From: Desulfobacteraceae bacterium
Lineage (GTDB): Bacteria; Desulfobacterota; Desulfobacteria; Desulfobacterales; JALSRD01
DNA: 38,396 nt
Assembly: GCA_027061725.1 (NCBI GenBank)
Contig: JAMOVG010000233.1
Span: 1 to 38,396 of the forward strand
Reading direction: 5' to 3'
Part shown: piece after piece, positions 1-38,396 of the stretch
Layout: each line of letters begins with the position of its first letter
Numbering within the stretch: position 1 is the first letter of the stretch
Program-made: the position numbers and the translations under genes
The notes under the pieces: model-generated
What the model was told of the DNA's origin: nothing
Databases searched by the model: none
Seen by the model: only the letters and a program-made list of their open reading frames with translations

Positions 1-795
1 AATCAGCGTTTTCCCCCGCAGAAACTGGAAATGCAGGGAAAAATTGATGCCCGCCAGCAGCATGAAGACCAGGATGACCATGTCGAAGTACAGGCTGTTG
101 TAGTGAGCCACCGAGGTATTTCTGGTCGAGAAGCCGCCCGTGGGCATGGTGGTGAAGGTGTGGCACAGGGCATCGAAGAACGTCATGCCGCCGATCATCA
201 GGAAAAAAATCTCCGCCAGGGATATCAGGGCATACACTTTCCACAAGATCATGGCCGTGTCGCGCACCCGCGGTTTGAGCTTGTCCGGGACCGGGCTGGG
301 CACCTCGGCCTTGTAGAGCTGCATGCCGCCCACGCCCAGAAACGGCAGGATGGCCACCGACAGCACGATGATGCCCATGCCGCCGAGCCACTGGATGAAG
401 CTGCGCCAGAACAGCAGTGACTTGGACATGGCCTCAATGTCGGTCAGGATGGAGGCTCCGGTGGTGGTGAAGCCCGAAACGGACTCGAAAAAGGCGTCCA
501 CGAACAGGGGAATCTCGCCGTCCAAATAGAAAGGCAGGGCGCCGAAGATCCCCACCAGCGTCCAGCCCAGGGTGACGATGGCCATGCCTTCGCGCTGGCT
601 GATGGCGCGTTTTTCGGCGTCGCGGAACACTAAAATCAACATGCCGCCGGTAAGTACCGTGAGACCCAGCGACTGCAGCAGGGCGCTGATGCAGGCTTCC
701 TGATAATAAAGCGCGAAAACCAGGGGAACGCACATAGTCAGACCGAAAAAGAGCAATAGCCTGCCCAGAATGCCAAGGATGGTGTTCCAGCGCAT
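1..795 (-). CDS. trkH: Trk potassium uptake system membrane subunit TrkH (N-terminal part, cut by window edge)
   Basis: Potassium-translocating subunit of the Trk system in the inner membrane. The 265 codons visible run open to the window edge, so the C-terminal part of a protein of usually about 480 residues is missing. Several hydrophobic segments are visible. The first selectivity-filter loop reads TTTGAS at residues 110-115, inside an FFESVSGFTTTG context, and the second loop reads TTMPTGGFS at residues 215-223, both typical of the TrkH/KtrB superfamily. The ATG overlaps the trkA stop codon as TAATG, which indicates translational coupling with the upstream regulator. The identification is firm; the full length cannot be judged. 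Confidence 0.93.
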   Translation of the reverse strand, partial: MRWNTILGILGRLLLFFGLTMCVPLVFALYYQEACISALLQSLGLTVLTGGMLILVFRDAEKRAISQREGMAIVTLGWTLVGIFGALPFYLDGEIPLFVDAFFESVSGFTTTGASILTDIEAMSKSLLFWRSFIQWLGGMGIIVLSVAILPFLGVGGMQLYKAEVPSPVPDKLKPRVRDTAMILWKVYALISLAEIFFLMIGGMTFFDALCHTFTTMPTGGFSTRNTSVAHYNSLYFDMVILVFMLLAGINFSLHFQFLRGKTLI

Positions 796-2159
796 TAATG
801 AAACTCCAGCTTGATGGACAGGATTTTTTCGATCTTGGGGACCGTTTCCCGGGTGGCGAAAACGATGATCTGGTCTTCGGCCTCGATGGTGCTCTCACCG
901 GAGGGGATCAGCACCTGTTCGCCGCGTTTGATGCCCACGACCAGGGCGCCCCGGGGAAAGGAAATCTTCTTGAGCGGCCTGCCCGCGATGCGGGAACTGG
1001 CGGGCACCACGGCTTCCAGAACTTCGGCCTTTTCGCTTCGGATGGAGATGGCCGATAGCACCTTGCCGCGCCGGATGTGCTGTAGGATGGTGTTGACCGC
1101 CGACTGCCGGGGGCTGACCACCTGTTCGATGCCGATACTCATCATCAGTGGAAAATAGCTGGGCCGGCTGACCTTGGTGATGGTCTTGGTAACCCCCATC
1201 TCGCGGGCCAGCAGGGACACCAGGATGTTGGTTTCGTCGTCGTTGGTCAGGGTGATGACCGCGTCCATCTCCTCGATGTTCTCTTCGTTGAGCAGCCCCT
1301 GGTCGGCTCCATCGCCGTTGAGGATTACGGCCCGGTCCAGCAAGTCGGCCAGATCCTCGCAGCGCTCGGGGTTTTTCTCCAGAATCTTGGTGTAGATGTC
1401 CTTTTCCTCTAGCAGCCGGGCCAGCCGGAGGCCTAGCCGGCCGCCGCCCACGATCATCACGCGCCGGATATCTTCGGCCTGCTTGTCGAATTCCTTGAGG
1501 GCGTCGCCGAGGTTGTCCTCCTTGCTCACAAAGTAGACCAGGTCACCGGCCTCCAGACGGGTCTTGCCGCTGGGAATGATCAGTTCATCCTTGCGCACGA
1601 TGGCCGCCACCAGGGGCACCGGCTTGCCGGTGGAACTGGAGAAGTCCACCAGGCGCGAACCGGCCAGGCGGGCATTTTGGTCCAGGCGGACGCCCACCAG
1701 TTTGATGCGACCGCCGGCAAATTCGGCCACGTCGATGGCGTCGGGCACACTCATGAGACGGTCGATGGTCTTGACGACTTCGATATCCGGGTTGATGATG
1801 GTGTCGATGTAGGGCGGTTTTTCGCGCAGTTCGCCGTGGTAGTGGTCGAAATCGGCGTTGCGGATGCGCGCCAGTTTCTTGATGGTAGGTGCGATGAACG
1901 AAGCCGCCAGGCAGGCCACCAAGTTGACCTCGTCGCTGTTGGTGACGGCCATGAGCATGTCGGCATCCCGAATGCCGGCCTCTTCCAAGACCTGGGGGCT
2001 GGCACCCGAACCGGCCAACACCTGCACGTCGATGGTGTCGGAAACGTTGCGCAGGGCTTTGGCGTCGATGTCGATGACCACCACTTCCATGTTTTCATAG
2101 GAAAAGCGGCTGGCCACGTTGTATCCCACCTCGCCAGCGCCGATGATGACGACTTTCAC
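795..2159 (-). CDS. trkA: Trk potassium uptake system regulator TrkA
   Basis: Cytoplasmic NAD(H)-binding gating subunit of the Trk potassium channel. The 454 residues form two RCK modules in tandem: the first Rossmann fold carries GAGEVG at residues 7-12 with the acidic VVVIDID end of strand 2, and the second carries GGGRLG near residue 235. Each is followed by a TrkA-C type domain (the second ends with IVFATRETVPKIEKIL). The length is normal for a two-module TrkA. The start is GTG, chosen because AGGAG lies seven bases upstream and the glycine motif must sit at the very N-terminus. It is the first gene of a trkA-trkH operon and is divergent from the msrA gene. Confidence 0.95.
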   Translation of the reverse strand: MKVVIIGAGEVGYNVASRFSYENMEVVVIDIDAKALRNVSDTIDVQVLAGSGASPQVLEEAGIRDADMLMAVTNSDEVNLVACLAASFIAPTIKKLARIRNADFDHYHGELREKPPYIDTIINPDIEVVKTIDRLMSVPDAIDVAEFAGGRIKLVGVRLDQNARLAGSRLVDFSSSTGKPVPLVAAIVRKDELIIPSGKTRLEAGDLVYFVSKEDNLGDALKEFDKQAEDIRRVMIVGGGRLGLRLARLLEEKDIYTKILEKNPERCEDLADLLDRAVILNGDGADQGLLNEENIEEMDAVITLTNDDETNILVSLLAREMGVTKTITKVSRPSYFPLMMSIGIEQVVSPRQSAVNTILQHIRRGKVLSAISIRSEKAEVLEAVVPASSRIAGRPLKKISFPRGALVVGIKRGEQVLIPSGESTIEAEDQIIVFATRETVPKIEKILSIKLEFH

Positions 2160-2248
2160 GGTGCGTCTCCTATCAAGGGCTCCAGGCCCATCGGTCTGTG
2201 ATGAAAAGTCGGGGAGAGACTACTACAGCCGGCAAAGGGTGTCAATTC

Positions 2249-2286
2249 GGTCCCGGGCAGCCGGAACCGGGGCCGGCCTTGTTTTT
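2249..2286 (+). terminator. Possible attenuator-like hairpin in the msrA leader
   Basis: The arms GGTCCCGG (2249-2256) and CCGGGGCC (2267-2274) can pair over 8 bp with one G-U pair. A run of six T follows at 2281-2286 after a 6-base gap. It lies about 70 bases upstream of the msrA start and could attenuate that gene or stop transcripts entering the divergent region. The gap before the T run makes it imperfect. Confidence 0.25.
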
Positions 2287-2353
2287 TGCCGTACCGTGCC
2301 TATGGTTTATGGAAAAAACGTCCCTGATAGGGTTGCCCGCAAAGAGAGGTCCC

Positions 2354-3148
2354 ATGACCGTTATATCACTACCGAAACCTGTCTGCCCCGTACGCCGGCA
2401 GCAGCGTCCCATAAGCCGGCGTCGTTTTCTGCTGAAGGTGGCTGCCGGCTTGGCGCTGCCCTTTTTCGGGCGCTCCCCGGCTCTGGGGGCCGGCCGGGCG
2501 GCCCTGCCGGCCGTCGATCGGGCCGCGCCGTCGGTCACCGAGACCGCCACCTTCGCCATGGGCTGATTCTGGGGATCCGAATCCCGGTTCGGGATCATCG
2601 AAGGCGTTGTTCGTACCCGCGTAGGGTACACCGGCGGCAAGCGGAAGGACCCCACCTACCATCACCTGGGCGACCACACCGAGAGCGTGCAGTTGGACTT
2701 CGACCCGTCGCGGGTCTCCTACGGCCGGTTGCTGGATGTTTTCTGGCGCAGCCACAACCCCTTCGCCCGCGTGCGGTCGCGCCAGTACATGGCGGCGGTA
2801 TTCTGCCACGGCCCGGACCAACTGGCCCAGGCGCGGGCTTCACGGAGGCGGCAGGGCGCCGCCAGCGGGCGAAAGGTGACCACCGCCGTCCTGCCTGCCG
2901 CTGCGTTTTACCTGGCCGAGGACTATCACCAGAAATACCACCTCCGGCAGCACGCTTTCGCGTTGCGCGAGTTCCAGCGCATGTACCCGCGGACGCGTGA
3001 CCTGATTGACTCCACGGCCGCCACGCGCGTCAACGCGTACCTGGGCGGAGAGGGGGATCTGGAAAGGCTGAAACGGGAGATCGGCGGCTTCGGGCTCTCG
3101 TCCTCGGCGGCCGCCACACTGCTCGATATCGTCGTGCGCAGGAGCTGA
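2354..3148 (+). CDS. msrA: Tat-exported selenocysteine-containing peptide methionine sulfoxide reductase MsrA
   Basis: Reduces methionine-S-sulfoxide in proteins. The reading frame is continuous only if the TGA at 2564-2566 is read as selenocysteine (residue 71): before it stands TFAMG and after it FWGSE, so the family's GCFWG catalytic motif becomes G-Sec-FWG. Downstream MsrA hallmarks are VGYTGG, PTYHHLGDHTESV, FDPSRVSYGRLLDVFW and AEDYHQKYH. The N-terminus has a Tat signal: SRRRFLL at residues 21-27, a hydrophobic stretch and a likely cleavage after ALGA near residue 46, so the enzyme should act in the periplasm. The start at 2354 follows GAGAGG with short spacing; an in-frame ATG at 2309 is an alternative. 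The only Cys in the mature part is in VFCHG, and no C-terminal resolving Cys is seen. The final stop is also TGA. Reading this as two broken pieces is less likely because all motifs are intact. Confidence 0.85.
2574..2596 (+). promoter_or_regulatory. Candidate bacterial SECIS hairpin
   Basis: Seven bases after the in-frame UGA, GATCCGAA (2574-2581) pairs with TTCGGGATC (2588-2596), leaving one bulged G and the six-base loop TCCCGG. Bacterial SECIS elements are hairpins directly downstream of the Sec codon with a G in the apical loop for SelB. Position and shape fit; SelB binding is inferred. Confidence 0.65.
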
Positions 3149-3158
3149 ATGCCGGCGG

Positions 3159-3728
3159 CTATTTGGCCCGCGCAGTGGATGGGCGGCGGGGGGACATGAG
3201 CGGCCGCCACGCGGCGGAGACGGCAACGGCCAACACGACCTTGAGGGCGTCGGCCGCTAGGAAAGGCCGAACGCCTACGGACAGGGCCGCTCGCCACGGC
3301 AGGCGCGAGATCAGCTTGAGCCACACCACCCCCGGCACATAGATCACGGCGCAGCCGCACACCGCCGCCAGCACGTCCCATGTCCGCCGATGCCGCCCCC
3401 GCTCACTGATCAGTCCCGTAACCACCACCGCCGGGAGAAATCCCAGCAAGTATCCGCCCGAGGCTCCCAGCAGGCAGTAAAAACCGGCCGCACCGCCGGG
3501 CAGCACCGGCAGGCCCAGCAACCCGGCCAACAGGTAGATCCCCACGCTGGCCAGACCCCACCCGGGGCCCAGCACAAGCCCGGCCAGAATAACGAATCCG
3601 TTTTCCAGGGCTACCGGGATGCCGGACAGGGGGAAGGGGATGCGGGCGGCAGCAGCGGCCAGGATGGCCAGCAGCAGGGCCGCCAAGGCCTTGCGCAGGG
3701 TGCCGGGTGCAGGCGCGGAGGTTTTCAT
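3159..3728 (-). CDS. bioY: Biotin transporter BioY
   Basis: Substrate-binding S component for biotin uptake (ECF type or stand-alone) in the inner membrane. The 189 residues are mostly hydrophobic with about six membrane segments. The family signature is seen as GASGGYLLGF at residues 88-97, preceded by IPVALENGFVILAGLVLG and the loop LLGLPVLPGGAAG. The start at 3728 was chosen because the protein then begins just before the first membrane helix; the open frame extends further upstream but into birA coding sequence. The Shine-Dalgarno sequence is weak. It lies 25 bases downstream of birA on the same strand, so biotin uptake and biotin ligation are probably co-expressed. No EcfA or EcfT gene is present in the window. 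Confidence 0.93.
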   Translation of the reverse strand: MKTSAPAPGTLRKALAALLLAILAAAAARIPFPLSGIPVALENGFVILAGLVLGPGWGLASVGIYLLAGLLGLPVLPGGAAGFYCLLGASGGYLLGFLPAVVVTGLISERGRHRRTWDVLAAVCGCAVIYVPGVVWLKLISRLPWRAALSVGVRPFLAADALKVVLAVAVSAAWRPLMSPRRPSTARAK

Positions 3729-3753
3729 GGCGGTGTGCGGGGCTGCCGGACCG

Positions 3754-4698
3754 TCAGGGCGGCCCGCCGGCTTGGTGAAAGCAGTCGCCGTGGGTGACGG
3801 CCACGGTGGCGCCGTCATCGCGCTGCACCACCAGTGCGCCGGTGGGATCCATATCCACGGCCCGGCCGCGCACCACGCCGGTGCGGGTGACGATCTCGAC
3901 GCGGCGGTGAAGGGTGGCGCTGCAGGTCTTCCAGCGGGAGATGACCCCCTCACCGGCGGCCTCAGCAAAGCCGGCCTGGAGGCGATCCAGGAAGGCGGCC
4001 AGCAGCGCCCGGCGGTTCACCCTGCGGCCCAGCAGCGCCCTGAGGCTGAGTGCGCGGGGTTCCAGTTTAGACGGGTCGTTGTTGACGTTGACCCCCAGCC
4101 CGATGTTGATGAACTTCAGCCGATCTGCGTCGGTTTCCATCTCAGCCAGCATGCCGGCCAGTTTGCGGTTGTCCACCAGGATGTCGTTGGGCCACTTGAC
4201 CGCCGCTGCGATCCCCAGTTTTTCCGCCAGGGTCTCCACCAGCACCAGGCAGGTGTACAGATTGACGCGTGCCGCCAGTGTCGGCGTGATTTCCGGCCGC
4301 AGCACGACCGTGAAGTACAGGCCGCCCGGGTCGGAGCGCCAGCGGCGGTCGAGCCGTCCGCGGCCGCGGGTCTGTTGTTCGGCAATTACCACCGAAAAGG
4401 GCGGGCAGCCTTCACGGGCCAGCCTGCGGGCCGTGGTCATGGTGGAGTCCAGTTCGGCGTAGTGATGGATCAGCGCTTCGCGGGGGCCGAACTCCCACGG
4501 GAAGGGCGTGTCGGGCGAAGCCTGCAGCCGGTAGCCGCCGGCGTCGGTCGAAATGTGGTAGCCTAGCGCCCGGAGTTCCCGAATGTGGGCCGCGACCTCG
4601 GTGGTGGAAAGGCCCGTTCGCCGGCCGATGGCTTCCCCGCAGAGGCCGGGCGTGCTTCTGAGCTGCTGGAGAATGGCTGCTTTGGGTGAGTCGACCAT
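3754..4698 (-). CDS. birA: Bifunctional biotin ligase and probable biotin repressor BirA
   Basis: Activates biotin as biotinyl-AMP and attaches it to biotin carboxyl carrier proteins. The 314 residues start with a helix-turn-helix domain (about residues 8-58), followed by the ligase domain with the biotin/AMP loop GRGR at 112-115 and KWPNDI at 168-173, where the Lys is catalytic, and a C-terminal SH3-like domain. The N-terminal DNA-binding domain marks it as a group II enzyme that may also repress biotin genes; bioY directly downstream is an obvious candidate target, although no operator was identified. The ATG follows a GGGA-type ribosome site. Confidence 0.93.
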   Translation of the reverse strand: MVDSPKAAILQQLRSTPGLCGEAIGRRTGLSTTEVAAHIRELRALGYHISTDAGGYRLQASPDTPFPWEFGPREALIHHYAELDSTMTTARRLAREGCPPFSVVIAEQQTRGRGRLDRRWRSDPGGLYFTVVLRPEITPTLAARVNLYTCLVLVETLAEKLGIAAAVKWPNDILVDNRKLAGMLAEMETDADRLKFINIGLGVNVNNDPSKLEPRALSLRALLGRRVNRRALLAAFLDRLQAGFAEAAGEGVISRWKTCSATLHRRVEIVTRTGVVRGRAVDMDPTGALVVQRDDGATVAVTHGDCFHQAGGPP

Positions 4699-4821
4699 GT
4701 CATTGATCCCTGGAAAAAGCAGCCGAGATTAGGCACAGGCCGGTGCCGGCGTCAATGGTTTTCAACGAGCCGGAAGAGCGGGCGGCACGGCGGTGCACAG
4801 GGAATCGGGGGGATGCGTATG

Positions 4822-4893
4822 CCGCAGGCGCACGGCAGCGGGGCGGTAACCGGGATGGTGTCCCTCTCTGCTGCCGTGGGCCAGCGCCTGCGG
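4822..4893. repeat. Long imperfect inverted repeat between the PilZ gene and birA
   Basis: The left arm (4822-4839) begins CCGCAGGCGC and continues ACGGCAGC. The right arm (4870-4893) reads GCTGCCGT, then six unpaired bases, then GCGCCTGCGG. All 18 base pairs are perfect; the loop is 30 bases. No T run follows on either side, so it is not a classical terminator. It lies in the 232-base gap between birA and the upstream PilZ gene, in which I see no gene. Confidence 0.7.
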
Positions 4894-4930
4894 TGAAACC
4901 TGCGGCATGGAAACCGCCGGTGGAAGGGTG

Positions 4931-5377
4931 TCAGGCCAGGTCCAGGGCGTAGTTGCGGATCAGAAATTTCAGCCGTTCCCGCTGGTAGGGAAGCAGTTGC
5001 CTGAACCGGAGCCGGCAGTCCATCAGCAGCAGCGAGCGCTGGCCGACCGGGGCGTTGATGCGGATGCTGACCGGCACCGGATCGCCGGCGCTTGTGACGG
5101 GCAGATTTTCAAGGCGGAAACAGTGATTGAGGTCCGCGGTCAACAGGTCGATCGAGAAGTCGCCGGTGGGCGGATTCTCGCTGCGGGCGCAGCGGTAGGT
5201 GAGGCCGCCCATGCTGATGTTGCGGATGGTGGCTGTTTTGACCACCGAGGGACGCGTCAGCAGGAAAACCGCGTTCTGCAGCCTGTAGCGTTCATCTTTC
5301 CGGCGTTCGGTGAAGAGAGCGAAATCTGGCATAGCGATGTCGTTTTGCGGTAGAGCCGTGATCAGTTGGTTTTCCAT
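4931..5377 (-). CDS. PilZ domain protein (predicted c-di-GMP receptor)
   Basis: Predicted cytoplasmic cyclic-di-GMP binding protein of 148 residues. The two PilZ binding motifs are present: RKDER (RxxxR) at residues 26-30 and NISMGG (NxSxxG) at 53-58, followed by a beta-rich region, so this is essentially a single-domain PilZ protein with a short N-terminal tail. The start at 5377 was chosen because AAGGAG sits six bases upstream; a longer open frame extends 57 codons but has no comparable site and crosses a strong inverted repeat. Its output partner is unknown. It lies 192 bases downstream of the small exported protein gene and upstream of birA. Confidence 0.85.
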   Translation of the reverse strand: MENQLITALPQNDIAMPDFALFTERRKDERYRLQNAVFLLTRPSVVKTATIRNISMGGLTYRCARSENPPTGDFSIDLLTADLNHCFRLENLPVTSAGDPVPVSIRINAPVGQRSLLLMDCRLRFRQLLPYQRERLKFLIRNYALDLA

Positions 5378-5425
5378 TATGAACTCCTTGCTGGTTCGGG
5401 GCCGCGGGGCAGGCTCGGCGGTATG

Positions 5426-5484
5426 CCCCGGAAACCGGCACCGGCGGAAGTCTTCGCCGGGGAGGAGAGCGCCGGTTTCCGGGG
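5426..5484. repeat. Nested perfect inverted repeat in the PilZ gene leader
   Basis: A perfect 14-base inverted repeat, CCCCGGAAACCGGC (5426-5439) and GCCGGTTTCCGGGG (5471-5484), encloses a second hairpin with arms CCGGCG and CGCCGG at 5441-5460. On the minus strand it lies about 50 bases before the PilZ start codon and has no T run. A role in mRNA processing or a protein-binding site is possible. Confidence 0.75.
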
Positions 5485-5569
5485 GCCGGCCGCCGGTAGG
5501 TTGCCGGGCGGCAGCGCGGCGGACGGTCAGCTCGTGTCCACGAGACACGGCCTAGCCTGCGATCGGCCG

Positions 5570-5926
5570 TCATCTCAGGGCCAGGCGGGGATGAATCACC
5601 CGGTAGAATTGGCGGTCCAGGTAGTATTCTACCTTGTAGGGCTTGCGGGCCACGCGGTCCCGGACCATCCGGTCGACCAGCGGTTCGCGGTACTGCCTGA
5701 AGAACACTTTTTTCATGGCCGCCCGCAGGGCTTCGCGCTGCAGGACCGCGCTGCCGGAGTCGATGTAACGGGCCTTGTTGTCGAGTTTTCGGATGCAGGT
5801 GTCGATGCAATGCCGGTAATAGGCCCGCAGCGTCTCATCCCCGTCCGCCCCGGCCACAGGGGGCGAAATTCCGACCGTCATCAGCACCACGACCATGGCC
5901 AGGAAAAAGATGCATGGTCTCTTCAT
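5570..5926 (-). CDS. Small exported protein of unknown function
   Basis: A 118-residue protein I do not recognise. It begins with MKR, a hydrophobic stretch from about residue 5 to 20 and a probable signal peptidase site around AGA at 25-27, so it is likely periplasmic. The mature part is rich in charged and aromatic residues, with a Cys pair spaced C-x3-C at residues 40 and 44 (HCIDTC) that could form a disulfide or bind a ligand. The ATG is well supported by AGGAGGG seven bases upstream. It is the first gene on the minus strand after the intergenic region shared with the sigma-54 activator and may be in one unit with the PilZ gene, though a strong hairpin separates them. Confidence 0.75.
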   Translation of the reverse strand: MKRPCIFFLAMVVVLMTVGISPPVAGADGDETLRAYYRHCIDTCIRKLDNKARYIDSGSAVLQREALRAAMKKVFFRQYREPLVDRMVRDRVARKPYKVEYYLDRQFYRVIHPRLALR

Positions 5927-6176
5927 GATCGTGCCCTCCTATTTGCGGTGATGGGAAACGAACGGGGGCGTTGGCGAAACGTCTGTTCATGGGTCACCGC
6001 AAAAGGCATACCAAAACCGGGGAAAGAATCTGAATTAAAGCGTATTCGAAAATAACCTAATGAAAATACAAAAGAAAAAATGGCAGTGTTGTTTCGGGGG
6101 AGGCGGGGTCGGGACGAATTCCCGAGTCTCCGATCATCAAGTATGTAGACAGGGATAGACGGGCATGTAAACAAAG
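5927..6176. other. AT-rich intergenic stretch with repeat units
   Basis: No gene is seen in this gap, which is markedly richer in A and T (about 6000-6090) than its surroundings. Near its right end TAGACAGG (6146-6153) and TAGACGGG (6156-6163) stand ten bases apart; a related TTGACAGG overlaps the promoter at 6177-6184 and a weaker TAAACAAA stands at 6168. The spacing of about one helical turn suggests protein-binding sites facing the same side of the DNA. Confidence 0.4.
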
Positions 6177-6205
6177 TTGACAGGTCGGCGCGGCCGGGCT
6201 ATAGT
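6177..6205 (+). promoter_or_regulatory. Near-consensus sigma-70 promoter for the sigma-54 activator gene
   Basis: TTGACA at 6177-6182, a 17-base spacer and TATAGT at 6200-6205. It gives a 5' leader of about 45 bases before the ATG at 6257. Confidence 0.75.
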
Positions 6206-6256
6206 CGTACCGGAAAATAATTTGGCGCAACCCTTTTGTGACAGCCGGGGGGCATT

Positions 6257-7798
<1,542 letters not shown>

Positions 7799-7809
7799 GG
7801 TGCAGGGTG

Positions 7810-8292
7810 CTATTGGCGCAGGTAGAAGCCCAGGTCGGCGCTGTGCCGTTCATGTTCGCAGAACTCACCGCCCACATATGGCTCGTCCACAGTGCGGACC
7901 TGGATGCGTTTGACGATGCGGGTGGCTTGGGCATCGTCCAGCCGGAAGCTGACTTCCACCGAATCGCCCTCCTTGATGAGCATGGGGCCGTTGCAGGTGA
8001 AACCCACGCCTTTGAGGGACAGGTTTTCCACCGTGATTTTACCGTGGGAGCCGTTTACCAGGTTGGTATAGACGCCCGGCAGGTTGACGCTTTTGCGGAA
8101 AAAGCCGCGGAATTCCAGGTCGAAGCGAAAGGTCTGGCCGCATTTGCAGGTGGCTTTCAAACGCTTGCTGCTGTTGCGGTAGGAAGAAACATCCACCTGC
8201 TTGCTGAAACCGCAGAAGGGGCACGTGATCGCCGCCTGCAGTTCCGCGTCTGCGTAGACTTTGATGGGTGCTGTGACGCTGGCCGTTTCCAT
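7810..8292 (-). CDS. Zinc-ribbon PilZ domain protein
   Basis: Predicted c-di-GMP-responsive protein of 160 residues. It combines an N-terminal zinc-ribbon-like module (CPFC at residues 24-27, then Cys 49 and 51 in TCKCG) with a PilZ domain whose motifs are RGFFR (62-66) and NLSLKG (90-95). The ribbon could contact nucleic acid or another protein. It starts 47 bases downstream of the mpl stop on the same strand, with AGGGA before the ATG, so the two are probably co-transcribed. It converges with the sigma-54 activator gene, the two stops lying 11 bases apart. It is unlike the PilZ protein at 4931-5377 outside the motif core. Confidence 0.85.
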   Translation of the reverse strand: METASVTAPIKVYADAELQAAITCPFCGFSKQVDVSSYRNSSKRLKATCKCGQTFRFDLEFRGFFRKSVNLPGVYTNLVNGSHGKITVENLSLKGVGFTCNGPMLIKEGDSVEVSFRLDDAQATRIVKRIQVRTVDEPYVGGEFCEHERHSADLGFYLRQ

Positions 8293-8339
8293 AGAAGATT
8301 TTCCCTTTAAAGTGACGCCCGATTATCTTGCAGGCCTGC

Positions 8340-9764
8340 TCAGAGTCGCTCCAGCAGGCGCGCGTGAATGTTGTCGAAGCCACCGTTGGACATGACCAGA
8401 ATCACATCCCCGGCCATTGCCTCTTTTGACAGGAAGGCGATGATACCGTCGGTGTCTGTAAAGTAATCGGCGGCTTTGCCCCTTTTCTTTAGGTCTTCGA
8501 CCAGTTGTTGGGAGGAGAAGCGCTGGCCCTCCGGAATTTTTTTGAGCAGGGGGGGGCGACGCACGCACACCAGGTCGGCGGCGTCGAAGGAATCGGGATA
8601 AACGTCCTGGAACACGGCGCGCATGCTGGTGTTGGTGCGCGGCTCGAAAACCGCGATCAGGCGTCCGCCGCCGGCGAAGGGTTTGACCGCCTTGATCGTT
8701 TCGCGCACAGCCGTGGGGTGGTGGGCGAAGTCGTCGATGACCGTCACACCGCGCCGCACACCGCGGACCTCCTGGCGCCGCCGCACGCCGCCGAAGGTCT
8801 CCAGCGCCCGCTGCACCGCCGCCAGCGGCACACCGATGTCGTGGGCCGCGGCGATGACGGAAAGGGCATTTCTCAGATTGTGCCGGCCCATCATGCGCGT
8901 TCGAAAAGCGGCGTAGGGACGGCCCCGGCGGGCCACCTCGAAGGTGGTCCACGGCGGCTCGACGGCGGCCCCGGAAAGCCGCCAGATGGCCCCCGGGTGG
9001 CCGCCGCAGGTCTGAATGCGGAAAGGGCGCCCGGCGATGAGGTCGGCCACATCGGGGTCTTCGTCATAGGCCAGCAACAGGCTCTCGGAGGGTATTTTGC
9101 GCAAAAAAGCGTCGAAAGCGCTGCGGATGTGGTTCAGGTCGCGGAAAATGTCGGCGTGATCGAATTCGATGCTGGTGAGCACAGCGATGGCAGGGCGGTA
9201 GTGCAGAAACTTGGGGCCCTTGTCGAAAAAGGCGGTGTCGTACTCGTCGCCCTCGAGCACCATGAACGGGCCGCCGCCCAGGCGATAGTTGCTGCCGAAG
9301 TCGCGCAGGATGCCCCCGATGAAAAACCCCGGGTCCAGCTCCGCGGTGTGCAGCATCCAGCTCATGAGCGCGGCGGTGGTGGTCTTGCCGTGGGTGCCCG
9401 TGATCACGATGGGCTTGCGGTCCGCCAGCAGGAAGTGATTGACGGCCTGGGGCATGGAGCAGAAACGCAGCCCGGCGGCGATCATGTGCTGCACCTCGGG
9501 GTTGTCCCGGCTGACAGCGTTGCCCACCACCACCAGGTCCGGGGGCGGCGCCAGGTTCTCCGGCCGGTAGCCGTCGTGGATCGGGATGCCCTTTTCGGCC
9601 AGGAATGTGCTCATGGGCGGGTAAACGTTGCGGTCGGAGCCGCTGACATCGAAGCCCAGGTCTTTCAGGGCGGCCGCCAGGGCCGCCATGCCCGTGCCGC
9701 AGACGGCAATCAGGTGGATGCGCTGCACGTCCGCGGCAATGCGGTTGTTTTCCATATTCGGCAC
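8340..9764 (-). CDS. mpl: UDP-N-acetylmuramate:L-Ala-gamma-D-Glu-meso-DAP ligase Mpl
   Basis: Murein recycling enzyme that joins the recovered tripeptide to UDP-MurNAc in the cytoplasm. The 474 residues show the Mur ligase order: an N-terminal UDP-binding fold (HLIAVCGTGMAALA), the ATP loop TGTHGKTTT near residue 120, the central-domain motif EGDEYDTAFFD, HADIF and NALSVIAAAH, and a C-terminal domain beginning IDDFAHHPTAV. FxxGG with LEGDEYD fits Mpl rather than MurC. The start is taken as GTG because GGGAG stands about nine bases upstream; the ATG three codons later is too far from it. Its presence indicates a meso-DAP peptidoglycan that is recycled. Confidence 0.92.
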   Translation of the reverse strand: MPNMENNRIAADVQRIHLIAVCGTGMAALAAALKDLGFDVSGSDRNVYPPMSTFLAEKGIPIHDGYRPENLAPPPDLVVVGNAVSRDNPEVQHMIAAGLRFCSMPQAVNHFLLADRKPIVITGTHGKTTTAALMSWMLHTAELDPGFFIGGILRDFGSNYRLGGGPFMVLEGDEYDTAFFDKGPKFLHYRPAIAVLTSIEFDHADIFRDLNHIRSAFDAFLRKIPSESLLLAYDEDPDVADLIAGRPFRIQTCGGHPGAIWRLSGAAVEPPWTTFEVARRGRPYAAFRTRMMGRHNLRNALSVIAAAHDIGVPLAAVQRALETFGGVRRRQEVRGVRRGVTVIDDFAHHPTAVRETIKAVKPFAGGGRLIAVFEPRTNTSMRAVFQDVYPDSFDAADLVCVRRPPLLKKIPEGQRFSSQQLVEDLKKRGKAADYFTDTDGIIAFLSKEAMAGDVILVMSNGGFDNIHARLLERL

Positions 9765-10017
9765 TTGCTATTTCTCCCGGGTTTTCATTAAAAAGGATCA
9801 GGTGAAAAAAAAGAACCGTGTATCGGCATAGTCCAACCGGCTGGTGAAACAATCGTGCGCTTTTTCAGCCGTTTTCCTGGTTGCTGAAGGCGGTTGCCGG
9901 ACTGCTTTTTTACCACCATCGGGGAGTTTTTACAAAACCTGATTTCCGGCACGGATGGGACAGGGCGGAAAAGTCGGCAAGCGCTGGCAGCGGAAAGGAC
10001 AGGGGGCAACGTGAACC

Positions 10018-10866
10018 ATGAGCGGGTTTGAACTGGACGGCGAGACCCGACGGATGCTGCAGGACTTTGCCGCCGGCCGGGGGCGTCTGACCGTGCTGAC
10101 CGGCGCCGGCATTTCGGCCGAAAGCGGCATTCCCACTTTCCGGGGGCCGGAAGGGTACTGGACCGTGGGGTCCCGTGAATACCACCCCCAGGAGATGGCC
10201 ACCTGGGCCATGTTCCGCCGCAAACCCCTGGAGGTCTGGCGCTGGTACCTGTACCGCCGGCACGTGTGCGGTGCGGCCCGGCCCAACGACGGGCACCGCG
10301 CCCTGGTGGACATGGAGCGGCTCTTCGAGGACCGTTTCATCCTTATCACCCAGAACGTCGACGGCCTGCACCTGCGCGCCGGCAGCAACCCCCAACGGAC
10401 CTTTCAGATCCACGGCAACGTGTTTTTTATGCGCTGCGCCGCGGAGTGCTCGCGCCGGGTTTACCCTATTCCCGACGGGCTGGAGGTCCGCTCGCGGGAC
10501 GATAAACTGCCGGAAGAAGCGGCAGACCTGCTGCGCTGCCCGGACTGCGGCGAACGCACGCGGCCCCACGTGCTGTGGTTCGACGAGACCTACGACGAGG
10601 ATTTCTACCGGTTTCACAGTTCGCTGGCCGTGGCCGGACACACCGACCTGCTCATCGTGGTGGGCACCTCCGGGGCCACCAACCTGCCCATCCAGGTGGC
10701 CTGGACGGTGAGCCGCCGCGGCGGCACCATCATCGACGTCAACATCGAGCCCAACCCCTTCTCGCAACTGGCGGAGAAAAGCCGCCGGGGAGCCTTCATC
10801 CGACAGTCCAGCGGACGGGCCCTGCCGGCAATCCTGACGGCTTTCCGGGAAGGAGGAGACGACTGA
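10018..10866 (+). CDS. cobB: NAD-dependent protein deacylase, class III-type sirtuin
   Basis: SIR2-family enzyme (282 residues) that removes acyl groups from lysine using NAD. Visible motifs: GAGIS at residues 29-33 with ESGIPTFRG, TQNVDGLH at 111-118, the catalytic His in QIHG (132), four zinc-binding Cys (140, 144, 174, 177), RPHVLWFDE and GTSG. Tyr77 and Arg80 form the YxxR signature that in SIRT5 and CobB binds succinyl or malonyl groups, so desuccinylase activity is likely. A helical insertion precedes the second Cys pair. The ATG follows AGGGGG at about 11 bases. The gene ends 54 bases before a HerA-like ATPase gene on the same strand. The intact zinc module and deacylase motifs argue against a defence-type SIR2 NADase. 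Confidence 0.9.
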   Translation: MSGFELDGETRRMLQDFAAGRGRLTVLTGAGISAESGIPTFRGPEGYWTVGSREYHPQEMATWAMFRRKPLEVWRWYLYRRHVCGAARPNDGHRALVDMERLFEDRFILITQNVDGLHLRAGSNPQRTFQIHGNVFFMRCAAECSRRVYPIPDGLEVRSRDDKLPEEAADLLRCPDCGERTRPHVLWFDETYDEDFYRFHSSLAVAGHTDLLIVVGTSGATNLPIQVAWTVSRRGGTIIDVNIEPNPFSQLAEKSRRGAFIRQSSGRALPAILTAFREGGDD

Positions 10867-10920
10867 AGCGCCCGCCGCAAAGCGGGAATTGTCACGGCAT
10901 CCGAACCACAGGAGAGGTAA

Positions 10921-13323
10921 ATGGAAAACTACGAGAAACTGGGCACTTTTTATCTGGGAAAACGATATGACACCGCCGTGGGCCAGCTGTGCGATGATCT
11001 GGTGCTTTACGACGCCAAGGATCTGACCACCCACGCCGTGATCGTGGGCATGACCGGCAGCGGCAAGACCGGCCTGGGCATCGGCCTGCTGGAAGAGGCC
11101 CTGATCGACAACATCCCGGTCATTGCCATCGACCCCAAGGGTGACCTGCCGTCGCTGCTGCTGGGGTTTCCTGAACTGAGGCCTGAGGACTTCCTCCCCT
11201 GGATCAACGAGCAGGAGGCCCTGGCCAAGGGCATGACTCCTGCGCAGTTCGCGGCCCACCAGGCGAGACTGTGGAAAAAGGGGCTCGCCAGCTGGGGGCA
11301 GGCCCCCGAGCGCATCGCCCGCCTGCAGCAGGCCGCCGATTTCTCCGTTTACACTCCCGGCAGCTCCGCCGGCCTGCCCATCAATGTGCTGCGATCGTTT
11401 GCCGCCCCGCCGCCGGCCCTGCTGGAAGACGGCGACCTGCTGCGCGAACGCATCCAGACCACCACCGTCAGCCTGCTGGCGCTGCTGGGCATCGAGGCCG
11501 ATCCCATCACCAGCCGCGAGCACATCCTGATTGCCAAGCTCTTCGAGGACGCCTGGCGCCAGGGCCGCTCGCTGGACCTGGCCGGGCTGATCCGCGGCAT
11601 CCAGAAGCCCGGATTCGAACGCATCGGCATCATGGACCTGGAGGATTTCTACCCGGCCGGGGACCGGCTGGCGCTGGCCATGCGACTGAACAACCTGCTG
11701 GCCTCACCGGGTTTCGAGGCCTGGCTGCAGGGGGAACCGCTGGATGCCGGCCGGCTGCTGTTCACCGAACAGGGAAAGCCGCGGGCCTCGATCTTCTCCA
11801 TCGGGCACCTGTCCGACGAGCAGCGCATGTTCTTTGTCTCGCTGCTGCTAAACGAGGTCCTGGCCTGGATGCGCACCCAGTCCGGCACCGCAAGTCTGCG
11901 GGCCATCCTGTACATGGACGAGATCTTCGGCTACTTCCCGCCGGTCAAGAACCCGCCTTCCAAGGCGCCCCTGCTGACGCTGCTAAAGCAGGCCCGCGCG
12001 TACGGGCTGGGGGTGGTGCTGTGCACCCAGAACCCCGTGGACCTGGACTACAAGGGACTGTCCAACACGGGCACCTGGTTCGTCGGGAGGTTGCAGACCG
12101 AGCGCGACGCCCAGCGGCTGCTCACCGGGCTGGAGGGCGCTTCGGCCGGGGGGCGCTTCGACCGCGGCGGCATGCAGCAGATGATCGCCGGCCTGGGCAG
12201 CCGTGTGTTCCTGATGCACAATGTCCACGAAAACGAACCGGTGGTTTTCCAGACCCGCTGGGCGCTCTCCTACCTGCGCGGCCCGCTGACCCGCGAGCAG
12301 ATCAAGACCCTCATGGCCGAACGCAAGCGCGGCATGACCGCGACGGCGCCCGAACCCTCCGCCCTGGCGGGCGCCGCCAGGGCGCAGCCGCCCCAGCCGC
12401 CGCGGGAGGTGGACTGCTATTTCCTGCGGGCCTCGGGCGCCGGCCAAGGGCTGACCTACTATCCCGGCGTGGTGGCGCGCCTGGGCGTGCACTACGCCAG
12501 CGCCCGTTACGGCGTCGACAGCCAGGAGGAATTCGCCCTGGTCGCCCATATCGAAGACGGTCCCGTGGCCCTGGACTGGGACTCCGCTGTCGAGATGACC
12601 CTGGATGCGGCCGATTTGGAGAAGGAACCGCTGTCCGGCGCCCGCTACGCCGACCTGCCGGCCGCGGGCCGAAAAAAGGGCTCTTACCGCAAGTGGCAGA
12701 AAGACCTGGTGCGCTGGGTGCGCCAGAACCGGCCCTTGACCCTGTATCGCAGCAAGCGCTTCAAGCTCACCAGTGATCCGGGCGAAACCGAGGGGCAGTT
12801 CCGGGCGCGGCTGGCCCAGGTCATGCGTGAAAAGAAGGACCTGGCAGCCGGCAAGCTGCGGCAGAAATACGGCCGCCGTTTCGAGACCCTCAAGAACCGC
12901 CTGATGCGTGCCGAACAGGCCATCGCCCGTGAGGAGCAGCAGGCACGGGCCAAGCAGGTGGACACCGTGATTTCCTTTGGTACCGCTATCCTGGGGGCTT
13001 TCCTGGGGCGCAAGGCGGTCAGTGCCCGGTCGGCCTCGCGCATGGGGTCGGCGCTGAAGTCCGCCAGCCGCGTGAAGAAAGAGAAGATGGACGTGGCCCG
13101 GGCGCGGGAGACGGCCGAGGCCGTGCGCCGGCAGATGGCCGATCTGGAGGCCCGGCTGCAGGAGGAGCTGAACCAGCTGGAATTCACCTTCGACCCGGCC
13201 GCCGAGGAACTGGACCGTATCCCGGTGCGGGCCAAAAGCACCGACATCGCCGTGGAGATCTTCGCTTTCGCCTGGCTGCCCTATCGCAGCGTTGAGGGGC
13301 GGCTGACGCCGGACTGGGCGTAA
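10921..13323 (+). CDS. HerA/FtsK-like ATPase with C-terminal coiled coil (function unknown)
   Basis: Large ATPase (800 residues) of the HerA-FtsK superfamily. Walker A is GMTGSGKTG near residue 43, immediately followed by a DPKGDLPSL segment; Walker B is AILYMDEIFGYF near 328; a sensor-like CTQNPVDLDYKGLSNTGTW and an arginine-finger candidate follow near 365-385. The second half is a linker, a charged helical region, a glycine-rich hydrophobic stretch near residue 680 (ISFGTAILGAFLG) and a coiled coil, ending in a small beta domain (VEIFAFAWLPY). Family members translocate DNA or remodel nucleoprotein, but no substrate can be named for this subgroup. The ATG has GGAGAGG upstream. It is probably co-transcribed with the sirtuin. 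Confidence 0.85.
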   Translation: MENYEKLGTFYLGKRYDTAVGQLCDDLVLYDAKDLTTHAVIVGMTGSGKTGLGIGLLEEALIDNIPVIAIDPKGDLPSLLLGFPELRPEDFLPWINEQEALAKGMTPAQFAAHQARLWKKGLASWGQAPERIARLQQAADFSVYTPGSSAGLPINVLRSFAAPPPALLEDGDLLRERIQTTTVSLLALLGIEADPITSREHILIAKLFEDAWRQGRSLDLAGLIRGIQKPGFERIGIMDLEDFYPAGDRLALAMRLNNLLASPGFEAWLQGEPLDAGRLLFTEQGKPRASIFSIGHLSDEQRMFFVSLLLNEVLAWMRTQSGTASLRAILYMDEIFGYFPPVKNPPSKAPLLTLLKQARAYGLGVVLCTQNPVDLDYKGLSNTGTWFVGRLQTERDAQRLLTGLEGASAGGRFDRGGMQQMIAGLGSRVFLMHNVHENEPVVFQTRWALSYLRGPLTREQIKTLMAERKRGMTATAPEPSALAGAARAQPPQPPREVDCYFLRASGAGQGLTYYPGVVARLGVHYASARYGVDSQEEFALVAHIEDGPVALDWDSAVEMTLDAADLEKEPLSGARYADLPAAGRKKGSYRKWQKDLVRWVRQNRPLTLYRSKRFKLTSDPGETEGQFRARLAQVMREKKDLAAGKLRQKYGRRFETLKNRLMRAEQAIAREEQQARAKQVDTVISFGTAILGAFLGRKAVSARSASRMGSALKSASRVKKEKMDVARARETAEAVRRQMADLEARLQEELNQLEFTFDPAAEELDRIPVRAKSTDIAVEIFAFAWLPYRSVEGRLTPDWA

Positions 13324-13355
13324 AGCCCCCGGTCTTCCGGCGCCGGCCGTAGGGG

Positions 13356-14651
13356 TCAGGCTTCCCGGGCGATTTCGGACAGGACTTTCTCCGCGGCGGT
13401 CACGGTGCGGTCGATGGCCTCGTCGTCGTGGGCCGCCGACACAAAGAGGGCCTCGAACTGGGACGGGGCCAGGTAGATGCCCTCTTCGCGCATTTTTTTA
13501 TAGTAAGTGCTGAAGCGCTCCAGGTCACTGGTTTTGGCGTCTTCGAAGCTGCGCACCGGGCCGGCGGTGAAGAAGAGGCCCATCATGGAACCCTCCCGGT
13601 CGATGCTTACCGGAATACCGGCGTTGTCGGCGGCCCGCTGAAGCCCGGCGGCCAGGCGGGCGCTTTTTTCCTCCAGGGCCTCGTAGAAGCCCGGCCTGGC
13701 GATTTCCTGGAGTGTGGCGATGCCGGCGGCCATAGCCAGCGGGTTTCCCGAGAGGGTGCCGGCCTGGTAAACACCGCCCTGGGGGGCGATCTGCTCCATG
13801 AAACGGCGCTTTCCGCCGTAAGCCCCCACCGGCAGGCCGCCGCCGATGACCTTTCCCAGGCAGGTCAGGTCCGGGTCGATGCCGTAGCGGCTCTGGGCAC
13901 CGCCGTGGGCCACCCGGAACCCGGTCATGACCTCGTCGAAGATCAGCAGGCTGCCGTGGCGTGCGGTGAGCGACCGCAGGGCCTCCAGGAAGCCCTCCAC
14001 CGGTCGCACCAGGCCCATGTTGCCGGCCACGGGCTCCACGATAATGCAGGCGATTTTGTCGCCCCGCTCGGCCATGACCTTTTCCACGCAGGCGATGTCG
14101 TTGTAAGGCAGCGAGAGGGTGTCGGCCACGAAGGAGGCCGGCACACCGGGGCTTCCGGGGATGTTGAGGGTGGCCACCCCCGAGCCGGCCTCCACCAGCA
14201 GGGTGTCGGCGTGGCCGTGGTAGCAGCCGTCGAATTTGACGATGGTGTCGCGGCCGGTGACGCCGCGTGCCAGGCGGATGGCGCTCATGGTGGCCTCGGT
14301 GCCGGAGTTGACCATACGCACCATTTCCACCGATGGCACGGCCTCGATCACCAGTCGCGCCAGTTCGATCTCGAGGTCCGTGGGCGCGCCGAAGCTGGTC
14401 CCGCGCTTCAGGACCCGGCCGATGGCCTCGGTGACGGCCGGGTGGCGGTGGCCCAGGATCATGGGCCCCCAGGACCCGATGTAGTCGATGTAGTCGTTTC
14501 CGTCGGCGTCGGTCAGGGTGCAGCCCTGGGCGCTGTGGATGAACAGCGGGTCACTGTCCACCGAACGGCAGGCTCTCACGGGACTGTTGACCCCCCCCGG
14601 AATAATGTCCAGGGCGGCGGTGTACAGTTCTGAAGATCTGTCGTGTTTCAT
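13356..14651 (-). CDS. hemL: Glutamate-1-semialdehyde 2,1-aminomutase HemL
   Basis: PLP enzyme converting glutamate-1-semialdehyde to 5-aminolevulinate for tetrapyrroles. The 431 residues contain [21 protein letters not shown] at the N-terminus, [16 protein letters not shown], the cofactor region [20 protein letters not shown], and the Schiff-base Lys in [17 protein letters not shown], followed by [16 protein letters not shown]. The start at 14651 was chosen over an upstream in-frame ATG because AAGGAAA is placed 8 bases before it and HemL proteins begin just ahead of this segment. It is transcribed away from plsY, with only 28 bases between the two start codons. Confidence 0.95.
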
Positions 14652-14679
14652 GGCGAAGGTTTCCTTTTTTGGAGAGACG

Positions 14680-15252
14680 ATGACACGTTTTGCGTTGATG
14701 ATCATTCTGGCCTATGTGGCCGGTTCCGTGAATTTTTCGATCCTGCTCTTCCGTTTTCTGGGCCTGCAGGACCCCCGCAGCCGCTTCAGCGGCAACCCCG
14801 GCGCCTCCAACGTCTACCGTCAGGCCGGGCCCGTGTGGGCGGCCGTGGTGCTGCTGCTGGACATGGGCCGCGCCGCGGCCGTTTCCCTGGCGGCCCTGCA
14901 CCTTCTGCCGCTTTCCCGGGTGCCCTGGATCGGGATGGCGCTCATCGTGGGAAACGCCTATCCCTGTTTCCACGGGCTGCGGGGCGGAAAAGGCGTGGCC
15001 AACTACCTGGGATTCGGGGCGGTGCTCTCCCCGTGGGCGGCACTGGCGGGCGTCGCGGCCTGGGGCGCCGTTTTCGCCCGGTGGCGCAAGGCCTTCCTGT
15101 CTTCCTTCGCGCTGGTGCTGGTCCTGGCCGTCGGCATGCTGATCGCCTGCGGTGCCGGACCGGTTCCTTTGGCCGGCACCCTGCTGACGGCCGGGTTCAT
15201 CTTCTGGCGCCACCGGCGCAATGTACGCGAATTGATGGCCGAGCGCCGCTGA
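14680..15252 (+). CDS. plsY: Acyl phosphate:glycerol-3-phosphate acyltransferase PlsY-like
   Basis: Membrane acyltransferase making lysophosphatidate from acyl-phosphate and glycerol-3-phosphate. The 190 residues contain multiple hydrophobic segments, the first active-site motif in [11 protein letters not shown] near residues 37-47 and the second in [14 protein letters not shown] near 87-100; these match PlsY, though the pattern is less conserved than usual and a second, housekeeping copy could exist. The ATG at 14680 was chosen because GGAGAG is directly upstream; the frame extends upstream into the hemL gene without a ribosome site. Its stop and that of the next, convergent gene are one base apart. 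Confidence 0.85.
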
Positions 15253-15253
15253 T

Positions 15254-15703
15254 TCAGTTGCGGGAGGGTTCCCGCGAGGGCCGCGAGGCCAGCAGCTGGT
15301 AGCAGCGCAGCAGGCGGTTTCCCAGGGCGCCTGCCAGGCGTTTGAAAAAGATAAGGCCGTTTTCGGGGTCCTCGTTGAGAATCCGGGAAATGGTTTCGCT
15401 GTTCATGCGCAGCAGGGTGGTCTCGCCGTTGCAGATGGCGGTGGCCGAGTACTCACCGCGCTCGATAAGGCTGGACCAGCCGAACGTCTCGCCCACCTGG
15501 CGGATGGTGTAGACCGACTCGCCCACATCGCCGGTGATCAGCTTCACCTGGCCCTGGATGAGGATGTAGAAATCGGTGGGCGGGGCGCCTTCGTAGAAAA
15601 GCACTTCGCCGTCTTTGTGGGATTCCCGCTGCGCTACTGCCATGATTTTGGAAACGAAATTCTGGTTGAGGCCCCAGAACAGGTCTGCCTGTTTGATCGC
15701 CAC
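15254..15703 (-). CDS. Cyclic-nucleotide-binding domain protein without DNA-binding domain
   Basis: A 149-residue protein consisting of a single Crp-type cyclic nucleotide-binding beta-barrel: GEVLFYEGAPPTDFYILIQGQVKLI, the phosphate-binding region QVGETFGWSSLIERGEYSATAIC, then a helical C-terminus. It stops after the C-helix, with no helix-turn-helix, so it is unlikely to bind DNA itself. The canonical cAMP-binding Arg-Ser pair of Crp is replaced by GEYSATA, so the ligand is uncertain. The start is GTG with AGGAGG nine bases upstream. It converges tightly with plsY. Confidence 0.85.
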   Translation of the reverse strand: MAIKQADLFWGLNQNFVSKIMAVAQRESHKDGEVLFYEGAPPTDFYILIQGQVKLITGDVGESVYTIRQVGETFGWSSLIERGEYSATAICNGETTLLRMNSETISRILNEDPENGLIFFKRLAGALGNRLLRCYQLLASRPSREPSRN

Positions 15704-15752
15704 CTCGCGGTTCCTCCTGTGCTGAAATTTTTATGTGGGAAAACCAATCGCC

Positions 15753-15778
15753 GCTGTGCGGAGCCGCACTGCTTTTTT
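15753..15778 (+). terminator. Intrinsic terminator, plus orientation
   Basis: GCTGTGCG pairs with CGCACTGC around the loop GAGC (one T-T mismatch), followed by six T. It could stop plus-strand transcripts running out of plsY and antisense to the cNMP-binding gene. On the minus strand it would only form a hairpin before that gene. Confidence 0.5.
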
Positions 15779-15872
15779 AATCTACCCCACAACCCCCCCC
15801 GGGCGCAAACACAAATTTGTATGACCTTGCCACGGCCCCCGGACCGCGTACGCCGAAAGCCTTCGGAATTCC

Positions 15873-16529
15873 TCAACGGGCCTCGCCCCGGCCCCAGTAC
15901 AGGCAGGCGTTGATCTCGTACCAGGACAGGCCTGCGATCGCCGGTCCGTGGGTGCACGGACTGAGAATGCCGCAGATCACCAGGATGTCAATGACGTCGT
16001 GAAGATCCAGGGTCAACCCGCAGTGTCTCGCGACGGCTTTCATCAGCCCGGCTTCGGCGCGGTAGGCGCTGGCGTGCTTCCGGAGGCCGGCCACCAGGGT
16101 GGCCAGCGGTCCGGCCTGTTCGGCGGCGGGCAGCGTGGCGGTTTCCCGTGAGATGATCCGCCGCACGGCACCCTCGGGATCCAGGCGGCCCCTTTCCCGG
16201 GCGGATGTCAGCAGGGACCGCACCACACCGGGCATGAAGTAGCGCTCACCGGGCGCCAGCGACAGCACGCGGTCCTCCCACGCGGCGCTGCGGCTGGACC
16301 TGACCGGAATCAGCGCCCGTTCCTCGAAGGCCGCCAGCAGCGTGTCGTCGCGGGTCTCGGGGGGCAGGGCGAGGCTCTCGTAAGCGATGGTGTCCGCCGG
16401 CAGGGCGGCGTCCAGCAGCCGCGCCATAAGCCCGGCCTCTTTGCCGGCAAAGTGCGTCTGCAGGGCGGTTTCCAGGCGTTTACGGGCGGTGGGATCCGGG
16501 GGCGGCGATTGGGCGTCGGTTTGCGTCAT
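15873..16529 (-). CDS. Unknown protein, second member of a paralogous pair
   Basis: A 218-residue, probably soluble, helical protein I do not recognise. Its middle matches the protein encoded just upstream (16526-17155): both share a block with LL.A.EE..LIP..S.R.A.W.DR...LAPG..Y.MP...R.L.T.A.E.GR.DP, about residues 55-120 here. The C-terminal part differs and includes SPCTHGPAIAGLSWYEINACLYW. The ATG overlaps the stop of the upstream gene as ATGA, so translation is coupled. No signal peptide or membrane helix is seen. The two products may form a heteromer after an old duplication; the function is unknown. Confidence 0.8.
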   Translation of the reverse strand: MTQTDAQSPPPDPTARKRLETALQTHFAGKEAGLMARLLDAALPADTIAYESLALPPETRDDTLLAAFEERALIPVRSSRSAAWEDRVLSLAPGERYFMPGVVRSLLTSARERGRLDPEGAVRRIISRETATLPAAEQAGPLATLVAGLRKHASAYRAEAGLMKAVARHCGLTLDLHDVIDILVICGILSPCTHGPAIAGLSWYEINACLYWGRGEAR

Positions 16530-17155
16530 GTCGGCGGGATTGGGGGGCGCCCGTGGAGCGGGCGTATGCTGGGGTTGAATTCGTAAATGGGAGTGCGCGC
16601 TTTTCCCGCGGGCCCCATGGGCGCCAGCTTGGGGCTGATGATGCCACCGCCCTTCAGGATGGCGATCAGGGCGCCGGTGCTGTCGCGGATGCCGTTGCGG
16701 ACGCAGGCCGCGGCGATCTGGGTGCCGCGCAGGGTGCCGTTGACGGCCTCGCGGGCCAGGTCCCGCACGAGGTCGGGCATCTTTTCCCAGTCCGGCGCGC
16801 CCATGTCGCGGTAAAGGGCGGCAATGGCCAGCGGCGGGTCCCACCTGCCGGTCTCCAGGGCCGCTGTCACCAGGTAGCGGGCGATGTTGGGCATTTCGTA
16901 GGTCTGTCCCGGGGCCAGGATCATCATGCGGTCGTCCCACTCGGCGCAGCGCAGCGACAAGCGGGGAATCAGCAGTTTTTCTTCCCAGGCGAACAGGAGC
17001 AGGTCCTGGGTGTGGTCGCCGGCGCGGCGGGCGATGGCCGCGTAGTCGATCTCATCGTTTTTCCGGGCGGTCATGAGCACCTCGGCCAGAGCATCCACGA
17101 AATCCTCGCGGCAGATGGCGCCCAGGGCCCGACGCAGGTTGTTGCCTTCCGTCAT
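16526..17155 (-). CDS. Unknown protein, first member of a paralogous pair
   Basis: A 209-residue protein I do not recognise. It is homologous to the next gene downstream over DLLLFAWEEKLLIPRLSLR and CAEWDDRMMILAPGQTYEMPN, near residues 52-95. Its C-terminal half has ACVRNGIRDSTGALIAILKGGGIISPKL, which resembles a winged-helix or regulatory fold but cannot be assigned. A helical N-terminus (REDFVDALAEVLMTARKNDEID) precedes the shared block. A weak GGAAG stands six bases before the ATG. The stop overlaps the next start by four bases. Confidence 0.8.
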   Translation of the reverse strand: MTEGNNLRRALGAICREDFVDALAEVLMTARKNDEIDYAAIARRAGDHTQDLLLFAWEEKLLIPRLSLRCAEWDDRMMILAPGQTYEMPNIARYLVTAALETGRWDPPLAIAALYRDMGAPDWEKMPDLVRDLAREAVNGTLRGTQIAAACVRNGIRDSTGALIAILKGGGIISPKLAPMGPAGKARTPIYEFNPSIRPLHGRPPIPPT

Positions 17156-17521
17156 CGATTGCTTCCATGCTGTGAGGTCGCAGCGGTTTCAGCGGTGAAG
17201 CAGCATACCACTTTTGCGCGCCTCGCAAAACGCTTTTTCGTCCCGGCGGGACTATCTTGGGGAGGTGGGTCTCCTCCTTGGACGACGGCGCGGCCTGCGC
17301 CCCTTTTCCAGCCGGTGCCGGTAACGGATTTCAGGATGCCTGTCTGGACATTCGGGTATCCGGTATTAAATTAGAAATGTCTCGAGGTGGGAGGGGTCGC
17401 CTGTGCGCACCGCCCGTCGTTAGATGATTTCCCGGCCGGTTGGGGGGCGCTGGGCGTTCCGCAGGGCCGGTTTGTATATTGGCTGCCCCCGATATCCACA
17501 GATCACTTAGAGGAGTGAATA
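17156..17521. other. Hairpin-rich intergenic region
   Basis: I see no gene here. Three symmetrical elements occur: TTTTGCG/CGCAAAA with a 5-base loop at 17212-17230, GTCCC/GGGAC at 17240-17252, and GGAGG/CCTCC at about 17264-17281. The first is 57 bases upstream of the paralogous pair and could be an operator. A GAGGAG ribosome site ends the region before the solute-binding protein. No convincing -35/-10 pair was found. Confidence 0.5.
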
Positions 17522-18352
17522 ATGAAGAAACTTGGAAACCTTCTGGCCGTGTTGCTGATCGTAGCTTTTATTCCGGCCTGCGCCACCACCAACAGCATTG
17601 CGGACAAAGCACCCGCCGCCACGGCTCTGGATCGCATCGTGCAGAAGGGCGAACTGACCATCGGAACCGCCGCCAGCATGCCGCCGTATAACATGACCAC
17701 CAGGGAAGGCAAGGTGATCGGCTACGAAATCGACATGGCCAACATGATGGCCAACGCCATGGGGGTCAAGCTGAACATCAAGACCATGGATTTCGACCAG
17801 TTGCTGCCCGCCCTGGAGGCCGGCCGGATCGACGTGGCCATCAGCAGCATCACCATCACCGGCAAGCGCAACTTGAAAGTCGCTTTCGTAGGCCCTTACG
17901 ATGTCACCGGCAAGGGGTTGCTGACCAAGGAAAAGACCATCGCCGAGGTCAAGGATCCCGAACAGATCAACAATCCCGACACCACGCTGGTGGCCCTGAG
18001 GGGTTCCACCAGTGCGCTGTTTGTGAAAAAACTGATTCCCAAGGCCACGCTGGTCACCGTCGACGACTACCAGAAGGCCGTGGAGATGGTCATCCAGGAC
18101 AAAGCCAACGCCATGATCGCCGACTACGCGGCCTGCCTGGTGTCCGTGCTGCAGTACAAAGATGCCGGACTGGTGGCCGCGGTGGCACCGCTGACACGCG
18201 AACCGCTGGGCATCGCCCTGCCGCCCAATGATTCGCAGATCGTCAACTGGACCCAGAATTTCCTCGGCTCCCTGAAGGGTACGGGACAGCTGCGCGCCCT
18301 GAAAAAGCGCTGGATCGAAGACAGCTCCTGGATCGACGACCTGGAGCAGTAG
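17522..18352 (+). CDS. ABC-type amino acid-like substrate-binding lipoprotein (orphan)
   Basis: Family 3 extracellular solute-binding protein (276 residues), of the type that binds polar amino acids in the periplasm. It has a lipobox ending FIPAC, Cys at residue 20, so it is probably lipid-anchored. The family pattern starts with LDRIVQKGELTIGTAASMPPYN, then GYEIDMANMMANAMGVKLN and DFDQLLPALEAGRIDVAISSITIT, and later GIALPPNDSQIVNWTQNFL. GAGGAG precedes the ATG. No permease or ATPase gene lies beside it; it may work with a distant ABC transporter or as a sensor partner. Confidence 0.92.
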   Translation: MKKLGNLLAVLLIVAFIPACATTNSIADKAPAATALDRIVQKGELTIGTAASMPPYNMTTREGKVIGYEIDMANMMANAMGVKLNIKTMDFDQLLPALEAGRIDVAISSITITGKRNLKVAFVGPYDVTGKGLLTKEKTIAEVKDPEQINNPDTTLVALRGSTSALFVKKLIPKATLVTVDDYQKAVEMVIQDKANAMIADYAACLVSVLQYKDAGLVAAVAPLTREPLGIALPPNDSQIVNWTQNFLGSLKGTGQLRALKKRWIEDSSWIDDLEQ

Positions 18353-18360
18353 TGCGGTAT

Positions 18361-18380
18361 CCGGCTTGTCCACGAGCCGG
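18361..18380 (+). repeat. Hairpin after the solute-binding protein gene
   Basis: CCGGCT (18361-18366) and AGCCGG (18375-18380) pair perfectly with an 8-base loop, eight bases after the stop codon. There is no T run, so it may protect the 3' end rather than terminate. Confidence 0.5.
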
Positions 18381-18525
18381 GAAGGCCCGATGGCAGGCCG
18401 CGAAGCTTTTGTAACCTTTCTGGAAGCCGGGGCTCTAAGATAAGCGAAACGATTTTCCGCGGGGGTGGCGTTCACCGAGAGCGCTTTCCCCGCAGACCGG
18501 GATTTTTCACAAGGAGGTGTTTTTC

Positions 18526-18729
18526 ATGAACATCGATCGTGCTGTGATCGCCTTTGCGGGGGCTGTCGTCCTCGTCACCGTTTTGCTGTCGGTTTTTCAC
18601 AGTCCTTACTGGCTGTGGTTTACAGGATTCGTAGGCGCCAATCTGCTGCAGTCGGCTTTCACGGGGTTCTGCCCCCTGGCCAAGATTCTGAGCGCCCTGG
18701 GCCTCAAACCGGGAAGCGCCTTCAAATAA
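18526..18729 (+). CDS. Small membrane protein of the YgaP-like DUF2892 family
   Basis: A 67-residue protein with two hydrophobic segments (about residues 8-25 and 29-47). The pattern [12 protein letters not shown] at the start and [16 protein letters not shown] near the end matches DUF2892 membrane proteins, whose members are sometimes fused to rhodanese domains (YgaP). The role is not known. The start at 18526 is supported by AAGGAGGTG at 18511-18519; an ATG three codons upstream lies too close to it. It stands alone, with hairpins on both sides. Confidence 0.85.
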
Positions 18730-18732
18730 TTC

Positions 18733-18750
18733 ATCCGCCGAACGGCGGAT
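18733..18750 (+). repeat. Intercistronic hairpin
   Basis: ATCCGCC (18733-18739) and GGCGGAT (18744-18750) form a perfect 7-bp stem with the loop GAAC, directly after the DUF2892 stop. No T run follows. Confidence 0.55.
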
Positions 18751-18782
18751 CGGAATATCGCTGCACAGGAGGAGTTATAGCG

Positions 18783-18977
18783 ATGCCTATTTATGAGTAC
18801 AGCTGCGAAGAGTGCGGCAACACGTTTGAAAAGCTGGTTTTCGCGGGGGACAAGGAAAAAATTACCTGCCCCTGCTGCAAGAGCGAAAAGGTTAAGAAGA
18901 TGGTCAGCAGTGTGAGCTTCATGGGGGGCTCGAGTATCGGAAAATGCGCCAGCGGAGCGCCCTCCGGTTTTTCATGA
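18783..18977 (+). CDS. FmdB-family zinc-ribbon protein
   Basis: A 64-residue protein of the FmdB/putative regulatory zinc-ribbon family, typically beginning MPIYEY. The ribbon is formed by CEEC at residues 8-11 and CPCC near 30-33; the tail is rich in Gly and Ser and ends SGFS, the usual family ending. Members are small cytoplasmic proteins of unclear function, found across Desulfobacterota and other bacteria. AGGAGGAG precedes the ATG. It is flanked by hairpins and probably transcribed with the neighbouring small genes. Confidence 0.9.
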   Translation: MPIYEYSCEECGNTFEKLVFAGDKEKITCPCCKSEKVKKMVSSVSFMGGSSIGKCASGAPSGFS

Positions 18978-18980
18978 GCC

Positions 18981-19023
18981 GGGTAAGGTTCGACAGTTCG
19001 TCGAACATACCCGCTGAAGCGGG
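18981..19023 (+). repeat. Two consecutive hairpins after the FmdB-family gene
   Basis: First: GGGTA (18981) with TACCC, enclosing a perfect GTTCGAC/GTCGAAC stem with the loop AGTTC (18988-19006). Second: CCCGC/GCGGG with the loop TGAA (19010-19023). A third, weaker stem GGGGCCGC/GCGGTCCC follows near 19031-19053. Confidence 0.6.
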
Positions 19024-19095
19024 GAACACGGGGCCGCCTGCCTTGCGGTCCCGGTTCCGGGCATAGTGCGAGGGCTCCTGCGGGAGGCGATTCCC

Positions 19096-19296
19096 ATGCA
19101 GAAGGTTTTGATCACCATAGGTCTTGTGCTGGTAGCCGCCGGACTGCTGTGGCCTTTTCTGTCCAAATTGCCGCTGGGACGGTTGCCGGGCGACATTGTC
19201 ATCGATCGCCCGGGCCTGAAAATCTTTATCCCTGTCACCACCATGATCCTGGTCAGCGTGATCATTTCGCTGATTCTCTGGATCCTGCGCCGCTGA
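19096..19296 (+). CDS. Small membrane protein, DUF2905 family
   Basis: A 66-residue membrane protein with hydrophobic segments at about residues 4-22 and 46-64. The central LPLGRLPGDIVIDRPGLKIFIPVTTMILVS follows the DUF2905 pattern closely. The function is unknown. The ATG at 19096 follows GGGAGG with 8-base spacing and was preferred to an ATG ten codons upstream. Confidence 0.85.
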   Translation: MQKVLITIGLVLVAAGLLWPFLSKLPLGRLPGDIVIDRPGLKIFIPVTTMILVSVIISLILWILRR

Positions 19297-19333
19297 CCCG
19301 CCCCCCGTGGCGCACACCGCCTCCCGATGGTTC

Positions 19334-19362
19334 TTGACTTACCCCCCGAATGCCCCTATAAA
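19334..19362 (+). promoter_or_regulatory. Sigma-70-type promoter for argS
   Basis: TTGACT at 19334-19339, a 17-base spacer and TATAAA at 19357-19362. The leader of about 145 bases carries a GCCCGG/CCGGGC hairpin at 19381-19398. Confidence 0.7.
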
Positions 19363-19511
19363 TCAGCTCACTTTTCCGCAGCCCGGAAGCCGCCGGGCGA
19401 CATGGCGCCACCGGGGAACACAGGAAACCGGGTTGAAAAAATCGCTGTAATCTCCGGGGCCTCTGTGGTAACTTTCCTTTTTAAAGTGTAGGTCCGGAGG
19501 CGATTTTACCC

Positions 19512-21179
19512 GTGATCAAAGAGCAGATTGAAAAAATGGTGCACCAGGCGCTGGACGAGGCCCGCCGGTCCGGCCAGCTGCCTTCTTCCGACGTTCCCGC
19601 CTTCGTAGTGGAGGAACCCCGCGCCGAGGCCCACGGCGACTTTTCGACCAACGCCGCCATGGTGATGGCCTCCAGCCAGAAGATGGCGCCGCGCAAGATC
19701 GCCGAAATCCTGGCCGGGAACCTGCGTCGACAGCAGTCGGGGGTCGAACGCGTGGAGATCGCCGGCCCCGGTTTTATCAACTTTTTTCTGCGCCCCGAGG
19801 CCTGGCACCCGGTGCTGCAGCACGTGGCCGAACGGGGTGACACTTTCGGATCCTGCGACGTGGGCCGCGGCCGCCGGATCCAGGTCGAGTTCGTCAGCTC
19901 AAACCCCACCGGCCCGTTGCACGTTGGGCACGGTCGCGGTGCCGCCGTCGGCGATGCAGTGGCTTCCATCCTGGCGGCCTGCGGCTACGACGTCCAGCGA
20001 GAGTATTACATCAACGACTCGGGCCGGCAGATTCGGACCCTGGGGCAGTCGGTGTACCTGCGCCTGCTGGCGCACTTTGGCCGCGAGGTGGATTTTCCGG
20101 AAACCTGCTACCAGGGCGACTACATTCGTGAACTGGCCGCCGAGGTCGCCGCCGCAGAGGGGGAAGCCATCCTGCAGTGGCCCGAGGAAAAAGCCGTTTC
20201 GCACTGCGCCCGCTACGCCTGTGAAAAAATCCTGGCCGGTATCCGCCGGGACCTGGCCGATTTCGGGGTTACGTTTGACCAGTGGTTCAGCGAGCAGAGT
20301 CTGTACGACAGCGGGCAGGTGGACGAAGCCATCGCCTTTTTCAGGGACAAGGGGCTGATATACGAAAAAGACGGGGCGCTGTGGTTCAAGACCAGCGCCT
20401 TTGGCGATGAAAAGGACCGCGTGGTGGTGCGCAGCAACGGGCAGACCACCTATTTCGCCTCGGATATTGCCTATCACCGCGAGAAATTCCAGCGCGGCTT
20501 TGACCGTGTCATCGACGTGTGGGGCGCCGACCACCACGGCTACATCGCCCGCATGGCCGCCGCCATCGAGGCCGGCGGCATCGAGCGCGAGCGCTTCGGG
20601 GTGATCCTGGTGCAGCTGGTGAACCTGCTGCGCGGCGGGGAACCGGTGGCCATGTCCACCCGCGCCGGCCGGTTCGACACTCTGGCGGCGGTGATCCGCG
20701 AGGTGGGGCGGGACGCCGCCCGCTTTATCTTCCTGTCGCGGCATCACGAGAGCGCCCTGGATTTCGACCTGGAGGTGGCCCGGCAGAAAACCAACGACAA
20801 CCCGGTGTTTTACGTGCAGTACGTACACGCCCGCATCTCCAGCATTCTGCGCAAGGCGCGCGAACAGGGCATGACGGGCGTCGCTTGGGACGCAGAGGCG
20901 GCCGCCCTGCTAACGGCTCCGGAGGAGATGGCGCTCATCAAGGCCATGGACCGCTTCCCCGAGACCGTGGCCGCCGCCGCCGAGATGTTGGAGCCGCACC
21001 GCGTGACCTATTATCTCATGGATCTGGCGTCGCTTTTTCACGCATACTACAACAAGCACCGGGTGCTCACCGACGACGCCCGGCTGTCGCGCGGCCGGCT
21101 GTGCCTGGTGCTGGCCGTGCGGCAGGTGATCCGCAACGGGTTGACCCTGCTGGGCGTGTCGGCGCCCGAGAAGATGTGA
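19512..21179 (+). CDS. argS: Arginyl-tRNA synthetase ArgS
   Basis: Class I synthetase charging tRNA-Arg in the cytoplasm. The 555 residues show the additional N-terminal domain, then [19 protein letters not shown] with the HIGH-type HVGH near residue 137, DWGADHHGY-like [19 protein letters not shown] near 379 in the KMSKS position, and the DALR-type anticodon domain with [10 protein letters not shown]. The start is GTG, with CGGAGG about 11 bases upstream; the hydrophilic N-terminus [14 protein letters not shown] is typical of ArgS. It leads a plus-strand series with the SPOR protein and gatCA. Confidence 0.95.
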
Positions 21180-21197
21180 ATTGCCGGGGCGGCTTTC

Positions 21198-22004
21198 ATG
21201 ACCACCAAAAAGTCCGGTTCAGGCAGCAAGGTAAAAAAGCGCTCCGGTTCGAACGCTGCGGCCTCCCAGGCCGCGCCGAAGCAGCGGTGGCTGCGCGTGG
21301 CGGGCATCCTCCTGCTGGCGGTGTGGATGTTCGTGCTGGGCGTGCTGGTGGGCCGGGGAACTGCGCCGGTGCGTTTTGACATCCAGAAGCTGCAGAAGGA
21401 GTTGGCGGCCCTGAAAGCGGCGGCGCTCAAGCGCGAGCAGTCACCGCAGGAATCGCTCGCCGGCGGTACACAAACCCCGGGAGGCATCGACCCGACCGAC
21501 CTGGAATTCTACGAGGACCTGCGCGCTTCGCGCAGCAGGCTGAATTTCAAGCCGGCGCCCGTGAAAAAAACGCCGCACAAGAGTGCCGCACCGGTGGCGG
21601 CGCCGGCCCGGAAGCCGTCTTCCGGAACGACCGCCGGCCGGAAGGCCGCGGCCGAGAAAGCGGTTCGGCATACCCCCAAGACTGCCAAGAGGGTGACCAC
21701 CAAAAAGCCGGCCGCTACACACAAGGTCGTCAAGGCAGGACCGCCCCCGGCAACGAAAGCATCGCATGTCCGGCAACAGCTGACCATCCAGGTGGCGTCG
21801 GTGAAGAACCCGCAGCTGGCCGAGCGCATGGTGCGCGACCTCAAGAGAAAAGGCTATCCTGCCTACACACGCATCGGAAAGGTACCGGGCAAGGGTATTT
21901 GGTACCGTGTGCGGGTGGGGCGCTTCAGCTCCCGGCAGGCCGCCGCCGGCATGCAGGCGCGGCTGCGCCGGGACAAGTGGAAAGCGGTGATCGTGTCGCA
22001 GTGA
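21198..22004 (+). CDS. SPOR domain-containing membrane protein
   Basis: A single-pass inner-membrane protein of 268 residues with a periplasmic SPOR domain, which binds denuded septal peptidoglycan. The cytoplasmic tail is short and basic (residues 1-30), the membrane helix is about residues 33-51 (VAGILLLAVWMFVLGVLVG), a coiled segment follows (LQKELAALKAAAL), then a Lys/Ala/Pro-rich linker and a C-terminal SPOR domain (about 190-268) beginning LTIQVASVKNPQLAERM and ending with the RVRVGRFSSRQAA pattern. It is 18 bases downstream of argS, which is odd company for a division protein. The ribosome site is weak. Confidence 0.9.
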   Translation: MTTKKSGSGSKVKKRSGSNAAASQAAPKQRWLRVAGILLLAVWMFVLGVLVGRGTAPVRFDIQKLQKELAALKAAALKREQSPQESLAGGTQTPGGIDPTDLEFYEDLRASRSRLNFKPAPVKKTPHKSAAPVAAPARKPSSGTTAGRKAAAEKAVRHTPKTAKRVTTKKPAATHKVVKAGPPPATKASHVRQQLTIQVASVKNPQLAERMVRDLKRKGYPAYTRIGKVPGKGIWYRVRVGRFSSRQAAAGMQARLRRDKWKAVIVSQ

Positions 22005-22085
22005 AGCACGAATGACCGAATTTTGCTGCAAACCTGTCCGGGCGGGACGGACGGGAACCAGGGGGTTGAAAACGCAGCGGCGGGT

Positions 22086-22179
22086 CCCGGGGTTTCTGCC
22101 CTGGGAAAACCGATAAAAACGGCGCCTCGGCATCTTCCATTTTCCCGGAGTCAACCGTGCCGGGCCGAGGCGTCGGCAC
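22086..22179 (+). promoter_or_regulatory. Structured leader before gatC with alternative hairpins
   Basis: Three stems are possible. CCCGGGG/CCCTGGG with a 6-base loop is at 22086-22105. CGCCTCGGC (22123-22131) pairs perfectly with GCCGAGGCG (22164-22172). GTGCCG (22158-22163) pairs with CGGCAC (22174-22179); its loop contains the right arm of the previous stem, so these two compete. The arrangement resembles an attenuator but has no T run. Confidence 0.5.
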
Positions 22180-22198
22180 CCAGAGGGGGAAAAGAGAC

Positions 22199-22492
22199 AT
22201 GACCGCAAGAATCACCCGTGAGGAAATACGGCACGTGGCCGACCTGGCCCGCCTCGAACTGGACGACGAGGCGGTGGAGACTTTCGTGGGACAGATCGGA
22301 AGGATCCTCGAATACGTCGCCACCCTGGAGAGCGTGGACACCGATGGAGTGGAGCCCATGAGCCACGCCATTTCCCTCAAGAACGCCTTCCGGCCCGACG
22401 AGCCGGGGGAGCACCTGGACAACGCCGAGGCCCTGGCCAACGCGCCCGAAAAAGACGATCGCAGTTTCCTGGTCCCCCGGGTTGTGGGGTAG
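22199..22492 (+). CDS. gatC: Aspartyl/glutamyl-tRNA amidotransferase subunit C
   Basis: Small subunit stabilising the GatCAB complex that turns Asp-tRNA-Asn and Glu-tRNA-Gln into Asn- and Gln-tRNA. The 97-residue product shows the family pattern: TREEIRHVADLARLEL, then LESVDTDGVEPM near the middle and NAPEKDDRSFLVPRVVG at the end. The start at 22199 follows AGAGGGGGAAAAG; an ATG 14 codons upstream lacks support. It is followed by gatA after 12 bases. gatB lies 7 kb away on the other strand. Confidence 0.95.
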   Translation: MTARITREEIRHVADLARLELDDEAVETFVGQIGRILEYVATLESVDTDGVEPMSHAISLKNAFRPDEPGEHLDNAEALANAPEKDDRSFLVPRVVG

Positions 22493-22504
22493 AGGGAGTC
22501 CGTT

Positions 22505-23971
22505 ATGCAGCCTTATCAGCTCACTATCGCCGAAGCCTCCGACCTGCTGCAGGCCCGCGAACTGTCGGCCGAAGAATTGACCCGCAGCGTGCTGGGGCGC
22601 ATCGAGGCCCTGGACGGTGAGATTGGCGCCTATATCTCGGTGGCCGCGGACCAGGCGCTGGCCGCAGCGCGCCGGGCCGACGAGGCCTTTTCCCGGGGCG
22701 AGGCCGGCCCCCTGACAGGAATTCCACTGGCCGTCAAGGACCTGATCTGCACCCGGGGTGTGGCCACCACCTGCGCTTCGCGCATCCTGGAAAATTTCGT
22801 CCCGCCTTACGACGCCACCGTGATCGAAAAGCTCCGGCAGGCCGGCGCCGTAGTGGTGGGAAAGGCCAACATGGACGAGTTCGCCATGGGTTCGACCACC
22901 GAGAACTCCGGTCTGCAGCCGACCCGCAACCCCTGGAACGGGGGGCATGTGCCGGGCGGCTCCAGCGGCGGCTCGGCGGCTGCCGTGGCGGCCGACATGT
23001 GCCTCGGCGCACTGGGGTCGGACACCGGCGGGTCTATCCGGCAGCCGGCCTCGCACTGCGGCGTGGTGGGCCTCAAGCCCACTTACGGCCGGGTGTCGCG
23101 CTTCGGCCTGGTGGCCTTCGCATCCTCGCTGGACCAGATCGGTCCGCTGGGCAAGAGCACCCGCGACTGTGCCCGGCTGCTGAGCGTCATCAGCGGCCAC
23201 GACCGGCGCGATTCCACCTCGGTCCCCGAACCGGTGCCGGACTACGAGGTCGCGCTGGACCGGGAACTCGGGGACGTGACGGTGGGCATCCCGGTCGAGT
23301 TTTCGGTCAGCGAGGGCCTGGACCCCGACGTGTCGGCCGCCGTGCAGCGTGCCGTGGCGACCATCGAATCCCTGGGCGTCCGCTGCCGGGAGGTCCGTCT
23401 GCCGCACGCGCAATACGCCGTGGCCGCCTATTACGTTATCGCCCCCTCTGAGGCCAGTTCCAACCTGGCCCGCTACGACGGCGTCAAGTACGGTTTCCGG
23501 GACGCCGGCGGCGGAGACCTGATGGAAATGTACCGCCGCACGCGTTCGCGCGGGTTCGGGGCCGAGGTGCAGCGGCGCATCCTCATCGGTACCTATTGCC
23601 TGTCGTCAGGGTACTACGATGCCTATTACCGCAAGGCTTCCCAGGTGCGTGCGCTGATCCGCGAGGACTACGCGCGCGCCTTCGAGTCCTGCGACGTGAT
23701 CCTGTCGCCCGTGGCGCCGACCCCGGCCCCGGCTTTCGGGGAGATCGCCGACGATCCCCTGACCATGTACCTGTCCGACATTTTCACCCTGTCGGCCAAC
23801 CTGGCGGGCATCCCCGCGCTGTCCGTGCCCTGCGGTTTTTCCAGTGCCGGACTGCCCATCGGCCTGCAGCTCAGCGCGCCGCACTTCGGCGAGCAGGTGC
23901 TGCTGCAGGTGGCCCACCGCTACGAGCAGGCGGCCGACCTGCAGGGGAAGAAACCGCCCCTGGACGGGTAG
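22505..23971 (+). CDS. gatA: Aspartyl/glutamyl-tRNA amidotransferase subunit A
   Basis: Amidase subunit that releases ammonia from glutamine or asparagine for GatB. The 488 residues have the amidase signature: the catalytic Lys in AVKDLIC near residue 77, the cis-Ser in GGSSGGSAAAVAAD near 152-160 and the nucleophile in the GSDTGGSIRQPASHCG segment, followed by GLKPTYGRVSRFGLVAFASSLDQIGP. GAGGGAG stands six bases before the ATG. The length is normal. It forms a gatCA unit; ammonia transfer needs GatB, which is present elsewhere in the window. Confidence 0.96.
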   Translation: MQPYQLTIAEASDLLQARELSAEELTRSVLGRIEALDGEIGAYISVAADQALAAARRADEAFSRGEAGPLTGIPLAVKDLICTRGVATTCASRILENFVPPYDATVIEKLRQAGAVVVGKANMDEFAMGSTTENSGLQPTRNPWNGGHVPGGSSGGSAAAVAADMCLGALGSDTGGSIRQPASHCGVVGLKPTYGRVSRFGLVAFASSLDQIGPLGKSTRDCARLLSVISGHDRRDSTSVPEPVPDYEVALDRELGDVTVGIPVEFSVSEGLDPDVSAAVQRAVATIESLGVRCREVRLPHAQYAVAAYYVIAPSEASSNLARYDGVKYGFRDAGGGDLMEMYRRTRSRGFGAEVQRRILIGTYCLSSGYYDAYYRKASQVRALIREDYARAFESCDVILSPVAPTPAPAFGEIADDPLTMYLSDIFTLSANLAGIPALSVPCGFSSAGLPIGLQLSAPHFGEQVLLQVAHRYEQAADLQGKKPPLDG

Positions 23972-23978
23972 CTGCCCT

Positions 23979-24009
23979 GCCGAAAAGTGGGTGTCCGGCG
24001 TTTTTTTTT
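23979..24009 (+). terminator. Possible weak terminator after gatA
   Basis: GCCG (23979-23982) and CGGC (23996-23999) form a short stem with a 13-base loop, followed by nine T (24001-24009). The stem is too short for confidence, but the T run right after gatA is suggestive. Confidence 0.4.
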
Positions 24010-24054
24010 CGGGGACGGGTGGAGAACGAACGGATGGCGAGGACGCCACGTTGC

Positions 24055-24079
24055 ACAGTGGATGATGAACGTTCACTGT
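24055..24079. promoter_or_regulatory. Palindromic candidate operator upstream of the mutL unit
   Basis: ACAGTG (24055-24060) and CACTGT (24074-24079) form an inverted repeat enclosing the palindrome GAACGTTC (24067-24074). It lies about 50 bases before the small gene ahead of mutL. No regulator can be named. Confidence 0.3.
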
Positions 24080-24127
24080 TTCGTTGCGGCGGCAATCGTG
24101 GCGACGAGACACCGGCAAGGAGGTCCC

Positions 24128-24325
24128 ATGAGCAACATTCAGCCCCAGGGAGAGGAAATTCGCAAAGCGGTGAAGTGGGTGGCGGAGCAACTGGAATACC
24201 CGTCGCAGAAATCGCTTGCCACGATCCTGGAACAGGCCGGGCTGCGCTTCGATCTTTCCCCGCTGGAGATGGAATTTCTGCAGCGGTTCTATAGCCAGGG
24301 CCCGGAAGGAAAGTCCACGAAATAG
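24128..24325 (+). CDS. Small unknown protein translationally linked to mutL
   Basis: A 65-residue hydrophilic protein I do not recognise. It is predicted mostly helical (EEIRKAVKWVAEQLEYP, then SLATILEQAGLRFDLSPLEMEFLQRFY) with no Cys, signal or membrane helix. The start is secure: AAGGAGGT lies a few bases before the ATG. Its stop is one base before the mutL start, and mutL itself has a poor ribosome site, so mutL translation probably depends on this gene. It could be a small partner of MutL or simply a leader ORF. Confidence 0.75.
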   Translation: MSNIQPQGEEIRKAVKWVAEQLEYPSQKSLATILEQAGLRFDLSPLEMEFLQRFYSQGPEGKSTK

Positions 24326-24326
24326 C

Positions 24327-26150
24327 ATGGGCAGGATCCGGATACTTCCCGAAGTGGTGTCCAACAAGATTGCCGCCGGCGAGGTGGTGGAACGCCCGGC
24401 CTCGGTGGTCAAGGAACTGGTGGAAAACGCCCTGGACGCCGGCAGCGACCGCATTCGCATTGAGGTGGAAAAGGGCGGCCGCAGTCTCATCCGGGTGTCC
24501 GACAACGGCTGCGGCATGAGCCGCGACGACGCGCTGCTGTCCCTGGAACGTTACGCCACCAGCAAAATCGCCAGCGACCGGGATCTGTTTGCCATTCGCA
24601 CCCTGGGGTTTCGCGGCGAAGCCCTGCCCAGCATCGCCTCGGTGTCGCGCTTCACCCTGCTGACCCGCGAGGCCGAGGCGGCCGTGGGCACCCGCATTCA
24701 GGTGGACGGCGGAACGCTGCGCGATGTGCGCGACACCGGCGCCCCGGCGGGCACCATGATCAGCGTGCAGCGGCTGTTCTTCAACACCCCCGCCCGCCGC
24801 AAATTTCTCAAGACCGTCAACACCGAGATGGGGCACATTGCCGACACCGTCAGCCGGATGGCCCTGGCGCGCTCCGGCACACGCTTCACCCTGGTGCACA
24901 ACGGCCGCACCGTCAAAGACTGGCCGGCAGCGGACGACGGCGCACGCCGCGTGGCCGACGTGCTGGGCGGTGATGTGCGGCCTCATCTGGTGCCTGTCGC
25001 CGGCCGCAATCCCTGCGCGTCTCTTTCCGGATGGGTCTGCACCTCGCGGGTCAGCCGGGCCACCTCCCGCGGGATATTCGTGTTCGTCAACGGACGCTTC
25101 GTTTACGACCGCAGCGTGCAGCACGCCCTGTCCGAGGGGTTTCGGGGACGCCTGATGAAGGGGCAGTATCCCGTGGCCGTCCTTTTTATAAGCGTGCCCT
25201 TCGACCAGGTGGACGTCAATGTGCACCCGGCCAAGCACCAGGTGCGCTTCGCCCGCCAGCGCGATATCCACGAACTGGTGGCGCAGACAGTGGCCGAAGC
25301 CCTATCCCGGGCGGAAAGGCCGCGTTTTGTTTCCCCCGGAGCACCTTCCGCGCCGCACACGGACGCACCCCGCGTGGCAGACCCGGAGCCGGTCTACGGA
25401 CAACGCGGCAGGGAGGGCGGGGCGCTGGAGGCGGAAAAGCCACCGCCGCCGGACGGTTTCTCCCTGCCGGGACATGGGGGGGCTCCGCCGGGTGCGCCGG
25501 TACCGGCTGCGCCGCCGGCGGATGCGACCGGCGGGCAGGCGGACCTGTGGCCCCGTGGTTTTTTTTCGGAGCTGCGCATCATCGGCCAGTTCCAGGACAC
25601 CTATATCCTCTGCGAAGCGCCCGGACAGCTGGTGCTCATCGACCAGCACGCCGCCCATGAACGCATCTACTACGAGGAGCTGCGGGACAGCGCCGGCCGT
25701 CGACGGCCCGCCGCCCAGATGCTGGCGTTGCCCGAAAAGGTTGAGCTGGACCACACCGAAGCCGCCCTCCTGCAGCCGCTGTTGCGGGAGCTGTCCCGCG
25801 CCGGGCTCGACATCGAACCTTTCGGCGGCACGACTTTCGTCATCCGCGCCGTTCCCCAGCTGCTGACCGGTGTCGATCTGGCCCCCGTACTGCGGGAGAT
25901 GGCGGAAAGAATGGCCGCCGAGGGGGCGATGCCTGAAGCCGGCCGCCTGGTGGACGGCTGTCTCAAGGTCATGGCGTGCCACGGCGCCATCCGCGCCAAC
26001 CAGCGCCTGGCCCCGGCACAAATCGGGGCCCTGCTGCAGCGCCTGGACGGCTGCCGTGATCCGGCGCACTGCCCCCACGGGCGACCAACCTATATCAGCC
26101 GGCCGCTCAGGGAGATCGAAAAGGCTTTCGGCCGCCTGAAAAAGTTATAG
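24327..26150 (+). CDS. mutL: DNA mismatch repair protein MutL (endonuclease type)
   Basis: Mismatch repair ATPase of 607 residues. The GHKL ATPase domain has NKIAAGEVVERP, DNGCGM and GFRGEALPSI, and the following domain has FVNGRFVYD and VDVNVHPAKHQVRF. A Pro/Ala-rich linker (about 330-420) leads to the C-terminal domain. There DQHAAHERIYYEE near residue 439 matches the endonuclease motif DQHAx2Ex4E, and ACHGAIRAN and CPHGRP complete the metal site, so this MutL should nick DNA itself and no MutH is expected. The start codon is one base after the preceding stop. Confidence 0.95.
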   Translation: MGRIRILPEVVSNKIAAGEVVERPASVVKELVENALDAGSDRIRIEVEKGGRSLIRVSDNGCGMSRDDALLSLERYATSKIASDRDLFAIRTLGFRGEALPSIASVSRFTLLTREAEAAVGTRIQVDGGTLRDVRDTGAPAGTMISVQRLFFNTPARRKFLKTVNTEMGHIADTVSRMALARSGTRFTLVHNGRTVKDWPAADDGARRVADVLGGDVRPHLVPVAGRNPCASLSGWVCTSRVSRATSRGIFVFVNGRFVYDRSVQHALSEGFRGRLMKGQYPVAVLFISVPFDQVDVNVHPAKHQVRFARQRDIHELVAQTVAEALSRAERPRFVSPGAPSAPHTDAPRVADPEPVYGQRGREGGALEAEKPPPPDGFSLPGHGGAPPGAPVPAAPPADATGGQADLWPRGFFSELRIIGQFQDTYILCEAPGQLVLIDQHAAHERIYYEELRDSAGRRRPAAQMLALPEKVELDHTEAALLQPLLRELSRAGLDIEPFGGTTFVIRAVPQLLTGVDLAPVLREMAERMAAEGAMPEAGRLVDGCLKVMACHGAIRANQRLAPAQIGALLQRLDGCRDPAHCPHGRPTYISRPLREIEKAFGRLKKL

Positions 26151-26168
26151 GAGTGCTTTAAAAAACCC

Positions 26169-26197
26169 TTGACAACCCGAACAGGGCTCATTAAAGT
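26169..26197 (+). promoter_or_regulatory. Sigma-70-type promoter for porin 1
   Basis: TTGACA at 26169-26174, a 17-base spacer and TAAAGT at 26192-26197. The 5' leader would be about 160 bases, unusually long. Confidence 0.7.
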
Positions 26198-26210
26198 GCA
26201 ACTGCATTGT

Positions 26211-26336
26211 CCCGTTGTGGGGAAAGTTGCGCCCCGACGGGGGTGACGCCCACTAAGGAAAGGAGGTGACGAGGAGCGCTTTTCGTTGTTTGGCAGTACA
26301 GAATTATCAGGTGAAGTCAAAATTATCAGGTAAAGT
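26211..26336 (+). promoter_or_regulatory. Structured porin 1 leader with orphan Shine-Dalgarno and direct repeats
   Basis: From 5' to 3': a hairpin CCCGT..GGGG/CCCC..ACGGG (26211-26241); AAAGGAGGTGA (26259-26269), a full match to the 16S rRNA 3' end with no gene at normal distance; and a 16-base direct repeat AATTATCAGGTRAAGT at 26302-26317 and 26321-26336 (15 of 16 identical). A 15-codon ORF starting TTG at 26286, behind GAGGAG, ends inside the second repeat. Confidence 0.55.
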
Positions 26337-26365
26337 GTTAACCCCAGACAAAGAGGAAAATGAAG

Positions 26366-27562
26366 ATGAAAAAATTATTCGTGATTTTTGCGGCTCTGGC
26401 CCTGGTGGCTTCCGCCATTCCGGCCATGGCAGCTACTGACTGGGATTTTTATGGTAGCGCCCGTATGGCAACATGGTATCAGGACGGCGAAGCTCCGGCA
26501 CTGTATAATGCCCATGACAACGGCAATATGAATGAAAGCGATTCCGAGCTGACCTGGACGCTGCAGGGCAACTCCCGTATTGGCGCCAAGGTGAAACACG
26601 GTACTGTGAGCGGTTACTTTGAATATGGTACCGGTATTAACCTGAGAAAACTGTATGCGACCTGGAAGCCCGAGAACGCCAGCTGGAGCCTGTTGGTCGG
26701 CCAGACTTACACCCCGCTCAACATTTTCTATTCCGGCCAGGTTTACGGTGTGGATGAAGGCCAGCTGTCCACCGGCCAGGCTTATAACGGTCGCCATGGC
26801 ATGATTCAGTTTGCCATCGACGGTTTCAAAATCGCGCTTGTCAACATTACCAAGGCCAGCAATCTGGGCGCCATGTTCCGTTCGGATCCCAACAGCCCGG
26901 AGCTGGATGCCCCCGGTGACGTGGATGTGTACCTGCCGAAAATTGAAGCCGCTTATCATTATGGCGCCGACCAGTTTTTCTTTGACGTGGTCGCCGGCTA
27001 CCAGACCTGGACCGTCGAGAACCCCAATGGTTTCGGCACCGACTTCACGGTTGATTCCTGGGTGTTCGGCGGTGGTGGTGGCGTGAACTTCGGCCCGGCC
27101 TACATCAAGGGCGCCGCTTACTACGGACAGAATATTGGCAACTACGGCATCTGGACCAACGCAAGCGGGTATTTCGGTGGCGTTACGCTGAAGGACAACG
27201 CCTACACCGGTCTTCTCGCCAGCGATGCAGCCAGCGCCATTGTTACGTACAACCAGGATGCCGCGGGCGGACTGAGCTACGACACCGAAGACACCAACTC
27301 GCTGAGCTTCATCGGTGTGGTGGGTTTCAAGGTCAACGATATGGTCAGCCTGGAAGCAGGCGGAAGCTATATCACCTATGACAACGACCTGTTCGTGGAC
27401 AATGCCACCGTGTACTCTTTCTATGCACAGGCTCCTCTCACGCTGGCCAAGGGCGTCTTCATCGTCCCTGAAGCTGGTTACTACAAGATTGACCAGCTGA
27501 CCAGTGGCCAGGACGGCGAAAGCTTCTGGTACTTTGGTGCCAAATGGCAGATCAACTTCTAA
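26366..27562 (+). CDS. Outer-membrane porin 1 (paralogue of porin 2)
   Basis: Predicted outer-membrane beta-barrel porin, 398 residues with signal peptide (cut after AMA, before ATDWDFYG). Alternating hydrophobic/hydrophilic strands, Gly- and aromatic-rich repeats and a final Phe (GAKWQINF) fit a trimeric general porin assembled by BamA. The ATG at 26366 gives 9 bases to GAGG; an ATG two codons earlier gives only 3, and the paralogue also starts MKKL. The gene is noticeably less GC-rich than its neighbours, as expected for high expression. About two thirds of residues match porin 2 at the N-terminus. The substrate is not predictable. Confidence 0.9.
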   Translation: MKKLFVIFAALALVASAIPAMAATDWDFYGSARMATWYQDGEAPALYNAHDNGNMNESDSELTWTLQGNSRIGAKVKHGTVSGYFEYGTGINLRKLYATWKPENASWSLLVGQTYTPLNIFYSGQVYGVDEGQLSTGQAYNGRHGMIQFAIDGFKIALVNITKASNLGAMFRSDPNSPELDAPGDVDVYLPKIEAAYHYGADQFFFDVVAGYQTWTVENPNGFGTDFTVDSWVFGGGGGVNFGPAYIKGAAYYGQNIGNYGIWTNASGYFGGVTLKDNAYTGLLASDAASAIVTYNQDAAGGLSYDTEDTNSLSFIGVVGFKVNDMVSLEAGGSYITYDNDLFVDNATVYSFYAQAPLTLAKGVFIVPEAGYYKIDQLTSGQDGESFWYFGAKWQINF

Positions 27563-27601
27563 TACCATTTAGAAATATGATCTGACGTTTCGCTGAAACA
27601 G

Positions 27602-27639
27602 AAAAGCCCCTTGGAATTTATTCCGAGGGGCTTTTTTTT
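27602..27639 (+). terminator. Strong intrinsic terminator of porin 1
   Basis: The 15-base arms AAAAGCCCCTTGGAA and TTCCGAGGGGCTTTT pair around the loop TTTA, with eight T at 27632-27639. It lies 40 bases after the porin stop. Confidence 0.93.
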
Positions 27640-28073
27640 ATCTATGTAAGTCTCGCCGTAGGCCTCGTCCAGGACCTTGCCGGGTTTTCCAAAATAGCTG
27701 CTACGGAATACCGCGCTTCGTGTGCGGATATGGCTACGCAATCGCTGTTGTCATTAAGTGGCGCGCGCTATACTCTATGAAAGATGCACAGGACGGGCTT
27801 TTGTGCAGGAATCGCGGCGCGGTATTGCTGCGATGCGGTTTCATCGACGGTTAGAAGACAGGTTCGGGGCGGCGTTCCGTGAGGCCTATAAAGCGGGCTT
27901 CGATCCCAAAGTTGTGGCCTGCTCGGCGACTGCCTGGAGATGGCGATCAAAACCATTAATTATTGGTGTGGCTGGGGCCTCCTGATGACGCCTGTGGACA
28001 ATGTGCTGTCTGGACGGGCAACGGTCAATAGGCAGACAGGGCTCCGACTTTGACCCGTTGGCCCCCTCTTGTA
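27640..28073. other. 434-base stretch without a convincing gene; possible gene remnant
   Basis: The open frame 27758-27985 (plus) is without a ribosome site and its end (SATAWRWRSKPLIIG) does not look protein-like. A sister frame continues from about 27920 with DCLEMAIKTINYWCGWGLL and MTPVDNVLSG. Together they could be a frameshifted fragment of a vanished gene (FREAYKAGFDPKVVA then the second frame). I cannot name the parent. No promoter or repeat was seen. Confidence 0.3.
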
Positions 28074-29780
28074 TTATTGCGTATTTGGTTTATTCTCACT
28101 TTTTTTTGCTGGCTTAAGCTCGTAAGCGATGACGGTGCACTTGGGTTTGGTGATGGCCGTGGAACCTTCGCTGATGACCACGGCAGCCACCAGTTCCTTG
28201 GCGCCGTCGTTGTCAAAGTCGCCCACGGCGAAATCGCGGATAAAGCCCGAGGTGGCCCGCGTACGCCAGTTGGAGGCCAGCCCCAGTCCGTCCCACACCA
28301 GGGAGTGAAAGGCGGTCTTGGTGAACACCCGGAAGGTCTCCAGCTTGCGGTGCGCCATTTCCTCGTTCTTGGCCACGATCACCTCGTTGGCGCCGTCGCC
28401 GGTAATGTCGGCCACCAGCAGGCGCATGGGAAAATACTGGATATTCTGCACCTGCCCCGGGTCGTTGATGCGCCGCAGGTAGTACAGGGTGCTGCCGCCG
28501 TAAATGTCCCCGGTGGTGGTCAGGCGTTTTCCCGCCCCGTTGATCACCTGGATGTGGTCGGCCTCGTCGAAAGCCAGGTAGGTGATGTGGCCGTCGTTGC
28601 GCACGTCGCCGGCGGCAAAGCCCATCAGGTTGATACTGCCCGAGAGCTTGAGGTGGGTCTGGGGCACGTACGCGCCGTTTTGCCAGGCCATCTCGTAGAT
28701 CGCCCCACCGAAGATGCCGTCGCGGCCGCGCTTCTGCCCGAAGAGCACGGGACCCCGGTCGGGCAGATCGGCCACTCGGAAATACCAGTGGGCGTCGGTG
28801 ACGGTGGCCTTGAACTGCTTCCCATCCCACTCGTAGACCCTTGAGACCAGCACGTTGCGCTGCCGGTTGAGGCTGGTGACGAAGATCTCGGGTGTGCCGT
28901 TGTCGTTGATGTCGGCCACATCCACGCCGATGAACACGTTGTCGTCGGCCTTGGGCAGCTGGTGGGCCTTGAAGAACTTGCGGTTCTGGCCGCGGTAGCA
29001 GATGACGTCGTCGGGCGTGATGATCACGGTTTCGATCAGGCCGTCGTTGTCCACGTCACCCAGCGCCAGGCCATTGAAGAGTACCTTGTAGTTGGCGCTT
29101 TTCCAGAAGCCGCGATAGGTGGAACTGGTGCCGCCGGTCATGATGAAGGGTGTGGCGGCGCCCTCGTTGGTGTTGCCCCCGAAGCCCTCCTGCTGCAGGA
29201 GCTTTTCGGGATGCGTGCCCATGGTGAGGCCCTCCTGGGCACCCGCGGCGGCGACTGCCGGGGCCTTAGCGGCCGGCGCTGCGGCCGGTGCCGCTCCGAC
29301 CCCGAAGACCCTGCGGTTGATTTCAGCGGCCAGCAGATCGATTTTGGGAATCACCTTGTCCATGCCGTCAGCCTGGCTGAAAAAGGTCATCGCCGGTGCC
29401 TCGGAGGCCACCTTGACCATGCGAGAGTCGATGCTCACGGACCCGCCCAGCACGGTCAGGCTGCCATAGAGCACATAGTCGGCCCCCAGGCGCCGGCCCA
29501 GGTCACGGGCCGTGGCGTCGGTGAGCGGGGCTGTTCCCGCCTCGCTCGCCACGGTGGCTGCATCGATCACGGTCACCTTGCCCGGCCGTGCCAGCCGCGA
29601 ACTAAGCATGTTGCCGATGCCGCGCTGAAGAAACGACAGATCCTTTTCGGCGTTGACCGTAAACGGCACGATGGCCACCTTTTCTTCGGCCGACCAAGCC
29701 GGCGGTACGATGACCAGCAGTGCCAGCAGCATGGCCGTCAGGCCCCAAAGACGATTGGTGTGACGAAAAAATGATTTCAA
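28074..29780 (-). CDS. Exported protein with CsgG/FlgO-like domain and FG-GAP repeats
   Basis: A 568-residue exported protein. After a signal peptide (about residues 1-31, ending AWSA) comes a domain beginning VAIVPFTVNAEKDLSFLQRG, with RLGADYVLYGSLTVLGGSVSIDSRMV, resembling the CsgG/FlgO-like fold of outer-membrane or periplasmic proteins. After an Ala/Pro linker (about 165-190) follow at least five FG-GAP/VCBS-like units: GDVDNDGLIE, ADINDNGTPE, GDVRNDGHIT, ADITGDGANE, GDFDNDGAKE, typical of calcium-binding beta-propellers. The start is TTG at 29780, chosen because AAGGGGGA precedes it; an ATG 19 codons upstream has none. It is 121 bases downstream of gatB, with a hairpin in between. Confidence 0.8.
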   Translation of the reverse strand: MKSFFRHTNRLWGLTAMLLALLVIVPPAWSAEEKVAIVPFTVNAEKDLSFLQRGIGNMLSSRLARPGKVTVIDAATVASEAGTAPLTDATARDLGRRLGADYVLYGSLTVLGGSVSIDSRMVKVASEAPAMTFFSQADGMDKVIPKIDLLAAEINRRVFGVGAAPAAAPAAKAPAVAAAGAQEGLTMGTHPEKLLQQEGFGGNTNEGAATPFIMTGGTSSTYRGFWKSANYKVLFNGLALGDVDNDGLIETVIITPDDVICYRGQNRKFFKAHQLPKADDNVFIGVDVADINDNGTPEIFVTSLNRQRNVLVSRVYEWDGKQFKATVTDAHWYFRVADLPDRGPVLFGQKRGRDGIFGGAIYEMAWQNGAYVPQTHLKLSGSINLMGFAAGDVRNDGHITYLAFDEADHIQVINGAGKRLTTTGDIYGGSTLYYLRRINDPGQVQNIQYFPMRLLVADITGDGANEVIVAKNEEMAHRKLETFRVFTKTAFHSLVWDGLGLASNWRTRATSGFIRDFAVGDFDNDGAKELVAAVVISEGSTAITKPKCTVIAYELKPAKKSENKPNTQ

Positions 29781-29815
29781 AGGTTTCCCCCTTTTAAGCC
29801 TGGTAACATCGGCCA

Positions 29816-29860
29816 CAGGCCTGCACGGACACCACAAGTTTTCCGAGTGTCCGTGGCCTG
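29816..29860 (-). repeat. Inverted repeat between gatB and the FG-GAP gene
   Basis: CAGGC plus CACGGACAC (29816-29832, with three unpaired bases CTG between) pairs with GTGTCCGTG and GCCTG (29847-29860), with a 14-base loop. It could end gatB transcripts in a rho-dependent way or protect mRNA; no T run follows. Confidence 0.5.
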
Positions 29861-29901
29861 GCGAAAATGCTATATTTTTCCCATCCCCTTGTGCCTGTTC
29901 C

Positions 29902-31329
29902 CTACTTCAGCCGCGCGCGCAGAATCTCGTTGACCATGCGGGGGTTGGCCCGGCCGCGGGTGATTTTCATGACCTGCCCCACGAAAAAACCCAGGATCTT
30001 GGTTTTGCCGGCCCGATAATCGGCCACCTGTGTGGGGTTGGCAGCCAGCACCTCGTCCACCGCCTTTTCGATGGCCGACGTGTCGGTGACCTGTACCAGG
30101 CCCTCTTCTTCCACGATCTGTCCGGCCGGCTTGCCGTCGGTGGCCATTTTTTCGAAGACGGTCTTGGCGATTTTCCCGCTGATAGTGCCCTTTTCGATGA
30201 GTTTCAGCAGCCCGGCCAGGTCCTCGGCCGACACGGGCGATTGATCGATGGGCAGGTCCCGGGTATGCAGCAGAGCGGTGAGCGATCCCATGATCCAGTT
30301 GGCGGCCTGCTTGGGATCCACGCCACAGCCGGTGCAGGCCTCGAAATAATCGGCGCTTTCGCGGTTGCCCGTCAGCTGGGCGGCCACGTCGGCCCCCAGC
30401 CCGTATTGACTGACGAAGCGCGCTTTTTTGGCATCCGGCAGCTCCGGAAGTGTGGCACACACCCGTTCGAGCCAATCCTCGTCAATCACCACTGGAAGCA
30501 GGTCGGGATCGGGGAAGTAGCGGTAATCGTGGGCTTCTTCTTTACCCCGCATGGAAAGGGTGCATCCCCGGTCCGGGTCCCACAGGCGGGTTTCCTGGAT
30601 GACCTCCCCACCGTCCAAGGCGATATCCCTCTGGCGGGCGATCTCATAGGAGAGCGCCTTTTCCACATGACGGAAAGAATTGAGATTCTTCAGCTCCGTG
30701 CGGGTGCCCAGCTCCCGACTGCCGGCGGGGCGGATGGAGATATTGGCATCGCAGCGGAAACTGCCCTCCTCCATGTTCCCGTCACAGATGCCCAGGTATC
30801 GCACCAGCGAGCGCAGCTTTCGCAGATAGGCACCGGCTTCTGCGGCCGATCGCATGTGCGGTTCACTGACGATTTCGATCAGCGGCACCCCTGTACGGTT
30901 GAAATCCACGCGGCTCACCGGCTGATCAGGATCGTGGATCAGCTTGCCGGCATCCTCTTCCATGTGAATGCGCGTAAGGCCGATGCGCTTGACTTCATCG
31001 CCGACCTCGATGTCCACGTTTCCGCCCTCGGCGATGGGCAGCTCGTACTGGGAGATCTGGTATCCCTTGGGGAGGTCGGGGTAGAAATAGTTCTTGCGTG
31101 CGAAACGACTCTCGGTGGTGATGTGGCAGCCGGTGGCCAGGGCCATGCGCAGGGCGTATTCCACCACCTGCCGGTTCAGCACCGGCAACACACCCGGCAT
31201 CCCCAGGCACACCGGGCAGACGTGGGTGTTGGGCGGCGCCCCGAAGGCGGTCGAGCAGCCGCAGAAGATTTTGGTACGGGTTTTCAGCTGGGCATGTACT
31301 TCGAGCCCGATGACGGCTTCGAATTGCAT
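29902..31329 (-). CDS. gatB: Aspartyl/glutamyl-tRNA amidotransferase subunit B
   Basis: Kinase-like and tRNA-binding subunit of GatCAB, 475 residues. It starts [17 protein letters not shown] and carries the zinc-site Cys in [10 protein letters not shown] and [57 protein letters not shown] and [14 protein letters not shown], and a YqeY-type tail with [24 protein letters not shown]. The start at 31329 gives the family length; the upstream 31 codons have no similarity. No good ribosome site is visible. It is apart from gatCA and transcribed the opposite way. Confidence 0.95.
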
Positions 31330-31401
31330 GTGCAGACCAATCCAGTTTTTTGGTATAGCAGGCCGGGTGTATGACCCCGGCATGAAGGCCCCTGAGAAAA
31401 C

Positions 31402-31420
31402 GGGAGCGTATGCTTCCCGC
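31402..31420 (-). promoter_or_regulatory. Hairpin in the gatB leader
   Basis: CGGGA-GC and GC-T-TCCCG (31401-31419) form a short stem between the start codons of gatB and porin 2. The role is unknown. Confidence 0.3.
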
Positions 31421-31432
31421 ATAATTTGGATC

Positions 31433-31461
31433 TTGACAAGTTTCGTATTCTGCGAGAAAAT
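31433..31461 (+). promoter_or_regulatory. Promoter for porin 2
   Basis: TTGACA at 31433-31438, a 17-base spacer and GAAAAT at 31456-31461. The leader is about 65 bases. The -10 matches the consensus at four of six positions. Confidence 0.6.
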
Positions 31462-31475
31462 AATTTGAACGTCAA
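31447..31475 (-). promoter_or_regulatory. Divergent promoter for gatB overlapping the porin 2 promoter
   Basis: On the minus strand TTGACG (31475-31470), a 17-base spacer and CAGAAT (31452-31447). It overlaps the porin 2 promoter, so the two might interfere. Confidence 0.4.
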
Positions 31476-31530
31476 GGGATTTGTATCACGTCCGGAGCGT
31501 CCCGCCAATCCCCCCCAAAAGGAGATTTCG

Positions 31531-32733
31531 ATGAAAAAGTTATCGATTGTGATTCTCATTCTCTTGATGGCCGCTCCCACCATGGCGGCGGATTGGAACT
31601 TTTACGGTAATGCGCGCATGGGCACATGGTACGAGAGCGGTAAGGCGGCGGCCCTGTTCAATCCCCATGACAACGGAAACCTGAACGAAAGGGACAACGA
31701 ACTCACCTGGGAAATAGCCGGCAACTCCCGCATCGGCGCCAAGGTCCAGCACGGCAACGTCGAGGGGGTCTTCGAGTACGGCACAGGCGTCAACTTGCGG
31801 CACCTTTATGCCAAGTGGACGCCCAACGGACCTGACAGCTGGTATATACTGGTGGGTCAGACCTACACGCCGATTTCCAGTTTTTTCATCTCCAACCAGG
31901 TCTATTTTGAAGATGAAGACATGGATGCCGAGGGCATTCCGTACATTGGCCGCAGGCCCCAGATCCAGCTTGGCTACAAGGGGCTGACGGTAGCCTTTAT
32001 CCAGACGACGGGCACCGACAACAAGGGAACCCTTTATCCCAATGCCGACGGTTCTTTCGATTTCAATGCCGGCGTGGGACTCCCCGGTGACATAGACGTG
32101 TGGCTGCCCAAGTTCGAGGCGCTGTATCATCTCATGCTGGGCCCGAACTTCATGGGGGACCTTTACGGCGGCTACCAGACCTGGCGCATCTCCAATCCCC
32201 TCGGCGGGGGCAGTGACCTCAACGTGAACGCCTACATCGTCGGTGGTGCCGGAAACGTTACTTTCGGGCCGATGTATTTCCGGGCCCAGGTGAGCTACGG
32301 CCAGAACTGGGGCGACTACGGCGCCTATGACAACGGCTTGCAGTATTGGGGCATGCCCATGACCAGCGGCGCGGCTCCGGCGCTGGCACAGGACGCCAGC
32401 CACTCGGTGCTGACCCTCAACCTGGACGCCGCCGGAAATCCCTCCTACGACATCCAGAACACGTACACTTTCGGTGTCGTCGGCCTCGTAGGATACAAAC
32501 TCAACGACCGCTTCGAATTCGAGTTCGGCACGGGCTACCTGCAGCACGACAACGATTATTTCATCAACAAGGCCAAGCTGAACGTCTACTACCTGAATAC
32601 CACTATTACACTGGCCAAGGGTGTATTCATCGTTCCGGAAGTCGGCTACTACGATCTGCACGACCGCCTGGATTCCGATCGCGACGCCGAGAGTTTTTGG
32701 TACGCGGGCGCCAAATGGCAGATCAACTTTTAA
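31531..32733 (+). CDS. Outer-membrane porin 2 (paralogue of porin 1)
   Basis: Predicted outer-membrane porin of 400 residues, cleaved after MAA before DWNFYGNARM. The N-terminal strands align with porin 1 (DWNFYG, HDNGNLNERDNELTW, GNSRIGAKV, FEYGTGVNLRHLYA, VGQTYTP), and the C-terminus is again GAKWQINF. Loops differ (for example 130-190), so pore selectivity may differ. The ATG follows AAAAGGAGA. The leader is short, unlike that of porin 1. It is more GC-rich than porin 1. Confidence 0.9.
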   Translation: MKKLSIVILILLMAAPTMAADWNFYGNARMGTWYESGKAAALFNPHDNGNLNERDNELTWEIAGNSRIGAKVQHGNVEGVFEYGTGVNLRHLYAKWTPNGPDSWYILVGQTYTPISSFFISNQVYFEDEDMDAEGIPYIGRRPQIQLGYKGLTVAFIQTTGTDNKGTLYPNADGSFDFNAGVGLPGDIDVWLPKFEALYHLMLGPNFMGDLYGGYQTWRISNPLGGGSDLNVNAYIVGGAGNVTFGPMYFRAQVSYGQNWGDYGAYDNGLQYWGMPMTSGAAPALAQDASHSVLTLNLDAAGNPSYDIQNTYTFGVVGLVGYKLNDRFEFEFGTGYLQHDNDYFINKAKLNVYYLNTTITLAKGVFIVPEVGYYDLHDRLDSDRDAESFWYAGAKWQINF

Positions 32734-32761
32734 TCGATGCCGTTTTCATGACGAACAAACA

Positions 32762-32785
32762 AACCCGGGGATACCTGGGTTTTTT
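32762..32785 (+). terminator. Intrinsic terminator of porin 2
   Basis: AACCCGGG and CCTGGGTT pair around the loop GATA, followed by four T beyond the stem. It starts 28 bases after the stop codon. Confidence 0.88.
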
Positions 32786-32874
32786 GTTGGCAATCAGCTG
32801 TCAGGCGCCAGCAATCGGCCTATCCGGCGGCATTTTTCCGGCCAACAGCTGGACCTGAGCGTTTTTTTAATGCC

Positions 32875-33828
32875 ATGGCCCGCTCCGACGTCCATCCCGT
32901 GCACCGCTTCGAACCGTGGCAGGTGTGGCCCGGGTCCTACCGCAACCCGCCGGCCGACGGGCGTTACCCCTTTCCGCCTGATTCCGGCCTGCGGCTGACC
33001 ATTCAGACCCCCATCGCCTCCATGGGTTCCTGCTTTGCCCGCGAAATCCGCACGGCGCTGCTCCAGCGCGGGTACAACTACATCACTGAAGAAAGCCACC
33101 ACCCGGCCGCGGTGCACGCCAGCGCCGCCTGGGAGCGCACCTACAATACCTTTTCCATGCGGCAGATTTTCGAGTACACCTTCGAGGACTGGCGGCCGAA
33201 CCTGAGATGGTGGCAGACCCCGGAGTCCGGACGCATTCAGGACCCCTACCGTCGCATCATCCTGTATGACAGCCTGGAAGAGGCGGAGAACGATTTCCAG
33301 CGCCACCGGGCCTGTTCGCGCCGTGCCCTGGCGCGTGCCGAGGTGCTCATCCTGACGCTGGGACTGGTGGAGGTCTGGGAAGACCGGTTCGACGGCGCGG
33401 TCATCTGCCTGCCTTCGGGTCCTTACGTCAACGAGGGCGGCGATATGCAACGCTACCGTTTCCGGGTCAGCCGTTACCCGGAAAACCTGGAGAACCTGGA
33501 GCGCATCCACGCCATCATGGCGCGCCACAACCCCGCCTGCCGGCTGCTGGTTACCGTGTCGCCGGTGCACCTGTGGGCCACTTTCCGCAGCGATGCGGAC
33601 GTCATCAGTGCCTCATGCAACTCCAAATCCACCCTGCGGGCGGCCGCCGACGAATTCGTCGCCCGCCACGAAAACGTGTTCTACTTTCCGGCCTTCGAGA
33701 TGGCCACCATCTACCAGCCGTTGATGAGCCGCACCTGGTTTTCCGAGGGAAAGGAGAACTTCCACGTCAACAAGAAGGTGGTGCGCTTTATCATGGAGAA
33801 TTTTTTTCGCTTCTACACGGCCGGATAG
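32875..33828 (+). CDS. GSCFA domain protein
   Basis: A 317-residue protein of the GSCFA family (PF08885), named after the motif seen here as SMGSCFAREI near residue 50. The family has an SGNH-hydrolase-like fold with Ser in the GSCFA box, and members are often found near polysaccharide genes. Further family features are GLVEVWED, VTVSPVHLWAT and the closing ENFHVN. The reaction is not established. No clear ribosome site precedes the ATG, and no signal peptide is seen. It precedes the glycan genes on the same strand but has its own gap of 240 bases. Confidence 0.85.
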   Translation: MARSDVHPVHRFEPWQVWPGSYRNPPADGRYPFPPDSGLRLTIQTPIASMGSCFAREIRTALLQRGYNYITEESHHPAAVHASAAWERTYNTFSMRQIFEYTFEDWRPNLRWWQTPESGRIQDPYRRIILYDSLEEAENDFQRHRACSRRALARAEVLILTLGLVEVWEDRFDGAVICLPSGPYVNEGGDMQRYRFRVSRYPENLENLERIHAIMARHNPACRLLVTVSPVHLWATFRSDADVISASCNSKSTLRAAADEFVARHENVFYFPAFEMATIYQPLMSRTWFSEGKENFHVNKKVVRFIMENFFRFYTAG

Positions 33829-33964
33829 ACCTCTCCCACCCCATCCGGTGTCCAGGGCAATCGCAGCTAGGGGGGGCCGCCGGGGCACGCAACCCATGAA
33901 GGGCCACGGCATTAACCATGCCAGGCGTCCGCTGCAATTGCCCTGCTCCGGTCTCAGCTGTTTC

Positions 33965-33993
33965 TTGACAAACCGCAGCGGGTTCAATAAAAA
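33965..33993 (+). promoter_or_regulatory. Candidate promoter for the glycan operon
   Basis: TTGACA at 33965-33970, a 17-base spacer and TAAAAA at 33988-33993, about 70 bases before the acetyltransferase start. Confidence 0.5.
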
Positions 33994-34068
33994 TGTTTTG
34001 TTTCAGCAACAGGCCACGGCTGCGTTTTGCCGTCAGCCGCACAGCCAGGGGGGATTTCGCCGGCGCCA

Positions 34069-34671
34069 ATGTGTTTCAACTGTGCCACCATGTCGCGCAA
34101 AGCGCTGCGGGATGCCGTTTCGCAGGCCGTGCGTCATCCGCATTCGGACATCAGCCGGGGGAGGCTGATCATTTCCGAGGAGGCCTTCCGGGACGATGAC
34201 CGGGAGACCAACATGGTCATCAGCCCGTATTGTATTCTGGACTGCACGGGATCGATTTTCATCGGACCGTGGTGCAACATCGGGCCCCGTACCCGGATTT
34301 ACACGCACGATCACATTCATGCCGGCCGGGAGCCGTTGAGCCGCGTGCAGGAGCAGTACGGTATTTTGTTTCAGGACAAAACCATCGGCCGGGATGTCTG
34401 GATTCACGACGGATCGCTGGTGCTCTACCAGGTGACCCACATTCCCGATGGGGTGGTGCTGGGAGGAGGGTCAGTGCTGACCCGCAACCCGGGTCCCTAT
34501 GAAATCTGGGCCGGCAACCCGGCCCGCAAAATCGGCGAGCGGACCGATATCGATTCCCGGGCACTGCGGGACCTGGCGTGCGGGCATCGTTACGCCCTCG
34601 ATCCGGCCATCGCCGAAAAGGCTGCTGCAGAAACCGGTCAGGGGGAAAATGGCGCGCCGTCCGACCTATAA
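34069..34671 (+). CDS. Hexapeptide-repeat O-acetyltransferase
   Basis: Left-handed beta-helix acyltransferase (about 200 residues) of the NodL/LacA/CysE group, probably adding acetyl groups to a sugar. Visible are hexapeptide turns (ISPYCILDCTGSIFIGPWCNIG), the active-site segment THDHIHAGREPL with the catalytic His, IGRDVWIHDGSLVL, VVLGGGSVLT and the ending GNPARKIGER. The N-terminus is uncertain: ATG 34069 and ATG 34090 are both in frame and neither has a good ribosome site. The end overlaps the next gene by 23 bases. Confidence 0.85.
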   Translation: MCFNCATMSRKALRDAVSQAVRHPHSDISRGRLIISEEAFRDDDRETNMVISPYCILDCTGSIFIGPWCNIGPRTRIYTHDHIHAGREPLSRVQEQYGILFQDKTIGRDVWIHDGSLVLYQVTHIPDGVVLGGGSVLTRNPGPYEIWAGNPARKIGERTDIDSRALRDLACGHRYALDPAIAEKAAAETGQGENGAPSDL

Positions 34672-35848
34672 CATCCTCATGTACTCCCACGACACGTACG
34701 GTCTGGGACACATCCGGCGGACCATGGCGATCGCCTCCAACCTGCATGGTCCGGATGTCAACATTCTCATCCTTACCGGGTCGCCCATCGCCGGCCGCTT
34801 TTCATTCCCCGAACAGGTGGATTTCGTTCGCATCCCGGGAATGATCAAGAAGACCAACGACGAGTACCAGCCGCTTTCCATCCGCATCAACCCCAAGCAC
34901 GCCCTGGACATCCGCAAGAACATCATCACGGCCACCGCCAAAGCCTTTCGTCCCCATCTGTTCATCGTCGACAAGGAGCCCTTGGGGCTCAAAAAAGAGG
35001 TCCTGCCGACCCTGCAGTGGCTCCGGCGCTGCCTGCCGGAGAGCCGCACCATCCTGGGGCTGCGCGACATCATGGACGACGGACCGGTGGTGCGCCGCGA
35101 CTGGCGTGAAAAGGGGGTCTACCGCATTTTGGACGAACTCTACTCGGAGATCTGGGTGTACGGTCAGCGGGATCTCTACGACCCCATCCGTGAGTATGCC
35201 ATCCCCGAAGAGGTCAGCCGCAAGATGTTCTTCACGGGCTACATCCCGCGGCGTACACCGGGCCACGAGGCCGTCAAACGCACCCGGCGCGAGCACATGT
35301 CCAACGGCAACGGCAGGAACAAACTGGTGGTGGTCACCACCGGCGGCGGCGGCGACGGCTACGCCGTCATGGATGCCTACCTGTCCATGCTGGAGAAGGA
35401 GCCCATGGCCGTCAAAAGCGTGCTGGTGACGGGGCCCTTCATGCCCAAGGAACAGCGCCGCAACATCTTCCGCCGTGCCCGGCGGCTGGGGGTGCGCACC
35501 TACCATTTCTACCGCCAGATGGAAAAACTGCTGGCCGCCGCCGACCTGGTCATCAGCATGGGGGGCTACAACACCATCTGCGAAATCCTCAGCCAGAAAA
35601 CCGTTTCGCTGGTGATCCCGCGGGAGGCGCCGCGCAAGGAGCAGCTCCTGCGGGCCCGGGCCATGGCCAACCGCCACCTGGTCGATTACCTGCCGTGGGC
35701 CGGGCTCTCGCCGGAAGCCCTGCGTCCCAAGGTGCACGCTCTGCTGGAGGCCCCCCAGCAGTGCCTCGATGCCGTCTGCAATTTCCGCCTGACCGGAATC
35801 GAGGTCATGTGCCAGCGCCTCATGGGTTTCAGGGACCTGGTATGCTGA
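34649..35848 (+). CDS. MurG-like (GT28-type) glycosyltransferase
   Basis: A predicted GT-B glycosyltransferase of 399 residues. N-terminal NILMYSHDTYGLGHIRRTMAIA is the acceptor-side start typical of this group; the C-terminal half has VVVTTGGGGDGYAVMDAYL and the nucleotide-sugar motif ISMGGYNTICEIL, as in MurG-type enzymes. The sugar is unknown. GGGGGA precedes the ATG at 34649. It overlaps the acetyltransferase by 23 bases and the next glycosyltransferase by 7, so the genes are coupled. Confidence 0.85.
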   Translation: MARRPTYNILMYSHDTYGLGHIRRTMAIASNLHGPDVNILILTGSPIAGRFSFPEQVDFVRIPGMIKKTNDEYQPLSIRINPKHALDIRKNIITATAKAFRPHLFIVDKEPLGLKKEVLPTLQWLRRCLPESRTILGLRDIMDDGPVVRRDWREKGVYRILDELYSEIWVYGQRDLYDPIREYAIPEEVSRKMFFTGYIPRRTPGHEAVKRTRREHMSNGNGRNKLVVVTTGGGGDGYAVMDAYLSMLEKEPMAVKSVLVTGPFMPKEQRRNIFRRARRLGVRTYHFYRQMEKLLAAADLVISMGGYNTICEILSQKTVSLVIPREAPRKEQLLRARAMANRHLVDYLPWAGLSPEALRPKVHALLEAPQQCLDAVCNFRLTGIEVMCQRLMGFRDLVC

Positions 35849-37101
35849 AGCCGGCCCGCCCGGCGGTGCTGGGCATGATCCTCAAGGGCTTTCCGCGCAT
35901 CTCGGAGACCTTCATCTCCAATGAAATCCTGCTGCTGGAAAAAATGGGGTTCCACATCCACATCTTTTCCATGCGGCAGCCGCGGGAAAATTTCACCCAC
36001 CGCAGCGTGGCGGACATCCGGGCGCAGGTGGACTACCTGCCGGAAAAGATCCTGCCGCACCTGCCGGTGCTCATGAAGACCAACCTCCTTTTGGTTTCCA
36101 GAATCCCGGCGGTTTACCGGAACGCGATGCGCATGGCCTGGGGCCGCTACCTGCGCACCCGCAAATCGGCGACCCTCAAGCACCTGCTGCAGGCCGGCTA
36201 CCTGGTGCAGCGCCTGTTGCCCGGCCAGGGGGTTGCGCACCTGCACGCGCACTTCGCCCACTCACCCACCTCGGTGGCGCTGTTCAGCAGCCTGCTGAGC
36301 GGTTTGCCGTTCAGCTTCACGGCACACGCCAAGGACATCTACACCTCGGATCCCCGCCAGTTGCGGGAAAAGATCTCCCTGGCGCGCTTCGTGATCACCT
36401 GCACCGGCTACAACCGGGAGTACCTGCGGCGCCTGGCCCCGGGGGCCCAAATCCCCATCGACTGCATCTATCACGGGATAAACCCGCGGCTCTTCACTCC
36501 CGCAGCCGACCCGGGCCTCCCAGCGGCGAACGGTCCCCGGAGGCTGCTGACCGTGGCGCGCCTGACGGCCAAGAAGGGCCTGCCCACGGTACTGGAGGCC
36601 CTGGGCCGCCTGCGCGACGACGGCATCGATTTCGAGCACGTGCTCATCGGAGACGGCGAACTGCGCGACGAGATTCTGGCCTCGATCCGGCGGCTGGGGC
36701 TCGGCGGCCACACCCGCTGGCTGGGCACTCAGCCCCACGAGGTGGTGCTGGCGCACTACCGCCGGGCGGACGTTTTCCTGCTGGGATGCCGCATCGCGCC
36801 CAACGGAGACCGCGACGGCATCCCCAACGTGCTGATGGAGGCCATGGCCATGGGGGTCCCGGTGGTGGCCACGCGGGTGTCGGCCATCCCCGAACTGGTG
36901 CAGCACCGCCGGACCGGCATGCTGGTGCCGCCGGAGGATCCCGGTGCCATGGCACGGGCCGTACGGGAAGTGCTGGAAGATGCCGAACTCCGAGGGGACA
37001 TCACCCGACGGGCCCGGCAGCGGGTGACCCGCGATTTCGACAACCAGGTGCTCATCGGCCGGCTGGCGGACCACTTCAAAGCGGCCCTGGAGGAGCGATA
37101 G
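35842..37101 (+). CDS. Family 4 glycosyltransferase, colanic-acid WcaL-like
   Basis: A GT4 enzyme of 419 residues. N-terminal MILKGFPRISETFISNEIL is typical of the WcaL/AmsK group; later come HAHFAHSPTSVA, FTAHAKDIY, LTVARLTAKKGLPTVLEAL, LIGDGELRDEI and the nucleotide-sugar EX7E segment GIPNVLMEAMAMGVPVVAT. The retaining mechanism follows from the family; sugar and acceptor are unknown. AGGGA precedes the ATG, which overlaps the previous stop by seven bases. Confidence 0.9.
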   Translation: MLKPARPAVLGMILKGFPRISETFISNEILLLEKMGFHIHIFSMRQPRENFTHRSVADIRAQVDYLPEKILPHLPVLMKTNLLLVSRIPAVYRNAMRMAWGRYLRTRKSATLKHLLQAGYLVQRLLPGQGVAHLHAHFAHSPTSVALFSSLLSGLPFSFTAHAKDIYTSDPRQLREKISLARFVITCTGYNREYLRRLAPGAQIPIDCIYHGINPRLFTPAADPGLPAANGPRRLLTVARLTAKKGLPTVLEALGRLRDDGIDFEHVLIGDGELRDEILASIRRLGLGGHTRWLGTQPHEVVLAHYRRADVFLLGCRIAPNGDRDGIPNVLMEAMAMGVPVVATRVSAIPELVQHRRTGMLVPPEDPGAMARAVREVLEDAELRGDITRRARQRVTRDFDNQVLIGRLADHFKAALEER

Positions 37102-37109
37102 CCGCAGCC

Positions 37110-38258
37110 ATGCGCATCCTGTTTTACGCACCGTTCAAGCCGCTCGGGCACCCCAACCCCTCCGGGGACCTGGTCATCGGCACGGGACTTTTCGAGTACC
37201 TGCAGCGGCGGGGGCACGTGCTGGCGGTGCCCAGCACCCTGCGCAGCCGCTGGATATACTGGAAACCGGTGCGGTGGCCCCAGGTGATCCGGGACCGGCG
37301 CCGGTCCGCGCGCCTGTCCGGGCGTTTTGCCGCCGACCTGTGGCTCAGTTATCACCCCTTCTACAAGGCGCCGGACGTCCTGGGGCCTGCGGTCTGCCGC
37401 AAGACCCGGCTGCCCTATGTCATTTTCCAGGGGGCATACGCCACCAAGCGGCGCAGGGATGTGCGCACCGTGGCCGGCTTTCACCTCAACCGCCGCTCGC
37501 TGCTGGCGGCCGACCACGTGTTCAGCAACCGGCGGGTGGACTTCGAAAACCTGGCGCGTATCATCCCGTCGGCGCGCCTGACCTACGTGGCGCCCGGCAT
37601 CGTCTGCCGGGAGTTCACCTTTGATGCCCGCGCCCGTGAGGAGCTGCGCAGCCAGTGGGCGGTTGGCAGCGACCCCGTGGTGCTGTCGGCCGCCATGTTT
37701 CGACCCGGGGTCAAGACGCGCGGCCTGTCCTGGGTCATCCGCGCCTGCGGCCGCCTGCTGCGCCGCGGCAGGCGGCTGCTGCTGGTGATCGCGGGCGAGG
37801 GGCGGCAGCGCGAGTACCTCGAGCGGTTGGCCCGGCAGCACTTGGGCCGGCGCGTGCGCTTTGTGGGCAAGGTACCGCGTGCACGCATGCGCCGATTTTA
37901 CAGCGCCGGGGATCTGTTTGCCTTTCCCGGTTTCCGGGAATCGCTGGGCATGGTGTTCCTGGAGGCCCAGGCCTGTGGCCTGCCGGTGGCGGCCTTTGCC
38001 GGCGGCGGTATTCCCGAGGTGGTCGACGCCGGCAACACCGGCATCCTGACGCCACCGGGGGATTTCGAAGCGTTCACCGCGGCTGTCGACACGCTGGTGA
38101 CCGACCGGGAGATGCGCCGAACCCTGGGGCGTGCCGCCGCGGCCGGCGTGCGGCGGCGGCACGATCTGGCACGCAATTATGCCATCGTAGAACAGCGCCT
38201 GGCGCAGGTCGTGCAACAGGCGCCCCGGACGGGGGGAAGAAAAACCGTTGACAGCTGA
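37110..38258 (+). CDS. Family 4 glycosyltransferase
   Basis: A GT4 enzyme of 382 residues starting MRILFYAPFKPLGHPNPSGD. GT-B features include LSAAMFRPGVKTRGLSWVI, VIAGEGRQREYLERLA, VRFVGKVPRARM and the sugar-nucleotide region FPGFRESLGMVFLEAQACGLPVAAF with the EX7E pair. The start at 37110 is eight bases after the previous stop; AGGAG lies 14 bases upstream, somewhat far. The substrate is unknown. Confidence 0.88.
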   Translation: MRILFYAPFKPLGHPNPSGDLVIGTGLFEYLQRRGHVLAVPSTLRSRWIYWKPVRWPQVIRDRRRSARLSGRFAADLWLSYHPFYKAPDVLGPAVCRKTRLPYVIFQGAYATKRRRDVRTVAGFHLNRRSLLAADHVFSNRRVDFENLARIIPSARLTYVAPGIVCREFTFDARAREELRSQWAVGSDPVVLSAAMFRPGVKTRGLSWVIRACGRLLRRGRRLLLVIAGEGRQREYLERLARQHLGRRVRFVGKVPRARMRRFYSAGDLFAFPGFRESLGMVFLEAQACGLPVAAFAGGGIPEVVDAGNTGILTPPGDFEAFTAAVDTLVTDREMRRTLGRAAAAGVRRRHDLARNYAIVEQRLAQVVQQAPRTGGRKTVDS

Positions 38259-38259
38259 G

Positions 38260-38396
38260 ATGAACGCTTGTACCCGTTTCGGTCTTTTGCGCCACGCGAC
38301 CACCTTCTGGAACCTGGAAAAGCGCATCCAGGGTCGTATGAACGCGCGCCTGGCCCCCGTGGGAGAAGGTATGGCCCACCGCTGGGGGGGGCGGCT
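38260..38396 (+). CDS. Histidine phosphatase family protein (start only)
   Basis: Only the first 45 residues are inside the window. They read FGLLRHATTFWNLEKRIQGR, the RHG-type phosphohistidine box of the phosphoglycerate mutase/histidine phosphatase superfamily with Ala in place of the usual Gly-Glu after RH. A TTG four codons upstream (38248), with a GGGGGG-type site before it, is an alternative start. It begins two bases after the preceding stop and is probably in the same transcript. The substrate cannot be judged. Confidence 0.75.
   Translation, partial: MNACTRFGLLRHATTFWNLEKRIQGRMNARLAPVGEGMAHRWGGR

Follow-up and report, generated by a model that had tools for sequence, protein, structure and literature searches.

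The window, the whole stretch of Desulfobacteraceae DNA that was analysed (38,396 nucleotides), carries on its forward strand a gene for methionine sulfoxide reductase A (MsrA), an enzyme of protein repair, at positions 2354–3148 (264 residues, stop TGA 3146–3148), in which codon 71, a TGA at 2564–2566, is predicted to specify selenocysteine (Sec). This TGA is the only one in an otherwise open frame and falls on the Cys position of the GCFWG motif (GUFWG with Sec), the catalytic codon at which the original prediction had placed it. The MsrA pattern had also been described as intact on either side, and the Pfam PMSR match (PF01625, 2543–2950, residues 64–199, E-value 1.2e-38) indeed runs across the TGA with the conserved active-site residues in place. 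The window protein scored 133 bits against PF01625 (curated cut-off 23.7) and 122 bits against TIGR00401 (cut-off 108). Judged from its intact active-site residues, it would reduce methionine-S-sulfoxide.

The catalytic domain is preceded by a predicted Tat-type signal peptide (2354–2488) and followed by a helical domain (2951–3145), as in the MsrA of Clostridium oremlandii, and a predicted bacterial SECIS hairpin lies at 2581–2595, all on the forward strand. Upstream of ATG 2354, the Shine-Dalgarno (SD) region AAAGAGAGG (2338–2353) is predicted to form an anti-SD duplex of −8.7 kcal/mol, the strongest among all in-frame starts. UGA was proposed to serve the same gene as its real stop, and we read TGA 3146–3148 as the true terminator because the same-genus homologue ends with TAG at the aligned place and several other genes in the window, themselves supported by Pfam, use TGA as an ordinary stop. 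A second Sec at this final TGA was rejected on the same grounds.

The Sec-MsrA gene stands alone between trkA-like and bioY-like genes, both on the opposite strand. In the same-genus genome, bioY-, biotin-ligase- and Mur-ligase-like frames, matched by eye, follow its copy in the same order. No redox partner adjoins the gene among the annotated genes of the window, which make up part of its frames. Elsewhere in the genome there is a second MsrA (C100), of the Cys type, with a long frame and no internal stop.

Conservation of the in-frame TGA and selection downstream of it

A scan of GTDB contigs yielded 80 MsrA loci. TGA was present at the Sec codon in five of them, all with the same architecture as the window gene and labeled in the tree as Nitrospirota, Chloroflexota and, in three cases, Myxococcota; the other loci had TGC or TGT at the catalytic codon, as far as read. 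In the whole genomes of the relatives set, all 9 full-length subfamily members, the window included, carried the in-frame TGA. The subfamily with an in-frame TGA was also detected in 28 of 395 genomes of a phylum sample and in 50 of 389 genomes of a class sample. The three genome sets overlap, and the total amounts to about 76 distinct genomes plus the five contigs, or ∼80 others besides the window. The codon was read directly in 62 genes, namely the 40 in the alignment, of which the window gene is one, and another 22. All 62 had TGA at the same place, hence 61 relatives did; the remaining genomes are counted by their number of in-frame TGAs. The catalytic position of the homologues held Cys or TGA, never Trp.

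In the sampled phylum, this MsrA subfamily was seen only with TGA, bar one truncated match. The latter, from a genome of the same order (G026, C25:39881-40369), is a subfamily MsrA without the N-terminal Sec-bearing part and without a stop, and is truncated or frameshifted. A second TGA was observed in L167 (genome G414), where codon 73 replaces the Trp of GUFW (TGA-TTC-TGA, codons 71 and 73); this may be an error, the result of mutation or another recoded codon. No relatives were found on viral contigs; among plasmid sequences, all MsrA matches were below 60% identity and none covered 80% of the query.

Downstream of the TGA, the comparison of the window gene with its same-genus counterpart gave a dN of 0.27 and a dS of 1.19, and each of the six pairs compared had a dN well under its dS. 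These values indicate that the region after the TGA is under purifying selection. Since the TGA is shared by many genomes and dN is far below dS downstream of it, sequencing error and decay are excluded for the family. The original prediction would have been undermined by a sequencing error at 2564–2566, which is excluded by the recurrence of this TGA across many independent genomes, or by homologues that all stop here with no conservation beyond, which is not what the substitution rates reveal.

A putative SECIS hairpin

The predicted hairpin pairs 2581–2586 with 2590–2595 around a GUU loop, which becomes GGUUC if the top pair opens, so that its core reads CCC-GGUUC-GGG. The bacterial SECIS model calls for a G in the first two loop positions, a loop of 3–9 nt, a stem of 4–16 bp, a distance of 16–37 nt from the UGA and an energy of −7.5 kcal/mol or lower (PMC13188914). 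With its GUU or GGUUC loop, 5–6 bp and 19–20 nt from the UGA, the window hairpin has the geometry of this model.

The 40 Sec genes align without gaps from the TGA, and their codons 6–9 after it read [T/G]CC-C[G/A]G-TTY-GGG almost without exception. In contrast, the Cys members of the same subfamily have varied codons and other residues at codons 6–9 and lack the hairpin; the GGG codon was present in 39 of 40 Sec genes vs. 3 of 14 Cys genes. Over the seven pairs of the hairpin, 87.9% of the cells in the 40 Sec genes were paired, and changes on both sides were observed in 23 cells, across three pairs. The covariation score was 0.254, compared with 0.092 in shuffles and at most 0.081 when the hairpin was slid along the alignment. 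None of 500 shuffles came as high as the real hairpin; since relatedness among sequences can by itself lift them above such shuffles, the slid control and the contrast with the Cys genes weigh more.

Of 22 fresh genes, 20 retain five or more of the seven pairs. The two exceptions (L188 and L196) have GACUCC-AGGUUC-GGAGUC, a perfect stem with GG still in the loop, which we read as a register shift resembling a natural compensatory redesign.

It is comparison among genes, rather than the fold of a single sequence, that speaks for the hairpin. When 2560–2605 was folded alone, a competing hairpin won and the energy was no better than that of shuffles (z +0.47). With the first nine bases from the UGA masked, the conserved hairpin became the minimum-energy fold (−9.6 kcal/mol). 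Its energy is borderline against the model limit of −7.5 kcal/mol, at −7.3 kcal/mol alone and −8.3 to −9.6 kcal/mol with flanks and the upstream bases masked, and another fold won when the upstream bases were free. Across 62 genes, the hairpin was the minimum-energy fold in 43 after masking. No Rfam family matched the window at the gathering threshold, a result that is no evidence against the hairpin. A hairpin with a G in its loop is present at SECIS distance, as originally proposed. In the Sec genes, synonymous sites and compensatory changes preserve the hairpin at 2581–2595, whereas the Cys homologues do not have it; we therefore regard it as a very probable bacterial SECIS element.

Selenocysteine machinery and probable decoding of the UGA

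Of the selA, selB, selC and selD genes on which the original prediction depends, all but selB were recovered. The genome of the window has a tRNA-Sec (76.1 bits, over the cut-off; anticodon TCA by ARAGORN), selA (E-value 1e-186) and selD (E-value 1e-108). The selD gene (C184:7005-7922) contains an in-frame TGA inside its active-site motif, CG-U-AAK, and its product is probably itself a selenoprotein. With the wing-domain family and the same-genus SelB as queries, selB was not found in the assembly (410 contigs, 97.6% completeness), and the matches obtained look like ordinary translation GTPases. Among 10 other genomes tested, selB was over the cut-off in 8, the same-genus genome included; it was split over two adjacent frames in G038 and present only as a fragment in G033. 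In the 8 other Sec-MsrA genomes tested, selB was over the cut-off in 7, and the eighth is G038, with its two adjacent pieces. The neighbor of the same-genus selB has only a weak match in the assembly, by which an assembly gap is neither proved nor excluded; such a gap is the probable cause of the missing selB.

Three other explanations were weighed. The species may have lost selB recently, in which case translation would now stop at the UGA and the gene would be a very young pseudogene. The missing selB and the weak match of its same-genus neighbor are what such a loss would leave, but the assembly is fragmented and short of complete, the tRNA-Sec, selA and the Sec-containing selD are intact, and selB accompanies Sec-MsrA in the other genomes tested, so that we consider this very unlikely. 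A gene broken by a plain nonsense mutation or a sequencing error in a Cys-MsrA could also be expected to coexist with an assembly without selB, and the Cys-type MsrA elsewhere in the genome (C100) could make the copy with the Sec codon dispensable; this explanation is extremely unlikely in view of the same TGA codon in many independent genomes of several phyla, the purifying selection 3′ of it and a hairpin conserved at synonymous and covarying sites. A code in which TGA specifies Trp or another ordinary residue would open the frame, but its probability is negligible, given that TGA terminates several other genes of the window, that homologues have Cys and never Trp at the site, with nearby Trp codons being TGG, and that the tRNA-Sec, SelA and SelD are present.

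The open frame, the position of the TGA, the conserved hairpin, the selection downstream, the machinery apart from selB and the similarity of fold described below all support Sec in place of the catalytic Cys, as originally proposed. We hold it to be very likely that the product is a methionine-S-sulfoxide reductase with a catalytic Sec, predicted to be exported, and that the UGA at 2564–2566 would be decoded through SelB recruited by the hairpin. SelA and SelD would make the Sec-tRNA that decodes this UGA, SelB bound at 2581–2595 would deliver it, and the later UGA at 3146 would end translation. Once folded, the protein would leave by the Tat pathway for the cell envelope; there, its selenol is expected to attack Met-S-sulfoxide, releasing Met and forming a selenenic acid.

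Relation to known MsrA enzymes and predicted export

The closest solved structures by sequence are those of the C. oremlandii OhILAs Sec-MsrA (PDB 4lwj, 4lwk, 4lwl, 4lwm and 4u66; E-value 3e-50, about 1e-50), with other MsrAs at 1e-29 or weaker. The mature portion of the window protein, as modeled by AlphaFold (pLDDT 96.8), aligned with C. oremlandii MsrA at a TM score of 0.87 over 203 columns, with 39–40% identity in the structural alignment, compared with a TM score of about 0.6 for other MsrAs, a gap that is due to the extra helical domain. The two proteins share the catalytic Sec, the MsrA domain and the distinct C-terminal helical domain. Canonical Cys MsrAs (E. coli 1ff3 and others) have the catalytic domain and active-site residues in common with the window protein, but carry Cys in place of Sec, have resolving Cys residues and lack the helical domain. 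A quick tree, in which many forks are weakly supported, sets the subfamily apart from this canonical clade and places C. oremlandii MsrA with the Sec sequences.

Sec-MsrA, with GUFWG/H, has already been described as a selenoprotein of bacteria (PMC13188914). Its restriction to some algae and bacteria, as originally stated, is a fair description, although a Sec-MsrA of Syntrophobacter fumaroxidans was listed in 2006 (PMC1794560). Because that protein, likened here by its listing alone, is also a deltaproteobacterial Sec-MsrA, the window gene adds one more member to an already known type; export is not mentioned in the text of that paper. New here, beyond the known enzyme type, are a predicted signal for export and an RNA signal that is conserved very well. 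The clade is well supported and widespread; its SECIS consensus is crisp and it has Cys relatives to compare it with, which makes it useful for testing what is gained by Sec.

In C. oremlandii MsrA, Sec is residue 16 of 209, which leaves no space for a signal peptide. Unlike it, the window protein has a 70-residue N-terminus in which the twin-arginine motif SRRRFLLK is followed by a hydrophobic stretch; export is suggested by these motifs and by homologues with Tat or lipobox signals. By simple pattern tests on the 40 Sec genes, a hydrophobic N-terminal segment was detected in 38, a twin-arginine-like motif in 13 and a lipobox-like motif in 16, compared with a hydrophobic segment in 5 of 14 Cys members of the subfamily; the tests are rough, and the true start of some frames may lie further downstream than assumed.

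An in-frame ATG with a strong SD was found 20–44 codons upstream of the Sec codon in 24 of the 40 genes and, by the same rules, in 14 of the 22 fresh genes. In the fresh genes, a strong SD preceded 15 of 31 ATGs at this distance, compared with 12 of 70 Met codons located downstream (p 0.003 by Fisher's test, which is optimistic for related genes). In L153, L155, L156, L095, L097, L160 and others, the internal SD-ATG lies ∼33 codons before Sec, just past the signal-like segment, and L009, L010, L162, L169, L199 and L202 are alike. The window gene itself has no internal SD-ATG; it has a TTG at 2450 with a good SD (−7.3), whose use as a start is doubtful. Because signal-like N-termini and internal SD-ATG starts occur together in relatives, the data suggest that those with an internal start make exported and cytosolic forms. 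We tentatively propose that the subfamily serves in cell-envelope repair in its phylum, as a Tat substrate or lipoprotein, and that many relatives make both an exported and a cytosolic selenoenzyme, the latter from a second start with its own SD after the signal. The export signal, together with the double starts in relatives, is the freshest lead.

C. oremlandii MsrA natively contains Sec and has a 20-fold higher activity than the Cys form; it has no resolving Cys, and glutaredoxin reduces it whereas thioredoxin does not (PMC4479559). The window protein appears likewise to lack a conserved resolving Cys: Cys 151, its only Cys outside the signal, is not conserved and is Tyr or Phe in most relatives. 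An external thiol partner would therefore be needed to regenerate the enzyme. Should the export signals and the double starts prove real, they raise the question of how recycling works, outside the cytoplasm, for a selenoenzyme that has no resolving Cys.

Some Sec-MsrA relatives (L009, L154, L160, L164, L165, L167, L093 and L162) end in a short C-terminal tail with a Cys, often as CP, that is absent from the window protein and its same-genus relative. This tail Cys is a possible resolving Cys in those proteins.
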